From Solidesulfovibrio aerotolerans (GTDB taxonomy: Bacteria > Desulfobacterota > Desulfovibrionia > Desulfovibrionales > Desulfovibrionaceae): a stretch of DNA of 64,000 nt. How positions within the stretch are numbered: position 1 is the stretch's first letter; each line of letters begins with the position of its first letter. Below the pieces are notes generated by a model that worked only from the letters and a program-made list of their open reading frames with translations, had not been told where the DNA came from and ran no database searches. Positions 1-64,000 of the stretch are shown here, piece by piece. Location of the stretch: positions 1 through 64,000 of the forward strand of contig NZ_WVUD01000017.1 in assembly GCF_009856865.1 (NCBI RefSeq), written 5' to 3'. The translations under genes were made by a program, and so were the position numbers.

Positions 1-432
1 TGAACTTGATGTCATGGCAATTTATGCCATTTTTTCAAAATTGATCGCCTAAGTGGAAAGGCATCATGAGCTTGCACCAGTTGTCGCTTTCAGGCGTCAA
101 GCCTTTTCTTAGCCGGACAGTAATGATTCCATTTCATTTTTGAAACATTTGAGGAACACTGGCCGCCATGCGCCAAAGCCAAACACAGCCGGCAGCATCC
201 GCCGGCCAGACGCAGGCGGCGGCATAAGCCGGCCAGACGCACTGGCGACGCCACGGGTGCAAACCGTTCGCGGCGTGTTGGGCAGCCACCAGACTGTGAC
301 ACCAAACCGTTTGCGGTGCGTTTCACACGCCGCCAAACCGGGCCGGGATGGATTTTGGGCCAACCCTGCTCTTGCACTCCCCCCCGTGCCGTTATATTCC
401 AGGAGAAAATGTTTTGTTCGAGGAGGGATTCC
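1..432. other. Gene-free left edge of the window
   Basis: I see no credible gene here; open frames lack ribosome-binding sites and have frame-shadow composition. It holds a 17-bp inverted repeat at 14-30 (ATGGCA, five bases, TGCCAT) that could be an operator, and short repeats of a CGGCCAGACGC motif around 201-245. The purine-rich ribosome-binding site of the next gene lies at its right end. Confidence 0.5.
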
Positions 433-663
433 ATGAAAAAGTTTATCGTTTTCGCCGCCGCCCTGTCCCTGGCCCTGACCGCTGTCCCGGCTTTCGCCAA
501 AGGCAAAAAAGCCGCTCCCAAAAAGACCTGGGAGTGCAAGACCGGAGACACCTCCGTCATGACCGCCACTGTCGAGCAGTGCATGAAGCTGGGCGGCATG
601 GTCAGCAACTACCCCGGCCCGGACAAGGCCGCTGCCCCCAAGGCCAAAAAAGGCAAGAAGTAG
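433..663 (+). CDS. Small secreted lysine-rich protein, 76 aa
   Basis: No family is recognised. The first 22 residues are a textbook signal peptide: MKK, a hydrophobic stretch, then a probable cleavage site after AFA. The mature part is about 54 residues, very rich in Lys and Ala, with two cysteines (in WECK and EQCM) that could form one disulfide in the periplasm. The ATG at 433 is chosen because a strong GAGGAGG ribosome-binding site sits about eight bases upstream; a longer frame upstream has no such site. The gene stands alone and is followed by a hairpin terminator. The basic tail (KAKKGKK) suggests binding to an acidic surface or polymer, but that is a guess. Confidence 0.75.
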   Translation: MKKFIVFAAALSLALTAVPAFAKGKKAAPKKTWECKTGDTSVMTATVEQCMKLGGMVSNYPGPDKAAAPKAKKGKK

Positions 664-684
664 TTTCCGTTTTCGAGGGGAGAA

Positions 685-719
685 CGCCGCCGCCCGGTCT
701 GCCGGACGGCGGCGTTTTT
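685..719 (+). terminator. Rho-independent terminator after the small secreted protein
   Basis: A GC-rich stem (CGCCGCCGCCCG paired with CGGACGGCGGCG, one mismatch) has a short loop and is followed by TTTTT. It lies 22 bp after the stop codon. Confidence 0.75.
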
Positions 720-936
720 GCGTCCTGGGTCGGCCGGACGGCCCAACGCCCGGCCCCGGTTCGAGCCCCGCTGGGGGGGAGCGCCCCGTCGGACCGCCTG
801 GGCAGACGTCAAGAGAGAGGGGTGCAGTCTGGCGCAGACAACGGCCACCGCCCAGGCGGGCGTCAGGGCAAAGGGGACGGCCTGACCCGGACTGGCAGCC
901 GGTTTAGCCCCGTGCGCCGGACCGCCCGGGGAGGCA

Positions 937-2223
937 TCAGAACAAGGTCTGGACCAGCAGCATAATATTGAGGGTTATGACCACCAGGGCCACTGCCGCC
1001 AGCACCGCCGTGGTAAACGGCTTGTTGGCATACGGCCCCATGACCGAGCGGCGCGAGGTCAGGCTGAGTTGCAGGATGATCGTTATGGGCAGTTGCATGG
1101 ACAGAAAAATCTGGGACCAGATCAACCCCTTCAAGGGATCGCCCACAAACAGCACGGCCGCCGCCCCGCCGACCAGCGTAATGACCACGCCCATGCGGGA
1201 ATGGCTGTCGCTGATGTCATAGGGTTCGCTGAAGATGCCTGCAAAGATGCTGCCCCCGGCCATGCCCGCCGTCACGCTCGAGGCCAGCCCGGCCAGCAGC
1301 AGGCTGACGGCGAAAACCACCCCGGCTGCCGGCCCCAGCAACGGATCGAGCAGGGAACGGGCCTGCTCCAGTTCCGTCACCGGCAGGCCGTGGCTGAAAA
1401 AGGCCGCTGCTGCCAGCAAAATCATGGAGCTATTGATGCAAAAGCCCACCAGCATGGAAAAAAGCGTGTCCAGATACTCGTATTTGAGCTGGCGGCGGAT
1501 CATCTCCGGCTCATCCAGATTCCACTGCCGGCTCTGGATGACCTCGGAATGCAGGAACAGGTTGTGCGGCATGACCACCGCCCCGAGGACGCTCATGACC
1601 ACCGGCAGCGAGCCCTCGGGCAGGCTCGGCCGCACCCAGCCCACCGCCGCCGCGGCCCAGTCGATGTGGACCAGGGACAGCTCGAAAACAAACGACAGGC
1701 CGATAAGCGACACGAAACCGATGATGTAGCGTTCCAGCCGGCGGTAGGATTTGGAAAAAAGCATCCACAAGACCACGACCAGCGTCAATAACGTCCCCAC
1801 GGCCAGGGGCAGGCCGAACAGCATTTTAAGCGCAATGGCCCCGCCCAGCAGTTCGGCCAGGGCTGTGGACACCGAGGCCCCAACCGCCGTGACCAGGGCC
1901 GTGGTGGCCACCCCCCGGGGCAGATGGGCCATGGCCGCCTCGGACAGGCACAGCCCGGTGGCAATGCCCAGATGGGCCGCGTTGTGCTGCAGGACAATGA
2001 GCATGAGCGTGGACAGCGTCACCATCCACAGCAAGGTGTAGCCGTACTCAGCCCCGGCCGCCACATTGGAGGCCCAGTTGCCCGGGTCGATAAAGCCCAC
2101 CGTCACGAGTAGGCCAGGGCCGATGTATTTAAATATCTCCAGTGCTCCCAGCCGGGGACGATGCCGGTCCCGGAACCGGAGCATATCCCAGACTGCCCCT
2201 GTCAAGCGCGAGAAAACGTCCAT
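937..2223 (-). CDS. mntH: Nramp family divalent metal (Mn/Fe) transporter
   Basis: Proton-coupled uptake of Mn(II) or Fe(II) across the inner membrane. The 428-residue protein has about eleven hydrophobic segments and both signature metal-site motifs: DPGN in TM1 (residues 46-49) and MPHN in TM6 (218-221). The TM6 methionine is typical of true Mn/Fe carriers rather than the Mg or Al branches. The start at 2223 is supported by AAGGAGG seven bases upstream; the frame stays open another 110 codons, but that extension is low-complexity and unlike Nramp proteins. The gene is monocistronic and divergent from the FapA-like gene, with a large palindrome in the intergenic region. No clear Fur or MntR box was identified by eye. 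Confidence 0.9.
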   Translation of the reverse strand: MDVFSRLTGAVWDMLRFRDRHRPRLGALEIFKYIGPGLLVTVGFIDPGNWASNVAAGAEYGYTLLWMVTLSTLMLIVLQHNAAHLGIATGLCLSEAAMAHLPRGVATTALVTAVGASVSTALAELLGGAIALKMLFGLPLAVGTLLTLVVVLWMLFSKSYRRLERYIIGFVSLIGLSFVFELSLVHIDWAAAAVGWVRPSLPEGSLPVVMSVLGAVVMPHNLFLHSEVIQSRQWNLDEPEMIRRQLKYEYLDTLFSMLVGFCINSSMILLAAAAFFSHGLPVTELEQARSLLDPLLGPAAGVVFAVSLLLAGLASSVTAGMAGGSIFAGIFSEPYDISDSHSRMGVVITLVGGAAAVLFVGDPLKGLIWSQIFLSMQLPITIILQLSLTSRRSVMGPYANKPFTTAVLAAVALVVITLNIMLLVQTLF

Positions 2224-2306
2224 GCCTGCCTCCTTGGCCGCATTGCAACCTGACAGAGCAGCCCGGCCCAGGCAAGTGCGAAGCCGCCCGGAGTGATCAC
2301 GCGTTG

Positions 2307-2343
2307 CCGTTGCCCGGTCCCTGGTCCAGGGACCGGGCAACGG
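2307..2343. repeat. Perfect 37-bp palindrome upstream of the Nramp gene
   Basis: An 18-bp arm (2307-2324) and its exact reverse complement (2326-2343) are separated by a single T. It lies 84 bp upstream of the Nramp start in the 341-bp divergent intergenic region (2224-2564). It has no T-run on either side, so it is more likely an operator, cruciform or 5'-leader hairpin than a terminator. The rest of this spacer shows nothing recognisable. Confidence 0.7.
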
Positions 2344-2564
2344 CCCTGTTGGCACAACAGCGGGCCTCAGTTCGTTTATGCGCCAGGCCGACATCCGAAG
2401 CCCAGTCATCCAACGAAGCCGCTTCGACGGCCCGCCGGCGCTGCCTTTCCGGCCGCCCACCCGCCGACTTTCGCTACGGCCGGGGTTGTGCAAAAAGAAA
2501 CAGTTCGTTACCAATCCAATGAGGGGGCGCACGCTCCGAAACACTCGACAACCGGCGGGCATTC

Positions 2565-3683
2565 ATGCCGTATGTCCTCACGTTCCACTTCGATCCCGAT
2601 TTTGAAAAGCGCCGGCTGCGCCCGAAAAATCGCGACGACGGAACCGTTGACCAATTTGACCTGGGCTACGCGCAAAATGTTGCGCTGGGCCAGACCCTGG
2701 CCGAATGGGAGACGCTGCCCCTGGACGCGGCCGCCGACCTCGACCCCGACCGCATAGTCTCCGAGAGCACCGCCTTTCCTTGCGGCGAAGGCTGCAGCGT
2801 CGATCCCGACAATCCCCTGCGCTTGCTGGCCAGCGTCAACGGCCACGTCGCCTTTCTCGACGGCCGCATCACCGTGCGCGAAACCCTGGCCATTGGCTGT
2901 GACATTGATTTCCACACCGGCAACATTGTGGCCGTGGGCGATGTGCTGATTGGCGGCGACGTGCGGGCCGGCTTTGCCGTCATGGGCCGCAACGTCACGA
3001 TCACCGGTTCGGTGGTGGCCGCCCGCATCCGGGCCATGGGCAACGTCACCTGCCACGGCGGCATCCAGGGCGGGGCCAAGGCCACGATTCGCGCCGGCAA
3101 AAGCCTGCGCGCCAAATTCTGCGAAAACGCCGTGCTGCACGCCGGCCAAAATATTCTTATCGACGGCTCGTGCATGCACTGCCGCCTGTTTGCCGGCCAG
3201 AAACTGGCCGTCAAAGGCCGCCTGGCCGGCGGCGAGGTCTACTGCGGCGAAGCCGTGTACGTCGGCGAACAGCTCGGCGGCGGCGGCCAAAGCCAGACCC
3301 GCCTGCTGTTGGGCTACGACCCCGAACGCATCCACAAGGACCAGCACATCAAAGCCAGCATGCGCCAGACGCTGCTCGACATCGAAACCTTGCGGCTCGA
3401 CATGGGACGCGGCGAAGCCTCGGCCGCACAACACGCAGCCGCCCTTGAACAAAGTCTGCAACGTTTCGAAACATTCAAAAGACAGCTCAAAAAGCTCTGG
3501 GACAACCCCGCCGCCATGCGCCGGTTCTCCACCTGCCGCGTCATCGTGCCCGGCCGCATCGGGGCCAACGTCGAAGTTTCCATCGGCGAGGCAGCGCTCA
3601 GCGTGCCCGAAGACACCCGCGACGCCGTGCTGCGCTACCAGGACGGCGAAATCGTCATCGAGCACCCGGCGCTGCGCAAATAA
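2565..3683 (+). CDS. FapA/DUF342 family protein
   Basis: A 372-residue protein of the flagellar-assembly-protein-A (DUF342) family, whose members have an N-terminal region followed by a right-handed beta-helix rich in short Gly-containing repeats. Here that repeat stretch runs from about residue 100 to 245 (turns such as GDVLIGGDV and GNVTCHGGI). A coiled-coil-like segment follows at about 250-320 and a beta tail at the end. The family is linked to cell-surface, flagellar or polar functions, but its biochemical role is not settled. Nothing around it is flagellar. The ribosome-binding site is weak (GCGGGC), so the start is moderately certain. An AG-rich tract and a copy of the 3'-end repeat begin right after the stop. 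Confidence 0.8.
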   Translation: MPYVLTFHFDPDFEKRRLRPKNRDDGTVDQFDLGYAQNVALGQTLAEWETLPLDAAADLDPDRIVSESTAFPCGEGCSVDPDNPLRLLASVNGHVAFLDGRITVRETLAIGCDIDFHTGNIVAVGDVLIGGDVRAGFAVMGRNVTITGSVVAARIRAMGNVTCHGGIQGGAKATIRAGKSLRAKFCENAVLHAGQNILIDGSCMHCRLFAGQKLAVKGRLAGGEVYCGEAVYVGEQLGGGGQSQTRLLLGYDPERIHKDQHIKASMRQTLLDIETLRLDMGRGEASAAQHAAALEQSLQRFETFKRQLKKLWDNPAAMRRFSTCRVIVPGRIGANVEVSIGEAALSVPEDTRDAVLRYQDGEIVIEHPALRK

Positions 3684-3782
3684 AAGAGGATAAGAGAGGA
3701 TAAGAGAATCGGGGCGCTGCCCCGAACCCCGCCGGGGGGATGATCCCCCCGGACCCCTCAAGGGGGAGAAGTTTAATAGGGG
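3684..3782 (+). repeat. 3'-end composite repeat, copy A (after FapA-like gene)
   Basis: It begins directly after the TAA stop with an AG-rich microrepeat (AAGAGGATAAGAGAGGATAA). Next comes a hairpin arm pair (GGGGC...GCCCC), then the core palindrome at 3732-3752 (CCGGGGGGAT, G, ATCCCCCCGG), then GACCCC and an AGAAGTTTAAT box. Element orientation follows the gene it abuts. Confidence 0.7.
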
Positions 3783-3847
3783 AGAAGTTCAATAAGGGAG
3801 GGCCATTATGCGGGAGATGTGCCCCCCCAACGCCCTTTGCCTTCCCG

Positions 3848-4060
3848 GTGGGATTCCAAAGGGGTCACCCCTTTGGCCGCCGCAGCAACGGTGGTTTCCG
3901 TCAAGCGTCCGCTTCGACTGACCCGGCCCAGACCAGACCAGCCTACCCGTCAACGCCCATACCCCCTTCATAAACCTCTCCTATCAAGGGGGTCCGGGGG
4001 GGATTATCCCCCCCGGCCGCCGGAGGCATCTTCTGCCTTCCCTGCGCCATGGCCTGCGCC
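3848..4060 (-). repeat. 3'-end composite repeat, copy B (after STAS gene)
   Basis: Read on the minus strand from the STAS stop it shows an AG-rich tract (GGGAAGGCAGAAGATG), GCCTCCGGCGGCC, the GGGGGG/CCCCCC core palindrome, GGACCCCC, then TTGATAGGAGAGGTTTATG. It continues into a distal module with an AAAGGGG/CCCCTTT hairpin (3855-3875) and a conserved block around 3880-3912. Confidence 0.65.
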
Positions 4061-4067
4061 AGGGGCG

Positions 4068-4430
4068 CTACAGGTCGCTGGCCAGGAGCAGTTCTTCCTG
4101 ATCCATATCGGGGGTCAATTCGTAGGAGATTTGAAAGAAGGCGTAGAGGTCGCGCAGCCGCAGTTCGTCGGCCACGGCAGCGGTGGGGTTGGCCAGGATG
4201 AGCCGGCGTCCTTTGGTGGCCAGGGCGGTTTGCAGGCGCACGAGGGCACCGACGCCGCAACTGTCCACGGTGGGCGTTTGGCTGAGGTCGAGGACGGTGA
4301 CAGGGAAACGGCCGACAGTGGCGGCTTCGAGCACGGCGACTTCCAGTTCGAGGCAGACGGGACCGCCGAAGGGGCCGTCGGCGCGTGCCCACAGGACGCC
4401 TTGACGATCAATGATGGCTATACGGCTCAT
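4068..4430 (-). CDS. STAS-domain anti-anti-sigma factor-like protein
   Basis: A single 120-residue STAS domain like SpoIIAA/RsbV. Such proteins bind an anti-sigma kinase or act as phospho-switches. The phosphoacceptor region reads VDSCGVGAL (residues 55-63); Ser57, right after Asp56, matches the serine phosphorylated in SpoIIAA, so the switch looks functional. No kinase or phosphatase partner is adjacent, so the pathway is unknown. The start at 4430 fits the conserved beginning of STAS domains; the ribosome-binding site (CAGGGAT) is modest. The frame is open further upstream without similarity. A 3'-end repeat (copy B) follows the stop. Confidence 0.8.
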   Translation of the reverse strand: MSRIAIIDRQGVLWARADGPFGGPVCLELEVAVLEAATVGRFPVTVLDLSQTPTVDSCGVGALVRLQTALATKGRRLILANPTAAVADELRLRDLYAFFQISYELTPDMDQEELLLASDL

Positions 4431-4703
4431 GTCTGGATGTAATCCCTGCGGACGGCCTCTGTCAAAAAGGCCGTTTCGGTTGTGTTGATTGGGAAGGATA
4501 GCCGCAAGGCGGCGATACAGGCAAGGCCAAAAAACCCCAAGGCCCCCCAATTCCCCGAAGATGACAGAGCGTTCACCCGGGGAGCAGGCCTGCGGCGGCA
4601 CTTGTCCGCCTGAGAGGCTGCGCGCCAGTAAAAAACCGCCGCCCCGGCCTGGGACAGCGGTTGCATTTCTTCGCTACGCGGGGAAACGGGGTTGGGGAAA
4701 TAT

Positions 4704-4740
4704 GAAAGCGGCCTCAGGTCGCCATCCCAAGGCCGCTTTC
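4704..4740. repeat. Hairpin, 10-bp perfect stem
   Basis: GAAAGCGGCC at 4704-4713 pairs with GGCCGCTTTC at 4731-4740 across a 17-base loop. There is no adjacent T-run, and the function is unknown. Confidence 0.5.
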
Positions 4741-5087
4741 GAAATGTCCTTTTCGGAGGAAGGATATTGTCTTCTTAGCAACAGCCGTGCCAACACCCCC
4801 AGAACTACAAAATAAAGCGTTATTACAGCGTATTGTAAAACAGTGCTCCCTGCCAGGACCGTGGAGAGGCGGTTTGGGGCCGCAAATCGGTACAAAAGCT
4901 TTTACCCTTCCCGGCAAACCCGGCCAACAGGGTGCAAGTTTTTGTACAGTGTGTTTTCTTCTCCCCAAATAGCGTTTTATTGCAAAGCATTGCACCAGCT
5001 GCCCCTGGTGTGGCCCCAACCGGCAGTCCGGGACAAACCCAGCAGATCGACCCGGGGCAAAAAAGCCCGGTACAATTCCTTGTCCCC

Positions 5088-5410
5088 TTCGTCCGCCGCA
5101 GCCACGGTGGTTCCCGTTAAGCGCCTGCGCCGGCACCGGCTGTCCCGTTCCCCTGCCAGCCAGCTACCCCCCACCCCAAACCCCATAAGAAACTTCTCCC
5201 GCCGGGGGGGCCGGGGATGATCCCCCGGCCGCCGGAGCAACGGAGGTTCCCGTCAAACAGGCACTGTGCCCTTGCCCGATCGACGAGAGTCTTCCCCCCT
5301 TCCACCGTCGGGGCAACGCGTTCCCCCTAAACCCCTTGCCTCCATGTGGGATTCCAAAGGGCTCAGCCCTTTGGCCGCCGGAGGCCTCTGACGCCTCTTC
5401 TGCCTTTTCT
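5088..5410 (-). repeat. Orphan copies of the 3'-end composite repeat
   Basis: It contains a core (CCGGGGATGATCCCCCGG near 5211-5229, shorter than other copies), a flanking AAACTTCTCCC box, two GCAACGGTGGTTCCCGT-like blocks (5097-5116 and 5236-5254), and a separate module with GGGATTCCAAAGGG/CCCTTTGG followed by GCCGCCGGAGGC and a pyrimidine tract (5348-5410). The copies are degenerate and not attached to any visible gene end. Confidence 0.55.
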
Positions 5411-5502
5411 TCGTTCCATTCATTGCGGATGAAACCATTGGCCCTGGCCGCGCGACCAGCCCGGCAGAGGCGAATGGTCGCCTGCCAGCACACGAGGTCG
5501 TC

Positions 5503-6231
5503 ATGGAATGCAGCGTAACGATTCAGGGTCTGCCCCACTTTAACTATGTCTCGCCCGCGCCGCACCCAGACGACGCATGCGCCTGCGGCCCGCCCTGCCG
5601 GTCGAGCATTCCCTGCCGTCTGGCCAGCCAGGGTGATGGCTGTCTGCTGCTGGCGGCGGTCGGACCGGTGATCGAGGCGTTTTCCCTGGTGGTTTCGTAC
5701 GAACAGGTCTTGCTGGTGCTGCGGGAAGGCAGGGACAAGGCAGTGCTGGAGGAAACCGGGCAACGGGCGGCCTTCCGGCTGCTGCTGCTGGCCATGCGCG
5801 GATCGGGCTGCCCGTTTTTCGAGCAGACCCTGGCGGCCTGGAACGGGCTTGGCTTGGATACAGACAGCTACGCGACGTTTCAGCGCATGGTGCGGCGACT
5901 GACCTTTGCCCAACGTGCTGACGGGGCGGGCAAGCGGCTGTCTGCGGTATCCCTGGCCCGGAGCGGGCATGACATCGAGGCCCATCTGGACCCTATTCTG
6001 GACATGGCCAGACGGCGCTGCCGACAGGATGCGGCCTTAAACGCCGTCATCCTCATGTACAGTTGCACCCGTCTGGCCGTGGAAGAAACGCGGGAAAGGC
6101 TGGCGCTCCGGGCGAGCGCGGCGTTTCCCAAAAAACAGCTCTGTTTTTTGCAAACAAAAACACGCAATTCTTATGCTGATGCCAGGAAAGCCCTCGCATC
6201 AAGAGCCGAACGCGACACTAGCGCGGCATGA
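5503..6231 (+). CDS. Hypothetical protein, 242 aa
   Basis: Not recognised. It has no signal peptide or clear membrane segment. The N-terminal 50 residues contain a cysteine/proline-rich stretch (CACGPPC) that could bind metal. The middle is mixed alpha/beta (a VVSYEQVLLVLREG segment) and the second half is helical and basic (MARRRCRQDAAL). The C-terminal tail is charged. The start has an ACGAGG ribosome-binding site five bases upstream. It converges with and slightly overlaps (14 bp) the small coiled-coil gene on the other strand. It stands alone beside a repeat-filled region, so it may be a lineage-specific gene. Confidence 0.55.
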   Translation: MECSVTIQGLPHFNYVSPAPHPDDACACGPPCRSSIPCRLASQGDGCLLLAAVGPVIEAFSLVVSYEQVLLVLREGRDKAVLEETGQRAAFRLLLLAMRGSGCPFFEQTLAAWNGLGLDTDSYATFQRMVRRLTFAQRADGAGKRLSAVSLARSGHDIEAHLDPILDMARRRCRQDAALNAVILMYSCTRLAVEETRERLALRASAAFPKKQLCFLQTKTRNSYADARKALASRAERDTSAA

Positions 6232-6463
6232 GCAGCCGGACGCGGCGGCGGCGGGTGATTTCCATTTCGGTTTCCAGCATGAGCTTTTCCTGCTTGGCCG
6301 CAAAAATCTCCTGGGCATAGGTCACCCCGGCCTTGTGGTCCTCGGCGGCGAGCAGTTCCCTGGCCCGGGCCTCGGCAGCGTTTTTGCGCTCGGTCAGGGC
6401 CGCCAGCTCGGCGGCAAGGGCGGCGGCCTGCGCTTCGATGTCGAGGGGTGCTTCTTCGGTCAT
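6218..6463 (-). CDS. Small coiled-coil protein, 81 aa
   Basis: No family is recognised. The sequence is almost entirely charged and alanine-rich helix (residues 8-70) with heptad-like spacing, ending in a very basic tail (TRRRRVRLLMPR). It has no signal peptide, so it is probably cytoplasmic. Its ATG overlaps the TGA stop of the upstream aldehyde dehydrogenase (ATGA at 6460-6463), which implies translational coupling and a shared operon. Whether it works with the dehydrogenase is unknown. Confidence 0.65.
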   Translation of the reverse strand: MTEEAPLDIEAQAAALAAELAALTERKNAAEARARELLAAEDHKAGVTYAQEIFAAKQEKLMLETEMEITRRRRVRLLMPR

Positions 6464-7827
6464 GATTCCTCCACAACAATGGTCTTTATATTGGCAAATT
6501 CCAGCAGCCCGTGCCGGGCCAGTTCCCGGCCATAGCCCGAACGCTTGACGCCGCCAAAGGGCAGCCGGAAATCCGAGCGCGGCACGGCGTTGACCGTGAC
6601 CATGCCGGCTTCCAGCCGCCGGGCCAGGGCCAGCCCCTTGGCCGCGTCGGCGGTCCAGATGCTGCCGCCCAGGCCATAGGGCGAAGCATTGGCCAGGGCC
6701 AGGGCGTCTTCGGCGTCGGCCGCTTCAGTGAGGGCTGCAACCGGTCCGAACAATTCCTCGTCAAAGGCCGGCATGCCCGGCCGCACATCGGCCAAAAGGG
6801 TCGGGGCGTAGAAAAATCCAGGCCGGGGCAGGCGATGGCCGCCAAGAAGGAGCCGCGCCCCGGCGGCCACGGATTCGCGCACCTGCCGGTCCAGATTCTC
6901 CAGCAGATCGAGCCGGGCCAACGGCCCCAGGGTGGCCCCCGGATCAAAGGGATCGCCCGGCTGATGGGCGGCGAGCATGTCCGTTAACCGCCGACCGAAG
7001 GCGGCGTAGAGCGGGCGGGCCACGATAAAGCGCTTGGCTGCGATGCAGGCCTGGCCGCACACCCGCATGCGGGCGGTTTCCGCAGCCAGGCAGCAGGCGT
7101 CCAGGGCGGCGTCGGCCAGGACGATAAACGGGTCGGCTCCGCCCAGTTCCATCACGGCTTTTTTGATATTGGCCCCGGCCAGCGCACCAACGGCCGCTCC
7201 GGCCCGGGCCGAACCGGTCAGCGTCACCCCGGCCACGGCCCCATGGGCCACGGCCTGGGGCACAAGGGTCTCGGGAATCCGCAGCACCCGCACCAGATCC
7301 GCCGGGAAGCCGGCAGCGGCAAAAAGGCCTTCCAGGGCCATGGCCGCACCCATGACGTTGGGGGCGGGCTTGACGGCCACGGCGTTGCCCACGGCAAGTT
7401 GCGGCACAGCCCCGCGCATGATCTGCCAGTAGGGAAAATTCCAGGGCATGACGGCCAAAATGACGCCGAGCGGCTCATAGACCACCATGCGCCGGCCGGC
7501 TTCGCCGGGACACGGCTCGTCAGCCAGCCATTTGGGAGCCATTTTGGCGTAAAAGCGGCAGGCCCGGGCGCAACGTCCCACCTCGGCCTCGGCTTCGGGC
7601 AGCAGCTTGCCCATTTCCGTGGCGGCCAGTTCGGCCAGGGGGCGCAGCCTCGCCTCGAACAGGTCGGCCAGCCGGAACAGCGCCTGGCAACGGTCGGGAA
7701 GCGGCGTATCGCGCCAAACGGCCTTGGCCGCAGCCCCGGCGTCGAGGATGCGGGCCATTTCGGCGGCGTCATGGGCCGGGTAGGTGGCAATGGGCTGGCC
7801 GGTGGCCGGGTTGGTGCTGACGAACAT
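6460..7827 (-). CDS. NAD(P)-dependent aldehyde dehydrogenase (succinate-semialdehyde dehydrogenase-like)
   Basis: Oxidises an aldehyde to the acid with NAD(P). The 455-residue length and sequence fit the Sad/YneI-type succinate-semialdehyde dehydrogenase branch. Visible motifs are the cofactor-binding MPWNFP (residues 127-132), the general base Glu227 in VMELGG, and the catalytic Cys261 in CGQACIAAKRF, plus a C-terminal PFGGVKRSGYGRE. All key residues are present. The exact substrate cannot be read from sequence. No purine-rich ribosome-binding site precedes the ATG, but MFVSTNPATG is the usual family start. The 224-bp spacer upstream (7828-8051) shows no clear promoter. The coupled coiled-coil gene follows. 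Confidence 0.85.
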   Translation of the reverse strand: MFVSTNPATGQPIATYPAHDAAEMARILDAGAAAKAVWRDTPLPDRCQALFRLADLFEARLRPLAELAATEMGKLLPEAEAEVGRCARACRFYAKMAPKWLADEPCPGEAGRRMVVYEPLGVILAVMPWNFPYWQIMRGAVPQLAVGNAVAVKPAPNVMGAAMALEGLFAAAGFPADLVRVLRIPETLVPQAVAHGAVAGVTLTGSARAGAAVGALAGANIKKAVMELGGADPFIVLADAALDACCLAAETARMRVCGQACIAAKRFIVARPLYAAFGRRLTDMLAAHQPGDPFDPGATLGPLARLDLLENLDRQVRESVAAGARLLLGGHRLPRPGFFYAPTLLADVRPGMPAFDEELFGPVAALTEAADAEDALALANASPYGLGGSIWTADAAKGLALARRLEAGMVTVNAVPRSDFRLPFGGVKRSGYGRELARHGLLEFANIKTIVVEES

Positions 7828-8051
7828 GGGTGTGGTGGGGTGGCCGGCGGCGGCGCGGGACGTGGGTTCTCCGGGAGTGGCAACCTGGGCCGTCTGCCCG
7901 GACTTGCGTCCATACCCGTTTTACCCGGCCAAGCCAAGGCCCGGTTGCTCCCGGGCATTCTGTTTCAAAATGTGCGCGCTGGCCTGCAACGCACCAACAT
8001 GATGCAGGTATATTTTTTACAACAAACAAAACTGTTTTTTGTGGAAGCCCC

Positions 8052-8798
8052 CTACCCGGCCAGCAGGCCGCTGAGGCCCTGGAGGAGCAGGCTGCCGGCC
8101 GTGGCGGCCAGGACAAACAGCACCACCCGGCGAAAGGAGGCCTCGCTGATGCAGCCGCACAGCCCCACCCCGGCCGCGATGCCAAGGAGCAGCGCCGGCA
8201 GGGCCACGGCCGTGCGCGCCACCACCGCCCCGGTCACCAGCCCGGCCAGGGTCTGGGAGCCAACCACGGCGCAACCGGCCAGCAGGAAATAGGCCACCAG
8301 CGTTGCCCGCATGGCGTTGCGGTCAAGGCCCAGCCGACTCACCCAGGCCACGATGGGCGGCCCGTTGATGCCGATGGCCCCGCCCAGGCAGCCGGCCGCA
8401 AATCCGGCCGCCACGCCCCAGCCCGGTCCGGCCGGGGCAAGACGGCCGGGGCTGCGCCACTGGTTGCCGACAAAGGCGATAATGGCCAGGGCGAGGATGG
8501 TCTTGAGCCAATGGCCCGGCAAGGCGCGCAGCGCATAGGCACCCAGGGGGATGCCCGGCAGGGAGGCGGCAATGAGCAGCAATAACGGCCCGAAACGGAC
8601 ATGGCGGCCCAGACGCGCGATCATGACGGCATTTAAAACGACGGCCAGGGTGGTGCATACCGGTACGGCCAGCTTGAGATCAAAGACGAGGGCCAGCAGC
8701 GGCAAGGCAATCAGCGTCGAGCCAAAACCGGCCAGCCCCTGGGTGAAGCCGCCGCAAAACCCGGCCAGGCACAACAGCCCGATGGTGGCAAAGTCCAT
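8052..8798 (-). CDS. TauE/SafE family sulfite/organosulfonate exporter-like permease
   Basis: A 248-residue integral membrane protein with about eight hydrophobic segments and the family pattern of two related halves (GFGSTLIALPLL near the start and GAIGINGPPIVAW in the second half). TauE/SafE proteins move sulfur-containing or small organic anions; the substrate here is unknown, although sulfite handling would suit a sulfate reducer. The ATG at 8798 has a GGGAG ribosome-binding site eight bases upstream. Frames extending further upstream would run into the divergent LysR gene. The LysR regulator starts 121 bp away in the opposite direction, the usual arrangement for a regulator and its target. 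Confidence 0.8.
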   Translation of the reverse strand: MDFATIGLLCLAGFCGGFTQGLAGFGSTLIALPLLALVFDLKLAVPVCTTLAVVLNAVMIARLGRHVRFGPLLLLIAASLPGIPLGAYALRALPGHWLKTILALAIIAFVGNQWRSPGRLAPAGPGWGVAAGFAAGCLGGAIGINGPPIVAWVSRLGLDRNAMRATLVAYFLLAGCAVVGSQTLAGLVTGAVVARTAVALPALLLGIAAGVGLCGCISEASFRRVVLFVLAATAGSLLLQGLSGLLAG

Positions 8799-8875
8799 AC
8801 ACACTCCCGACACCGCTGCGATTCGCAACCCGTTTTGATTTGTAAAACGTTGTGACAGACCGTAATAGCGAGACG

Positions 8876-8887
8876 TTGCCGCGGCAA
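8876..8887. promoter_or_regulatory. Candidate LysR operator between the exporter and its regulator
   Basis: A perfect 12-bp palindrome, TTGCCGCGGCAA, lies between the divergent TauE/SafE-like and LysR genes, 33 bp upstream of the LysR start. Position and symmetry fit a LysR-type binding site, but this is inference. Confidence 0.4.
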
Positions 8888-8919
8888 ACGAATTGATCTG
8901 CATCTGAGGTTTGGAAAAC

Positions 8920-9840
8920 ATGCACATGCTCGATCCCTGGCAATTGCGCACGTTTCTGGCGGCCGTGGCCGCAGCCTCCTTTCGCCGGGCCGCCCAGGAA
9001 CTGGCCCTGTCGCCGTCCACGGTGACGGCGCAAATAAAAGCCCTGGAGCAGACCGTGGGGGCACAGCTCTTTGCCCGCACCGGCAATCGGGTGACCGTCA
9101 CCGAACACGGCCGGCGGCTGGCCGGTTACGCCCGGCGGCTGCTCGATCTGGAAGCCGAGACGCGCCAGCGCCTGGCCGCCGACTGCGACGAGCCGGCGAC
9201 GTTGACCGTGCGTCTGTCCGAAAGCCTGGGGCGCGTCCTGGTTCCGGCCATCCTGCCGGCCTTTCGACGCCGCTTTCCGGGGTTGCCCCTGACGCTCACC
9301 ACCCACTCCCGCCAGGGACTCGTGCGCGACCTGCGCCAGGGGGGGGTGGACTGCGGCATAGTCCTTGGCGAACCGTATGTGGCCCAAGGTGTGGCCATGA
9401 CGGTCATCCACCGGGAACCCCTCGTGGCCGTGGTGGCCCCAGGCGACGGGCTGGCCGGGCGCGGCCGGATCGGACCGGCTGATCTGGCCGGGCGGGAAGT
9501 GTTGCTCACCCGCCACGTCTGGAGCAACCGGGACCGCATCACGCGCGCCCTGGACCGGGCCGGCGTTGCCCCGGCGGCGGTGACGGAATCGAGCAGCCTG
9601 GAAATCCTGCTGCGCTGCGCTGCCGCCGGACAGGGCGTGGCCCTGGCCCCGCGGCTGGCCGTGGCCGAGGAGGCCCGCGCCGGCCGCCTGGCACTCCTGG
9701 CCTGGGACGACGCGCCCCTTTTCGCCGCCGTGACCGTCATGGAGCTGGCCGGGCGGGTGTCGGGCGCGGCCCAGTGTGCGTTTCTCGACCTTGTGCGGCA
9801 ACAACTTGCGAACGACGCCAGCGGCTTGTCGCTCCCTTGA
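8920..9840 (+). CDS. LysR family transcriptional regulator
   Basis: A 306-residue regulator with an N-terminal winged helix-turn-helix (about residues 3-62: LRTFLAAVAAASFRRAA followed by SPSTVTAQI) and a C-terminal substrate-binding domain (about 90-295). The ATG at 8920 lies ten bases after a TGAGG ribosome-binding site; a TTG nine bases earlier is too close to it, and an ATG at 8926 is possible. It is divergent from the TauE/SafE-like exporter, which it probably controls, and the inducer may be that exporter's substrate. The ligand-binding domain gives no direct clue to the effector. Confidence 0.85.
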   Translation: MHMLDPWQLRTFLAAVAAASFRRAAQELALSPSTVTAQIKALEQTVGAQLFARTGNRVTVTEHGRRLAGYARRLLDLEAETRQRLAADCDEPATLTVRLSESLGRVLVPAILPAFRRRFPGLPLTLTTHSRQGLVRDLRQGGVDCGIVLGEPYVAQGVAMTVIHREPLVAVVAPGDGLAGRGRIGPADLAGREVLLTRHVWSNRDRITRALDRAGVAPAAVTESSSLEILLRCAAAGQGVALAPRLAVAEEARAGRLALLAWDDAPLFAAVTVMELAGRVSGAAQCAFLDLVRQQLANDASGLSLP

Positions 9841-10273
9841 ATGAAATTTCCAAGATGACAACTCTTTAGTGGATGCATTCGCCAGCGCCTGTTTACGTCC
9901 AAAAGAATTGCGCCGGTTCCTTTTTTCCTGGAACAAATCATTTTGCGCCCTTTGCGAGACTGGTGTATTCTGGCATATCAAGGAATGGATTTTCCGGGCG
10001 TGCTGCAAGCCTGAGAGACTTGCCCTCCCCTGAATTTGGCTGCAACGGGTGGCTTTGACACGATATTCCATGGGCGGGTGTCTTGAAAATGCGGCTGCGG
10101 CTCCGGCCCGTGTTCAGGCAGCCGAGAGGTTTGCATGGACCGGTTCGCCTTAAAGCCGTATAAAGCGTAGGAAAATTGCGGCTCAATTGTATTTGCCTAT
10201 CTACAATAACTTGATTTTTTTGGCTTGCAGTCGCGGGGCTGGCCGAAACGAACACCATAAAAGGAGCACTGCG
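9841..10273. other. 433-bp intergenic region before the chemoreceptor
   Basis: There is no gene and no terminator I can support. A TACAAT at 10202-10207 could be a -10 box for the chemoreceptor, but no well-spaced -35 partner is visible. Base composition is more AT-rich than its neighbours. Confidence 0.4.
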
Positions 10274-12328
10274 ATGAAAAGCATACGGTTGGCAATGGCG
10301 TGTATTATCGGCGTAGTCGTACTGTTGGTTCAATCTGTATTGGTCTATTTCGTGGCCACCTCCATATACAGTTCGAGTATAGCCTCAAAAAGCCACGAGA
10401 TGGAGCTGATGACCAGCACCATCGCCAAGACGGCGGCCGATTTCGGCAACCAGCAAATGGAACGGATGCGTGGCATTTCCAAAATTCCGCTTCTGCGAGC
10501 GTATCTGCTCTCTGGCGAACAGGAAGCCGCCACCACCGAGATCATCCAGGCGATGTCGCTGGCTGCAGCCGATGTGAATTCGTTTTATGTTTTCGATGCC
10601 CAGGGGAAACAAATCCTTCTGATGGTCCAGGGCAAACCGGCAAAACCCAATGACATCTCCAACCGTGAATATATACAGGACGCTCTCGCCGGGAAAGAAG
10701 GTTACAGTTCCGTCCCCACGAAAAGTATCGCCACAGGCAAGTTGATCGTCAGCGTCTGTGCCCCGATCTTTGACGCGTCCGGCAAAGTGTTGGGCGGCGT
10801 CGGCATGTCCTACGCCCTGGATCGACTGCTCGCCGATTACATTGAGACGATTCATCTGGACAAAACAGGCCATCCCTTCATTCTTTCGCCCAAAGGCGTG
10901 GTGGTGGGCCATCCCGACCGGGAGCTTTTGCTCAAAGACCTCTCCGGGGAACCAGGCATTGCGGCGATGCGCAACACGCCCAAAGGGGAAGGTTTCCAGA
11001 CGCGCGGCGGCATCGAGGAGCGGGTCACCTGGACGCACGTCCCTGGCTGGAACTGGATTATGGCTTTTGCCATGGACACGGACGAGATCGAAACGCTGGC
11101 CAAAACAGAACGCAATTTCATGATCCTGCTTGGCTCCTTTGCCGTCCTGGCCCTTATTGGCGTGTGTCTTGTGGCCCTGGACAAGATTGTGGTCGCGCCG
11201 CTGAAACGGCTTCAGGAATTCGCCTCGGACGTGGCGGGCGGCAATCTGGACAAACCGTTGACCCTGCACCTGCGCAATGAGATCGGCAAACTGGCGGACT
11301 GCCTGCGCAGCATGGTCACAAGCCTTAAGGGCAAGATCGCTGAAGCGGACGCCAAAACCCGGTTGGCCGAAGAAGCCTCGACTCGGGCGGCCCAAGCCGT
11401 CCAGGAAGCCGAGGAAGCCCGCAAAGAAGCCGAAAAGGCCCGCACCGAAGGCATGTTCCAGGCCGCAGGCGAGCTTGAAGGCGTCGTTGAAGTGGTCACC
11501 ACCGCCTCAGAAGAACTTTCGGCCCAAATCGAGCAGTCCAGTCGCGGCTCCGAAGCGCAAGCGCACCGGGTCAGCGAAACCGCCACGGCCATGGAAGAAA
11601 TGAACGCCACCGTCCTTGAGGTCGCCAAAAACGCCTCCCAAGCCGCTGCCACGGCCGATACAGCCAAACACAAAGCCGAGGACGGAGCGAAGGTCGTCAC
11701 CCAGGTGGTCGTCAGCATCGGCGAGGTCCAGACCACGGCCCTTGAACTCAAAACGGATATGACCACCCTGGGCAAACAGGCCGAAGGCATCGGCCAGATC
11801 TTAAACGTCATCTCCGACATCGCCGACCAGACCAACCTGCTGGCGCTCAATGCCGCCATTGAAGCCGCCCGGGCCGGTGACGCCGGACGTGGATTCGCCG
11901 TGGTCGCCGACGAGGTCCGCAAACTGGCGGAAAAGACCATGACCGCCACCAAGGAAGTCGGCGACGCCATCCGGGGCATTCAGGCTGGGGCGCGCAAAAA
12001 CATCGGCAACGTCGAAAACGCCGTCCAAAAAATCGACGCGGCAACGCAACTCGCCGGAAAATCCGGGGAAGCCCTCAATGAAATCGTGGCCCTGGTCGAT
12101 CTGACCACGGATCAGGTCCGCTCCATCGCCACGGCCTCCGAGCAGCAATCGTCGGCCAGCGAGGAGATCAACCGCAGCATCGATGATGTCAGCCGCATCT
12201 CTGCCGAGACCTCCGACGCCATGCAGCAGTCGGCCCGGGCTGTGGGGGAAATGGCCCAGCAGGCCCAGGTGCTCAAAGGATTGATCGATCAAATGAAGGA
12301 CGGCGGAGAGCCGCTGGCGCTGCGGTAA
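10274..12328 (+). CDS. Methyl-accepting chemotaxis protein with extracytoplasmic Cache domain
   Basis: A 684-residue receptor. A first membrane helix (about residues 7-32) is followed by a periplasmic double-Cache-type sensor domain (about 35-280, with the typical [15 protein letters not shown] and [13 protein letters not shown] segments), a second membrane helix (about 282-305), a HAMP domain, and a long signalling domain. The signalling hairpin tip contains [20 protein letters not shown]. Cache domains often bind amino or organic acids; the ligand is unknown. A long Ala/Glu coiled coil lies between HAMP and the signalling domain. The start at 10274 follows AAAAGGAGC at ideal spacing. It is monocistronic with a strong terminator. 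Confidence 0.92.
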
Positions 12329-12373
12329 GGCGGCCGGGCGGCCCGCCGCACCAGCGGCCCTGCCTCTTCTCCT

Positions 12374-12421
12374 GCACGCGCCCGGACGCCGCACACGCGG
12401 TGTCCGGGCGCGTGCGTTTTT
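12374..12421 (+). terminator. Rho-independent terminator after the chemoreceptor
   Basis: A 19-bp stem (12374-12392 with 12397-12415, one G-T pair) closes an ACAC loop and is followed by GTTTTT. Confidence 0.85.
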
Positions 12422-12439
12422 ACGGCCCAGCGAAGCGGG

Positions 12440-13594
12440 CTAGGGCGTCCCGCTGTCGCGGCCGGGGCCACTGTGTTTGGCGGCTCGCCCGGCCAGGAAG
12501 CGGGCCATGGGCGGGGCCAGCAGCACCACCAGAAAAAAACGCAGGGTCTGCATGGTCATAACGAAGGCAAAGTCCACGCCCGGCGAAGCAGCGGCAATGA
12601 CCGCCACCGAATCCATGCCCCCCGGGCTGGCCGCCAGATAGGCGGTGAGCGCGTCCATGCCGGTCGCCCGGGCCAACAGCCAGGACAGGCCGCCGCAAAA
12701 AGCAATCAGCGCCCCGATGGCGGCCAGGATGGCCGGCAGGGTCCGGGCGGCGTAGGCCGCAACCGAGCGGGTAAATCCCAGGCCCACGCGCCAGCCGATG
12801 CCGGCGTAGGAAACAGCCAGCAGCCAGGGCGGCAGATCGATCTCCACCGTGCCGGACAGGCGCAAAAAAGCGCCCGCCAGCATCGGGGCCAGCATGGCCC
12901 CGGCCGACAGGCGCGTGCCCAGGCCCACCACCGCGCCCAAAAGGATCAGCCCGGCAGCGGCGGCCCAGCCGGCGGTTGGCCCGGGAAACCACACAACTGC
13001 GGCCTGGACCTGGGCGACGGCCGCAGCCGGGGCGGCGAAACGGGCCACCAGGGTGGCGGCCAGGGCCACGCACAACACGCGCAGATACTGCATGAAGGCG
13101 ACCAGCCGGGCGTCGGCCCCCCAGGCATCGGCCATGACCACCATGGCCGCAGCCCCGCCCGGGGATGTGCCCCAGATGCCGGTGGTCCCGGGCATGATGC
13201 CCAGGCGGCTGAGCTGCCAGCCGATGGCGGCGCTGGCCGCGATGCCGGCCAGGATGACGGCGGAAAAAAGATGCCAGTGCCGGGCCAGGGCGGGCAGGAC
13301 GTCCGGGGTGGCGGCCCTGGCGATGAGGCAGCCGACAACGGCCTGGGCCAGGATGTAGGGGACGCGGCCGAGCCGGATGGTGCCGCCGCCCAGGGCCAGG
13401 GCAATGCCGGCCAGCATGGGGCCAAGCAGCAGCGCAGCCGGCAGGGCTAGGGCCATAAGCCCGGCGGTGACGGCAACGGTTAAGGCCAGCAGCGCAAGCC
13501 ACTGGCCTTTATAGCCCGGTCGCAAAGACCGGGCGGGGGGTCCGGGGGGATCATCCCCCCGGCCGCCGGAGGCATCTTCCGCTTTCCCGCTCAA
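12440..13594 (-). CDS. AbrB-family (COG3180) integral membrane protein
   Basis: A hydrophobic protein of up to 384 residues with about ten membrane segments in two related halves (LPAALLLGPMLAG near the N-terminus and LSAGAMLAPMLAG in the middle; GTSPGGAAAMVVMA and AASPGGMDSVAVIA). This repeat pattern is typical of the family misleadingly named AbrB or putative ammonia monooxygenase. Its transport role is unproven. The start is uncertain: no ATG precedes the first membrane segment. Options are TTG at 13594, with translation running through a copy of the 3'-end repeat, or TTG at 13525; neither has a clear ribosome-binding site. It lies 11 bp after lepB and may be co-transcribed. Confidence 0.7.
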   Translation of the reverse strand: MSGKAEDASGGRGDDPPGPPARSLRPGYKGQWLALLALTVAVTAGLMALALPAALLLGPMLAGIALALGGGTIRLGRVPYILAQAVVGCLIARAATPDVLPALARHWHLFSAVILAGIAASAAIGWQLSRLGIMPGTTGIWGTSPGGAAAMVVMADAWGADARLVAFMQYLRVLCVALAATLVARFAAPAAAVAQVQAAVVWFPGPTAGWAAAAGLILLGAVVGLGTRLSAGAMLAPMLAGAFLRLSGTVEIDLPPWLLAVSYAGIGWRVGLGFTRSVAAYAARTLPAILAAIGALIAFCGGLSWLLARATGMDALTAYLAASPGGMDSVAVIAAASPGVDFAFVMTMQTLRFFLVVLLAPPMARFLAGRAAKHSGPGRDSGTP

Positions 13595-13600
13595 CGCATC
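13532..13600 (-). repeat. 3'-end composite repeat, copy D (after lepB)
   Basis: On the minus strand after the lepB stop it shows an AG-rich tract (GAGCGGGAAAGCGGAAGATG), GCCTCCGGCGGCC, the core palindrome CCGGGGGGATGATCCCCCCG, then GACCCCCC. The usual AGAAGTTT box is missing, replaced by the beginning of the AbrB-family gene. Confidence 0.65.
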
Positions 13601-13605
13601 GCCGG

Positions 13606-14205
13606 TTAGCGCACCATGCGGCCGATGCGGCCGAGGCGGATGTCGGACGGCCCGTCCCAGGACCAGTAGATCATCCAGGCTTTGCCCCGGATTTTGTCTT
13701 TATCGACAAAACCCCAGAAGCGCGAATCGTAGGACTCGTCGCGGTTATCGCCCATGACGAAGTATTTGCCGGCCGGCACGGTGATGGGGCCGAAGTTGTC
13801 ACGGCGCTGCTGCAGGCCGGAATCAGTGTGTTTGATATACGGCTCGACCAGGGTTTCGCCGTTGCGGGTTAAGACCTTGTCCTTCATCTCCACCACATCG
13901 CCGGGCACGCCGATGATGCGTTTGATGAAGTCCTTGGTGGTATCCTCGGGGAATTCAAAGACGATGACATCACTGCGCTGGGGTTCTTCCAGTGGCAGCA
14001 CCACCTTGTCGGTAAACGGGATGTGGGTGCCGTAGAGGAACTTGTTGACGAGCAGATGGTCGCCGATAAGCAGGGTGTCGAGCATGGACCCGGAGGGGAT
14101 CTTAAAGGCCTGGACCACGAAGGTGCGGATGACAAAGGCCAGCACCAGGGCGACGGCCAGGGCTTCCAGATATTCCAAGAGCAGTTTTTGCCATCTCGGA
14201 TTCAT
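13606..14205 (-). CDS. lepB: Signal peptidase I
   Basis: Cleaves signal peptides from exported proteins on the outer face of the inner membrane. The 199-residue protein has one N-terminal membrane anchor (about residues 12-33), the catalytic Ser40 in PSGSM and the catalytic Lys95 in DFIKRIIGVPGD, with the family boxes GDHLLVNK and GDNRDESYDSR. Length fits the compact bacterial type. It lies downstream of lepA on the same strand, a common pairing, though a terminator-like hairpin separates the two. A 3'-end repeat follows its stop. Confidence 0.95.
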   Translation of the reverse strand: MNPRWQKLLLEYLEALAVALVLAFVIRTFVVQAFKIPSGSMLDTLLIGDHLLVNKFLYGTHIPFTDKVVLPLEEPQRSDVIVFEFPEDTTKDFIKRIIGVPGDVVEMKDKVLTRNGETLVEPYIKHTDSGLQQRRDNFGPITVPAGKYFVMGDNRDESYDSRFWGFVDKDKIRGKAWMIYWSWDGPSDIRLGRIGRMVR

Positions 14206-14231
14206 CGTCTGATTCCTTGTTTGTGTTTGGG

Positions 14232-14261
14232 AAAAAGCGGCCGGGCATGGCCGGGCCGCTT
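14232..14261 (-). terminator. Terminator-like hairpin between lepA and lepB
   Basis: On the minus strand an 8-bp stem (AAGCGGCC with GGCCGCTT) and 11-base loop run into TTTTT. It lies 24 bp after the lepA stop and could end lepA transcripts or reduce readthrough into lepB. Confidence 0.6.
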
Positions 14262-14284
14262 ATGGGGCATGTGCCGCCGTGCGG

Positions 14285-16087
<1,803 letters not shown>

Positions 16088-16373
16088 GTGTGGGGGTGCC
16101 TTTGGCGAAGCGCGCGTTGAATCGAAATGCCTCTTAATAGAAGGCGTGTCCGAGGTCAATGCGGTGCGGCGGTGGTGGCGGCAAGGACACGAAATCCGCC
16201 CCCGGCGGGACCGGGTGGAGACATTTTCGTGGGCTTTGACACATTTTTCACTTGGTATTCCCCTGACCCTGGTGTATGAAGTTATCCACTCATGGGGACA
16301 ACCGGTTCCGGAAACTTGCCGGCCCCCGGAAGATACGCGGAAACTTTAACAAAATCACCGCTAGGAGGCTTAC

Positions 16374-17666
16374 ATGTCCAAATTGGTTCCGCCGCATGGA
16401 GGCAAAGGCCTGGTCATCCGTCTGCTCGAAGGCGCTGCTAAAGAAGCCGAGCTGAAGAAGGCCGCTGGCCTCAAGAAAGTGCAGATCACCGCTCAGGAAA
16501 AGGGCGACCTTATCATGATCGGCATCGGCGGTTTCTCGCCCCTGGACGGTTTCATGACCAAGGCCGACTGGAAGAGCTCCGTTGAGAAGATGACCCTGTC
16601 CGACGGCACCTTCTGGCCGGTTCCCGTCGTCCTGGCGGTCACCAAGGACGAAGCCGCCGGCATCAAAGTGGGCGAAGAAATCACCCTCGAGCGCAACGGC
16701 GAAATCTACGCCACCATGAAGGTCACCGAAAAGTTCGAGCTGACCGAAGCCGACAAGAAGTGGGAATCCGAACTGGTCTACAAGGGAGCCGGCGACGACT
16801 CTGCTGACGACAAGTTCTGGAAGATCGCTCTTGACGACCATCCGGGCGTCAAGATGGTCATGGAACGCAAGGAAGCCTGCCTGGCCGGTCCGGTCAACGT
16901 CCTGTCCGAGGGCGAGTACCCGACCAAGTACAAGGGCGTCTACCTGCGTCCGGCTGAAACCCGCGCCATGTTCGACGAGCGCGGCTGGGCCACCGTTGCC
17001 GCTCTGCAGCTGCGCAACCCCATGCACCGTTCGCACGAGTACCTGTGCAAGATCGCCATCGAAGTGTGCGACGGCGTCATCATCCACTCGCTGATCGGCA
17101 ACCTGAAGCCCGGCGACATCCCGGCCGAAGTCCGCGTGAAGTGCATTGACACCCTGTGCAAGTACTACTTCGTGGAGAAAAACGTCGTTCAGGGCGGCTA
17201 CCCCCTGGATATGCGTTACGCCGGTCCCCGCGAAGGCCTGCTCCACGCCACCTTCCGCCAGAACTACGGCGTCAACAAGATGATCATCGGCCGTGACCAT
17301 GCCGGCGTCGGCGACTTCTACGGCATGTTCGAAGCTCAGGAAATCTTTGATCGCATCCCCTACGCCACCACCAAGGCCCCCAAGGCCGGCCAGGCGCTGC
17401 TGTGCGAGCCGCTCAAGATTGACTGGACCTTCTACTGCTACAAGTGCGACGGCATGGCTTCGCTGCGCACCTGCCCGCACACCAAGGAAGACCGCGTCAT
17501 CCTGTCCGGCACCAAGCTGCGCAAGATGCTGTCCGAGGGCGGCGAGATCCCGGATCACTTCGGCCGCGAAGAAGTCCTGGTCATCCTGCGCGCCTACTAC
17601 GAAGGCCTGACCGAGAAGGTCGAGATCAAGATGCACGGCGCTGCTTCCGGCGACTCCGCCAAATAG
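16374..17666 (+). CDS. sat: Sulfate adenylyltransferase (ATP sulfurylase)
   Basis: Activates sulfate with ATP to adenylyl sulfate and pyrophosphate, the first step of dissimilatory sulfate reduction in the cytoplasm. The 430-residue protein has the active-site motif [11 protein letters not shown] (about residues 213-223) and [12 protein letters not shown] (about 306-317). A cysteine/histidine cluster CYKCDG...CPH (about 355-369) corresponds to the metal site known in Desulfovibrio ATP sulfurylases. Translation starts behind an AGGAGG site, and codon use is strongly biased, both signs of high expression. It is monocistronic with a very strong terminator. A TTGACA lies upstream at 16236, but no properly spaced -10 was found. 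Confidence 0.97.
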
Positions 17667-17693
17667 TTGCCCGCGCAATCGATCTGATTGCCG

Positions 17694-17727
17694 AAAGGGG
17701 GACGCGCAAGCGTCCCCCTTTTTCTTG
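17694..17727 (+). terminator. Rho-independent terminator after sat
   Basis: An 11-bp stem (AAGGGGGACGC with GCGTCCCCCTT) closes a GCAA tetraloop and runs into TTTTTCTT. Confidence 0.92.
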
Positions 17728-17825
17728 GGGCCACCGACCCACCGACTCCGCCCTGCCGCCGCAATGTGACCCTATCGCCGCCGCCGCCTCTTGCCGCAGA
17801 CCGCTGATCCCTGTATCCCAAGGCC

Positions 17826-20800
17826 ATGCAGCCCTTCCTCGCCGACCTGCACATCCATTCCCGCCACTCCCGGGCCACCAGCAAGGGCCTCACCCCGCGC
17901 CATCTGGCCGCCTGGGGCGAAATCAAAGGCATTTCCGTCGTCGCCACCGGCGATTTCACCCATCCCGGCTGGCTGGCCGAACTCAAAGAGGCGCTCGTCC
18001 CCGACGACGCGGGTCTTTTGCAACTGGCCGATCCGGCCGGACTGGCCACGGAAATCCCCTGGCTGCCCGAGGCCCGGCCCACCGGCCGGGTGCGCTTTAT
18101 GCTCTCGGCCGAAATCAGCTCCATTTACAAGCGCGGCGGCAAGGTCCGCAAAGTCCACAATCTGCTCTACGCCCCCTCCTTTGAGGCGGCCGAGCGCGTA
18201 AACGCCAAGCTGGCCAAGATCGGCAACCTGACCGCCGACGGCCGGCCGATCCTTGGCCTGGACAGCCGCCATCTGCTCGAACTGACGCTGGAAACCGACC
18301 CCCTGTGTTTTCTCGTGCCGGCCCATATCTGGACGCCGTGGTTTTCCCTTTTCGGCTCCAAATCCGGCTTTGATTCGGTGGAGGAATGTTTCGGCTCGCT
18401 CTCACGAGAAATTTTCGCCCTGGAGACCGGGCTGTCGTCTGACCCGGAGATGAACTGGACGCTCTCCGCCCTGGACCGCTTTCGCCTCCTCTCCAATTCC
18501 GACGCCCATTCCGGGGAAAAGCTCGGCCGGGAATGCAACCTCTTTACCGGCCCGGCCTCCTACACCGGCATCTTAAACGCCCTGCGCGGCCGGCCCGGGG
18601 AAACGCAGTTTGGCGGCACCGTGGAATTTTTTCCCGAGGAAGGGAAATACCACCTCGACGGCCATCGCGACTGCGGCGTGGTCCTGGAGCCGGCAGCGGC
18701 CAAGGCCCTGGGCGGCCTGTGCCCCAAGTGCGGCAAGCCGCTCACCCTCGGGGTGCTGCACCGGGTGCTCGATCTGGCCGACCGGGACACGCCGCTGCGC
18801 CCGGACGGTGCGCCAGGCTTTACCTCGCTCGTTCCGCTCGACGAACTGGCCGGCGAGGTCTGCGGCGTCGGCCCCAAGACCGGCAAGGTGCGCACGCTTT
18901 TGGCCGTGCTCCTGGCCCGCTTCGGCTCGGAACTGGCCATCCTGCGCGACGTGCCGGCCGAGGAGCTGCGCCGGGTCAGCCCCGGGCTGGCCGAGGCTGT
19001 GACCCGCATGCGCCAGGGCAAGGTCGCCCGCCAAGCCGGATTTGACGGCCAGTTCGGCCGCATCACCGTCTTTTCCGACGAGGAACGGCGCGACCTCAAA
19101 GCCGGACGGTTCCTGGCCGCTGCCCCCATGGCCCGCACCGCCCCGCGCGAACCCAAGGCCGATGACGACACCCCGGCCGAACCTCCCCCTGCCGCGACAG
19201 GGCGTCCGCTGCGGGCCAAAAGAAAAGGCAAAGATCGCGGCGGCCAGCTTCTTCCCATCCCGGACGCGCCGGCCAAACGCCGGATTATGCCCGCGACGCC
19301 GACTCCCGCCCCGCCCGCCGGCCTCACCGCCGATCAAGCCCAGGCCGCCCACACCGGCGCGCGCCATGTGCTGGTCCTGGCCGGTCCGGGCACGGGCAAG
19401 ACCCATACGCTTCTCGCCCGCATCCGCTCACTGCTGGACCTGGGCGTGGCCGCTGACAAAATTTTGGCCGTGACCTTCACCCGCCGGGCCGCCGCGCAAC
19501 TGCGTGAGCGCCTGGCCCGGGAGGACGGCGGCAGCGACATCCCCCGCGCCGACACCCTGCACGCCCTGGCCCTGGCAGCGCTTACCGAGGCCGGCCTGCC
19601 CGAACCCGTGCTGCTGGCCGAAAAAGCCTGCGAGCGCCTCTTTGCCCTGGCCAATCCCGAACTGTCCGGGGCGCGGCGGCGAACGGCCTGGAAGGAGCTG
19701 TGCCTTTCGCGCGAGCGCCTGACCCCGCCTGAAATCCGCCCCGAGGGCCTCCCCGGCCCGCAGCAGTATGCCGACCGCTACGCCGAGGGGAAGCGCGAGT
19801 GGAATTTGATGGATTTTACCGATCTGCTGGAAACGTGGCTGGACGCCTTGCGGGCCGGCCGCTGCCGGCCGCCCTGGACGCACGTGCTGGTGGACGAGGT
19901 CCAGGATCTGACCCCGCTGCAACTGGCGGTCATCGCCGCCCTGGCCGCCCGCGAGGGAACGACCCTTTTCGCCATCGGCGACCCGGACCAGTCCATCTAC
20001 GGCTTTCGGGGCGCGTCGGGCCGGGTGGCCGAGGCCTTGCGCGGGTTTTGGCCCGATCTGGCCACCATTACCCTCACGGAAAATTTCCGCTCGGCAGCAC
20101 CGCTTCTTGAATTTTCGGCCGGGGTGTTCCCGGGCCGCGCGGCGCTTAGCTCCCGGGCCGGGACCGAAATCCAGGCGGCTTGCGAAATCCAGCTCTACGA
20201 GGCCCCCACTGCGGCCGGCGAGGCCGCCTGGGTGGCCGAGCGCGTCGCGGCCTTATTGGGCGGCTCCTCCCTGACGCTGACCCGCGATTTTTCCGTGAAC
20301 ACCCTGGCCCCGGGCGACATCGCCGTGCTGGTGCGTTTTTCCGGCCTGATCCCGGGCCTGCGGGCCGCCCTGGACCGGGCCGGTCTGCCCGTGGCCGTGC
20401 CCGAGGCCGAGGCCTTTTGGAACGAACTGCGCGTGCGCCTGCTGCTGGGGGCGGCCGCCGTCTCCCTGGGCATCCCGACCCCTGACGGGCAGGAGATACC
20501 GCCAGACATCCCGGAGCGCATCCTTGCCAAGGGACCGCTGGGGCTGGCCGCCTTTTTGGCCGACATCCCGCCCTTTGACCGGCTGTTCTGGCAGGGGACG
20601 GCCTTTCGCGAGCTGGTGCGGGCCTACGACGCCCACGGCGGCTGGGCCGGACTGCTGGGCTTTGTGGCCGGGCAAAACGAATTGGAAATGGCCGGGGCGC
20701 GCTCGGAAAAGGTGCGGATCATGTCCGTGCACGCGGCCAAGGGGCTGGAATTTGCGGCTGTGTTCCTGCCGGCCCTGGAAGATGGCCTGCTGCCCTTTGC

Positions 20801-21071
20801 CGGGTCGGATTTTTTAAGTGGCAAACCCGGGCATCTGGCCGGGCAGATGGACGAGGCCGAGGAGCGGCGGCTTTTTTATGTGGGGCTGACCCGGGCCAAA
20901 AGCCGGTTGTACCTGTCCCATGCCGTCCGGCGCGAACTCTACGGGCGAAAGCTCATGCTCAAACGCTCGCGCTTTCTGGACACGTTGCCCCTTGGCGGGG
21001 TACGGCGACTGGCGCTTACGGCCCGCACCGTCACCCAGGCAAAACAACTTGGATTTTTTGGAGAAAACTGA
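17826..21071 (+). CDS. Endonuclease Q-like PHP nuclease fused to a UvrD/Rep-type helicase
   Basis: A 1081-residue two-part protein. The first part (about residues 1-425) is a PHP-fold metal hydrolase: DLHIHSRHS (8-16), a second metal motif NSDAHSGE (about 222-229), then a zinc-finger-like CPKCGKPLTLGV (about 299-310) preceded by another Cys, followed by LADRD and a helix-hairpin-helix-like segment. This order matches endonuclease Q, which nicks DNA 5' of deaminated bases in archaea and a few bacteria. After a basic, proline-rich linker (about 430-505) comes a superfamily 1 helicase: AGPGTGKT (about 519-526), VDEVQDLTPLQ, GDPDQSIYGFRGA, HAAKGLEF and FYVGLTRAKS. The C-terminal end QLGFFGEN resembles a sliding-clamp-binding peptide. 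AAGG precedes the ATG. A role in repair of deaminated bases is inference. Confidence 0.85.
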   Translation: MQPFLADLHIHSRHSRATSKGLTPRHLAAWGEIKGISVVATGDFTHPGWLAELKEALVPDDAGLLQLADPAGLATEIPWLPEARPTGRVRFMLSAEISSIYKRGGKVRKVHNLLYAPSFEAAERVNAKLAKIGNLTADGRPILGLDSRHLLELTLETDPLCFLVPAHIWTPWFSLFGSKSGFDSVEECFGSLSREIFALETGLSSDPEMNWTLSALDRFRLLSNSDAHSGEKLGRECNLFTGPASYTGILNALRGRPGETQFGGTVEFFPEEGKYHLDGHRDCGVVLEPAAAKALGGLCPKCGKPLTLGVLHRVLDLADRDTPLRPDGAPGFTSLVPLDELAGEVCGVGPKTGKVRTLLAVLLARFGSELAILRDVPAEELRRVSPGLAEAVTRMRQGKVARQAGFDGQFGRITVFSDEERRDLKAGRFLAAAPMARTAPREPKADDDTPAEPPPAATGRPLRAKRKGKDRGGQLLPIPDAPAKRRIMPATPTPAPPAGLTADQAQAAHTGARHVLVLAGPGTGKTHTLLARIRSLLDLGVAADKILAVTFTRRAAAQLRERLAREDGGSDIPRADTLHALALAALTEAGLPEPVLLAEKACERLFALANPELSGARRRTAWKELCLSRERLTPPEIRPEGLPGPQQYADRYAEGKREWNLMDFTDLLETWLDALRAGRCRPPWTHVLVDEVQDLTPLQLAVIAALAAREGTTLFAIGDPDQSIYGFRGASGRVAEALRGFWPDLATITLTENFRSAAPLLEFSAGVFPGRAALSSRAGTEIQAACEIQLYEAPTAAGEAAWVAERVAALLGGSSLTLTRDFSVNTLAPGDIAVLVRFSGLIPGLRAALDRAGLPVAVPEAEAFWNELRVRLLLGAAAVSLGIPTPDGQEIPPDIPERILAKGPLGLAAFLADIPPFDRLFWQGTAFRELVRAYDAHGGWAGLLGFVAGQNELEMAGARSEKVRIMSVHAAKGLEFAAVFLPALEDGLLPFAGSDFLSGKPGHLAGQMDEAEERRLFYVGLTRAKSRLYLSHAVRRELYGRKLMLKRSRFLDTLPLGGVRRLALTARTVTQAKQLGFFGEN

Positions 21072-21072
21072 G

Positions 21073-21216
21073 CTACCAGATACGACGCCACAGGAGGCGC
21101 TCGTAGGCACGCGTCATCCGGTGGGCCGTGGGCGCTTTGACACCCATGTCCTTAAGCCGGCAGTACACGTGCAGCGGATTAAAAAGATGCTGCATGAAAT
21201 CACGAATTTGTCGCAT
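21073..21216 (-). CDS. Small basic protein, 47 aa
   Basis: Not a recognised family, but it looks real: the sequence is compact, very basic and aromatic (FMQHLFNPLHVYCR; MTRAYERLLWRRIW) with no low-complexity shadow character, and a GGAG ribosome-binding site lies ten bases before the ATG. I recall similar short proteins in Desulfovibrio genomes, but cannot verify this here. It is antisense between the EndoQ-helicase gene, whose stop is 2 bp from its own, and cbiR. A peripheral membrane or RNA-binding role is possible. Confidence 0.5.
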   Translation of the reverse strand: MRQIRDFMQHLFNPLHVYCRLKDMGVKAPTAHRMTRAYERLLWRRIW

Positions 21217-21335
21217 AGCGGTACTACTCCGAAAACCGGACGGCAAACAAGAAAACCGCCACTGGCCGCCGGGAACCCCCGGCGACCGGATATCCATACT
21301 CCCGGGCCAGGAAACCCTCAAGCCCTAACCTGCAA
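21217..21335 (+). promoter_or_regulatory. Candidate degenerate cobalamin riboswitch upstream of cbiR-cobU
   Basis: Elements in order resemble a cobalamin riboswitch: GGTACTACTCCG (21220-21231), CCGCCACTGG (21256-21265), GGGAA (21271-21275), and a B12-box-like GCCAGGAAACC (21307-21317) before cbiR. Spacing and flanking stems are shorter than in standard versions and the B12 box is imperfect, so it may be a variant, a remnant or chance. The downstream genes act on cobamides, which raises plausibility. Confidence 0.4.
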
Positions 21336-21355
21336 CTTTCATTTCCCCGGATTCC

Positions 21356-22162
21356 ATGCAGTTACAATTTTGCAACCCCAATTTTTCCTGGCGTCTGGCC
21401 GCGCCGAGCTGCGTGTGGCCGGAAACCGCTCTCATTAATTGCCGTCGTCTGGCCCGCAACGTGCCCGAAGTCGGCCTCTACCTGCTGGAGCTGCATGCCT
21501 GCCTGGCCTACGGGCCCGAGGATCTGCCCCAAAAGACCTACGGCCTGGCCTACCACCTCCATCTGCCCCTGGATCTTCCCTGGATGCTTGGTGGCGCGAC
21601 GGCTTTCGCCGTGATGGAGCGGCTCTTGGAAATGACCGCCCATCTCTCCCCCTGGGCTTTCGTGCTCCATCCGCCCGCCGACGCCGGTGCCCTGGCCGAT
21701 TTCGTCCGGGCCTTTGCGGCCTCCGGGCGCGATCCGGCCACCTTGCTGCTGGAAAATACCGACACAGCCTCCCCGGCCGACACCCTGGCCCTGGCCCGGG
21801 AGTTGGGCTGCGGGCTGTGCCTGGACCTGGGGCACCTCTTGGCCATGAACCACGCCCTGCCAACCGATGACCCGGAACTGGTGGCGCGTACAGCCATGCT
21901 CCACGTCTATTCGCCCTTTGGCTGTGAAGGCCCGCCACAGGGCCGCAGCCATCTGCACCGCACGCTCACCTGCCTCTCCCCCGAAGGTGGCGACACGCTG
22001 ACCTGGATGCTGGGGCATTTGCGGCCCAAGACCCTGGTGCTGGAAATCTTTGCCCCCATCCATCTGGTGGAAAGCCTGGCCTGCATCGAGGCCATTGCCG
22101 ACGGCGTGGTCCCGCCGCCAGCCCTGGCCCCGACCCCGGTTGCGCCAGGGGACGCGGCGTGA
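21356..22162 (+). CDS. cbiR: Cobamide-remodelling phosphodiesterase CbiR-like protein
   Basis: A 268-residue protein of the AP-endonuclease-2/xylose-isomerase-like TIM-barrel superfamily, with likely metal-binding segments AYHLHLPLDL, LLLENTD and CLDLGHLLAMNH. CbiR enzymes hydrolyse the lower-ligand arm of pseudo-cobamides to give cobyric-acid-type precursors that the cell rebuilds with its preferred base. The assignment rests on the fold-type motifs and on cobU lying immediately downstream, with a 4-bp ATGA-type overlap. It has no signal peptide, so it is cytoplasmic. No strong ribosome-binding site precedes the ATG at 21356. A possible cobalamin riboswitch lies upstream. Confidence 0.75.
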   Translation: MQLQFCNPNFSWRLAAPSCVWPETALINCRRLARNVPEVGLYLLELHACLAYGPEDLPQKTYGLAYHLHLPLDLPWMLGGATAFAVMERLLEMTAHLSPWAFVLHPPADAGALADFVRAFAASGRDPATLLLENTDTASPADTLALARELGCGLCLDLGHLLAMNHALPTDDPELVARTAMLHVYSPFGCEGPPQGRSHLHRTLTCLSPEGGDTLTWMLGHLRPKTLVLEIFAPIHLVESLACIEAIADGVVPPPALAPTPVAPGDAA

Positions 22163-22677
22163 TCCGGCTGCTCCTTGGCGGCACGCGCTCGGGCAAATCG
22201 GCCCTGGGCGAAACGCTGCTGGCTGCCGGGCCGGTGCCCCACCGGGTGGTGGCCACGGGCCAGGGGCTTGATTTCGCCATGCGCGAGCGCATTAGCGCCC
22301 ACAAGCGCGCCCGCCGTCCCGGGGTGGCCGTTATTGAGGTGGGGGCCCAGGCTATGGACGTGCTGGCCCGGGAAGCGGGGAACGGTGGCACAGTGCTGCT
22401 GGACAGCCTGGACTTTTGGCTTTTTGCCTGTCACCACCAAGGGGTGGAGCATTCTGCCGCCCTGGCCCGGGGGCTTTCGCCCTATGCCGGGCCGGATGGG
22501 CCGGAACTGATTGTGGTTAGCGCCGAAACCGGCCTGGGGCCGGTTGCAGCCGATGCGGCCACACGGCACTTTATCGACGCCCTGGGCGGGCTCAACCAGG
22601 CGGCCGCCGCCCTGGCCGACGATGTGCGGCTGGTTGTCGCCGGACTCTGTGTGCAACTGAAGGGAAACGCCCCATGA
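22159..22677 (+). CDS. cobU: Bifunctional adenosylcobinamide kinase / adenosylcobinamide-phosphate guanylyltransferase
   Basis: Phosphorylates adenosylcobinamide and transfers GMP to it, late in the nucleotide-loop pathway of cobamide assembly. The 172-residue protein has the CobU P-loop GGTRSGKS (residues 7-14), VVATGQ with the following region holding the guanylylated residue, and LLDSLDFWL as the Walker-B-like strand. A typical C-terminal VVSAETGLG...RHFIDALGGLNQ segment matches CobU (usually VSNEVG...R.F.D..G.LNQ). It overlaps cbiR upstream and the DHH gene downstream by four bases each, so all three are translationally coupled. Linked to CbiR, it would rebuild remodelled cobamides. Confidence 0.88.
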   Translation: MIRLLLGGTRSGKSALGETLLAAGPVPHRVVATGQGLDFAMRERISAHKRARRPGVAVIEVGAQAMDVLAREAGNGGTVLLDSLDFWLFACHHQGVEHSAALARGLSPYAGPDGPELIVVSAETGLGPVAADAATRHFIDALGGLNQAAAALADDVRLVVAGLCVQLKGNAP

Positions 22678-23756
22678 GCCCCGTTTTTCGCAAAATGTCC
22701 CAAATCGCGGCCGGCCTGACCCAGGTCATCGGGCGCGGCGGCCGCTGGCTCATCGTCATCAACGCCGATCCCGACGCCTTGGCTGCGGCCATGGCCCTGC
22801 GCCGCATCATGGCCCACCGGGCGGCCGAAGTGGGCATTGCCCACGTCAACGAGGTCAAACGGCCGGACAATCTGGCCATGATGCGTTTTCTGCGTATCCC
22901 GGCCGTGCCGTTTAGCCCCAAACTGTGCGAGGCCTACGACCATTTCGCCATGGTGGACTCCCAGCCCCACCACCACCCGGACTTTACCGGGCGGCATTAT
23001 TCCATTGTCATCGACCATCACCCTGTCCTGCCCGCCCACCCCTGTCAGGCCGAATACGCCGACATCCGCCCGGACTACGGCGCGACGAGCACGATGATGG
23101 CCGAATATCTGCGCGGCCTGCATATCCGGCCGGGCAAGCTGCTGGCCACCGCCCTGGTCTACGGCATCAAGGCCGATACCCAGAGCTTCGAGCGCCATTT
23201 CCTGGAAGCCGACGTGCGGGCCTTTAGCGCCCTGACCAAGCACGCCGATATGACGCTGGTGCGCAAAATCATCTCCAGCGAGTACCACCGCCGCTGGCTC
23301 AAATTTTTCTCCAAGGCGTTTCGCAAGATGCGCTTCGTTGGCGCGCGCGGGCTGTTCGTGTATATGGACACCCTGGAAAGCCCGGACCTTTTGGTCATGC
23401 TGGCGGATTTTTTCACCCGGGTCCACGGCCTGTCCTGGAACATGCTGGCGGCGGTGGTCAAGGGCACGGTGGTGGTGGTTTTTCGCGGCGACGGCATCGG
23501 GCGCAACATGGGGCACATGGCGGCCAAACTCTTTGGCGACATCGGCTCGGCCGGCGGCCATCGGGGCGCGGCCCGGGCCGAGATCGAGCTGGCCAAACTC
23601 GGCGGCAAGCCGGTGGAGGAGTGGCTCTACAAGCGCCTCACCGGCCATAAGCTGCCGAGCAAGGAACAGTGCCCGGTGGAATTTCCGGCCGCGCCTCAGA
23701 GCGAACGCACGGCCCGGGCCGCTGCCGGGCAGGAAAAATCCGCCCTGGTCACATAG
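22674..23756 (+). CDS. DHH/DHHA1 family phosphoesterase (NrnA/RecJ-like)
   Basis: A 360-residue predicted Mn-dependent phosphoesterase. Metal motifs are NADPDALAAAMALRR (about residues 29-43), a DSQPHHHPD segment, DHHPVLP (the DHH motif, about 111-117) and the DHHA1-domain GGHRGAARAEI (about 284-294). Relatives degrade short oligonucleotides or cyclic dinucleotides; the substrate here cannot be fixed. Its ATG overlaps the cobU stop (ATGA), so it is in the cobamide operon, perhaps only by co-transcription. Its 3' end overlaps the 3' end of the opposite-strand kinase gene by 61 bp. Confidence 0.82.
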   Translation: MSPVFRKMSQIAAGLTQVIGRGGRWLIVINADPDALAAAMALRRIMAHRAAEVGIAHVNEVKRPDNLAMMRFLRIPAVPFSPKLCEAYDHFAMVDSQPHHHPDFTGRHYSIVIDHHPVLPAHPCQAEYADIRPDYGATSTMMAEYLRGLHIRPGKLLATALVYGIKADTQSFERHFLEADVRAFSALTKHADMTLVRKIISSEYHRRWLKFFSKAFRKMRFVGARGLFVYMDTLESPDLLVMLADFFTRVHGLSWNMLAAVVKGTVVVVFRGDGIGRNMGHMAAKLFGDIGSAGGHRGAARAEIELAKLGGKPVEEWLYKRLTGHKLPSKEQCPVEFPAAPQSERTARAAAGQEKSALVT

Positions 23757-25042
23757 CCCAGTTCCACATCGGCGGCATAGGCCGAAGCGTAGTTGGCCCG
23801 ATCCGCGCTCCAGACCCGGCGCACGGGCTGGGTCAGCGTGGCCGGCTGGCAATAGCCCTCGCCCACGGGTTCGGGGGTTAAAAGTGTTACGAGTTCCGGC
23901 ACGGTCGGCAGCCGCCAGTCGTCGTGGCCGCCAAGCCGCCCGGCATTGAGCGCCGCCACATAGGCACCAGCCTCCTCCCAGGTGGCCGCATAGGGCGCGG
24001 CCCGGCGCACCCAGGTCAGGCCGGCCGCCTTGTCCCGGACCAGATCGGCATCGACCTCGGTCAGCCTGCCCGGCCAGTAGGCCGTGGGCCGCCACAGTGC
24101 ATCCAGGCCAAACGCCTCCCGGGCCTGATGGACGCCCACCATGGCCGGCCGGCGACGCGGCAGCTCGGCTCCCTCGGGCACGCACCGGGGGCACAGCAAG
24201 GCCGGCGAGGTGGCGCACACCCCGTCCATGCGCCGCCGCCAGGCCGCCAAGGCCCCGTCCAGGGCCTCGGCCATCATCCGGGCGTCGGCATAGCGGCCGC
24301 CAGGCGTCACGCACAGCGAGCGCTCCAGCACCGGATCAAATTCGTCACCCAGCTCCGGCGCGCGGGCCGCAACCGACCACTCGCCCCACTCCGGGAGCCG
24401 CCCGGTCAGCATCCGAAAGAGTGTCACCCCCACCGCATACAGATCAGACCGGGCATCGGCGCTGTCCGGGTCGTCCTCCTGCTCGGGGGCGGCGTAATAG
24501 GGCGAACCGACCTTGACGTTGGACGGGCCGCCAAAGGACTCACCACGCACCTTGGACAGGCCCAGATCGGTGATTTTAATGACATCGTCGTCCGAGACGA
24601 GCAGATTAAAGGGCTTGACGTCGCGGTGGATGATGCCGGCGTAGTGGAGCCGGGCCAGACCGGCCAGGAGCTGGGCGGCGTACCCGGCGGCCCGGGGCAC
24701 GGGCAGCCGGCGGCTCTCCGCTTCCACCCGATAGGTCTCGCCGATGACCGACCCCAGGGATTCGCCGTACAATTCCATGACGAAATACGGCCATGGCCCG
24801 GTGTCGTCGTAGTCAAAGACATCGACGAGATTGGGGTGGCGCAGCGACCCAAGGAGCGCCGCCTCGTCGCGAAACAGCCGGGCAACCCGCTCCCGGCCCC
24901 ACATGGCCAGGGTCAGTTCGTTGGGGCGCAGCAGTTTTAAGGCCACCACCCGGCCGAGAACCGGCGAGCGGGCCTTAAACACCGCCCCCATGCCGCCGCG
25001 ACCAAGCACCCCGTGAATTTCGTATCTGCCAATAGCCCGCAT
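23696..25042 (-). CDS. Ser/Thr protein kinase with C-terminal DUF1566/Lcl-type domain
   Basis: A 448-residue eukaryotic-type kinase. It has a glycine loop GRGGMGAV (about residues 14-21), catalytic Lys36 in VALKLL, HRDVKPFN (139-146, base Asp141), DLG instead of DFG (159-161) and APE (185-187), so activity is expected. After about residue 280 comes a CPRC pair and then a domain with TGLTWVRR-like and DDWRLPTVPEL signatures (about 345-385), typical of DUF1566/Lcl C-terminal domains that are usually extracytoplasmic. No membrane segment is visible, so this domain would be cytoplasmic here. GGAGGACGG precedes the ATG at 25042. It converges with the DHH gene. Confidence 0.85.
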   Translation of the reverse strand: MRAIGRYEIHGVLGRGGMGAVFKARSPVLGRVVALKLLRPNELTLAMWGRERVARLFRDEAALLGSLRHPNLVDVFDYDDTGPWPYFVMELYGESLGSVIGETYRVEAESRRLPVPRAAGYAAQLLAGLARLHYAGIIHRDVKPFNLLVSDDDVIKITDLGLSKVRGESFGGPSNVKVGSPYYAAPEQEDDPDSADARSDLYAVGVTLFRMLTGRLPEWGEWSVAARAPELGDEFDPVLERSLCVTPGGRYADARMMAEALDGALAAWRRRMDGVCATSPALLCPRCVPEGAELPRRRPAMVGVHQAREAFGLDALWRPTAYWPGRLTEVDADLVRDKAAGLTWVRRAAPYAATWEEAGAYVAALNAGRLGGHDDWRLPTVPELVTLLTPEPVGEGYCQPATLTQPVRRVWSADRANYASAYAADVELGYVTRADFSCPAAARAVRSL

Positions 25043-25090
25043 CCGTCCTCCGTCTGTTTCCGGGTGCTCCCCGGCTTGCTGGTCGCTGGA

Positions 25091-25297
25091 TCTTCGGCCC
25101 GCTCCAGGGCGTTCATAGCCTCCCGGCCGCTGGCCGTCGGGCCACACTGGACAATTGGCTTTGCGGCCTACTCCAGAGCGTCGATTGCCCCTCGGGCGCT
25201 GGCTGCCGGGCCGCACTGGCTCGTTGGCTATTCGGCCCGTTCCAGGGCGTCGATATCCCCGGCTGCGAGCCCGGCCACGTTGCGGCTGATCTTTTCG
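25091..25297 (-). repeat. Three-copy 69-bp tandem repeat derived from the acetyltransferase 3' end
   Basis: Units start at 25091, 25160 and 25229, exactly 69 bp (23 codons) apart. The unit at 25229 is the true 3' end of the acetyltransferase gene (encoding ...DIDALERAE stop). The other two lie beyond its stop and are diverged copies encoding AIDALE stop and AMNALERAE. The repeat fills the gap to the kinase gene. Confidence 0.8.
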
Positions 25298-25875
25298 ATG
25301 GGCCAGTCCCACCAGGACAGGGCCAGCAACCGCGCCACGTCCGTCGCAGAATAGCGCTCCCGGATGACGCGGGCCGGATTGCCGCCCACCACGGCGTAAG
25401 GCGGCACGTCCCCGGTCACCACGCTCCCGGCCCCGACCACGGCCCCGTGGCCGATGCGCCGCCCGGGCAAAATGAGTGCCCCGTAGCCGATCCAGACGTC
25501 GCTGCCGACCACGGTATCGCTGTACGGGCCGGACGGCAGACCGGCCTTTTCCCAGCCATGCCCAAAAATGGCGAACGGATAGGTCGAAACGCCGCCCAGG
25601 GAATGGTTGGCCCCGTGCATCATAAAACGCACGCCGCTGCCAAGGGCGCAAAACGCGCCGATGATGAGTTTGTCGCCAATAAAATCAAAATGATACAGAA
25701 CGTTTTGGCGCTCAAAATCCGCAGCCCGCTCCCCTGGTGTGCCACTGGCGTCGAAATAGGTATAGCGCCCGACGCGGATATTGGGGTTGGTGACCACGTT
25801 TTCCAGAAAGACCAGCTTGTCATAGCCGGCCAGCGGATACCGGCAGGTCTGATCCGGGGCGTTGGGTGGGGCCAT
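25228..25875 (-). CDS. CatB/VatD-like hexapeptide-repeat O-acetyltransferase
   Basis: A 215-residue left-handed beta-helix acyltransferase of the xenobiotic (chloramphenicol/streptogramin) acetyltransferase branch. It transfers acetyl from acetyl-CoA to a hydroxyl. Motifs are [13 protein letters not shown] near the start, a catalytic His in [16 protein letters not shown], then hexapeptide turns ([30 protein letters not shown]) and [14 protein letters not shown]. Chromosomal members often act on sugars or unknown substrates, so drug resistance should not be assumed. The ATG at 25875 has AGGAGG seven bases upstream. Its last 23 codons have been duplicated twice downstream. Confidence 0.85.
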
Positions 25876-26052
25876 ACGCGCCTCCTGGGTCGTCGCGCCG
25901 CCTTGCACATGCTGCGGCGGCGCGCGGGGACGAAAGTCGAGGCGGGCACCGTCCAGGCCGCCTCGCGAGGATTTGCTGTACGCTGCCTGCCCCGTGCCGG
26001 CAACCGACCGGAACAGACCAGAGCCGGCAGCCAGGCTTCTGCTGCCCCGTCG

Positions 26053-26093
26053 CCCGGCCTGCCGACTATCTGGGGAGGAGTCGGCAGGCCGGG
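26053..26093. terminator. Large hairpin downstream of the glycosyltransferase-like gene
   Basis: A perfect 15-bp stem (26053-26067 with 26079-26093) closes an 11-base loop. It lies 52 bp beyond the stop of the minus-strand gene at 26145. There is no T-run, so it may stabilise the 3' end rather than terminate alone. The rest of the 25876-26144 spacer shows nothing else. Confidence 0.5.
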
Positions 26094-26144
26094 CCGGCCA
26101 GAGGGAGTTGCAAAGGGGAGGCTACGGACGGAAAGGGGAAACGA

Positions 26145-27089
26145 TCAACTGCCAACCCGCAGCAGGCGCAGATCGCCGGGGATGGCCGCGCTGCGACGAC
26201 GGCTGACCAGGGGCAGGGCGTCGGGCAGGCCCTGCATGAAACGCCAGACCCGCTCCAGAGGCATGTGGGAGCGCAGATAGTCCTCACACTTGGAGAAACT
26301 GTAGTGGTGGGCCAGACTGCGGCCCAGCACCGCCACCTTCATCTTGCCGGCGTGCAAGGCCAGATTGATCACCTTCTCGTCAGAGGTGGCCTGACCAGCG
26401 ACGCGGTGGGTCGGGAAGGGCAACACAAGCTGCATCATGCGGTGATCGAAAATCACGCAATTGATCGTCAGGTAGCCGACGTAGGAATACTTGGGCGGCG
26501 CGTCGTGCAAATAGACGTCGGCCAAGTTCTCGTGGATGAGCTTTTCCCACATCCAACGATGGTAGACCCAGTTTTCCTCAATGGGCGGGCCGGTGAACAT
26601 GGAGCGCTCGGAGGGATAGGACAGGCGCAAAAAGCGGTTCAAGACATGGCGGCCGCTCGGGCTGACCGGCACCAACGGCATGACCAGCGGCACATCGGGC
26701 CGTTCGGCATGGTCGAGATACCCGTCCACGAGGTGTTCCAACCAGTGCGGGGTTACGAAGAGGTCTTCGTCGATCTTGATGATCACGTCGTCATAGTGGG
26801 CGGCGAGTATCTCGTTTTGGGCAGCCAGCACGGCCGGAACCAGGCCGCGCGGCCCGCGTTCGACCAGGGTGGCGTTGCTGTGCCTCCCTACAAAACCCCG
26901 GGCCATAGCCAGATGGTCCGGGGCCAGGGCGTTGGCCACCACGTAAATGTGCTTAAAACGCTCCAGGGTGGTGTAGCGCTCCAGGCATCGGATGCAAACG
27001 AGAAAGCAATCCAGCCGGTGCGAAGTGAGCAGCACAAGAACTGGTTGAACGTCGCCGCGTCGCGGGTGTAAATAGGTAAGCTTGCCCAT
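26145..27089 (-). CDS. Glycosyltransferase family 2-like protein
   Basis: A 314-residue soluble protein whose first half resembles a GT-A fold: VLVLLTSHRLDCFLVCIRCL start, HIYVVANALAP, then VIIKIDEDLFVTPHW where DED could be the nucleotide-sugar/metal DxD motif (about residues 103-107). The second half is family-unspecific, with several His and aromatic residues. It probably transfers a sugar to a surface glycan, but no donor or acceptor can be named and it has no obvious glycan cluster around it. AAGGACGGC precedes the ATG. Confidence 0.6.
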   Translation of the reverse strand: MGKLTYLHPRRGDVQPVLVLLTSHRLDCFLVCIRCLERYTTLERFKHIYVVANALAPDHLAMARGFVGRHSNATLVERGPRGLVPAVLAAQNEILAAHYDDVIIKIDEDLFVTPHWLEHLVDGYLDHAERPDVPLVMPLVPVSPSGRHVLNRFLRLSYPSERSMFTGPPIEENWVYHRWMWEKLIHENLADVYLHDAPPKYSYVGYLTINCVIFDHRMMQLVLPFPTHRVAGQATSDEKVINLALHAGKMKVAVLGRSLAHHYSFSKCEDYLRSHMPLERVWRFMQGLPDALPLVSRRRSAAIPGDLRLLRVGS

Positions 27090-27483
27090 GGCCGTCCTTG
27101 GCTTTCAGGCGTCCCTGCGTAAAGGTTAAAATGCTCCTACATCTCGCTTTTCGGCAGTATGCATCAGGAACTTTAGCCTCTTTTCAGAAAAAAAAGTCTT
27201 TCATTTTCATAAACATAGGAAGACGACCCAGCCATAGCCCCGGTTACACGGCCCAAGCGAAACACGCGATCTTTGAAAAAAAAATCGTCGCCAGCCCCAA
27301 AACACCCGCCCCATCCGCCAGCAGCGGCCAGAGACGTCACCCTGGCGCCACCCATTCCCTTGACACGAAACCGACCCGGCGCTAAGCCTGCCTGATCTTT
27401 ATGGCTCGTGCGTGGACAGCCCCGCTAACTCCTCGGTATAAAACCATAATTATGCAAAGTGGCCAAGGTTTCGGAGGTTTGTC
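27090..27483. other. 394-bp divergent intergenic region
   Basis: No gene is supported. It is AT-rich and A-tract-rich (27180-27290) compared with its surroundings and contains the ferredoxin promoter near its right end. The left side must carry the promoter of the glycosyltransferase-like gene, but no clear boxes were found. Confidence 0.45.
27413..27442 (+). promoter_or_regulatory. Candidate sigma-70 promoter of the ferredoxin gene
   Basis: TGGACA (27413-27418), an 18-bp spacer, then TATAAA (27437-27442), 41 bp upstream of the ferredoxin ATG. The fit to consensus is good for a GC-rich genome. Confidence 0.55.
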
Positions 27484-27672
27484 ATGGGATATCGCGTCAT
27501 TGTCGACACCCAAAAGTGCATTGGCGACGGCGAATGCGTGGACGTGTGCCCGGTGGAAGTCTATGAGATGCAGGACGGCAAGGCCGTGGCCGTTAACATG
27601 GAAGAATGCCTGGGCTGCGAATCCTGCGTCGAGGTCTGCGACCAGAATGCCCTTATTGTCGAAGAAGAATAG
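27484..27672 (+). CDS. Small ferredoxin with a CxxD cluster-ligand motif
   Basis: A 62-residue cytoplasmic electron carrier. Cysteines are at 12, 18, 22, 42, 45, 48 and 52. The second motif (C42-x2-C45-x2-C48-x3-C52) is a normal [4Fe-4S] set with C22. In the first, the second cysteine is replaced by Asp15 (CIGDGEC), as in Desulfovibrio africanus ferredoxin III and Pyrococcus ferredoxin, where the site holds an interconvertible [3Fe-4S]/[4Fe-4S] cluster. So a seven-iron or Asp-ligated eight-iron protein is expected. Very acidic C-terminus (VEEE). CGGAGG lies close before the ATG, and high expression is likely. Confidence 0.93.
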   Translation: MGYRVIVDTQKCIGDGECVDVCPVEVYEMQDGKAVAVNMEECLGCESCVEVCDQNALIVEEE

Positions 27673-27691
27673 CCCTTTAAATAGTTAACCG

Positions 27692-27733
27692 GCAAATGGG
27701 AGTGGGCGGTTTTCGTCCGCTCCCGTTGCCGTC
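27692..27733 (+). terminator. Hairpin after the ferredoxin gene
   Basis: An imperfect stem (GGCAA, GGGAGTGGGCG on the left; CGTCCGCTCCC, TTGCC on the right) encloses a TTTT-containing loop. No T-run follows, so termination may be partial and allow readthrough into the downstream operon. Confidence 0.4.
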
Positions 27734-27804
27734 TCCGGCCCGGGCCGCCTGACCCTTTGCCGGGCTTTCGGCGGGGACCGGTCCCGGGCCGCCGGAGTCC
27801 ACCG

Positions 27805-28689
27805 ATGCAGTTGGATTTTTCTCCCGCCTTTGCCCGTTACGAAGCACTTGCCGCCGAGGCCGACGCCGCCTTTGCCAAGGTGTCGGAAATGTGCCCGGAT
27901 TTTGTCAGTTGCGGCGCGGGTTGCAGCGACTGCTGCCATGCCCTGTTCGACCTGACCTTTATCGAGGCCCTGTACCTCAATCACAAATTCCAGGCCGCCT
28001 TCCCCTCCGGTCCGGCCCGCGACGCCGTGCTGGAGCGGGCCAACAGCGCCGACCGCGACGCCGCCAAGCTCAAACGCAAGGCCTTTCGGGCCGGCGAACA
28101 GGGCGTGTCCACCCGGGACATCCTGGAAAGCATGTCCCGCGAGCGCATCCGCTGCCCGCTTTTGGGCGACGACGACCACTGCGTGCTCTATCCCTTCCGC
28201 CCCATCACCTGCCGGCTCTACGGCGTGCCCCTGGAAATTTCCGGCGAGGCGCGCACCTGCGGCAATACCGGGTTCACCCCGGGCGGACGCTATCCCACGG
28301 TGAAAATCGAGAAGCTCCAAGACAAGCTGGTGGCCCTGTCGCAGGAAGTCGTGGCCGCCCTGCCCACCCGGCTGCCGCTTTTGGGCGAAATGCTCGTGCC
28401 CGTGTCCTTTGCCCTGGTGACCGAATTCGACGACGACTACCTCGGCATCCTGACCGAGGACGATCTGGTCAAGTCGCCCGAAGCGGCAGCCCCGGCCCCG
28501 GCGGCCCCAACCCCGCAAATGCAGCCCCTGCAGGCAACCCTTGGCGCAGCCGCGCCGGCCGCAAACTGCGGCTCCTGCGGGGAAACGGCCGGCTCGTCGG
28601 CCTGCTCCTCCTGCGGCGGCTCCACGTCCTGGGTGCTTCCCGGCCCGGACGGCGCGCCCACGGACAAGGATGACGGGCATGGCGCATAG
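27805..28689 (+). CDS. YkgJ-type cysteine-cluster protein
   Basis: A 294-residue cytoplasmic protein with the CxxxCxxCC signature CGAGCSDCC (about residues 36-44), followed by CPLL, a CVLYPFRPITCRLYG segment and a later TCGN. These cysteines define the YkgJ/Fe-S-or-zinc cluster family, thought to bind a metal or Fe-S cluster; its biochemical role is not established. The C-terminal 60 residues are a Pro/Ala linker and then an additional cysteine-rich tail (NCGSCGETAGSSACSSCGG), which may bind a second metal. GGAG precedes the ATG at 27805. It is the first gene of a tight four-gene run. Confidence 0.75.
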   Translation: MQLDFSPAFARYEALAAEADAAFAKVSEMCPDFVSCGAGCSDCCHALFDLTFIEALYLNHKFQAAFPSGPARDAVLERANSADRDAAKLKRKAFRAGEQGVSTRDILESMSRERIRCPLLGDDDHCVLYPFRPITCRLYGVPLEISGEARTCGNTGFTPGGRYPTVKIEKLQDKLVALSQEVVAALPTRLPLLGEMLVPVSFALVTEFDDDYLGILTEDDLVKSPEAAAPAPAAPTPQMQPLQATLGAAAPAANCGSCGETAGSSACSSCGGSTSWVLPGPDGAPTDKDDGHGA

Positions 28690-29038
28690 CCCCGAAGAAC
28701 TGGCCGCGCTCAAGCGCGCCATCTACGACAAGGTCAAGCCCCGGCGGCGCAAGTTTATTGACAAGGTGGGCTACGATACCTGGGACCCCTTCCAGGAGCC
28801 CATGGACCCGCTGGATCTGCGCGAGGACGCCTCCCGGCGCACCAGCCAGCAGCTCATCGCCGAATTTCTGGCTGCCACGCCCGGCGCTTCCGACGAGTTC
28901 GCCAAGGGAGCCTGGGAACTGTGCCTGGGCGTCATGACCGGTTCGGAACGCCACCGGGGCATGTACGCGTTTAGCAAATGGCACAAGGAACTGCTGGCTC
29001 GGGAAGGCATCGAAGCCGACCTGGGGCCGGTGAAATAA
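28679..29038 (+). CDS. Hypothetical protein, 119 aa
   Basis: Not recognised. It is a soluble, charged, helical protein (ELAALKRAIYDKVKPRRRKFIDKVGYD; SQQLIAEFLAATPG). It has no signal peptide, cysteine motif or membrane segment apart from a single Cys. The ATG at 28679 lies eight bases after AAGGA, inside the last codons of the YkgJ-type gene (11-bp overlap), so the two are translationally coupled; an ATG at 28670 is also possible. Its fixed place between the Cys-cluster and TPR genes suggests a shared but unknown job. Confidence 0.6.
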   Translation: MAHSPEELAALKRAIYDKVKPRRRKFIDKVGYDTWDPFQEPMDPLDLREDASRRTSQQLIAEFLAATPGASDEFAKGAWELCLGVMTGSERHRGMYAFSKWHKELLAREGIEADLGPVK

Positions 29039-29056
29039 CTTCGAGAAGGATATTCC

Positions 29057-29689
29057 ATGGATTATACCGCCAACACCCCTGACGAATTTATCGACGAGCT
29101 GAAAAAGCGCCTGTCCGCCAACCCCGGTTGCGGCGTGTCCCATTACAACCTGGGCTCCGCCTACGTGGCCAAGGGCCGGCTGATTGAAGCCGAGGCGGAA
29201 TTTCTCCAGGCCGTCGAATGCTCGCCGAATCTGGCCGAAGGCTATGTCCAACTCGGCGGTCTGGCTCTGAACAAGGGCGATCTCGACGGCTGCCTGGAAT
29301 GGAACGAAAAGGCCTGCCGGGCGCGGCCCCTTTTTGCCGTGCCGTTTGGCAACATCGGCTTTGTCCATCTCCAGCGCGGCGATGTGGCCAAGGCGGAAAA
29401 ATCCCTGCGCCGGGCCGTCAAGATCGACCCCAAATACGTGCAGGCCCTGGGCACCCTGGCCAGCGCCATGTTCATGAAGGGCGATGTCGCTGCCGCCGAG
29501 CACTTCAGCGTCAAGGCCCTGGAGATCGAACCCATGTTCGGCCCGGCACTGAACAACCTGGCCCTGGTGGCCATGGAACAAAATGATTTCGTCAAGGCCA
29601 AGGAATTCATGGACCGCGCCCGGGAGACCGGCTTCGAGCCCCATCCGGGCATGGTGCGCGAAATCGAGGACGGCCTGGCCAAGGCCTAG
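29057..29689 (+). CDS. Tetratricopeptide-repeat protein
   Basis: A 210-residue protein built of about five TPR units (for example GVSHYNLGSAYVAKGRLIEAE, then AEGYVQLGGLALNKGDLDGC and VQALGTLASAMFMKGDVAAAE, given as separate segments). TPR arrays are protein-binding scaffolds. It has no signal peptide, so it is cytoplasmic. It has a GAAGGA ribosome-binding site. It lies 18 bp after the preceding small gene and 66 bp before the HEAT-like gene; a large hairpin separates it from the latter. It may assemble the products of this run, but no partner can be named. Confidence 0.8.
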   Translation: MDYTANTPDEFIDELKKRLSANPGCGVSHYNLGSAYVAKGRLIEAEAEFLQAVECSPNLAEGYVQLGGLALNKGDLDGCLEWNEKACRARPLFAVPFGNIGFVHLQRGDVAKAEKSLRRAVKIDPKYVQALGTLASAMFMKGDVAAAEHFSVKALEIEPMFGPALNNLALVAMEQNDFVKAKEFMDRARETGFEPHPGMVREIEDGLAKA

Positions 29690-29701
29690 CACCGACCTGC
29701 C

Positions 29702-29739
29702 AGCGTCCCGGCCGGCCGCTTCGTCCCGGCCGGGACGCT
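29702..29739 (+). terminator. Large hairpin between TPR and HEAT-like genes
   Basis: A perfect 14-bp stem (AGCGTCCCGGCCGG at 29702-29715 with 29726-29739) has a 10-base loop and no T-run. It could terminate partially or protect the upstream mRNA. Confidence 0.5.
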
Positions 29740-29755
29740 CCCCAAGGACCACCCC

Positions 29756-30460
29756 ATGCCGTCACGGCGACAACTGCTCCCCGTCATCCGCCAAGCCCTG
29801 GCCGGTCCCGAGGCCGACCCGGCCCTGGCCGCCCTGGCCGCTATCGCCCCGGCCGTACGCCTGGGGCCGCTTTTTTCCCTGCTCCTTGACCGCGATCCGT
29901 TGACCGGCTGGCGCGCCGTCACCGCCTTTGGTGCGGCCATGGCCGAACTGGCCGCCGCGCGCCTGGAAGACACCCGGGAAGTCTGGCGCAACCTCATGTG
30001 GCGGGTCAATGAGGAGTCCGGCAACATCGCCTGGGGCATCCCCCAGTGCATGGGCGAAACACTCGCCCGGGTTCCTGCCCTGGCCAGCGACTACCACCGC
30101 ATCCTCATTTCCTATGTCCAGGATATGGATGGCGACTGCACCTACATCGACCACGCGCCCCTGCGCCGGGGTTCCTGGTGGGCCATCTGCCGGCTGGCCC
30201 AGGCAGCACCGCTGCTGGCCGCCCACGCCTTGGCCGAACTGAGCGCTGCGGTGGCCGACTGCGACGGCGAAGCCCGGGGACTGGCCTGTCTGGCCCTGGC
30301 CCGGATCAAGCCCGATCCCTCGCGCAGCCTGCTCGCCGCCCTGGCTGCTGCCGCCACCGACCCCTACCCTTTTGCTTTCTACGACGGCTGGCAGCTTGTC
30401 CCCACAACCGTCGGCCAGGCCGCCACGGCCGCCCTGACCGCCTGCCGCCGCTGCGGCTGA
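29756..30460 (+). CDS. HEAT-like helical repeat protein (DVU0298-like)
   Basis: A 234-residue alpha-solenoid-like protein, alanine- and leucine-rich helices throughout (ALAGPEADPALAALAAI; WRNLMWRVNEESGNIAWG). The central part has conserved-looking polar motifs (GIPQCMGETLA, PLRRGSWWAICRLAQ) that suggest a binding groove. It resembles proteins I remember as the DVU0298 family of Desulfovibrio, whose function is unknown; that match is from memory. AAGGACC lies seven bases upstream of the ATG. It is the last gene of the run that follows the ferredoxin. A short hairpin near 30478 may mark the transcript end. Confidence 0.6.
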   Translation: MPSRRQLLPVIRQALAGPEADPALAALAAIAPAVRLGPLFSLLLDRDPLTGWRAVTAFGAAMAELAAARLEDTREVWRNLMWRVNEESGNIAWGIPQCMGETLARVPALASDYHRILISYVQDMDGDCTYIDHAPLRRGSWWAICRLAQAAPLLAAHALAELSAAVADCDGEARGLACLALARIKPDPSRSLLAALAAAATDPYPFAFYDGWQLVPTTVGQAATAALTACRRCG

Positions 30461-30522
30461 CGTCGCGTTCGGCTCTTGACGCTCTGGCGTCCAGCATTAC
30501 CGCGCCGCATTTAGTATTCTAT

Positions 30523-32232
30523 TCACGATCCTGCTTTTCCAGGGGCGGCCCCGCTTATGGGCAGATGCACCCGCACCGTGGTCGCGCCCGGCTCCGAGGT
30601 GTCAAGGGTCACGTCGCCGCCGTGGGCCCGGGCAATGAGCCGGGCCGAATAGGCACCAAGCCCGGTGCCGAAGGTCTTGCCGCTGGTGACGTATTTCTCG
30701 AAAACCGTCGCCGCAATGGCTGCCGGCACTTCGCCCGGGTTCCACAGGGAAAACGTCCCGGCGGCGGTGTCGATGGCAAGACGCACCTCGCCGCCCGGGG
30801 GCGAGGCTTCGGCGGCGTTTTTGATCAGATTCTCGAACAGGTTGCCCAGCAAATTGGCGTCGCCGCGCACCGTCAGCCACTCCCCGGGGACAACCGCGCG
30901 CCCATCCACGCACACCGTAAAGCCAAGCTCCTTAGGCTCGAAAAGATCCGCCAGATTGGCCCGGATGCCCCGGAAAAGCCCCAGGACATCGCATTCGGTC
31001 GCGGCGGGCCTGTACGTGCCCTTCTCCATCCGGGTCAGATCGCCGCTTAAGCGAATGGTGGCCAGCATGCGCCGGCCCGAGGCGGCCACGTGCTGCAACA
31101 ACTCCTGCTGGTACGAGGTCAGGTTCCCCTGCCCTTCCAGCAATTCCGGGATACTGATGATGCCGGACAGCGGCGAAACCAGGTCGTGGCGGATGATCTG
31201 CTCCACATCGTCGCGCATCCGCTCCAGTTCCTCCCGGTGTTCGATCTCTTTGCGCAGGGCCGCATTGAGCCGCTTGACCTTTACGGCCCACAGCCCGCCC
31301 AGCCCAGCCAAAACACAAACCACGCCCAGCACCTTGGCCAGTTGGCCGTAGTCCGTAACCGTCTGGACATTGATGGACACGTGCCGGTTCTCGATGGCAG
31401 CCCGCTCAGCCGTGGTGATGGCGGCGATGCCCTTGTTGAGAATGCCTTGCAGCGTCTCGTCGCCCTGCGCGATGCCGATGCACAGGTTGTTTGAATAATA
31501 GGGCAGTTGTCCGGCGATCTTTACATTGAAAAGGCCCTGTTTTTTGATGGTGTAGGCGGCGACAATAAGCGAACGCATGGTCATGTCCGCTTTTTTGGCC
31601 GAAACCATGCTGATGGCCTCGTCTTCGGTGGCCGTGGTATGCACCGTCAGGTTGGGATAGTCGCGCCGGATCAGTTCTTCCATGGCGGTGCCGGAAGGAA
31701 AGGCAATGCTTTCGCCCGTCAGTTTGGCCGGATCGGAGATAAAGGGGTGTTCCTCGCGGGTGATAAAGACGTTGACGTCGCTGAAAAGCGGCCGCGAGAA
31801 AAGAAGCCATTTCTCGCGCTGTGGCGTTTTATTGAGAAAGCTTAACACCTTGCATCGCCCGTCCCGGGAGGCGGCCAGACTCTCGTCCCAGGTGGCGGTG
31901 GGCGTCAGTTTAAAACGCAGCCCGGTCCGCTCGGCCACCAGCCGCAGCAGATCGGCGGCGATGCCCTCGTGCTCGCCCTGGGCGTTGATCGTTTCAAAGG
32001 GTGCCCAATTCGGGTCCACGCACAGGCTGACCTCGCCGTGCTGCGCGACGTAGCGCGCTTCCGGGGGGGATAAGTCCACGGCCAAGCCCGCTGTCGGGAC
32101 CAGCGCCACGACAACGAGCCAGACAAGGCCAAACAGCCGGCTGGCGCAGGCCCCGCGCTGCTGCGGCCGCGCCGCCTCCAGACAGGGGCGAGATGGGCTT
32201 GCGGCCAATCTCCCAAGGTGAAAACGCACCAC
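30523..32232 (-). CDS. Hybrid periplasmic-solute-binding sensor histidine kinase
   Basis: A membrane sensor kinase of about 569 residues. Near the N-terminus is a signal/anchor segment (LVWLVVVALVPTAGL), then a family-3 solute-binding domain (about residues 55-285), a second membrane helix (LAKVLGVVCVLAGLGGLWAV), a coiled coil, the phosphoacceptor box IIRHDLVSPLSGI and an ATPase domain with NLFENLIKNAAEASP and GTGLGAYSARLIARAHGG. The G1 region is atypical (LWNPGEVP). It probably senses an amino-acid-like ligand. No response regulator is adjacent. The GTG at 32232 is chosen because GGGGGAG lies just upstream; an ATG at 32274 in the same frame has no ribosome-binding site. Confidence 0.8.
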   Translation of the reverse strand: MVRFHLGRLAASPSRPCLEAARPQQRGACASRLFGLVWLVVVALVPTAGLAVDLSPPEARYVAQHGEVSLCVDPNWAPFETINAQGEHEGIAADLLRLVAERTGLRFKLTPTATWDESLAASRDGRCKVLSFLNKTPQREKWLLFSRPLFSDVNVFITREEHPFISDPAKLTGESIAFPSGTAMEELIRRDYPNLTVHTTATEDEAISMVSAKKADMTMRSLIVAAYTIKKQGLFNVKIAGQLPYYSNNLCIGIAQGDETLQGILNKGIAAITTAERAAIENRHVSINVQTVTDYGQLAKVLGVVCVLAGLGGLWAVKVKRLNAALRKEIEHREELERMRDDVEQIIRHDLVSPLSGIISIPELLEGQGNLTSYQQELLQHVAASGRRMLATIRLSGDLTRMEKGTYRPAATECDVLGLFRGIRANLADLFEPKELGFTVCVDGRAVVPGEWLTVRGDANLLGNLFENLIKNAAEASPPGGEVRLAIDTAAGTFSLWNPGEVPAAIAATVFEKYVTSGKTFGTGLGAYSARLIARAHGGDVTLDTSEPGATTVRVHLPISGAAPGKAGS

Positions 32233-32538
32233 GACAGACTCCCCCGAAATGTTGTGAACAGTCTCCAGAATCAAACCGCCAGCGGTACGCCGCAGGGAAG
32301 CGCTGCCTCACCTGATGGCGGCGGGCACGGAAGCGCGAAACGGGTACCAGCCCTGTCCAATCGGAGGCAGTGATAGCAAGCTATTTTTATAATTGATGAC
32401 ATTGGTTCACAAATCAAGTGGGAATTGGTAGCAGGAATTGAGCCAGACGCCATTTCGATGCGGCCTGTAACCGCGAGCCGCCGCCGCCCGACCTCCCCGG
32501 CAAATAAGACGCCCACGTCTTTTGCGAGGAGGTTTCCA
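32233..32538. other. 306-bp divergent spacer
   Basis: It separates the histidine kinase and the small periplasmic protein. An AT-rich patch (32368-32420, with TATTTTTATAATTGATG) is the most promoter-like part. No operator repeat was recognised. Confidence 0.4.
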
Positions 32539-33003
32539 TTGATACGCCAATACCGCACATCGCCCCTGCATGTGGCTGCCGCCCTGGCTCTGGCCGCTGC
32601 CTGGGTCCTCTCCGCCTTTGTACTTTTAACCGCCCTGCCCGCCCGGGCCGCCGATATACCGGCCGCCCTGGATATTGCGCCGGAAACCCTGGTGGACGGC
32701 TTTCTCAAAGGCCTCACCGCCCGGGTGTCTCTCACACCCCAGGAACTGACCGCCGTGCGCCCCATTCTCATCGAGCAGACGCGCAAGCGCCAGGAAACGG
32801 CCCGCGCCCGGCTGGCCGTCACCCCCGGTCTAGCCGGCATGATGGCCCTTCGCGACGACATGCGCCACATCGCCCGGGAAACCGACCAACGACTGGCGGC
32901 CGTGCTGCCCCCGGACAAACTGGCCGCCATCGAAGCCTTTCGCACCGAGCGCCGCGCCGAGGCCAAAGCCAATGCCAAAGCCCGTCGCTTCGCCGGCGGC
33001 TGA
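32539..33003 (+). CDS. CpxP/Spy-like periplasmic protein
   Basis: A 154-residue exported helical protein. It starts with a basic stretch and a long hydrophobic signal segment ending PARAAD. The mature part has two helical motifs reminiscent of the LTxxQ pairs of Spy/CpxP proteins (LTPQELTAVRPILIEQTRKR and, later, LPPDKLAAIEAFRTERR). Such proteins act as periplasmic chaperones or metal/stress sensors. The TTG start at 32539 is preferred because AGGAGG is placed ideally before it; no ATG in frame is near. The divergent sensor kinase could regulate it, but this is inference. Confidence 0.6.
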   Translation: MIRQYRTSPLHVAAALALAAAWVLSAFVLLTALPARAADIPAALDIAPETLVDGFLKGLTARVSLTPQELTAVRPILIEQTRKRQETARARLAVTPGLAGMMALRDDMRHIARETDQRLAAVLPPDKLAAIEAFRTERRAEAKANAKARRFAGG

Positions 33004-33364
33004 GGCCCGGACAAGCGACTGCGAACAATTCGGAGCTGTGCCCTGCGCCCGGCCGGGGGAGGCTCCCCCGGCCCCTCGATGGGCGAGGTCGGCGGCGCGG
33101 CAGAGCACCCTGGCAATACGTGGACAAGCGGTTCCCTTCCCCAAAATCGGACAATCCCTCCCGAGGTCCGGCCCCGGTCCAGGCATGGCTACCTGGGCCG
33201 GGGCCGGATTGTTTGGGCGGCCCGGCGCAATGGGATCGCTGCCGACAAAAAATACTTTCCGACTTTCGTGCAAATTGTGCTTGACCAGAAGATAAAAGGG
33301 ATTAGATTTGTCTCATATCACTTGCAGCAATTTTCGGGTGCACACAACCGCACGGAGGATACCC
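33004..33364. other. 361-bp spacer with a palindrome and a promoter
   Basis: It holds a GC palindrome at 33051-33073 (11-bp arms, one central base, followed by CCCTCGATGGG) that resembles the core of the 3'-end repeat, and the promoter of the downstream gene at 33281-33308. Nothing else is recognisable. Confidence 0.5.
33281..33308 (+). promoter_or_regulatory. Candidate sigma-70 promoter
   Basis: TTGACC (33281-33286), a 16-bp spacer and TAGATT (33303-33308) lie 57 bp upstream of the small SRB protein gene. Confidence 0.5.
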
Positions 33365-33709
33365 ATGCAGACCCAAACCGATCTGTCCGGACTCGTCATC
33401 GACTGGGACATGACCCCTGAAGACGCCGTGACGCTGTACCTCGAATGGGGCAATAATTCCTGGCATGCCCAGCATAAGCCGGTGACCTCGAAGAACGATT
33501 TTTCCACGTATTTCGTAATCAACACCTGGACCGGCACGCCGCAGATGTCGCTGGTGCGCCGCAACTCCGAGGACTGCGTGGAACTGGCCTCTTTTGAAAT
33601 CCCCGAGGATCTGGCCCGGGAGTTCATGGAGGACCAAGGTTTCAACAAGGGTGTGTACGCCCCCAGCGGTGCCATCAAGCAGTGGCTGCAAAACAAGTAT
33701 TTCAACTAG
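33365..33709 (+). CDS. Small conserved SRB protein (DVU0772-like), 114 aa
   Basis: Soluble, acidic, mixed alpha/beta protein with tryptophan- and tyrosine-rich segments (DWDMTPEDAVTLYLEWG; SGAIKQWLQNKYFN). It has no signal peptide and one Cys only. It resembles small abundant Desulfovibrio proteins that I recall as the DVU0772 type, function unknown; recollection only. CGGAGGAT precedes the ATG. It has its own promoter-like sequence and a strong terminator, so it is expressed as a single gene, probably at a high level. Confidence 0.65.
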   Translation: MQTQTDLSGLVIDWDMTPEDAVTLYLEWGNNSWHAQHKPVTSKNDFSTYFVINTWTGTPQMSLVRRNSEDCVELASFEIPEDLAREFMEDQGFNKGVYAPSGAIKQWLQNKYFN

Positions 33710-33767
33710 GGACCATCAGGCCATAAACGCTTCTTCCTCATAACCCCCGCGCATCCCTCCACCTCAT

Positions 33768-33812
33768 GACGCGTCCCCGGGCGGATAGGCCCTGGGGACG
33801 CGTCTGTCTTTT
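33768..33812 (+). terminator. Rho-independent terminator
   Basis: An 11-bp perfect stem (GACGCGTCCCC with GGGGACGCGTC) is followed by TGTCTTTT, after the small SRB protein gene. Confidence 0.8.
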
Positions 33813-33903
33813 GGCTGGCCGGGGCAGGCCCGGCGCGGGGGTGCGGCAAGAACAGTCAGGAGAGAGCCCAGTGTGCCCGCATGCTCGCTGCGCACAACGC
33901 ACA

Positions 33904-33940
33904 GGGCCGGTGCCCGGGAGACGCTCCCGGACACCGGCCC
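33904..33940. terminator. Hairpin after the iron-sulfur protein operon
   Basis: A 17-bp stem (one G-T pair) with a 3-base loop lies 27 bp beyond the stop of the minus-strand gene ending at 33967. It has no T-run. Confidence 0.5.
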
Positions 33941-33966
33941 GAACCATACGCAAGCCGACGCCCGCC

Positions 33967-34473
33967 TTACATCTGTCTTAAAAGCAGCCGCTTGCCGTAG
34001 ACGTCGCGCTCATCCTCGTTTTTTTTTCCAGGCCGCACAAAGCGCAGGGCATGGGCCGTGCAGCCGGTGACGCAGGACGGATCAAGCCCCTCGTCGAGGC
34101 GCTCGCGGCAATAGTCGCACTTGACCACCTTGCCCGTGACTTCGTTCCACTGGGGAATACGCCAGGGGCAGGCCTGGATGCAGGCCTTGCAGCCCACGCA
34201 CAGCTCTTCCTTGACATAGACAATGCCGTCTTCCTCGCGCCGGGTCATGGCACCCGTGGGGCAGGCCGGCACGCACCAGGGCCGCTCACAATGAAAGCAG
34301 GACATATAGAGGTTTAAAAGGCGCGGCTTGCCCTTGACCATGTCCGGGCCGATGGTGACCAGCTTGCCGGGCTTGGCCGAGGGAGGCACGGCATTTTTCA
34401 CCTGGCAATGCACCTCGCAGGCGTGGCAGCTGATACAGCGCTTCTTATCCAGTTGGATCATGTACTTGCTCAT
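33967..34473 (-). CDS. Four-cluster iron-sulfur electron-transfer subunit (DmsB/HycB-like)
   Basis: A 168-residue soluble ferredoxin-like subunit with four cysteine sets typical of DmsB/NrfC/HycB proteins: CISCHACEVHC (13-23), a CFHCERPWCVPAC set, CVGCKACIQAC, and CDYCRERLDEGLDPSCVTGC. It should carry four [4Fe-4S] clusters and pass electrons to or from a molybdopterin enzyme. It has no signal peptide, so it is cytoplasmic. Its ATG overlaps the stop of the upstream iron-sulfur gene by four bases. The catalytic partner is probably the divergent molybdopterin oxidoreductase. Confidence 0.85.
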   Translation of the reverse strand: MSKYMIQLDKKRCISCHACEVHCQVKNAVPPSAKPGKLVTIGPDMVKGKPRLLNLYMSCFHCERPWCVPACPTGAMTRREEDGIVYVKEELCVGCKACIQACPWRIPQWNEVTGKVVKCDYCRERLDEGLDPSCVTGCTAHALRFVRPGKKNEDERDVYGKRLLLRQM

Positions 34474-35054
34474 GCGTGTTCCTCCAAGGGGACAGCCGGC
34501 GTCGGGGCCGGGGCGTTGACCGCCTGCCGGGTCAGGCGGGCGAGCAGATCAAGACGGAAATCGGCGCGCGAGGCACCGACGAAATAGACATGCTGGGAAA
34601 AGCGCAGGGAGTCCACAGGACAGGCCCGCACACACTGGCCGCACAGACTGCACAGGGAATAGTCGTAGATAAAGGCCCCGGGCAGCTTGCAGCCCTTTTG
34701 CGGGGCCGGGGCCATGGTGGCAGCCCGGGCGATAAGCTCCCCGGCCATCTCCACGCCTTCCATGTTTTCATGGCCGCTGCCGCTGCCGCCGCCAATGGGA
34801 CAGGCCACGGACAGGCATTGGGACGGACAGGCCCGGGTGCAGGCCCCGCAGGCGATGCAGCGCGGCACGCCCGGCTTGTCCTCGCGGCCGATCAGTTCCA
34901 CATGCCCCCGGTAGGTGTCGAGGTTGCCCACCTCCTGGCGGGGATAGATCACCGTCACGGCCGGCCGGGTAAAGGCCTTGCCCGTGATGCCAAGCCCGAC
35001 GAACAGGCTTTTTAGCCCGGTCGCCGCTTCGCGAAACAGATCGGATACAGACAC
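34470..35054 (-). CDS. Two-cluster iron-sulfur protein (NuoI/HycF-like)
   Basis: A 194-residue protein with two classical [4Fe-4S] motifs, CIACGACTRACP (about residues 66-77) and CSLCGQCVRACP (about 135-146), separated by a 57-residue insert that contains an extra CLSVAC and a Gly/Ser-rich loop. The overall plan resembles NuoI/HycF, subunits that link clusters to a redox module at the membrane. No signal peptide or full membrane helix is seen. It is the first gene of a two-gene operon on the minus strand, divergent from the molybdopterin oxidoreductase 260 bp away. Confidence 0.82.
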   Translation of the reverse strand: MSVSDLFREAATGLKSLFVGLGITGKAFTRPAVTVIYPRQEVGNLDTYRGHVELIGREDKPGVPRCIACGACTRACPSQCLSVACPIGGGSGSGHENMEGVEMAGELIARAATMAPAPQKGCKLPGAFIYDYSLCSLCGQCVRACPVDSLRFSQHVYFVGASRADFRLDLLARLTRQAVNAPAPTPAVPLEEHA

Positions 35055-35171
35055 GCCAGACCTCCCCGGGCGGTGAATCCCTGCGCCCGAACCATGGTTT
35101 CCATCAGTCTAAACGGGTTTTTCCCGGCCTTGTCAACGCGTGGGGCACAAGTTCCCGGCTTCACAAGCGTC

Positions 35172-35199
35172 TTGGTTTCAACCCGTGATTCTCTATAAT
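35172..35199 (+). promoter_or_regulatory. Candidate sigma-70 promoter of the molybdopterin oxidoreductase
   Basis: TTGGTT (35172-35177), a 16-bp spacer and a perfect TATAAT (35194-35199). It is 116 bp upstream of the ATG, leaving room for an operator, possibly for the MarR regulator encoded downstream. Confidence 0.55.
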
Positions 35200-35314
35200 G
35201 CACGTTCCTCATTTCACAACACTTTTCCCTTGCCACGGATCACGAATGCCTGCTAGTGCGTGAGAGAATTAAACCTCTCCTGCAAACGCAACGCCGTCTC
35301 AATCGGAGCACGTC

Positions 35315-37402
35315 ATGAAACGAGAAAACGTCTACAGCGTCTGCGGCATGTGCACGGTACGCTGTCCTATGATGGCCACTGTCGAGGGTAACAAGGTTGT
35401 GTATCTGCAAGGCAACCCCCATGCCGCCGGCATCAAGGGGGCGCTGTGCGCCCGGGGTGCCGCTGGCGGAGCACTCATCGCCGACGACGAACGGCCCCAG
35501 TTCCCCATGATCCGGGCCGGGGCCCGGGGTGAAGGCAAATGGCGCAAGGTCTCCTGGAAAGAGGCCCTGGACTATGTGGCCGGCGAGCTGTCCCGCATCC
35601 GCGAGACCCACGGCGCGCGCTCCATCCTGCTCTCCGACCGGGGCGGCCCGTTTCGTGACATGCACCGGGCCTTTTTAAAAGCACTGGGCAGCCCCAACTA
35701 CTGCAACCACGACTCGGCCTGCGCCCGAAACGTCCAGCATGCCGCCCTGTCGCTGTTCGGCTTTGGCCGCAAGGATGTGGCCTACGACTATAAAAACAGC
35801 AAGCATGTGGTGCTCCAGACCCGCAACATCTTTGAGGCCATAAACGTCAAAGAGGTCAACGATCTCCTCGACGCCAAGGATGCCGGCTGCAAAATCACCT
35901 GCATCGACGTGCGCTCCACGGTCACCGCCGCCAAGGCCGACACATTTCTCATGGTGCGCCCGGGCACGGACTATGCCTTCAACCTGTCCGTGATCCACGA
36001 ACTGCTCACCCGTGACCTCTACGACAAGGATTTCGCTGCGGCCTGGATCAATGACCTCGATGCCTTGCGGGCCTTTGTCGCGCCCTATGATCCGGAGTTT
36101 GCCGCAGCCGAAACCGGCGTGCCGGCCCGGCGCATCCGCGATCTGGCCACCCAGCTCGCCGCCGCCGCCCCGGCCGTTATCTGGCATCCCGGCTGGATGA
36201 CCGCCCGCTACGGCGATTCCTTCCAGGTCTGCCGCAGCGCCTATATCATAAACGCCCTGCTCGGCTCCATCGGAGCCAAGGGCGGCCTGCCCCTGGTCAA
36301 CAAGCCGGCCCATGTCGGGAAAAAGGGCCTCAAACAGCTCGTGGACCTGTTCCCCAAGCCCGCCGACAAGCGCGTGGACGGGGTCGGCTGGATGGAAGGA
36401 CGCAGCCACTTTGAAGCCGGTCCGGGTCTGGTCAATCTGGCCTTTGAGGCCATGGTCACGGGCGAGCCGTATCCGATCAAAGCCTATATCGCCCACCGCC
36501 ACGATCCACTGATGTCGTTTCCGGACACGGCTGATGTTAAAAAGAAGCTGGATAACCTCGATCTGCTGGTGGCCGTGACCTTTTCCTGGTCCGATACGGC
36601 TTGGTACGCCGACGTGGTGCTGCCCATGTCGCCGTATCTGGAGCGCGAATCCATGATCGCCTCCAAGGCCGGGGCCGCGCCGCAGTTTTTCGTGCGAAAA
36701 CGCGCCCTTGCCCCTCGCTTCGACACCCGGGCCGACTGGGAGATCTACCGCGATCTGGCCCGGCACATGGGTGTCAAAGAGCTTGATTTCGACTCCATCG
36801 AGGCCCTGTGGGACTTCCAGTTGGAAGGCACCGGCGTGACCATTCCCGATTTCGAGGCCACCGGCATGGTCAAACTCGGCGGACCTCTCAACCGCCCGGT
36901 GGACGACAAGACCTTTAAAACCCCCTCGGGCAAGATCGAGATCGTCTCGGCCAAACTGGAAGCTGACGGCCTGTCCTCGCTGGCCCCCTATGTCTCGCCG
37001 GCCTCGCCGCCGCCGGGACGCTACCGCGTGAGCTTTGGCCGCGTCGGGACGCACACCCAGGGGCACACCGTGAATAATCCCCTGCTTTTTGCCCAGATGC
37101 CGGAAAACGAACTGTGGCTCAACGCCGGGGAAGCAGCCAAGCTCGGCATCGCCGACGGGGCCATGGTGGAAGTGCGCAACGGTTCCCACGCCGGCAAGCT
37201 GCGGGCCAAGGTCACCGAAGGCATCCACCCCGAAACGGTCTTTATGGTGCACGGCTTCGGCCACACCCTGCCGGTCGAGAGCCGGGCCAGGGGCCGCGGC
37301 GTGGCCGACAACGAACTGATGCCCCAGGGCATCGACAACTGGGACAAGGGCGGCGGCGGCGTGTGCATGCAGGAGCACTTTGTCACAGTAGCCCCGGCCT
37401 GA
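35315..37402 (+). CDS. Cytoplasmic molybdopterin oxidoreductase (PhsA/PsrA-like)
   Basis: A 695-residue catalytic subunit of the DMSO-reductase superfamily. The N-terminal cluster motif is C10-x2-C13-x3-C17-x27-C45. A likely Mo/W ligand is the Cys in PNYCNHDSAC (about residue 130), as in thiosulfate/polysulfide reductases. A C-terminal molybdopterin-dinucleotide domain contains GRVGTHTQGHTVNNP. The usual Tat signal of PhsA/PsrA is absent and the protein starts two residues before the cluster region, so it should be cytoplasmic. Partners are probably the two divergent iron-sulfur proteins. Downstream MarR and FmdE-MoeA genes suggest regulation and cofactor handling. The substrate is unknown; thiosulfate, polysulfide or another oxyanion is possible. 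Confidence 0.82.
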   Translation: MKRENVYSVCGMCTVRCPMMATVEGNKVVYLQGNPHAAGIKGALCARGAAGGALIADDERPQFPMIRAGARGEGKWRKVSWKEALDYVAGELSRIRETHGARSILLSDRGGPFRDMHRAFLKALGSPNYCNHDSACARNVQHAALSLFGFGRKDVAYDYKNSKHVVLQTRNIFEAINVKEVNDLLDAKDAGCKITCIDVRSTVTAAKADTFLMVRPGTDYAFNLSVIHELLTRDLYDKDFAAAWINDLDALRAFVAPYDPEFAAAETGVPARRIRDLATQLAAAAPAVIWHPGWMTARYGDSFQVCRSAYIINALLGSIGAKGGLPLVNKPAHVGKKGLKQLVDLFPKPADKRVDGVGWMEGRSHFEAGPGLVNLAFEAMVTGEPYPIKAYIAHRHDPLMSFPDTADVKKKLDNLDLLVAVTFSWSDTAWYADVVLPMSPYLERESMIASKAGAAPQFFVRKRALAPRFDTRADWEIYRDLARHMGVKELDFDSIEALWDFQLEGTGVTIPDFEATGMVKLGGPLNRPVDDKTFKTPSGKIEIVSAKLEADGLSSLAPYVSPASPPPGRYRVSFGRVGTHTQGHTVNNPLLFAQMPENELWLNAGEAAKLGIADGAMVEVRNGSHAGKLRAKVTEGIHPETVFMVHGFGHTLPVESRARGRGVADNELMPQGIDNWDKGGGGVCMQEHFVTVAPA

Positions 37403-37420
37403 GCCTTCGCTGCAAACGGT

Positions 37421-37520
37421 GGCTCTGTGTCAGGTCCGATACTGGCACAGAGCCGTTTCCTGCACCCCAAAAGCATCACCGCCGGGGCTGTCGCACTGTG
37501 TCAGGACTGCTCTGGCACAG
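37421..37520 (+). repeat. Two related hairpins after the molybdopterin oxidoreductase
   Basis: Hairpin 1 (37421-37454) is a 13-bp stem, GGCTCTGTGTCAG with CTGGCACAGAGCC. Hairpin 2 (37496-37520) repeats the inner part, CTGTGTCAG with CTGGCACAG, and is followed after 12 bp by TATTTTTTG. They look like a duplicated terminator, and the second may be the functional one. Confidence 0.55.
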
Positions 37521-37626
37521 AGCCGCTTCGCTATTTTTTGACCCACCGCGTGGCCCCCGGCAGCGTCACGAATTTTTTAAAAAGCCGTTGACTGGGTTGC
37601 AACCGACCGTTATGCTAGGAACTACT

Positions 37627-38091
37627 ATGGAAGGATCACTGCTGACTCCTGAGGACGTCCGTCCCTTTCCCTTGCGCCAATCCCTGGGTTTTCTGCTGGT
37701 GCGCACGGCGCTCAAGCTGCGTCTGCTCGGCAACACCATTCTCCAGGAAGCCGGTGAAGACATCACCGTGGACCAATGGGGCATCCTCAATCTGCTGTGG
37801 GAAGCCGACGGCCAGACCCCGGTGGAACTGGCCCGGCGCGCCGACAAGGACAAGCCCAACGTCACCCGCCTGCTCAAAATTCTTGAAGACAAAGCGCTTG
37901 TGGTGCGAAAGCCTGATCCCAAGGACCGGCGCAGCCATCGCATTCACCTGACCGAGGCCGGCAACGCCCTCAAGGACAAGCTCCTTGACCTTGGCATCCT
38001 GTGCCTGGAACAGGCCTGCCTCGGCCTTTCCAGCCAGGAAGTGGCCACGCTTAAGTCCCTGCTCAACCGCGTCTACGCCAACGTATCCTAA
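37627..38091 (+). CDS. MarR family transcriptional regulator
   Basis: A 154-residue winged-helix regulator. The DNA-binding region spans about residues 45-105: VDQWGILNLLWEADGQTP, LARRADKDKPNVTRLLKILEDKALV, then the wing DPKDRRSHRIHLTEAG. MarR proteins are usually dimeric repressors relieved by small ligands. It lies between the molybdopterin oxidoreductase and the FmdE-MoeA gene, so it probably controls them. The ATG at 37627 follows AGGAA; an in-frame ATG at 37612 is possible but less well supported. Confidence 0.88.
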   Translation: MEGSLLTPEDVRPFPLRQSLGFLLVRTALKLRLLGNTILQEAGEDITVDQWGILNLLWEADGQTPVELARRADKDKPNVTRLLKILEDKALVVRKPDPKDRRSHRIHLTEAGNALKDKLLDLGILCLEQACLGLSSQEVATLKSLLNRVYANVS

Positions 38092-38142
38092 CCCTGCCCG
38101 CTGCCGCCCTGGTTTCCCGGGCGTGCCGGTGCGAGATTGATT

Positions 38143-39786
38143 ATGTCAAATATGACCGAGCTTAAGGCCCAGGACAGTTCCATTGGCCCCCATACCTTTG
38201 AAGAGTTTTTAAACGTGGCCGCCGCCTTCCACGGCAACCCGGCCCCGGGGCTTATCATCGGCGGTTTCATGGTGGACGCGGCCCGGGCGCTGCTGCCCCA
38301 GGACACGCTCTTTGACGCTGTCGTTGAAACGAAAAAATGCCTGCCCGACGCCGTGCAGATACTGACGCCCCCAAGCTACGGCAACGGCTGGATGCGGGTT
38401 TTAAACCTCGGCCGCTATGCCCTAAGCCTGTACGACAAATTTACCGGCCAGGGCTACCGGGCCTGGCTTGATCCCAAACATCTGGGGAACTGGCCGGAAA
38501 TCCAGGCCTGGTTTTTAAAGACCAAGCCGAAAAAAGAGCAGGATCGCGCGCTGTTATTCGCCGAAATAAAGGCCGCCGCCCGGGACATCTGTCTGGTCGC
38601 GCCGGTCACGATCCGCCCCTCGTTTCTGATCAAGCCCAATATGGGGGCCATTGCCGTGTGCCCGGCCTGCGGCGAAGGCTATCCCAAGGCCGACGGGGCC
38701 ATCTGCCGGGGCTGCGCCGGGGAAGCGCCCTACGTCATCCCCTCCGACGCCCCGCGCCTGCGGGCCGTGCCGGTAGGCGAGGCGGCCGGGCGTCGGGTGC
38801 TCCACGACATGACCCGCATCGTGCCGGGCCAGTCCAAGGGCGTGGAATTCGCCGCCGGAGCCGACATCCACGCCGGCGACGTCTGCCGGCTCCAGACCAT
38901 GGGCAAAAACAGCCTCTATGTGGAAGACGTATCCGAGCCGCTGGGGGATTTCGTCCACGAAAACGAGGCCGCCCTGGCCTTTGCCACGGCCATGGCCGGG
39001 GTGGGGCTTGTCCTGTCCGGGCCGCCGCGCGAAGGCAAGATCGAACTGATCGCCGAGGTCGGCGGCCTGCTCACCGTGGCCCGGGACCGCTTGATTGCCT
39101 TTAACTGCATCGAAGGGGTCATGTGCGCCTCGCGCCAGTCCCATCTGGTGGTGGAGGCGGGCAAGGCTGTGGCTGGCTGCCGGGCCATTCCGCTCTATCT
39201 GCCGCGCCGCGTCTTTGACGTTGCCAAGCATGTCCTGGCCGACGGGCCGCTTTTCAACATCCTGCCCATCCGCAAGGCCAAGGCCGGGGTGCTGGTGACG
39301 GGCACGGAAATCTATTCCGGCATCATCGAGGACAAGTTCGAGCCGGTGGTACGCTCCAAGGTCGAGGCGCTGGGCGGCGAAGTCGTGGCCGTGCGCAAGG
39401 TGCCCGACGACCGGGCCGCCGTGGCTGCGGCCGTGGCCGAACTCTTGGCCGCCGGAGCCGATCTGATCGTCACCACGGCCGGGCTGTCGGTTGATCCCGA
39501 CGACGTCACCCGCCTGGGCCTTGACGACGCCGGGTTGACCGACGCCGTCCACGGCATCCCGGTGCTGCCCGGGGCCATGGCCATCATCGGGCACATTGGC
39601 GGAGCCGACGTCATCGGCGTGCCGGCCTGTGCCCTTTTTCACCGCACCACCAGCTTTGATCTGCTGCTGCCCCGGGTGCTGGCCGGCCTGACCCCGACCC
39701 GGCGCGATCTGGCCGAGCTGGCCGAAGGTGCCATGTGCCTGTCGTGCCGCTCGTGCACCTATCCCAAATGCCCGTTTGGCAAATAA
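38143..39786 (+). CDS. FmdE-domain protein fused to a MoeA/MoCF-type molybdopterin domain
   Basis: A 547-residue cytoplasmic fusion. The first 190 residues are an FmdE-type domain (HGNPAPGLIIGGFMVD; ETKKCLPDAVQILTPPSYGNG), followed by a zinc ribbon (CPACGEGYPKADGAICRGC). Then come MoeA-like segments and a MoCF domain (VLVTGTEIYSG; LIVTTAGLSVDPDDVT). The extreme C-terminus adds a cysteine cluster, CLSCRSCTYPKCPFGK, that could hold an Fe-S cluster or zinc. MoeA inserts Mo or W into molybdopterin; FmdE domains occur with Mo/W formylmethanofuran dehydrogenases. Together with the upstream enzyme this suggests metal or cofactor insertion or sensing for that enzyme. The start could also be the ATG at 38152. 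Confidence 0.8.
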   Translation: MSNMTELKAQDSSIGPHTFEEFLNVAAAFHGNPAPGLIIGGFMVDAARALLPQDTLFDAVVETKKCLPDAVQILTPPSYGNGWMRVLNLGRYALSLYDKFTGQGYRAWLDPKHLGNWPEIQAWFLKTKPKKEQDRALLFAEIKAAARDICLVAPVTIRPSFLIKPNMGAIAVCPACGEGYPKADGAICRGCAGEAPYVIPSDAPRLRAVPVGEAAGRRVLHDMTRIVPGQSKGVEFAAGADIHAGDVCRLQTMGKNSLYVEDVSEPLGDFVHENEAALAFATAMAGVGLVLSGPPREGKIELIAEVGGLLTVARDRLIAFNCIEGVMCASRQSHLVVEAGKAVAGCRAIPLYLPRRVFDVAKHVLADGPLFNILPIRKAKAGVLVTGTEIYSGIIEDKFEPVVRSKVEALGGEVVAVRKVPDDRAAVAAAVAELLAAGADLIVTTAGLSVDPDDVTRLGLDDAGLTDAVHGIPVLPGAMAIIGHIGGADVIGVPACALFHRTTSFDLLLPRVLAGLTPTRRDLAELAEGAMCLSCRSCTYPKCPFGK

Positions 39787-39801
39787 CCGCCCCTTGACCG
39801 A

Positions 39802-39838
39802 CCGGGTTCGCCGTCCTATGGAATACTGGCGAACCCGG
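39802..39838. repeat. Perfect 11-bp inverted repeat overlapping a ribosome-binding site
   Basis: CCGGGTTCGCC at 39802-39812 pairs with 39828-39838. Its right arm ends in the GG of the GGAG ribosome-binding site of the lytic transglycosylase gene, so the hairpin could mask translation start or act as an operator. Confidence 0.5.
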
Positions 39839-39845
39839 AGAATCC

Positions 39846-40646
39846 ATGCCCTATGCCCGTATCCCGCTTGCGCTGGGAATTTTTCTGTTCTTTGCCCCCC
39901 TCGCGGCCAACGCCTTCACCCTCTACGGCTACGAGGATGATTACGGCCTCCTGCACTTAAGCGAAGAACCCCGCACCGAGCAGTACGTCCTGCTCTACGA
40001 AGGCCCGGCTGATCCCAAGCTCGGTTTTGAGGCCATCAAAAAAATCATCCACGACAAGGGCGCTGTCTCCAAGGACCGCAAGGACGGCTGGATTACCGAG
40101 GCCATCCGGGCCTATCACCGCATGGGCACGGCTCCCCTTGGCCGGTCGGGCTATCCGGCGGTCATCGTTTCCGGGCCGCTGCTGGACCTTGTGCGCACCA
40201 AGAGCGCGGCCTCGGGGCTGGCCCCGGAGCTGCTCTATGCCGTTATCGAACAGGAATCGCGTTTTTCGTCCTGCGCCGTCTCGCCCCAGGGCGCGGCCGG
40301 GCTCATGCAGCTTATGCCCGACACCCAGGCCCATTTCGGCGTGGCCGATCCGTTTGATCCCGAGCGCAACGTGGCCACCGGGGCGAAATTTCTCCAGCAG
40401 CTTATCGTGCGTTTCGGCGATGTGCGTTTGGCCCTGGCCGCCTACAACGCCGGACCCGAGACCGTCGCCCGCTGCGGCGGCGTCCCCAACATCCCGGAAA
40501 CGCTCAATTACGTGGATCGTATCATGGCCCGCTACGCCATGCTCAAAGACAGCCACCCAGGGCTGAGCCCGAAAAAATTGGGGCCGCCCGCCGCTCCCAA
40601 GAACACGCCCACGTCCAAGGCCGCCGCACCCCGTCCAGGAAACTGA
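39846..40646 (+). CDS. Lytic transglycosylase (SLT domain), periplasmic
   Basis: Cleaves the glycan strand of peptidoglycan. The 266-residue protein has an N-terminal signal peptide (hydrophobic to AANA, about residue 22), a short linker domain, and an SLT goose-lysozyme-like domain (about 115-235) with catalytic Glu in VIEQESRFSS, then GAAGLMQLMPDT, NVATGAKFL and ALAAYNAGPETV. The C-terminal tail is proline/alanine-rich. GGAG precedes the ATG. It is transcribed in the same direction as the FmdE-MoeA gene 59 bp upstream and separated from it by an inverted repeat. Confidence 0.92.
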   Translation: MPYARIPLALGIFLFFAPLAANAFTLYGYEDDYGLLHLSEEPRTEQYVLLYEGPADPKLGFEAIKKIIHDKGAVSKDRKDGWITEAIRAYHRMGTAPLGRSGYPAVIVSGPLLDLVRTKSAASGLAPELLYAVIEQESRFSSCAVSPQGAAGLMQLMPDTQAHFGVADPFDPERNVATGAKFLQQLIVRFGDVRLALAAYNAGPETVARCGGVPNIPETLNYVDRIMARYAMLKDSHPGLSPKKLGPPAAPKNTPTSKAAAPRPGN

Positions 40647-40694
40647 CGCCACACGCGCGGCGTGCCCGGGGGCGTCCTCCCGGCCGGACCGGAA

Positions 40695-41855
40695 TCAGGC
40701 GCGCGCCGTGGTCTTGCCTTCGCCTTCCCCCGGCCGCCGCGCCAAGAGCAGCGCCCCGGCCACGGCGGTCAGCGGCGCGGCGGTGACCAGCCCGAAACTG
40801 CCCACCAGCGTGTTGGCGATCTCCGCCGCCACATGCGGCATGGTGGCCACGTTTATAAGCGGCACGCCTTGGGCCATCACCACCATAAGCAGCGCCAGAA
40901 AGCCGCCGCAATAGGCCAAAAGCAGCGTGGTGGCCATGGTGCCCACCACCACCCGCCCCACGCGCAACCCCGACAGGCACAGCCCCAGGCGGCCGATTTC
41001 CGGGTGATGCGTCGCCACCTCGGCCTGGCTGGCCGCAACATCCATGGCCACGTCCATGATGGCCCCGCTGGCCCCCAGACAGATGGTGGCCAGAAACATG
41101 CGCCCCAGATCAAGATGGGCAAAACCGGTATAGAGAAGCGTCTCGGCAAAGGGCTTGACCGCGCCGGGCAAAGCAAAGCCCGGAGCCGTGGCCAACGCCA
41201 GCAGACAGGTGACGCCCACGCCGCCAAGCGACCCCAGATAGGCGGCCACGGCCCGGCGGTTGACCCCGCCGACCAGAAAAACCACGCAGGCCATAAGCGC
41301 CGCCGTGATGCCAAGCACCGTCAGCAGGGGATCGACGCCGTTTAGTGTCAGCGGGACCAGCACTTTCCACAGCAGCAGGGCCGTAAAGACAAACGACAGC
41401 AAGGCCTTGACCCCGGTGACGCCGGCATAGGCCACCAGAGCCAGGGCAAAAAGCCCCAGGAGCAACCCTTGCAGCCCCAGGCGCCAATGGTCCTGGGCCA
41501 CAGCCGAAACAATCTTCCCCTCGCGCAGCGACAACACGAGAAGCGCCGCGTCGCCCGGGGCAAAGACCTTGTCCATCTCCAGCTTGCCGAGCAGGAGATT
41601 GTCGGCAACGATGGTCTGGCCGGCAAAAGGACCGGACACCGGCTGGGCCGTGACGCGCTGTTCGCCCTCACGCACCAGACCGTACTGGCGCACATGGCCG
41701 TTATCCACAGCCACCACCCGGGCCTTGACCTGCACCGCATCGACCGGCAGCCGGTTCTCAAAACCCGTGGGCCAATACCACAGCCCGATAGTCAGCGCCC
41801 CAACCACCGCCAGCAAGACAAAATCCTTGCGTGTTCCAAAGAGCGAACGTGTCAT
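40695..41855 (-). CDS. YibE/F-like integral membrane protein
   Basis: A 386-residue protein with one N-terminal membrane helix, a beta-rich extracytoplasmic domain (about residues 40-125, with VKARVVAVDNGHVRQYGL and ADNLLLGKLEMDKVF) and then about seven membrane segments. This order is that of the YibE/F family, whose function is unknown; transport is suspected. An AAGGAT ribosome-binding site precedes the ATG at 41855. It is the neighbour of the alkaline phosphatase gene on the same strand, separated by the 3'-end repeat that follows the phosphatase. Confidence 0.75.
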   Translation of the reverse strand: MTRSLFGTRKDFVLLAVVGALTIGLWYWPTGFENRLPVDAVQVKARVVAVDNGHVRQYGLVREGEQRVTAQPVSGPFAGQTIVADNLLLGKLEMDKVFAPGDAALLVLSLREGKIVSAVAQDHWRLGLQGLLLGLFALALVAYAGVTGVKALLSFVFTALLLWKVLVPLTLNGVDPLLTVLGITAALMACVVFLVGGVNRRAVAAYLGSLGGVGVTCLLALATAPGFALPGAVKPFAETLLYTGFAHLDLGRMFLATICLGASGAIMDVAMDVAASQAEVATHHPEIGRLGLCLSGLRVGRVVVGTMATTLLLAYCGGFLALLMVVMAQGVPLINVATMPHVAAEIANTLVGSFGLVTAAPLTAVAGALLLARRPGEGEGKTTARA

Positions 41856-41941
41856 ACGATCCTTATGCCTTCCGGCAGCGCCGCCGCCCCGTGACAGATT
41901 TGGGGCCGCAGCCGGCCGGAGGTGCACTCCGGCCGACTGCG

Positions 41942-42032
41942 GCCCCACTAAACAACTTCTCCCGTCGGGGGGTCCGGGGGGATCATCCCCCCCGGCCGCC
42001 GGAGGCTCTTCTATCTTTTTCTCTTCTCCCGC
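41942..42032 (-). repeat. 3'-end composite repeat, copy E (after alkaline phosphatase)
   Basis: On the minus strand immediately after the phosphatase stop it shows an AG-rich tract (GGGAGAAGAGAAAAAGATAG), GCCTCCGGCGGCC, the core palindrome GGGGGGATGATCCCCCC, GGACCCC, then GACGGGAGAAGTTGTTTAG. Confidence 0.75.
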
Positions 42033-43589
42033 CTACTTCCCAGCCAGGGCGGTCATGAGCTTTTTCGACAGATCGGTGTTGTCGTAGTAGCCGGCGAACA
42101 CGTCCGAACCCGGGCCAACGGCCGAGGTCACGACAGGCACGCCGGTATGGGAGTAGCTCGTCCAGGCGATGCCGGCCTTGTTATCCAGGATATGGGTCAG
42201 CGTCACGGCCAGGGGCTCGTAGCCGCCGTAAGCCCGGTAATCCATTTCGTTGCCGGATTTTTCCGTGTCGCCCTGCATGGAGCGGGCAAAGGCGTCCTTG
42301 ACGGCGGTCAGCTCGAAATCGCGCAGATACATGCCGTAGGGGTTGGCCGGGGAGGTGACGTTCTCGTCGGGCTTGGGCGCGGCCTTCATGGCTTCCAGAT
42401 CGCCTTCGACCGGAACGACGAGGCCAAAGGTCTCCTTGATCATGGGGATCACGTCTTCAAACTTGGCCGAGGCGGCGTCGTGGGTCTTTTTGTATTCCTT
42501 AAGCGCCGCGGTGAAACCCTCGAAGGAGGCTTTCTGGCCCTTGAGGTAGTCGTAGTAGTTGCCGTAGCGGGTGCCGGCAAAGCCCAGGGTCATGCCGCCG
42601 CACTCGTGGTCGCCGGTGACGACGATCAGCGTTTCCTTGGGATGCTTCTGGGCAAAAGCGACCGCCTCGGCCACGGCGGCGTCAAAGGCCAGGGTGTCGC
42701 TGATGGCCGCGCCGGCATCGTTGGCGTGGCAGGCCCAGTCGATCTTGCCGCCTTCGACCATAAAGAAGAAGCCTTTGGGATTGTCCAGCAACTCGATACC
42801 CTTGGTCGTGTATTCGGCCAGGGTCAGGCCTTTGGTGTCGCCGTCCAGGGCATAGGGCAGGGCCTTGTCGGCGTCGAGTTCGGGATTCAGGGCCACGAGT
42901 TTGGCCCCGGGCTTGGCGGCCAGGATGGCTTCGCGGGTGTCAGCCACCGTGTAGCCGGCGGTTTTGAGCACATCCATGGCGTTCTGCTTTTCGCCCTCGG
43001 CTTTGGATTTCTTGCCGGCCGGGTCTTTGAAGCCGCCGCCGCCGAAGTAGTCAAAGCCGCTCTTGGCCGCATCCAGGGCGATCTCGTAGTAGTTGTTGCG
43101 GCTGGCCTGGTGGGCATAAAAGCAGGCCGGCGTGGCATGATCCAGCGAGACGCTGGAGACGACGCCGACTTTCATGCCTTTGTCCCGGGCCTTTTCGGCC
43201 ATGGTGGGCACGGGCTGTTTGGCCCCGTCAACGCCAATAGCTCCGTTGTAGGACTTGACCCCGCTGGCCAGGGCGGTGCCGGCCGCGCCGGAGTCGGTGA
43301 TGATGGAATTGAGCGAATAGGTGGTGGTCATGCCCTGGACCGGCATCTGGTTCATGGTCAATTTGACAATGCCCGGCTCGGGTTTGCCGTCTTTGGCGGC
43401 CAGATAGTATTCAGCGGCGCTGCGCTGGGCCATGGCCAAACCGTCGCCGATGAACAGAAACACGTACTTGGGGCTTTTGCCGGCGTCGGCATGGACCTGG
43501 GACGCGGCCAGAATGAGGATGGCCAGAACGATCCAGGCCACGCGATTGATGGCGGCCGCGCAAAAGGGCGGCAAAGCGTGTCGGCGCAT
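42033..43589 (-). CDS. phoA: Alkaline phosphatase (PhoA family), exported
   Basis: Releases phosphate from monoesters in the periplasm. The 518-residue precursor has a signal peptide (basic start, hydrophobic AWIVLAILILAASQVHA, about residues 17-35). Metal and active-site motifs are FIGDG (Asp), IITDSGAAGTALASG (nucleophilic Ser in the TDS motif), and VTGDHECGG (Asp-His). Length and motifs fit the large Desulfovibrio/Shewanella-type PhoA rather than the E. coli form. CAGGAG precedes the ATG at 43589. A CTGTCTGTCAC sequence about 65 bp upstream is faintly Pho-box-like. A 3'-end repeat follows the stop. Confidence 0.9.
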   Translation of the reverse strand: MRRHALPPFCAAAINRVAWIVLAILILAASQVHADAGKSPKYVFLFIGDGLAMAQRSAAEYYLAAKDGKPEPGIVKLTMNQMPVQGMTTTYSLNSIITDSGAAGTALASGVKSYNGAIGVDGAKQPVPTMAEKARDKGMKVGVVSSVSLDHATPACFYAHQASRNNYYEIALDAAKSGFDYFGGGGFKDPAGKKSKAEGEKQNAMDVLKTAGYTVADTREAILAAKPGAKLVALNPELDADKALPYALDGDTKGLTLAEYTTKGIELLDNPKGFFFMVEGGKIDWACHANDAGAAISDTLAFDAAVAEAVAFAQKHPKETLIVVTGDHECGGMTLGFAGTRYGNYYDYLKGQKASFEGFTAALKEYKKTHDAASAKFEDVIPMIKETFGLVVPVEGDLEAMKAAPKPDENVTSPANPYGMYLRDFELTAVKDAFARSMQGDTEKSGNEMDYRAYGGYEPLAVTLTHILDNKAGIAWTSYSHTGVPVVTSAVGPGSDVFAGYYDNTDLSKKLMTALAGK

Positions 43590-43828
43590 GGGTATACTCC
43601 TGTGTTGTGGGGTGTCGGCGCTCTGATAGTCCGTCGTCCGTGACAGACAGATTGCAGCAGTGTTTCGATTGCCGTAATCCCCACCACTGGCCGCGCCGGC
43701 CCCGGGCACTGCAGGCGCGCTGCTGCGGCCATACCCTTTCCGGTGGAAATCGAACAGCAGTGATTGCCTTGGCAACCGTCGGCGTCCCGGGTACATATCC
43801 GGGAAACTGATCGCCAAGGGGGATAGGG

Positions 43829-44995
43829 ATGGATACGTCGCGCCTGGGAGAAAACACCCGCAGCATTCGCGCCGGAGAACGTCTTGACCGCGCCGTCGGC
43901 GGCGTCACCACGCCCATCCACACCGCCGCCGCCTACATGGCCGCCGACGATGTGGAAGGCGCCTACCGCTATCCACGCTATTGCAACATTCCCACCCAGG
44001 CCGCGCCGGCCGAAAAGCTGGCCGCCCTGGAAGGGGCCGAAGCCGGGCTGGTGCTGGCTTCGGGCATGGCGGCCATTTCTTCAAGCCTCCTCTCGGTCCT
44101 GGGCAGCGGCGACCACGTCGTCCTCCAGGCCGATCTCTACGGCGGCACCCACCGCTTCCTCATGGCCGAACTGGCCCGCCTGGGCATCGGCTTCACGTTG
44201 GTTTCCGAGGCCGATCCGGCCCGGCTGGAAGCGGCCGTGACCGCGCACACCCGGGCGGTCTTCGTGGAGACGCCGAGCAATCCGCTGCTGCGCATCATCG
44301 ACCTTGCCGGTGTCGCCGCCCTGGCCAAAAAGCGCGGACTGGTCTCCATGGTGGACAACACCTTTGCCTCGCCCATAAACCAGCGCCCGCTGGAACTTGG
44401 CTTTGACCTGTCCATCCACAGCGGCACCAAGTACCTAAACGGCCACAGCGATCTCAATTGCGGGGCCGTGGCCGGCTCCAAGACACTTGTTGCCGCCGTG
44501 CGGGAACGGGCCATCAACTTCGGCCAGACGCTAAATACCTATGACTGCTATCTCCTTGAGCGCGGCATGAAGACCCTGGCCCTGCGCATGGCCCGCCACA
44601 ACGAAAACGCCATGGCCGTGGCCGGGTTCCTGGCCGCGCGCAAAGGCATTGCCGCCGTCCACTACCCGGGCCTGCCCGACCACCCCGGCCATGCCCTGGC
44701 CAAAAGCCAGATGCACGGCTTTGGCGGCATGCTGTCCTTTGCACTCGACTGCCCGCCCGCAGCCGCCCGGACCTTCATGGACCGCCTTGGGCTGGTGCTC
44801 GAAGCCGTGAGCCTGGGCGGCATCGAATCGCTGGCCTGTTTTCCGGCCGTCACCTCCCACGCCAAAATGCCGCGGGAGGACCGCTTGGCCATCGGCGTCA
44901 CCGACACCCTGGTGCGCCTGTCGGTTGGCTGTGAAGACGCCGACGACATCATCGCCGATCTGGGCCAGGCCATGGACGCGGCCCACATCGCTTAA
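43829..44995 (+). CDS. PLP-dependent Cys/Met metabolism enzyme (cystathionine gamma-synthase/lyase family)
   Basis: A 388-residue fold-type I PLP enzyme. The PLP lysine is in SIHSGTKYLNGHSDLNCG (Lys at about residue 199); other family marks are ASGMAAISS, YGGTHRFL, FVETPSNPLL, VDNTFASP and SLGGIESL. It may act in transsulfuration or in release of thiol or sulfide from cystathionine, homocysteine or methionine; family members cannot be separated reliably by eye. AAGGGGG lies upstream of the ATG. It is divergent from the alkaline phosphatase across a 239-bp spacer with no riboswitch found. Confidence 0.85.
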   Translation: MDTSRLGENTRSIRAGERLDRAVGGVTTPIHTAAAYMAADDVEGAYRYPRYCNIPTQAAPAEKLAALEGAEAGLVLASGMAAISSSLLSVLGSGDHVVLQADLYGGTHRFLMAELARLGIGFTLVSEADPARLEAAVTAHTRAVFVETPSNPLLRIIDLAGVAALAKKRGLVSMVDNTFASPINQRPLELGFDLSIHSGTKYLNGHSDLNCGAVAGSKTLVAAVRERAINFGQTLNTYDCYLLERGMKTLALRMARHNENAMAVAGFLAARKGIAAVHYPGLPDHPGHALAKSQMHGFGGMLSFALDCPPAAARTFMDRLGLVLEAVSLGGIESLACFPAVTSHAKMPREDRLAIGVTDTLVRLSVGCEDADDIIADLGQAMDAAHIA

Positions 44996-45077
44996 CAACC
45001 CTTTGCCCCGGGCCGCGCAATGCTTATAAAAGCAGATGGCGGCCCGCAGCCGCCCAAACTGCCGCCCGGGAGACGCC

Positions 45078-45665
45078 ATGAAAACACTTTTCGCCTTCGT
45101 TGCCGCCCTGACCCTCGCCTTGGCCGCCAGCACCCAGGCCCTGGCCGTGGAAGCCTCCGAAGCCCCCGGGGCCAAACCCCTGGCCGTGGGAACGGTCTTT
45201 CCTGCCGTGCCGCTGCTCGGGCCGGTCTCCCCGCAACTGGCCGCGTCCCTGGGGATTACCTCCCAGACCGGCCCAACGCCCATCAACTCCGTTGCGGCCG
45301 ACGTGCTCGTGGTCGAAATTTTCAGCATGTACTGCCCGTTTTGCCAGCGCGAAGCGCCCAATATCAATGCGCTGCACAGCCTGATCGAAAAACAGGGCCT
45401 GTCCGGGCGCATCAAACTGATCGGCATCGGGGCCGGCAATTCCGATACGGAAGTGGACATCTTTCGCAAAAAATTCAACGTCCCCTTTGCCCTGTTTTCG
45501 GATTCCGCCTTTGCCGTGCACCAGCGCGTGGGGCAGGTGGGAACGCCCTTTTTCTACGTGCTGCGCAAAAAGCCCGCTGGTTATGAAATTGTCCTGACCC
45601 ACCTTGGCGTCATCCACTCCCCAACGGAATTTCTCGCCACCATAACCGCCAAGGCCGGGTTGTAA
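45078..45665 (+). CDS. Periplasmic thioredoxin-like (TlpA/DsbE-type) protein
   Basis: A 195-residue exported thiol-disulfide protein. A signal peptide (hydrophobic up to TQALA, about residue 23) precedes a thioredoxin-fold domain with the active-site CPFC in FSMYCPFCQRE (about residues 91-94) and the cis-proline segment VGTPFFYV. The CPFC pair is unusual for TlpA (often CxPC) and may shift the redox potential. GGGAGA precedes the ATG. Its stop is 5 bp before the peroxiredoxin-like gene, so the pair is an operon; it may reduce or partner that protein. Confidence 0.85.
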   Translation: MKTLFAFVAALTLALAASTQALAVEASEAPGAKPLAVGTVFPAVPLLGPVSPQLAASLGITSQTGPTPINSVAADVLVVEIFSMYCPFCQREAPNINALHSLIEKQGLSGRIKLIGIGAGNSDTEVDIFRKKFNVPFALFSDSAFAVHQRVGQVGTPFFYVLRKKPAGYEIVLTHLGVIHSPTEFLATITAKAGL

Positions 45666-45670
45666 CCGCT

Positions 45671-46417
45671 ATGCCAAACCATGATACGCCCCTGCGCCGA
45701 TGCGGCACGGCTCTGTTGCTGGCGGCGCTGCTGCTGGCCGCCCCGGTTGCGACCCCGGCCGCCGCTCCAACACAGGGCGCAGATAACGCCGCGCCATCCC
45801 CGACCGCTGCCCCGGCCCCGGCTCCGGCCGGCACTCCAACTCCGGGCGCAGAAGCTGCCAAGCAATCCCCGGCCGCACATGCCGCCGCGCCATCCCTGGC
45901 CGGCAACATCTATCCCGTGCCCCATCTGCCGCCCAACGACAGCGTGCTGGCCGTGGCCGTCGGCAGCCCCATGCCCGACTTCGATCTGCCGACCATTGAC
46001 GGCTCCCGGGTGCGGCTGGCCGATTTCATCGGCCAGAAAAATCTGGTCATCTCCTTCGTGCCCGCCGCCTGGACCCCGGTGTGTTCCGGGCAATGGCCGG
46101 GCTACAACATCGCCCAGGACATCTTCGAGGGCTACAACACCGCCCTGCTCGGCGTTACCGTGGACAACATCCCCACTCTGCACGCCTGGACCCGGGAAAT
46201 GGGCGGCCTGTGGTTCCCCGTAGCCTCGGATTTCTGGCCCCACGGCGGGCTGGCCCAAAAGCTCGGCATTTTGCGCAGCGACGGAACCGCCGAACGCGCG
46301 CTGCTCCTGGTCGACAAGCATGGCATCATCCGGTTCATCGACGTCCATGACATAAACGTCAGACCAGACCTCGGACCACTGATTGAAGCCATGAAAAATG
46401 TGCATAAGGACCAGTAA
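45671..46417 (+). CDS. Periplasmic peroxiredoxin-like (AhpC/TSA) protein
   Basis: A 248-residue exported protein. An N-terminal signal segment (residues 8-32) is followed by a long Ala/Pro/Thr-rich linker (about 33-80) and an AhpC/TSA domain with the peroxidatic cysteine in SFVPAAWTPVCSGQ (about residue 137). No obvious resolving cysteine is present elsewhere, so it probably needs an external thiol reductant, and the CPFC thioredoxin-like protein encoded 5 bp upstream is the natural candidate. It would remove peroxide in the periplasm. No strong ribosome-binding site is visible; translation may be coupled to the upstream gene. Confidence 0.82.
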   Translation: MPNHDTPLRRCGTALLLAALLLAAPVATPAAAPTQGADNAAPSPTAAPAPAPAGTPTPGAEAAKQSPAAHAAAPSLAGNIYPVPHLPPNDSVLAVAVGSPMPDFDLPTIDGSRVRLADFIGQKNLVISFVPAAWTPVCSGQWPGYNIAQDIFEGYNTALLGVTVDNIPTLHAWTREMGGLWFPVASDFWPHGGLAQKLGILRSDGTAERALLLVDKHGIIRFIDVHDINVRPDLGPLIEAMKNVHKDQ

Positions 46418-46596
46418 TATCGGCGCGCTCCCATCACAAGAGCTGCAGCATAGCGCACCACGTATTGCAGTTTTAAGACCAGATAGACAGATACGGCTTG
46501 CGCGCAACAACGATTATGGCATACGAAGTTGCCTGAAACATTTGTGGACCCCTCCTGGGACAATCCGCACCATCGTAAAAAACAAACGGAGAACGT

Positions 46597-47172
46597 ATGA
46601 AATCACTGAAAGGCTCCAAGACCGAAAAAAACATCCTGATCGCCTTTTCCGGCGAATCCCAGGCCAGAAACCGCTACACCTACTTTGCCTCGGTGGCCAA
46701 AAAAGAAGGCTTCGAGCAGATTTCCGCCATCTTCACCGAAACCTCCGACCAGGAAAAAGAACACGCCAAACGGCTGTTTAAATACCTCGAAGGCGGCGAA
46801 GTGGAAATCACCGCCGCTTTCCCGGCCGGGGTCATCGGCAATACCGTGGCCAATCTGCGCGAAGCGGCCGGCGGCGAAGCTTATGAAGAAGGCGACATGT
46901 ACCCCTCGTTTGCTGCCGTCGCCCGCGAAGAAGGCTACCCCGAAGTGGCCGCCACCTTCCTGCACATCGCCAAGGCCGAGGGCTTCCACAAACGCCGCTA
47001 CACCACCCTGGCCGACAATATCGAAGCCGGCAAAGTCTTTAAACGCGAAGGCAAAGTGACCTGGCGCTGCCGCAACTGCGGCTACCCCATGGACAGCGAC
47101 CACGCCCCGGACAAATGCCCGGCTTGCGAACACCCGCAGGCCTATTTCGAAATCGCGCCTGAGAATTGGTAG
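46597..47172 (+). CDS. rbr: Rubrerythrin
   Basis: Cytoplasmic NAD(P)H-linked peroxidase of anaerobes. The 191-residue protein has the di-iron four-helix bundle with Glu/His ligands (FSGESQARNRYTYFA; TSDQEKEHAKRL; EEGYPEVAATFLHIAKAEGFHKRRY) and a C-terminal rubredoxin-like Fe(Cys)4 domain, CRNCGYPMDS...CPACEHP. All usual ligands are present. CGGAGAACG precedes the ATG. No PerR box was identified in the 179-bp upstream spacer. It follows the periplasmic thioredoxin-peroxiredoxin pair, forming an oxidative-defence block. A 3'-end repeat and two very large hairpins follow. Confidence 0.95.
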   Translation: MKSLKGSKTEKNILIAFSGESQARNRYTYFASVAKKEGFEQISAIFTETSDQEKEHAKRLFKYLEGGEVEITAAFPAGVIGNTVANLREAAGGEAYEEGDMYPSFAAVAREEGYPEVAATFLHIAKAEGFHKRRYTTLADNIEAGKVFKREGKVTWRCRNCGYPMDSDHAPDKCPACEHPQAYFEIAPENW

Positions 47173-47290
47173 AGACGAGAGAAGACGAGAGAAGACGAGA
47201 GAAGACGAAAGGCAAATCGGGGCTTTGCCCCGAACCCCACCGGGGGGATGATCCCCCCGGACCCCTCGCTTGGTGGGGGGAGGCGGGTTG
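47173..47290 (+). repeat. 3'-end composite repeat, copy F (after rubrerythrin)
   Basis: It starts directly after the rubrerythrin stop with an AG-rich tandem repeat (three GAGAGAAGAC-type units, 47173-47210). AATCGGGGC/GCCCCGAACCCC follows, then the core palindrome CCGGGGGGATGATCCCCCCGG and GACCCCTCG. It is the same layout and gene orientation as copy A. A short GTACGTGC microrepeat is at 47301-47322. Confidence 0.75.
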
Positions 47291-47327
47291 GATGGGTGTT
47301 GTACGTGCGTACGTGCGTGCGTGAAAT

Positions 47328-47395
47328 GGCGGTGGGGATTTGGGCTGCGGGCAGCCGCCAAAGCCCGGCTGCCCGCAGCCCAAATCCCCACCGCC
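47328..47395. repeat. Perfect 29-bp-stem hairpin
   Basis: The left arm (47328-47356) and right arm (47367-47395) are exact reverse complements with a 10-base loop (GCCAAAGCCC). No T-run follows. It is far stronger than an ordinary terminator. Confidence 0.85.
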
Positions 47396-47406
47396 AAGTC
47401 GCCAGC

Positions 47407-47454
47407 GGCCCGGCTGTTTTGCGCAATCAAAGCCTTGCGCAAAACAGCCGGGCC
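47407..47454. repeat. Perfect 20-bp-stem hairpin
   Basis: The left arm (47407-47426) and right arm (47435-47454) are exact reverse complements with an 8-base loop (TCAAAGCC) that shares CAAAGCC with the neighbouring hairpin's loop. It lies 11 bp after that hairpin. Confidence 0.85.
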
Positions 47455-47530
47455 CATCAGTTTGGAGCAAGAGCGACAGGAGCCCTTGGGGACAAGACTG
47501 GCCGCATGGCACAAGGGCCGATAGCCGACC

Positions 47531-47648
47531 AACGCCCCAGCCCCCTTAAAAAACTTCTCCTATCAAGGGGGTCCGGGGGGGATTATCCCCCCCGGCCGCC
47601 GGAGGCACTCTTCTGCCTCCTCTGCCTCCTCTGCCTCTTTTACCTCTT
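47531..47648 (-). repeat. 3'-end composite repeat, copy G (after the RND permease)
   Basis: On the minus strand right after the permease stop it shows an AG-rich microrepeat (AGAGGCAGAGGAGGCAGAGG), GCCTCCGGCGGCC, the GGGGGGG/CCCCCCC core palindrome, GGACCCCC, then TTGATAGGAGAAGTTTTTTA. A full-length, well-conserved copy. Confidence 0.75.
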
Positions 47649-50600
47649 CTACTCAGCGTCTTTTTTACCGCCGCGTTCGATCAGGCGTTGGATGCCGCAG
47701 TAGAGGGCCGGCACGAAGTAGACGCCGAGCACCGTGGCCGCGATCATGCCGCCAAAAACGGCGGTGCCCAGGGCATGGCGGCTGGCTGCGCCGGCTCCGG
47801 TGGCGGTCAGCATGGGCACGACGCCCAGGATAAAGGCGAACGAAGTCATAAGGATCGGGCGGAACCGCAGGATCGAGGCGGTCACGGCTGCTTCGGCCGG
47901 ACTGTCCCCGGCCTCGCGCCGGGCCTTGGCGAATTCCACAATCAGGATGGCGTTTTTGGCGGCCAGCCCGATGAGCATGACCAGACCGATCTGGGCGTAG
48001 ACGTTATTTTCCAGCCCGCGCAGCATCTGCCCGGCCATGGCCCCGAAAACGGCCAGGGGCACGGCCAGGATGACGGCAAAGGGCACGGCCCAGGACTCGT
48101 ACTGGGCGGCCAGCACCAAAAAGACCATGAGCAGGGCCAGCCCGAAGATAAAGACCGACTGGCCCCCGGAGCTGGCTTCCTGGAAGGCGATGCCGGTCCA
48201 GGCGTAGCCGTAGCCTTGGGGCAGTTTGGTGTTGGCCAGATGGGCCATGGTGGCAAGGGACTGGCCCGAGGAGAAGCCCGGGGGCGTGCCGCCGCTGATC
48301 TCCACGGTCCTAAACAGGTTAAAGCGCCGGATGTATTCCGGCCCCCGGATATCCCTGGTCTGGCCCAAGGTGCTTAAGGGAACCATTTGGCCCGTGCCGG
48401 AACGCACGTAGAAACGCTCGATATCGGCCGGGCTGCCGCGAAAACGCGGCTCGGCCTGGAGCATGACCCGGTAGGTGCGCCCGAATTTGTTGAAATCGTT
48501 GACGTAAAGCCCCCCAAGATAGGTCTGCAAGGCCTCGAACACGGTGCTTGGCGGGATGGCCATGGTCTGCACCTTGTCGCGGTCGAGGTTGTAAAAGAGC
48601 TGGGGCACGTCCACGCTGAAATCGGTGAAAAGCCCGGTGATGGACGGCTCACGCCGGGCCTCGTCCATAAAATCGTAGGCCGTGCGGGCCAGCGCATCCA
48701 CCGGCCCGCCGGTGCGGTCCTGCAACTCGAACTGGAAGCCGCCGGTGGTCCCCAGCCCCGGAATGGGCGAGGGGTTAAAGGCCATGACCACGGCTTCCTG
48801 GATATCGGCAAACGAGGCCCTGGCCCGGCCCATGACGGCGTCCAGGGACAATTCGGGCGATTTGCGCGCCTCCCAGGGCTTTAAAATCACGAACAGGGCG
48901 CTGCTGTAGGAACTGTAGGCGCTGGTGAGCAGATTGTAGCCGCCAAGGGCCAGCACGTCGGCCACGGCCGGATCAGCGGCCATACGCGCTTCGATGCGTT
49001 TGACCACGGCGTCGTTGCGTTCCAGGGACGCGCCCTCGGGCAGCATCAGGTTGACGATAAAATAGCCCTGGTCCTCGTCGGGCACAAAGCCCGTGGGCAG
49101 GGTGGTGAGCAGATGCCAGGCCCCGCCGCCGACCGCCGCCAGACACACGACGGTGATAAGCATGCGTTTGATGGCCACCCGCACCCCGGCGGCATAGCCC
49201 TTGGTGGTGACGTCAAAGAGCCAGTTAAAGCCCCGGAAAAAGGCTCCCAACGGGCCGCGCGGCATGGAGGCCGGGCGCAGGATCAGGGCGCACAGGGCCG
49301 GGGAAAGGGTGAGCGCGCAGATGGCGGACAGGGCCACGGATACGGCCAGGGTCAGGGCAAACTGCTGGTACAGCCGTCCGGTGACGCCGCCCATAAAGGC
49401 GACCGGCACGAAAACGGAAATGAGCACCAGGGAGATGGCGATGACCGGCCCGGCCACCTCGGCCATGGCCGCCCGGGTGGCGTCGCGCGGATTCATTTTT
49501 TCGTGGTCGATTTTGTGTTGCACCGCCTCGACCACCACGATGGCGTCATCGACCACGATGCCGATGGCCAGCACCAGTCCGAACAGGGTCAGGGTATTGA
49601 TGGAAAAGCCGAACATCTGCATGAAGGCAAAGGCTCCGACCAGGGACACGGGCACGGTGAGCATGGGAATAAGGGTGGCCCGGCCGTTTTGCAGAAAGAT
49701 ATAGACCACGATGAGCACCAGGGCCACGGCCTCAAACAACGTCTTAAGCACCTCGTGGATGGAGGCGGTGACAAACTTGGTGGTGTCGTACGGAATGGTA
49801 TAGCCCACGCCCGAGGGGAAATAGCCGGCCTGCTCGGCCATGATCGCCCGGATCTTGGCCACCACGTCCAGGGCGTTGGCCCCGGGCAACTGAAAGACCT
49901 GGATGGTGCAGGTGGGGCTTGTATTGAGCCGCGTAAAAGCGTTGTAGCTCTGGCTGCCCAGCTCCACCCGGCCCACGTCGCGGATGCGCACGATCTCGGC
50001 GGCCTTGCCGGTGCGCACGATGATGTCGGCGAATTCCTCGGGATCGGCCAGCCGGCCCTTGACCTGCACCGTGAGCTGGAACTCCTGGCCCGGCGGAGCC
50101 GGCGGCATGCCGATCTGGCCGGCCGGGGCCTGGACGTTCTGGTCGCGGATGGCCTGGGCCACGTCGGAGGAGGTCAGGCCCAGCCGGGCCAGCTTGTCCG
50201 GGTCGAGCCAGATGCGCATGCCGTAGTCGCGCTCGCCGAAAACGGCCACATTGCCGACCCCGGGCACGCGGGCCAGGGCGTCGGTGATGTTTATTTTGGC
50301 GTAGTTGTTGAGAAACAGCGTATCCCGGCTGGCATCCGGGGAGTTCAAGTTAATGACCAACAGCATGTCCGGGGACTGTTTTTTAACCGAGATGCCGCGC
50401 CGCACGACTTCCGAGGGCAGCCGCGAATTGGCCAGGGCCACCCGGTTTTGCACGTCCACGGTGGCTAGATCCAGGTCGCGGGAGATGTCGAAGGTGACGT
50501 TTAAGACCATGCGTCCGTCGTTGGAACTCACGGAATTCATGTAGAGCATGTCCTGGGCGCCGTTGACTTCCTGCTCGATGGGCGTGGCCACGGACTCTTC

Positions 50601-50771
50601 CACCACCTGGGCGGAAGCGCCGTCGTAGGTGGCCGACACCTGGACCGTCGGCGGCACGATCTGCGGATACTGGGCAATGGGCAGGGTCAGGATGCAGATG
50701 GCCCCGACCAGGGTGATGATGATGGACAGGACCGAGGCGAAAACCGGCCGGTCGATAAAAAAATTGACCAT
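47649..50771 (-). CDS. RND family (HAE1) efflux pump inner-membrane permease
   Basis: A proton-driven AcrB-like exporter of hydrophobic compounds. At 1040 residues it has full length. It begins MVNFFIDRPVFASVLSIII, has the porter-domain loops, and the transmembrane relay with paired Asp in GIVVDDAIVVVEA (about residue 405); the second half repeats the plan with GLAAKNAILIVEFAK. All expected parts are visible. It lies 9 bp downstream of the adaptor gene, and the two are co-transcribed. No TolC-type channel or TetR regulator is in the window, so the pump must use a channel encoded elsewhere. A 3'-end repeat follows. Confidence 0.94.
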   Translation of the reverse strand: MVNFFIDRPVFASVLSIIITLVGAICILTLPIAQYPQIVPPTVQVSATYDGASAQVVEESVATPIEQEVNGAQDMLYMNSVSSNDGRMVLNVTFDISRDLDLATVDVQNRVALANSRLPSEVVRRGISVKKQSPDMLLVINLNSPDASRDTLFLNNYAKINITDALARVPGVGNVAVFGERDYGMRIWLDPDKLARLGLTSSDVAQAIRDQNVQAPAGQIGMPPAPPGQEFQLTVQVKGRLADPEEFADIIVRTGKAAEIVRIRDVGRVELGSQSYNAFTRLNTSPTCTIQVFQLPGANALDVVAKIRAIMAEQAGYFPSGVGYTIPYDTTKFVTASIHEVLKTLFEAVALVLIVVYIFLQNGRATLIPMLTVPVSLVGAFAFMQMFGFSINTLTLFGLVLAIGIVVDDAIVVVEAVQHKIDHEKMNPRDATRAAMAEVAGPVIAISLVLISVFVPVAFMGGVTGRLYQQFALTLAVSVALSAICALTLSPALCALILRPASMPRGPLGAFFRGFNWLFDVTTKGYAAGVRVAIKRMLITVVCLAAVGGGAWHLLTTLPTGFVPDEDQGYFIVNLMLPEGASLERNDAVVKRIEARMAADPAVADVLALGGYNLLTSAYSSYSSALFVILKPWEARKSPELSLDAVMGRARASFADIQEAVVMAFNPSPIPGLGTTGGFQFELQDRTGGPVDALARTAYDFMDEARREPSITGLFTDFSVDVPQLFYNLDRDKVQTMAIPPSTVFEALQTYLGGLYVNDFNKFGRTYRVMLQAEPRFRGSPADIERFYVRSGTGQMVPLSTLGQTRDIRGPEYIRRFNLFRTVEISGGTPPGFSSGQSLATMAHLANTKLPQGYGYAWTGIAFQEASSGGQSVFIFGLALLMVFLVLAAQYESWAVPFAVILAVPLAVFGAMAGQMLRGLENNVYAQIGLVMLIGLAAKNAILIVEFAKARREAGDSPAEAAVTASILRFRPILMTSFAFILGVVPMLTATGAGAASRHALGTAVFGGMIAATVLGVYFVPALYCGIQRLIERGGKKDAE

Positions 50772-50780
50772 GGCCAGACC

Positions 50781-51986
50781 CTACTGTTTGGCCGCTGCCG
50801 GAGCGGCGGCAGGGGCGGCAGGAACGGCGGCGTCCGGGGCGGTGACGACCTTGACCGTGGCCCCGGGGCGGACCTTGGAAACGCCTTCCACCACCACCAT
50901 ATCTGTGGGGGTCAGCCCGGCGTCGATGACAAAGGAGCCGTCCTTGGACCCGCCGATGGTCACGGCCTTGGCTTCGATGCGATTGTCCTTGCCGACCACG
51001 TAGACCGACTTGCTGCCCTGGACGTCCACGATGGCCCGTTGGGGCACGAGAATGGCCCCCTGCCTGTTTTCCAGCAGCGCCCGGATCTTGGCGAACTGGC
51101 CGGGTTTGAGCAGCCCTTGGGGGTTGGGGAAAACGCCGCGCACAGCCAGGGTGCCGGTCTTGGCGTCCAAGGCCCGGTCGGCCATGTCGGCCTGCCCCTG
51201 GAGCGGATAGGCGGAGTCGTCGGCCAAAATGAGGGTCAGGGGAAATTCCCGGTCTTTGTCGCCATTGGCGTGCCGGGCCTTGGAGAATTCCAGATAGTCC
51301 CGCTCGCTGATGGAAAAATCGACGTACATGGGGTCGGTGGTGGAGATTTCGGCCAAGAGCGTATTGTCGCCCTTGCCGACCAGATTGCCGGCGTTGACGT
51401 ACGTCTTGCCGATGCGCCCGGTGATGGGGGCGGTGATGCGGGTATAGCTCAGGTCGCGCTCGGCCGCGTCCACGGCTGCCTTGGCATGATCGACGTTGGC
51501 CGAGAGTTCGCGCTGGTTGGTCAGGCGCGTGTCGTATTCGTCCCGACTCACGGCCTGCTGCTTGTAAAGCTGCTCGAACCGGGACAAATCGACTTTGGCT
51601 TTGGCGAAAAGAGCGTTCTGGCGTTCCAACTCGGCCTTGGCCTTTTGCAGATTCTCCTGATACTGGCGCGGTTCAATGACGAAGAGCAGATCGCCTTTCT
51701 TAACGATTGACCCCTCGGTGAAGTTGCGCTCCTTGAGATAGCCTTCCAGCCTCGCCCGAATCTCCACGTTTTCCTTGGCCGCCAGACGACCGACGTATTC
51801 GGCATACACCGGCACATCGGCAACAACAGGAGCCTTGGCCTGCACCATGACGGCGACCGGCTCGGCCGGCTTGGCCGACTGCGTCTTCTCCGCGTCCTGT
51901 CCGCTGCAACCAGTCAGGGCCGTGGCGGCAAGGCAGAAAACCAAAACGGTATACAACAGGAATGGACGCAGCGTGGTTGGACGCAT
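50781..51986 (-). CDS. RND efflux periplasmic adaptor (AcrA-like lipoprotein)
   Basis: A 401-residue membrane-fusion protein. A lipoprotein signal ends in LTGC (Cys at about residue 27). Then comes the lipoyl/barrel-sandwich half (VEIRARLEGYLKERNFTEGSIVKKGDLLF), an alpha-helical hairpin (about 110-165, coiled coil), the second sandwich half (ITAPITGRIGKTYVNAGNLV) and the beta-barrel and membrane-proximal domains. It bridges the permease and an outer-membrane channel. AAGGAGA precedes the ATG at 51986. It is the first gene of the two-gene pump operon. The Ala/Pro-rich C-terminal tail is low complexity. Confidence 0.93.
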   Translation of the reverse strand: MRPTTLRPFLLYTVLVFCLAATALTGCSGQDAEKTQSAKPAEPVAVMVQAKAPVVADVPVYAEYVGRLAAKENVEIRARLEGYLKERNFTEGSIVKKGDLLFVIEPRQYQENLQKAKAELERQNALFAKAKVDLSRFEQLYKQQAVSRDEYDTRLTNQRELSANVDHAKAAVDAAERDLSYTRITAPITGRIGKTYVNAGNLVGKGDNTLLAEISTTDPMYVDFSISERDYLEFSKARHANGDKDREFPLTLILADDSAYPLQGQADMADRALDAKTGTLAVRGVFPNPQGLLKPGQFAKIRALLENRQGAILVPQRAIVDVQGSKSVYVVGKDNRIEAKAVTIGGSKDGSFVIDAGLTPTDMVVVEGVSKVRPGATVKVVTAPDAAVPAAPAAAPAAAKQ

Positions 51987-52216
51987 GGCAGATCTCCTTA
52001 AATGAATGCGCATCGTCTGCATTGATAGGACAGAACCGCCCCTGCCGCAACAACAACCGCAGCCGCCACTGTCGCATTCTGTCCTCCTTTGCCTACGGGC
52101 ATCCCGCAGGAAAAACCGCCCGCCCCCACCCGACAGTTGACAGGTCAGCCCCCTTTGCCGCATCCCTTGGCCTCGGTCCGCCCGGCGGACCGCATCCCCG
52201 CCAAGGAGACCGCACC

Positions 52217-52894
52217 ATGCTCTGCCACGCGCTGCGCTTTCTCGACTCCCGCCGCCAGGACTATCTGCCGGGGCTGCTCGACCATTACCAGCCCATCGCC
52301 CGGGGCATGGCCCTGTTGGATGAAGCCCTCAAACGCAGTCTGGCCGACGGCCAGGATCTGGGATTTAAGGTGTTGGCCGGCGAGATCGACATTTTGGAGG
52401 CCGAAGCCGACAAGATCAAACGGCGCATCCGCAACCACCTGCCGGCGGGATTTCTCATGGTGGTGGATAAGACGCTGTTTCTTCACTACACAAGTTGCCA
52501 GGACAATATCCTCGACGCCGTGCAGGAAGCCGTGACCTGGCTCGGGCTTGGCAGCTTTGCCCTGCCGGCGCAGCTCAGCGAAGCCATGACCGAGAGCGTG
52601 GCCCTGGCCGGACGCACCGTGGAAATGCTGCGCCCGGCCCTTGGCGACGCCATTGATTTCATGCTGCACGCCAAGGCCGAGCGCGGCGAAGTCAAAGCGC
52701 GCATGCACGAAATACGGCTGCAACACCTCAAGGTGGTGCGGGCCAAGCGCGGCCTGATCAGCGCCGCCTACGCCTCGGGCCTGGAGTTCTCCCGGGTCTA
52801 CCAGATCATCCGGTTCGTGGAGTACGTCTACCGGGCCAGCCACAGCGCCGAAGGCTGCGCCGATCTGCTGCGGGCCATGCTGGCCCGCGATTAA
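52217..52894 (+). CDS. DUF47/PhoU-like protein
   Basis: A 225-residue all-helical cytoplasmic protein of the DUF47 (PhoU-related) family: an acidic start of helices with GEIDILEAEADKIKRRIRNHLP, then LFLHYTSCQDNILDAVQEAV and the family-typical RLQHLKVVRAKRGLISA. PhoU-like proteins modulate phosphate uptake by Pit or Pst systems, often with bound metal. Unlike the second DUF47 gene in this window it has no transporter next to it. AAGGAGA precedes the ATG at 52217. It is divergent from the RND adaptor. Confidence 0.75.
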   Translation: MLCHALRFLDSRRQDYLPGLLDHYQPIARGMALLDEALKRSLADGQDLGFKVLAGEIDILEAEADKIKRRIRNHLPAGFLMVVDKTLFLHYTSCQDNILDAVQEAVTWLGLGSFALPAQLSEAMTESVALAGRTVEMLRPALGDAIDFMLHAKAERGEVKARMHEIRLQHLKVVRAKRGLISAAYASGLEFSRVYQIIRFVEYVYRASHSAEGCADLLRAMLARD

Positions 52895-52938
52895 GACGCC
52901 CTCCCCGTAAGTTGCGCCCCCTGCGCCGTGGGGCGGTC

Positions 52939-55074
52939 TTATGCGGGAGCACCAGCCGCGCCGTCAGATGTCACGGGAAAAGCGACCTCAAAACGCAGGC
53001 CGCCGCCCGGCGGCCGGGACAGCACCATTTCGCCCTGAAGCTGGCGGGTGAGTTCCCGGACAAGGGTCAACCCCAGGCTCATCGTCTCGTCATAGGCAAA
53101 TTGCGGCGGCAATCCCCGCCCGTTATCCTCCACCCAGAAGCGGGCCAGGCCGTTTTCGCGCCGGCACCCCACCAGCAGCACCCCCGAGCCCGGCCCGGGA
53201 AAGGCGTGTTTGCAGGCGTTGGTCAACAGCTCACCCAACAGCAGGCCGCAGGGCACGGCCGTATCCAGCGGCAAATCAAAGGCCTCAAGGGCCAGGACAA
53301 GCCGCACCCGGACCGTTACGTCGGGGAAAATCGCCAGGACGCCGCGGACCAGGGTTTTTGCGTATTCGGCCATTTCAATGGTGGAAAAATCGCCGGAATT
53401 GTAGAGTTGCTGGTGGACCATGGCCATGGAGCGGATACGCAGATCCAGACGGCGCAGGCGATCCCGTTCGGCAGCATCTACGGCGTCCTCGGCCTGCAGC
53501 CCAATAAAGCTCAAAATGATCTGGAGATTGTTTTTGACCCGGTGATGGATCTCTTTGAGCAGGGTGGTTTTTTCCTCCAAGGCCTTTTCGCGGTCCGTGA
53601 CGTCGTCAAAGCGCAGGACCACGCCCTCGGCCCCGTTGGCGATCAGCGGGTAAAACAGCAGATCCATGAAATGGTCGCCGCCGCCCTGGGACAGGGCGAT
53701 CTTTTCCACGGTGATGGCCCGGCGCTCGCGCTGGGCCAGAGCCGCAGTTGGCGCATACTCGGCCAGAAACGGCAGGGATTCTGTGGATGAGCGCCCCAGC
53801 AGCGTAGCCTTGTCCAGCCCGAAAAGGGTTGCGGCGGCACCGTTGACATGGGTGACATGCCCGGCGCCGTCCAGCCCGATAATGGCCGAGGGCATGGACT
53901 CCAGGATGTTGGCCAGCATGGCGCGCATACTGGACAGGGCGGTCAGGGCCTGGGTCAATTCCTTCTGCCGGGTTTCCAACGCCTCGGCCATGGCGTTGAA
54001 ACTCTGGCCCAGGCGGCGCACTTCCAGACTGTCCTGGCTGGTCTCGGCCCTGGCGGACAGGTCGCCGCCGGCCAGACGCCCGGCGGCATCGGCCAGGGTG
54101 ACGATGCCGTGTACGATGGCCGCGCGGCCGGCAAACCGGGCAATCAGCAAGGCCAGGACCAGGGCCGCCAGGGCGGTCAGCAATTCCCGGCGCAACTGAA
54201 CATCGGCCTGCGCAAAAGCGTCCGCCCGGTTGCTGGCGACGAGGATGGTCATAAAGGGGGGCCGGTCCGGGGCCAGGCGCAGCCGGGCGTAACTGAACAG
54301 CCCTTCCTCGCCGCTGGGTCTGGCGTCGATAAAAACGCCCTCGTCGCTTGCGCCATTGGCGCATTGCGCCCAGATGTGGGGCTTTGCCAACTCGCCCAGG
54401 GGAAAGCGGGCATCCGGCGGGTAGGCGACCAAACGCCTGCCGCCGCGATCAAACAGGGTGACGCGGGCATGGGGCGGCAGTTCGAGCCCGGCCAGGAAGC
54501 GGTCATACCCCTCCAGATAATACGTCAGGCCGATGACACCGGGAAAGGTGGCCCCGTGCTGCTTGTCGGCCAGGGCGAAAGCCAGGATGGGTTTGCGCGT
54601 GGCCCGGCCGAAAAGGAATTCGCTCACCCCCAAACCGTGTCTGGCCATGGCCTCGTGGATATACGTCCGATCCGACATATCCACGCCCAGCATTTCGGGC
54701 AGGCCCGAAGCAACCACCCGACCGGTGGCATCGGTTAAAAAGACACCTGATAAGTCTGGGCGTTCACCGAGCAGTTCGGTAAACACTTGATTGATACCCG
54801 GCAGATCCCATTCCCGGACCACCTTGGTGTGGGACAGAGTGACCAGGACCGCCTGGGCCTGATTATCAACGCCCTGCTGGATGGCAACCAGGCTTCGGGT
54901 CAGATTGCGCAACGTCTCAAAGGCCTGGGCCTCGGCCTGCTGTCTGGCCGCAAGGCTCGACAGCACAATGACGACCATGGCCGGCAGAGCGGCCAAGAGG
55001 ACGATCCCGGTCAGGAGAACGGAGATGGGCCGGCCCAGAACCCATTGGCGCAGCGAGCGCGTGGGAATTCCCAT
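52939..55074 (-). CDS. Sensor histidine kinase with Cache, HAMP, PAS and HisKA_2-type domains
   Basis: A 711-residue membrane sensor kinase. It has a membrane helix (about residues 19-40), an extracytoplasmic double-Cache-like domain (about 45-290, including SGVFLTDATGRVVASGLP and DRTYIHEAMARHG), a second membrane helix (ELLTALAALVLALLIARFAG), HAMP, a coiled coil, a PAS domain (about 420-530) and a kinase core of the HisKA_2 class with EIHHRVKNNLQIILSFIGLQ. The ATPase domain has LLLGELLTNACKHAFPG and VEDNGRGLPP. No response regulator is adjacent. The start at 55074 has only AAAGAA upstream; frames reach further back, towards the catalase gene. The ligand is unknown. Confidence 0.85.
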   Translation of the reverse strand: MGIPTRSLRQWVLGRPISVLLTGIVLLAALPAMVVIVLSSLAARQQAEAQAFETLRNLTRSLVAIQQGVDNQAQAVLVTLSHTKVVREWDLPGINQVFTELLGERPDLSGVFLTDATGRVVASGLPEMLGVDMSDRTYIHEAMARHGLGVSEFLFGRATRKPILAFALADKQHGATFPGVIGLTYYLEGYDRFLAGLELPPHARVTLFDRGGRRLVAYPPDARFPLGELAKPHIWAQCANGASDEGVFIDARPSGEEGLFSYARLRLAPDRPPFMTILVASNRADAFAQADVQLRRELLTALAALVLALLIARFAGRAAIVHGIVTLADAAGRLAGGDLSARAETSQDSLEVRRLGQSFNAMAEALETRQKELTQALTALSSMRAMLANILESMPSAIIGLDGAGHVTHVNGAAATLFGLDKATLLGRSSTESLPFLAEYAPTAALAQRERRAITVEKIALSQGGGDHFMDLLFYPLIANGAEGVVLRFDDVTDREKALEEKTTLLKEIHHRVKNNLQIILSFIGLQAEDAVDAAERDRLRRLDLRIRSMAMVHQQLYNSGDFSTIEMAEYAKTLVRGVLAIFPDVTVRVRLVLALEAFDLPLDTAVPCGLLLGELLTNACKHAFPGPGSGVLLVGCRRENGLARFWVEDNGRGLPPQFAYDETMSLGLTLVRELTRQLQGEMVLSRPPGGGLRFEVAFPVTSDGAAGAPA

Positions 55075-55237
55075 TGTTTCTTTACACCGCGTTTGCCTCA
55101 AAATGTCCAGACGCCAGATGGCGCAGATTTCATGCACAACACCGTTGCCATACTCGTCAGAGTGCTCTACAGGCATGAGAATCCATAGCAGCCTGTAGCT
55201 GTCCGCAGGGCCACCGCCCCGGGCCAGGAGTTGTAGC

Positions 55238-56746
55238 ATGCCTGACAAAAAAACAATGACGACCGGCTTTGGCGCACCCATCGGCAACGACCTCAACACC
55301 GCAACCGCTGGCGGTCGCGGCCCGGCGCTCATGCAAGATGTGCATTTGCTGGAAAAAATGGCCCACTTTGACCGCGAGCGCATCCCTGAACGGGTGGTCC
55401 ACGCCAAGGGTGCCGGTGCCCACGGCGTTTTTGAGGTGACGGCTGACGTGACCCGCTACACCCGGGCCGCCTTTCTCTCCAAAATCGGCAAACGCACCGA
55501 GGTTTTTGCCCGTTTCTCCACAGTGGGCGGGGAACGCGGTTCAGCGGACTCGGCCCGCGACCCCCGGGGCTTTGCTCTCAAGTTTTATACCGAGGAAGGC
55601 AACTACGACCTCGTCGGCAATAACACCCCGGTGTTTTTCATCCGCGATCCGCTCAAATTCCCGGATTTCATCCACACCCAGAAGCGCAATCCCCAGACCA
55701 ACCTCAAAGACCCCAATATGTTCTGGGATTTTCTGTCACTTACGCCGGAATCCCTGCATCAGGTGCTCATCCTTTTCTCCGACCGGGGAACCCCGGCCAG
55801 CTACCGCACCATGAACGGCTTTAGCAGCCACACCTACAAGTGGTACAACGCCGCCGGCGAGTATTTCTGGGTGAAATACCACTTCAAGACCGACCAGAAG
55901 ATTAAAAACCTCACCCGCCAGGAGTCCGACCATCTGGCCGGCAGTGATCCCGACCACGCCACCCGCGACCTGTTTGACGCCATCGCCTCGGGCAACCCGC
56001 CCTCCTGGACGCTGGAAATGCAGATCATGACGCCGGAGCAGGCCAAGGACTACCGCTACGATATCTTCGACGTCACCAAGGTCTGGCCCCATGGCGACGT
56101 GCCGCCCCTGGTGATTGGCAAGATGACGCTGGATCGCAACCCGGTGAACTACTTCACCGAGGTGGAGCAGGCCGCCTTTAACCCCAGCAACTTCGTGCCC
56201 GGCATCGCGGCCTCGCCCGACAAGATGCTGCAAGGCCGGCTGTTCTCCTACCACGACACCCACCTGCACCGCCTTGGCCCCAACTACCAGCTCATCCCCA
56301 TAAACGCCCCCCGCTGTGCTGTCGCAACCAACTACCAGCGCGACGGGGCCATGCGCACCGACGACGGCGGCGGCTCCGGTCCCAACTACTGGCCCAACAG
56401 CTTCGGCGGCCCGGCCCCCGACGCCTCGACGCTGGAACCCGATTATCCCCTGGAAGGCGAAGCCGGCCGGTTCCCCTACAGCCACCCCAACGACGACTTC
56501 ATCCAGCCCGGCGAACTCTACCGCAAGGCCTTAAACGACATGGATCGCACCAACCTCGTCGGCAACATCGTCGGCCACCTCGGCGGGGCCATCCCCCGCA
56601 TCCAGAAGCGCCAGTGCGCCCTGTTCGCCAAGGCCGACCCGGAACTGGGCCAGCGCGTGGCCGCCGGTCTGGGCCTGGACGCAAGCGAGATCAACCGTCT
56701 GGCCGCCATGACCGCTGACGAACGCGCCGCAGCCACGGCCAGTTAG
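55238..56746 (+). CDS. katA: Monofunctional haem catalase
   Basis: Decomposes hydrogen peroxide. The 502-residue protein is a small-subunit clade catalase: catalytic His in [12 protein letters not shown] (about residue 54), an Asn-containing [14 protein letters not shown], and haem-ligand Tyr in [21 protein letters not shown]. All expected residues are present. CAGGAG lies upstream of the ATG. It is divergent from the Cache-domain histidine kinase across a 163-bp spacer, which could be a stress-sensing arrangement. Together with rubrerythrin and the periplasmic peroxiredoxin it shows substantial oxygen defence. Confidence 0.96.
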
Positions 56747-56933
56747 GCAGAAAAATGTGGAGCGCCTGCGGCGGCCAAAGGGCGTGTCGGCCTGCAATCC
56801 CACCAGGAAGGGGCGACGAACGCCCCGGCCTGTGGGCACAGCAGAAGCTGTGCACGGCGCAGGGCCAGAGATCCTCGGCCAGATGACGAGCGCCTTGGCC
56901 TGTGTGGCGCAGCAGAGACCTGTACAACGCAAA

Positions 56934-56961
56934 ACCGGCAGCCACGCCCGTGGCTGCCGGT
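56934..56961 (-). terminator. Terminator-like hairpin downstream of the Pit gene
   Basis: A perfect 12-bp stem (ACCGGCAGCCAC with GTGGCTGCCGGT) closes a 4-base loop. On the minus strand it runs into TTTTGCG, so it could end transcripts coming from the Pit gene. Confidence 0.6.
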
Positions 56962-56984
56962 CACTCCAGCCGGTTGGGGATGCC

Positions 56985-57184
56985 ACCGGGACGCATCCCG
57001 GAGGCCGTCGAAGCAGCGGTTGTTTCCGTCAAGCCCAAACGTCGGCTATCGCAGGCCACACCCGCCCACATCACCAGCCAACGCCATAACCCCTTAAAAA
57101 ACCTCTTCTATCAAGGGGGTCCGGGGGGGATTATCCCCCCCGGCCGCCGGAGGCTCTTCCTCTTTCTCTTCCGGCTTCTCCCAG
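56985..57184 (-). repeat. 3'-end composite repeat, copy H (after the Pit gene)
   Basis: On the minus strand directly after the Pit stop it shows an AG-rich tract (GGAAGAGAAAGAGGAAGAG), GCCTCCGGCGGCC, the GGGGGGG/CCCCCCC core, GGACCCCC, then TTGATAGAAGAGGTTTTTTA. It continues to a distal block (CAACCGCTGCTTCGAC) and a GGGATGCGTCCC hairpin near 56987-57001. Confidence 0.7.
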
Positions 57185-58195
57185 CTACACGGCAATGCCG
57201 GTCACGGCCAGCAGCCAGTAGCACAGGGCCGCCATGGAGGCTGCGGCCGGGATGGTCAGCACCCAGGCCACCACCAGCCGGCCGGCCACGCCCCAGCGCA
57301 CGGCGGAGAGCCGTTTGGAGGCACCGACGCCGATGACCGTGGTGGAGATGATGTGGGTGGTGGAGATGGGCGCGCCCAGAAACGAGGCTCCGCTAATCAC
57401 CGCCGCGGCTGCGGTTTCGGCGGCAAACCCGTGGATAGGCTCAAGCTTGAAGATCTTATGCCCCATGGTCTTAACGATCTTCCAGCCGCCCGAGGCCGTG
57501 CCGATGCCCATGGCCAGGGCGCAGGACAGCTTGACCCAGAACGGCACCGTCATTTCCGGGATCTGGTGGAAGGAAAAAAGCGCCAACGTGATGATGCCCA
57601 TGGTTTTCTGGGCGTCATTTAAGCCATGACTGGTGGCCATGAAGGCCGAAGACACGATCTGCAACTTTTTAAACAGGAAATTGACCCGTCCCGGGGTGCT
57701 TTTGACCACCAGCCAGGACAGGAGCACCATCAACAGATAGCCCGAGACAAAACCGACCAGGGGAGACAGCAAAAGCGGAATCAGCACCTTGGTGGTGATC
57801 GAGCCGTAGCTCGGGGCCGACCAGCCGCCAAAGGCGATGCCCGCGCCAATAAGCCCCCCGATCAGCGCGTGGGACGAGGACGACGGCAGCCCGAAATACC
57901 AGGTCAGCAGATTCCAAAAGATGGCCCCCAAAAGCGCGGCCATGACCAATCCCTGGCTGCCCGCCACCAGTTCCGGCCGCACGATGCCGCTGCCGATGGT
58001 ATGGGCGACTGAGGTGCCCAAAAACGCGCCGAACAGGTTGAGCACCCCGGCCATGACCACGGCGGTTACGGGCGAAAGCACCTTGGTGGAGACGATGGTG
58101 GCGATGGCGTTGGCGCTGTCGTGGGCTCCGTTGGTGAAATCAAAGACCAGGGCAACGACCACCACGGCGATGAGCAGGATGGGCAGATCAGGCAT
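57185..58195 (-). CDS. pit: Low-affinity inorganic phosphate transporter (Pit family)
   Basis: Moves phosphate, probably as a metal-phosphate complex or with a cation, across the inner membrane. The 336-residue protein has about ten membrane segments in two inverted halves marked by FDFTNGAHDSANAIATIVST near the N-terminus and MATSHGLNDAQKTMGIIT plus GAPISTTHIISTTVIG in the second half. Its start overlaps the end of the DUF47 gene by 8 bp, so the two are co-translated. This DUF47-Pit pairing is common and indicates phosphate uptake controlled by the PhoU-like protein. A 3'-end repeat follows the stop. Confidence 0.92.
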   Translation of the reverse strand: MPDLPILLIAVVVVALVFDFTNGAHDSANAIATIVSTKVLSPVTAVVMAGVLNLFGAFLGTSVAHTIGSGIVRPELVAGSQGLVMAALLGAIFWNLLTWYFGLPSSSSHALIGGLIGAGIAFGGWSAPSYGSITTKVLIPLLLSPLVGFVSGYLLMVLLSWLVVKSTPGRVNFLFKKLQIVSSAFMATSHGLNDAQKTMGIITLALFSFHQIPEMTVPFWVKLSCALAMGIGTASGGWKIVKTMGHKIFKLEPIHGFAAETAAAAVISGASFLGAPISTTHIISTTVIGVGASKRLSAVRWGVAGRLVVAWVLTIPAAASMAALCYWLLAVTGIAV

Positions 58196-58823
58196 TTTTG
58201 AGCACCACGCCTTCCAGGACGTCGGACAAGGCTTCGGTGCGGTCCACCGCCGCCTCGATGCGGTCAAAAATATGCTTCCATTTGACGATGCCGAGGATGG
58301 CCGCATAGTCGGCAGTCTCATCGCCGCCGTCGTAGAGCTCGCCGATGCCGACCATAAGCAGGGTTTCGCACTCGTGCTTGAGATTCTCGACTTTGTGAAA
58401 GCTCTCCTCGGAATGCTTTTTGGCGCTCATCTGGCCGAGCACGTGGCCCAGTTCCTCGATCATGGCCCGCATGTTGGCAACAATGCGCCGGGCCGGATAG
58501 CGGATGCGGTCAAAACCGAACAGTCCGATGCGCGAGGCAATGGCTTTGATGAGGTTGAGAATGTCTTCCTGGGTCAGGTTGATCTGGTGGATGTCTTCCC
58601 GGTCAATGGGCGTGATAAACGTCAGGGAGAGTTCCTTGGCAATGCGTCGGCTGATGGCGTTGCCTTCGGACTCGATGATGTTGATGCGCTTGCAGCGCTC
58701 CTCGACATCATCAAAGGTCGTAAAGAGCTCGTCCAAAATGACGGCGGCTTTGACCAGTTTGCGGTGCTGCTCCTTGAACAGATCGTAGAATTTGACCGAT
58801 CTGGGAAAGAGACTGAAACCCAT
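58188..58823 (-). CDS. DUF47/PhoU-like regulator of the Pit transporter
   Basis: A 211-residue helical cytoplasmic protein of the DUF47 (PhoU-like) family: FYDLFKEQHRKLVKAAVILDELF, a segment rich in acidic and His residues, and ITPIDREDIHQINLTQEDILNL, which is characteristic of this family. It is the first gene of the operon and overlaps pit by 8 bp, so it is likely the dedicated modulator of that transporter. CGGAGC precedes the ATG at 58823. A second, divergent paralogue lies at 52217-52894. Confidence 0.88.
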   Translation of the reverse strand: MGFSLFPRSVKFYDLFKEQHRKLVKAAVILDELFTTFDDVEERCKRINIIESEGNAISRRIAKELSLTFITPIDREDIHQINLTQEDILNLIKAIASRIGLFGFDRIRYPARRIVANMRAMIEELGHVLGQMSAKKHSEESFHKVENLKHECETLLMVGIGELYDGGDETADYAAILGIVKWKHIFDRIEAAVDRTEALSDVLEGVVLKNA

Positions 58824-58888
58824 GCGTTGCTCCGCTGGTTAAGGATTTGTCCGAAACAAAAGACGGCTAAGGCCCGGTCCGATGTGTC

Positions 58889-60559
58889 CTAGGCTTGGGG
58901 CAGGCGCACCACCCGGGTGGCGCCATCGAGAAAGGCCTTGCCGCCGGCCGCAGCCAGTTCCGCATCCGGCAGGATCAGCCCCAGACTGGCCGGTCCCTGA
59001 AACCGAACGAGCACGTCGCCCTCTTCCCGGGTCAGGCTGATGGCGATGGACACGGCGTCGGGGGTCTGGGCCAGGACGGCGGCAAAAAACCGGACGAGCA
59101 CGTCGTAGGCCGCCCCCACCCCCACCGGGCCATCGGGCGCGTCAATGAGCCGGGCTGTCACACCCTTGGCCCGCAGGATCGGGACGCTCCCGGCCAGGGC
59201 CTGTTTGAGGGCGGCCAGGGCATCGGTGGCCGGAGCCTTGGCTTTGGCTGCGGCAAAGCGGTCCCGGGCCGCAGTGAGCAATTCATCGATGACCGTTTTC
59301 ATGGCCCCGGCCGAACGCACCACCACATCCAGGGCCGCACCGGCTCCGGCGACATCGGGCGGCGTGGCCGCGAGCTGGTCCCGGGCCGTCTCGCCAAAGC
59401 CCAGCACCTTGGTCAGGGGCGTGCGCAGGTTGTGGGAGGCGTCGATGACGAAATCGCGAAAAATGTGGTCCATGGCCGCCGCTTCGGTGACATCGTGGAA
59501 GGTGACGATGCTCCCGCGACCCTGCCCGGCCCCGGACACCGGCGCGGCCGTCACTTCCACCACCCGGGCGCTTGGCAGCTCGAACCGGCCGATGCGCCGG
59601 GCGGCCGCCTGCCGGCCGTCGTCACCGGACAAAGCCCGGTCCACGCACAGCGGCGCCCCGGCTTCGAGGAGCGTGCGGCCCACCGGGTCGGCAATTTTGG
59701 GAAACATCTCCCGAAAAGCCCGGTTGGCTCCCACGATGCGTCCGCTCGCGTCCAGGATGGCCAGCCCTTCGGCCATGCCCTCGAAAATGGTTTCCTGGCG
59801 CTGCCGGCGCTCCTCGATCTCGCCCACATGGGAACCGATGCGCGCGGCCAGGGTGTTTAAGGCCTCGGCCAGCGGCGCAAAATCCGTGGCCGGCACGATA
59901 TGGATGCGTTGGTCGAAATGCCCGTTGCCGATGGCCGCAGCCACCTGGGAAAACTCCCGGATGGAGCCGGACATGCGCCGGGCCAGGAGATAGGCGGCCA
60001 GTCCGCCGGCGACAAAGATCAGGGCCAAAACGCCCAGCAGCGTCTCGCGCCCCCGGCCGATCTCGCCGCGTAGGGCCGATACCGGCAGGGCCAGACGCAC
60101 GATGCCGGCCGGTACGGTGGCTGTCGCGGGCAGGGCCTTGGCCACGTAGAGCATGTCCCGGCCGAGTGTGCGGCTGAGGCGCAGATCCTGGCCGAGCTCT
60201 CCCTGGCGGGCCGCCCGCACTTCAGGCCGGTCGGCGTGGTTTTCCATGTCCGGGACGCCTGATTCCCCGACCTCGGAATCGGCCGCCACCCGGCCGTCCA
60301 CGATGTAGGTCAGGCGAAAGCCCAGATGCGGTCCCAGGCCGTCCACGTAGGCGGCCAGGGTGTCGCCCGCCCCGAACGGGGGGTGGGCGCGCAGCAGATA
60401 GGCGGCCAGATCCAGAGAATGCCTGGCCCGGACCTCGGCCTCGGCCAACACGGCCCGCTCGGCCTGGCCCGTGGCAAACAAAAAGACCGCACTAAGCACA
60501 AGGAGGAAAAAGCCCCAGGTCCAGAGGAGATAATTGAGAGTGATGGAACGCCTGGGCAT
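58889..60559 (-). CDS. PhoR-like sensor histidine kinase with a degenerate ATPase domain
   Basis: A 556-residue membrane protein. It has an N-terminal membrane helix (about residues 9-30), an extracytoplasmic sensor region (30-170), a second membrane helix (LLGVLALIFVAGGLAAYLLA), HAMP, a PAS domain (about 260-365) and a HisKA domain with phosphoacceptor VIDASHNLRTPLTKVLGF (His at about 378). The C-terminal part is short and I cannot find the N box, DxGxG or GxGLG motifs; it reads instead DVLVRFFAAVLAQTPDA...VLVRFQGPASLGLILP. So ATP binding is doubtful. It lies 65 bp downstream of the DUF47-Pit operon start and on the same strand, and may sense phosphate. GGAGGGG precedes the ATG. Confidence 0.75.
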   Translation of the reverse strand: MPRRSITLNYLLWTWGFFLLVLSAVFLFATGQAERAVLAEAEVRARHSLDLAAYLLRAHPPFGAGDTLAAYVDGLGPHLGFRLTYIVDGRVAADSEVGESGVPDMENHADRPEVRAARQGELGQDLRLSRTLGRDMLYVAKALPATATVPAGIVRLALPVSALRGEIGRGRETLLGVLALIFVAGGLAAYLLARRMSGSIREFSQVAAAIGNGHFDQRIHIVPATDFAPLAEALNTLAARIGSHVGEIEERRQRQETIFEGMAEGLAILDASGRIVGANRAFREMFPKIADPVGRTLLEAGAPLCVDRALSGDDGRQAAARRIGRFELPSARVVEVTAAPVSGAGQGRGSIVTFHDVTEAAAMDHIFRDFVIDASHNLRTPLTKVLGFGETARDQLAATPPDVAGAGAALDVVVRSAGAMKTVIDELLTAARDRFAAAKAKAPATDALAALKQALAGSVPILRAKGVTARLIDAPDGPVGVGAAYDVLVRFFAAVLAQTPDAVSIAISLTREEGDVLVRFQGPASLGLILPDAELAAAGGKAFLDGATRVVRLPQA

Positions 60560-60908
60560 GGCCCCTCCGTATGTGGCGAAACCGAGACGATTGCGCGTCG
60601 ATTTCGTGACGCGCAAGGTATAGGCGGCAAGCGGCCCGGGAGCAAGCCCGGAATGGCAGCCCGGATTGGCAGAGTCCGGCTGGCGGCGTGCTGCCGGGGC
60701 TGCGGTCCGAAGCCCCGGGGAGCCAAGCCGCTGTTGCGGCAATGGGCGATCCGCACGCAGGGGTTTGAGAGGAAGCCGCCAAGCGCCTCTTGCCGCGCCA
60801 AGGACCGGGGGTGTGGCACGGACTGCGGTTAAAGTGCCTGGGTTGTTGCCAGTGGATGCGAAAAAGCCTAAAGGAAATCATCCTCGATCTTTTACCTTGG
60901 AGCTGCCC
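60560..60908. other. 349-bp divergent spacer
   Basis: It lies between the PhoR-like gene and the lipoprotein gene. It is GC-rich, with several short inverted repeats around 60660-60720. No promoter boxes or coding signs are strong enough to call. Confidence 0.4.
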
Positions 60909-61328
60909 ATGTACCGATTTCACCTTTTCGGCTCAATCATACTCCTTGTTGTTGTCCTGTCTGGCTGCAACGGTCTCGTTGCCATCGGGCAGCAGGACAT
61001 CTCCGGCACACCGACCCAGTACGCCCAGGTCAACAAAGAACCCAATCCGACCCTGGTCGGTTGTTACATCCGCAGCCGCCCCGGCGAATTCAACAGACCC
61101 AATAAATACGAATATTGCCTGACAAAGACGCCCGGCGGCTACGCCGTTTACTATTATATGGTCGACGGCAAGACTTACAGAACGTTTAAGGATTGGAGTC
61201 CCGCAGTCATTAACGGCGACTGCATGACGGTGGAATACGACGGAGCGACCTACTGCGCCCAAAACGGCGAAGTCTGGCAGAGCACCACCGGCGGCAGCGA
61301 CAAGCATCGCATGTTGCCGATGCAGTAA
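60909..61328 (+). CDS. Hypothetical lipoprotein, 139 aa
   Basis: No family is recognised. The N-terminus is a lipoprotein signal ([20 protein letters not shown], lipid-attached Cys20). The mature part is about 120 residues, polar and tyrosine-rich, with four further cysteines ([31 protein letters not shown]) that may form two disulfides, and a compact beta-rich look. It is probably an envelope protein of small size. GGAG precedes the ATG. It is monocistronic with a hairpin after the stop. Confidence 0.7.
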
Positions 61329-61333
61329 CACGT

Positions 61334-61368
61334 CCCATTGCGCCGGCGCGCCGGACCGGCGCAATGGG
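61334..61368 (+). terminator. Hairpin after the lipoprotein gene
   Basis: A perfect 13-bp stem (CCCATTGCGCCGG at 61334-61346 with 61356-61368) has a 9-base loop. It lacks a T-run. Confidence 0.6.
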
Positions 61369-61455
61369 CGTGGCGACGGTCAACGCAACGCATCCCAGGA
61401 CACCGGGCGCGCAACCGCCCGACCCTGGCCCCAGGATTGCAGCAAGGAGAACGGC

Positions 61456-63000
61456 ATGTTCGGACACATGGCGGGCTGGTTGGCGGTTGTCGCCGCATCC
61501 CTGGCCGCAGCAGCGGCGGGTGGCTGGTTTTTTGAGGCACGAGGGATGCTGGGCGGGCTGGTCGGGGGGGTGCTCCCGGCGGCGGCGGCCCTGGCGGCAA
61601 TCCTTTGGGCCGAGGCCGGGAAACGGCGGCAACACGAGGCCGTGGCCCAGGCCCTGGCCGACGTGGCCGCCGGACGCCCACCCTCGCCGCTGGGCCTGCC
61701 CCCGGCCCTGGCGGAGCAACTGGCCGGGCTGGCCGATGACCAGCGCACCACCCATGGCTTTCTCTTGGGCATCACCCAAGGCCTGCCCATTCCCTATCTG
61801 CTGGTCGATCCCGACGAGCGGGTGCTGTTCACCAACCAGGCCACCCTGGACATGCTGGAAATCGACGGGGCACCGAAGCGTCAGCTCGGCCGCACCCTGG
61901 CCGAAGTCTTTTACAACGACCCCAGCCGGGCCACTGCCGTGGGCAAGGCCATGCATCAGGGCCAGGTGTTTACCAACCTGGAAGTGACCATCACCGGCCA
62001 CCGGGGCGGTCGGCGCGACGTGCTGGCCAATGTTTTCGCCCTGCGCGACGCCGCCGGGGCCACCATCGGCGGCCTGTGCCTGTACCTGGACATGACCGAA
62101 CTCAAAGCCAAGGAAGCGGCCATCACCCACCAACACGCCTGCGCCGCCACCCTGGCCCGCCAGGCCGGCGGACTGGCGGCGGATCTGGCCGATGCTGCAA
62201 CGATCCTGGCCGATCAGGTGAGTCAGGCCAGCCACGCCGCGAACAACCAACAGCAGCGCATGGGGCATGTGGCCGATTCCATCACCCGCCTGGGCCATGA
62301 CGCCCGGGAGATCGCTGACGCCGCCCACAACACGGAGGGCGTGGCCCAAAAAACCCGCGACCGGGCGGCCGGAGCCGCCGACACCATGAACCAGGTGCTC
62401 GCCGGCATGGCCGAACTCTCGACCAAGGCCGCCTCCCTGGGCGAACACATGGAGACCCTGTCTGCCCAGGCCCTGGAAGTGGGCGGCATCCTGGGCGTTA
62501 TCTCCGACATTGCCGACCAGACCAATCTGCTGGCCCTCAATGCCGCCATTGAGGCGGCCCGGGCCGGCGAATCGGGCCGGGGATTCGCGGTTGTGGCCGA
62601 TGAAGTGCGCAAGCTGGCCGAAAAGACCATGGCCGCCACCCGCGAGGTGGAACGCAACGTCACCGCCATCCGCCACAGCGCCGAAACCAACCGTCAGGCC
62701 ACCGGCGAAGCCGTGGCCCTGGTCACCCGGGCCACGGAAACCACGGGCGCTGCCGGGGCCGCCCTGGACGCCATTTTGGCCCTGGCCGGTGAAACCTCGG
62801 CCCACGTGCGCACCATCGCCCAAACCGCTGCCGACCAGACCGTGGCCGGCGACAAGGCAGCCCAGGCCGGAGCCGACATTGCCAAGGACGTGTCCGAAAC
62901 ATCGCTGGCCATGGCGGAATCGGCCGCTGCCGTGACCGAGCTTTCCCGGGTGGCCGACGACTTAAACGCCCTGTTCACCAGTTCCGACCGCTGCGGATGA
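61456..63000 (+). CDS. PAS-domain methyl-accepting chemotaxis protein
   Basis: A 514-residue chemoreceptor. Two closely spaced N-terminal hydrophobic segments (about residues 5-50) anchor it without a periplasmic domain. A PAS domain (about 110-215, [23 protein letters not shown]) follows, so it senses an internal signal such as redox, oxygen or a metabolite. The signalling domain has the hairpin tip [20 protein letters not shown]. No HAMP domain is evident. The C-terminal coiled coil is short compared with Cache-type receptors. AAGGAGAACG precedes the ATG. It is possibly co-transcribed with the small downstream gene. Confidence 0.88.
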
Positions 63001-63031
63001 CAGCCGCCGCCTTTGCGGCTATAGGCTGCGC

Positions 63032-63226
63032 ATGTGGGAAATGTTCGTCATCGTGGCCGTGGCCTTTGTCGGCGTCAGCGCCGGACTGTGGCTGGTCATT
63101 CGCAAAACCGTCCGCCGTCGCCATGCTATCATTGCGCCCGGCAAATTCGATTTCGACGCCTTTAAGTCCAAAGAAATCACCCGGCGGGGTGTCCACGACA
63201 CCACCCGCCTCGGCAAAAAACGCTAA
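63032..63226 (+). CDS. Small membrane protein, 64 aa
   Basis: No family is recognised. One N-terminal membrane helix (FVIVAVAFVGVSAGLWLVI, residues 5-23) is followed by a very basic segment (RKTVRRRHAII) and a polar tail ending in GKKR; the positive residues predict a cytoplasmic C-terminus. The ribosome-binding site is weak. It lies 31 bp after the chemoreceptor and 77 bp before the next gene, in the same direction. It could be an accessory peptide of a membrane complex. Confidence 0.55.
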   Translation: MWEMFVIVAVAFVGVSAGLWLVIRKTVRRRHAIIAPGKFDFDAFKSKEITRRGVHDTTRLGKKR

Positions 63227-63303
63227 GCCCGGCCCGAGCCGGCGTCCTTTTGGCGACGCCTCCCGGCCAGTTCCGGCCGGGCAGCGCTGTTGAGGAGAGT
63301 GTC

Positions 63304-63915
63304 ATGTCCATTGCCCGCTCTGCGCTGTTCACAGCGTTGTTCCTTGTCCTGACCTGCAGCGTCGGGCTGGCTGAAACGCCGGCCAGCCTGGGCGGCATCG
63401 CCCTGGGCGAACCAGCCGCCAAGGCCAAGGGCCGCATCAAGGCCAATAAAGCCCGGGACGTGGACGGTGCCCCCTGGCTGCGCCGCCTGCCGGCGACCGG
63501 CGACAAGTTTTTCTCCGGCGGCTACGTGCTGGTCGGCACCTGCGCCGCCCCAGGGGCGGTTGCCCGCATCAAGATGCGCTACCGCGACCCCAGCCTGGAT
63601 TTTTTCCGCAAGATCAGCGGCGAGATGCTGGCGCGCTACGGCGACCCCACGGAATACAAGGGCGACTTCGAGGGCCGGACCATGGGCAACAAGTGGGCCT
63701 TTTCCGACGCCCGCTTAAAGCCTGTCAGCCTGATCGTGCAGCGCACCGAAGGGGAAGACCCGGAACTCGGGGCGGGAAACACCGTAAAGCTCACCAATTG
63801 GGGCATGTTGGAAGCCGAGCGGGCCTGCTGGCAGGAACGCCACGGCCCGGCCAAGGCCCCGGCAGCGACGCCCCCGGGCAAGGCCGCCCCGGACCACGGC
63901 TACCTCCCCCGCTGA
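63304..63915 (+). CDS. Hypothetical secreted protein, 203 aa
   Basis: No family is recognised. It has a clear signal peptide (residues 1-24, cleavage after GLA). The mature protein starts with a repeated Gly/Ala-type region (GGIALGEPAAKAKGRIKANK), has two cysteines (GTCAAPG, RACWQERH) and a mixed alpha/beta central part with MRYRDPSLDFFRKISGEMLARYG and DPTEYKGDFEGRTMGN. The C-terminal tail is Pro/Ala-rich. It is probably periplasmic. GAGGAGAG precedes the ATG at 63304. It is the last complete gene; the final 85 bp of the window contain nothing callable. Confidence 0.65.
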   Translation: MSIARSALFTALFLVLTCSVGLAETPASLGGIALGEPAAKAKGRIKANKARDVDGAPWLRRLPATGDKFFSGGYVLVGTCAAPGAVARIKMRYRDPSLDFFRKISGEMLARYGDPTEYKGDFEGRTMGNKWAFSDARLKPVSLIVQRTEGEDPELGAGNTVKLTNWGMLEAERACWQERHGPAKAPAATPPGKAAPDHGYLPR

Positions 63916-64000
63916 ACCGGCGGCACCGGCCTTGACCGCTGGCACCATGCGCCAACAGGCGTGCCCCAACCGTTGGAACCATGTGCCTGCGCGAATGTCC

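Follow-up and report, generated by a model that had tools for sequence, protein, structure and literature searches.

Which function does a bacterial protein serve that joins an endonuclease Q (EndoQ)-like nuclease and a UvrD-type helicase in one chain? Such a protein is encoded on the forward strand of the window, the 64,000-nucleotide stretch of the Solidesulfovibrio aerotolerans genome analysed here, by a single uninterrupted frame at 17826-21071 that starts with ATG and comprises 1081 amino acids plus stop (Table 1). The fusion is real. Both parts lie in one frame in all 20 loci fetched from the window's class (Desulfovibrionia) besides the window itself, which excludes a frame or assembly artefact and argues that the join is not a product of chance, and 144 of the 150 class matches among the matches listed are long frames. 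All motifs named in the earlier note (DLHIHS, CPKCGKPLTLGV, LADRD, GPGTGKT, DEVQD, GDPDQSIYGFRGA and TRAKS) are present in the protein. The EndoQ part of a close relative (G069, locus L108) is 91% identical to that of the window, and dN/dS against this relative is 0.125 in the EndoQ half and 0.18 in the helicase half, rising to 0.48 in the linker. The fusion is widespread, and no description of it turned up in the literature searched. Pfam searches of seven neighbouring genes in the window identified a signal peptidase, lepA, sat, a PF01261 TIM-barrel gene, cobU, a DHH gene and a kinase gene, with the TIM-barrel gene (presumably CbiR-like) under the Pfam cut-off and the DHH gene just below it. 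No repair-gene operon was seen among these seven.

Table 1. Positions in the window of the fusion gene, its modules and its motifs.
Feature	Position	Strand	Basis or remark
EndoQ-UvrD fusion gene	17826..21071	+	frame, Pfam, PfuEndoQ sequence match
EndoQ module, residues 1-428 (PHP catalytic, zinc-binding and helical C-terminal parts)	17826..19109	+	phmmer, AF2, Foldseek
DLHIH metal motif (D7, H9, H11)	17844..17858	+	equivalents of Pfu D6/H8/H10
Zinc site H280-x2-C283 ... C299-x2-C302	18663..18731	+	alignment A2; four-residue, after PHP domain
Disordered linker, residues 429-494	19110..19307	+	pLDDT under 50; dN/dS 0.48
UvrD-like SF1 helicase, residues 495-1066	19308..21023	+	PF00580, PF13361; Foldseek
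Walker A GPGTGKT, residues 520-526	19383..19403	+	motif placement
Motif II DEVQD, residues 690-694	19893..19907	+	D690, E691, Q693, D694 in 65/65
Motif III GDPDQSIYGFRGA, residues 718-730	19977..20015	+	D719, Q722, R728 in 65/65
Motif VI EERRLFYVGLTRA, residues 1012-1024	20859..20897	+	T1022 62/65, R1023 64/65
Putative beta-clamp-binding motif QLGFF, residues 1074-1078	21045..21059	+	3 residues from C-terminus

The N-terminal module possesses the complete three-part EndoQ fold according to AF2 and Foldseek. Residues 6-415 match PfuEndoQ (5zb8) with an E-value of 3.6e-49 in phmmer, 7k30 being matched as well. The AF2 model of the module has pLDDT values over 85 in most 10-residue blocks and aligns with 5zb8 in Foldseek at a TM-score of 0.88-0.90, an rmsd of 2.3-2.4 Å and 31-32% identity. 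This full match in sequence and predicted fold bears out the EndoQ assignment and rules out a generic PHP phosphatase. The zinc finger and nucleic-acid-binding parts of EndoQ are likewise present, with the whole fold preserved and the first Cys of the zinc site replaced by His (CSRC...CPKC in PfuEndoQ). All PHP-type metal and catalytic residues (Pfu D6, H8, H10, E76, H84, H139, E167, D192 and H194) are found. Outside the DLHIH motif, the active-site residues are E96, H111, H167, E200, G202, S204 and S225-D226-A227-H228, equivalent in this order to Pfu E76, H84, H139, E167, G169, S171 and S191-H194, with E96 placed by its position between two aligned blocks. All 65 fused relatives in alignment A2 retain the counted nuclease residues, which for H167, G202 and S204 is partly by construction of the scan; the equivalents of these three are also invariant in a 19-sequence alignment made before the scan. 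At the zinc site, Cys is found in 65/65 and His280 in 63/65 sequences of A2. The protein scores 154 bits (143.9 in the genome search) against NCBIfam TIGR00375, below the cut-off of 326.6, and is therefore not a TIGR00375 equivalog. This model matches B. subtilis, M. jannaschii and M. acetivorans, two of the three exceeding the cut-off. We describe the window's module as EndoQ-type and as belonging to a separate bacterial branch.

The C-terminal module is a UvrD-type SF1 helicase, in line with the earlier note. Besides the motifs, residues from about 500 to 1060 match the Pfam families UvrD-helicase (PF00580, E 6.7e-40) and UvrD_C (PF13361, E 1.1e-28), both above the gathering score, and the predicted fold resembles the UvrD-DNA complex 2is2 (Foldseek TM 0.71). 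The helicase motif residues are kept in 62-65 of the 65 fused relatives in A2, where one row ends early and affects the motif VI counts. An orthologue of UvrD, PcrA or Rep was rejected, all three equivalog scores lying far below their cut-offs (pcrA 182.5 against 911.2 bits, uvrD 179.1 against 1144.45, rep 158.6 against 951.45). The host genome carries a separate UvrD of 744 amino acids, in which the 2B-holding stretch spans 254 residues versus 216 in the fusion helicase. In the comparison of Walker-to-motif spacing, 15 of 105 proteins outside simple patterns were left out.

The AF2 model of the whole fusion has a pTM of 0.57 and thus no fixed arrangement between the two modules, with the linker modelled as a flexible tether. 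This long disordered linker and low pTM could also be found in two enzymes fused for co-expression only, with nicking and unwinding uncoupled, and the same holds for a fused state that was gained or lost repeatedly in the tree (18 changes in 141 rows, 11 of them forced). We consider such an uncoupled pair quite improbable, given that the EndoQ and helicase parts diverge in step (Mantel r 0.90, a value reached in none of 999 permutations) and that both adjoin as separate or interrupted frames in 7 loci, as expected if EndoQ and helicase work together. All helicases split off beside EndoQ (7/7) carry a clamp-type motif. Many EndoQs, however, have no helicase attached or close by, as in 17 of 20 chosen stand-alone loci.

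A QLxLF-type motif at the C-terminus, which the earlier note did not mention, suggests that the fused protein is likely a client of the sliding clamp DnaN. Such a motif is present in the last 30 residues of 72 of 103 complete fused proteins (7 ending at contig ends were left out), compared with a mean of 1.8 and a maximum of 7 after shuffling, and the G069 relative carries QLDLF at the matching place. Flanking ORFs of at least 200 amino acids contain it in 9 of 478 cases, six of the nine being split-off helicases, and a DNA pattern for the motif codons of the window gave only two inexact matches elsewhere. A clamp-like C-terminal motif was also found in 10 of 30 stand-alone or split EndoQ members. 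Under a strict definition, at most five residues from the end, only 8 of 23 class members possess the motif. Among 140 loci, 10 have a dnaN-like gene within the flanks that were fetched (confirmed by Pfam in 4 of 4 tested), seven of the ten being related deltaproteobacterial loci. Archaeal EndoQ is reported to bind PCNA via a C-terminal PIP box (PMC4858679).

EndoQ is widely distributed in bacteria. The view of the earlier note that it occurs mainly in archaea, also found in reviews (PMC8438529), does not hold in our data; a 2013 paper had assigned the COG1379 family to Bacteria and Euryarchaea (PMC3820547). Of 80 named loci spread over many bacterial phyla, 69 are fused. These loci are the best 80 of the matches listed in a scan keyed on PAH[IVA]WTP[WH] and GLSSDPxMN, so the phylum shares and the conservation of the keyed residues are biased. 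A locus named Desulfohalobiaceae has an EndoQ part identical to that of G256, a genome of the window's order, with which Desulfonatronospira also clusters in the tree; both point to Desulfovibrionia as the class. Within the window's class, EndoQ is found in 292 of 297 genomes, mostly as a single copy and in one supported clade. This near-universal presence speaks against a Gabija-style defence directed at phage DNA that contains uracil or is modified in another way, a role that we regard as highly improbable. GajB models are the best PADLOC matches to the helicase (E 1.5e-55), EndoQ is unevenly distributed in one actinomycete order (22 of 121), and a review raises a possible antiviral role of bacterial EndoQ (PMC8307549). 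However, no defence family was found by Pfam among the seven window neighbours searched, which match other families (two below cut-off) and give no grounds for Gabija membership. Mobile or phage cargo was rejected as well, tblastn finding no EndoQ relative in 50,697 phage or 72,556 plasmid records and a scan of viral contigs by two peptide patterns matching 27 stretches, none related to EndoQ.

Of the other enzymes for deaminated bases, UDG was found in 9 of 60 class genomes searched, all nine also carrying EndoQ, and EndoV and AAG in 0/60 each. A repair route separate from UDG, as proposed before, is thus consistent with the class, where UDG is missing in 51/60 and EndoV in 60/60 genomes, and not with the family at large. 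Among genomes of the phylum outside the class, UDG is present in 203 of 207 EndoQ-positive versus 104 of 124 EndoQ-negative genomes (Fisher p 2.4e-6, shared ancestry ignored), and the fusion is therefore no general substitute for UDG, nor is a dedicated uracil role forced. Of 24 genomes whose named fused loci come from the best 80 of the matches listed, 23 carry UDG as well; one of the 24, L187, falls in the window's order by tree. No clear link to EndoV loss was found in the non-class genomes (92/207 EndoQ-positive versus 62/124 negative, p 0.36, shared ancestry ignored). The coexistence with UDG in most searched hosts outside the class would fit a replication-associated nick-and-unwind enzyme whose main lesion is not a deaminated base, for example abasic sites, oxidised pyrimidines or another distortion. 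EndoQ also cleaves AP sites and some oxidised pyrimidines according to a review (PMC8307549), and dUTPase, present in 60/60 class genomes, limits uracil input. On the other hand, the residues to which the same review ascribes the rejection of T and A (Pfu H139, G169 and S171) are all kept, and we view a main lesion of this other kind as unlikely.

Taken together, we favor the reading, with a probability of roughly 0.6, that the fusion is a clamp-tethered excision-repair enzyme for deaminated (uracil, hypoxanthine, xanthine) and abasic nucleotides. The EndoQ module would flip the lesion out and introduce a nick on its 5' side that leaves a 3'-OH. Loading onto the intact strand at this nick, the tethered UvrD-like motor would then travel 3' to 5' and so strip off the damaged strand, starting at its 5' end, as a polymerase elongates from the 3'-OH. 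The C-terminal tag would keep the protein on DnaN. We infer which lesions are nicked, in which direction the helicase moves, that the clamp is bound and in what order the steps run, as well as the nicking at deaminated bases with coupled unwinding that the earlier note had put forward. In favor of this reading, we count the PfuEndoQ match, kept residues, co-divergence, split pairs, clamp motif and dnaN neighbours, EndoQ in 292/297 class genomes alongside UDG in 9/60 and EndoV and AAG in 0/60, and archaeal EndoQ-PCNA binding (PMC4858679) and the reported activity of stand-alone B. pumilus EndoQ on uracil, hypoxanthine and AP sites (PMC8438529, PMC6202378). Against it count the UDG co-occurrence, the retention of EndoQ in UDG-positive class genomes, the lack of a clear EndoV relation, the strict motif in only 8/23 class members, the TIGR00375 score, the many EndoQs that have no helicase attached or close by, the relatedness of seven of the ten dnaN loci and the pTM of 0.57.

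If true, one clamp-tethered protein nicks 5' of a deaminated base and strips the damaged strand. Published EndoQ pathway models invoke a helicase (PMC4357722, PMC8438529), and the fused helicase would supply the motor that these models borrow from elsewhere. Our data place EndoQ widely in bacteria, mostly helicase-fused and often equipped with a predicted sliding-clamp tag. The fusion may be part of this group's repair of deaminated-base damage, and how deaminated bases are kept out in the 51 of 60 class genomes in which no UDG, EndoV or AAG was found is now a testable question. More tentatively, and somewhat short of even odds, most of Desulfovibrionia could have given up UDG and EndoV, with clamp-tethered EndoQ-UvrD starting a glycosylase-free deamination repair and the same unit representing an unrecognised repair machine across many phyla.

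Among known systems, Gabija GajA-GajB similarly pairs a nuclease with a UvrD-like helicase, but its genes are separate, its context is defence and its nuclease is unrelated, GajA being an OLD-type TOPRIM nuclease. UvrD, PcrA and Rep share the SF1A motifs and a fold like that of UvrD-DNA complexes, whereas the fusion helicase falls far below their equivalog cut-offs, has a shorter 2B-holding stretch and is followed by a clamp-type motif. Bacterial stand-alone EndoQ (Bacillus pumilus, B. subtilis; COG1379) is the same kind of nuclease, in some stand-alone or split members with a clamp-like C-terminal motif, and unlike the window fusion lacks a helicase. PfuEndoQ (5zb8, 7k30) shares the whole fold, metal-site residues, zinc site, C-terminal helical part and a clamp-type motif at the C-terminus. 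In contrast to PfuEndoQ, the window protein is fused to a helicase, has His for the first zinc Cys, scores below the TIGR00375 cut-off and carries a bacterial clamp-type motif where the PfuEndoQ side has a PIP box.

The EndoQ-helicase fusion of the window is encoded by a single unbroken frame and joins an endonuclease Q (EndoQ) module to a UvrD-like helicase. Residues 6-415 match the archaeal PfuEndoQ (PDB 5zb8) with an E value of 3.6e-49 and residues about 500-1060 match the Pfam families UvrD-helicase and UvrD_C. All motifs named in the earlier note were found in the protein. EndoQ residues were taken from the PfuEndoQ alignment and compared with those named in excerpts of PMC4357722 and PMC8307549. 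DLHIH (7-11), H111, H167, E200, G202, S204 and SDAH (225-228) are retained, and E96 (Pfu E76) was assigned by position, between two aligned blocks. The zinc site has the form H-x2-C ... C-x2-C instead of four cysteines in all 19 sequences of a first alignment; in a larger alignment of 65 fused proteins the cysteines are retained in 65/65 and the histidine in 63/65.

Features of the window and loci with a dnaN-like neighbour
Feature	Position or loci	Strand	Remark
EndoQ-helicase fusion	17826-21071	+	1081-aa protein
TIM-barrel gene, cobU, DHH-type gene	21356-23756		downstream of fusion
Large frame with Ser/Thr protein kinase and Lcl_C domains	23699-25651	-	
dnaN-like neighbour	L136, L146, L152, L159, L162, L168, L185		seven related deltaproteobacterial loci
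dnaN-like neighbour	L098, L101, L149		remaining three loci

Both modules are conserved and appear to have been inherited together. The counted nuclease positions are retained in all 65 fused proteins, as are the counted helicase positions up to motif IV; in motifs V and VI the latter are kept in 62-64 of the 65, the exceptions being one incomplete row and two rows with Ser instead of Thr. Because 64 of the 65 loci were fetched with the patterns PAH[IVA]WTP[WH] and GLSSDPxMN, conservation of H167, G202 and S204 is partly by construction; the three residues are invariant in the earlier 19-sequence alignment too. In pairwise comparisons of the 65 proteins, the identity of one module tracks that of the other (Mantel r 0.90, with 0/999 permutations as high). 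The dN/dS values obtained against a close fused homologue, the G069 relative, are 0.125 (EndoQ part), 0.48 (linker) and 0.18 (helicase). An AlphaFold2 model computed from a 65-sequence alignment (mean pLDDT 83.8) contains two confident modules. The pLDDT below 50 of the linker (residues 429-494) and the pTM of 0.57 indicate that in the model the modules are tethered without rigid docking. In Foldseek comparisons the first module superposes on 5zb8 with a TM score of 0.88-0.90 over the EndoQ chain (2.3-2.4 Å, 32% identity) and on a second PfuEndoQ structure, 7k30, with 0.89 (2.7 Å), and the second module resembles UvrD-DNA complexes (2is2, TM 0.71).

EndoQ is nearly universal in the window's class, being present in 292 of 297 genomes and in 240 of the 242 good ones, mostly as a single match each. 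Among the 150 class matches listed, the frame is at least 1000 aa long in 144 and shorter in six, and the helicase lies in the EndoQ frame at all 20 class loci checked directly. EndoQ was found in 221/345 genomes of the phylum, and the 136 non-class matches with a frame length listed comprise 74 of fused length and 62 short ones. In a scan of named genomes, 69 of the best 80 loci are fused in one frame (7 of these end at a contig edge), four have the helicase adjoining or in a broken frame and at seven no helicase was found, one of which (L163) sits at a contig end. The named loci include Actinomycetota isolates (Micromonospora, Saccharothrix, Kibdelosporangium, Saccharopolyspora and others) and members of Bacillota, Planctomycetota, Chloroflexota, Elusimicrobiota, Melainabacteria, Fibrobacterota, Gemmatimonadota, Bacteroidota and further groups. 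In the order of Micromonospora okii, EndoQ occurs in 22/121 genomes, with a frame longer than 900 aa in 21.

On an EndoQ tree of 141 rows the fused state takes 18 changes, of which 11 or more are required by well-supported branches, and the helicase has therefore been gained or lost repeatedly. The closely related EndoQ modules of one fused locus (L156) and two loci with EndoQ alone (L100, L179) point either to recent loss of the helicase or to an interrupted frame. All members of the window's class are fused and together make up one supported clade. This clade and the near-universal presence of EndoQ in the class argue against a defence role for the fusion, a reading we disfavour also because tblastn found no EndoQ relative in 50,697 phage or 72,556 plasmid records, a pattern scan of viral contigs found none, and there was no defence gene among the seven window neighbours searched. 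The TIM-barrel gene downstream, presumably CbiR-like, and cobU also lie near the fusion in about half of 20 other class loci.

Twenty loci with a stand-alone EndoQ were selected in the phylum, and 3 of them have a UvrD-like helicase downstream on the same strand; together with four named loci this gives seven split pairs. The distance from EndoQ stop to helicase start is 1 base in L104 and 10 bases in L137. Not all seven need be genuine gene pairs, as frameshifts or breaks in the assembly may account for some of them.

The fused proteins commonly end in a putative sliding-clamp motif, QLGFF in the window protein and QLDLF in the G069 relative. A QLxLF-type pentapeptide is found in the last 30 residues of 72/103 complete fused proteins (shuffled mean 1.8, maximum 7) and in 0-2 of the same proteins in each of seven control windows. 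A stricter count, at most five residues from the end, gave 71/103 (8/23 in the class, 63/80 in the rest). The motif also occurs in 10/30 stand-alone or split EndoQs (shuffled mean 0.23) and in 9/478 other flank frames of at least 200 aa, six of which are split helicases adjoining EndoQ; with the C-terminal QLKLF of the seventh (L206), 7/7 split helicases carry it. QLxLF is given as the beta-clamp-binding consensus in an excerpt of PMC4549789. Shiraishi et al. (2016; PMC4858679) showed that PCNA binds and stimulates archaeal EndoQ, and noted that bacterial EndoQ homologues, Bacillus and Desulfovibrio being the bacteria named, have clamp-type motifs in their C-terminal region; a 2013 study (PMC3820547) had connected PCNA with the homologue from P. 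abyssi. The motif itself is thus not new; new here are its breadth, its position after the helicase and its occurrence on split helicases. A dnaN-like gene lies in the fetched flanks of 10/140 loci (Pfam confirmation in 4/4 tested). At L162 the neighbour is a divergently oriented gyrB-dnaN, and at several of these loci a small gene pair lies in between; by Pfam, one such gene, at L136, is RdgC-like.

EndoQ nicks DNA 5' of uracil, hypoxanthine, xanthine and abasic sites, and UvrD-family motors translocate 3' to 5'. In the scheme we propose, the EndoQ module would nick 5' of the lesion. The motor, leaving the nick along the undamaged strand in the 3' to 5' direction, would then peel off the damaged strand as a 5' flap, so that a polymerase could use the remaining 3'-OH; the clamp tag could place the protein behind or at the fork. 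Since such motion would free the lesion strand and leave a 3'-OH, the fusion and the polarity of the motor family are compatible with nicking, unwinding and resynthesis.

Model searches of the window's genome gave no match to UDG (PF03167), EndoV (PF04493) or AAG (PF02245). Among 60 class genomes, UDG was found in 9, dUTPase in 60, and EndoV and AAG in none; model positives in 14 control genomes were UDG 13, EndoV 6, AAG 3 and dUTPase 11. The survey covered these four enzymes. The nine UDG-positive genomes (G034, G018, G019, G024, G038, G043, G048, G049, G051) are EndoQ-positive as well, and their UDG-fold matches are weak in all except G034 (best E 3e-16). In non-class genomes of the phylum, UDG occurs in 203/207 EndoQ-positive versus 104/124 EndoQ-negative genomes (Fisher p 2.4e-6, towards co-occurrence, ancestry uncorrected) and EndoV in 92/207 versus 62/124 (p 0.36). 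UDG is also present in 23/24 genomes of named fused loci, picked from the 69 among the best 80; one of the 24 (L187) falls in the window's order by tree. The lack of UDG is therefore a trait of most of the window's class and not of the fusion, and the co-occurrence outside the class counters a simple replacement of UDG by the fusion. As most searched hosts outside the class have UDG too, the main rival to repair of deaminated bases is a lesion range broader than, or other than, these bases. Repair of deaminated bases, the putative role of the fusion, is directly testable in the class, where most sampled members lack the usual enzymes.

Databases presumably carry EndoQ-UvrD proteins under UvrD names, and our literature searches found no paper describing the fusion. 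Shiraishi (2015; PMC4357722) lists Desulfovibrio among bacterial EndoQ homologues with a domain drawing, so the long form may have come to the attention of the authors. EndoQ-UvrD is a real, conserved and widespread domain architecture, undescribed as far as we found, that joins a known nuclease to a known type of helicase. The host's own UvrD is a separate gene, and the stretch from motif IV to motif V, which contains the 2B subdomain, spans 216 aa in the fusion compared to 254 in that UvrD.
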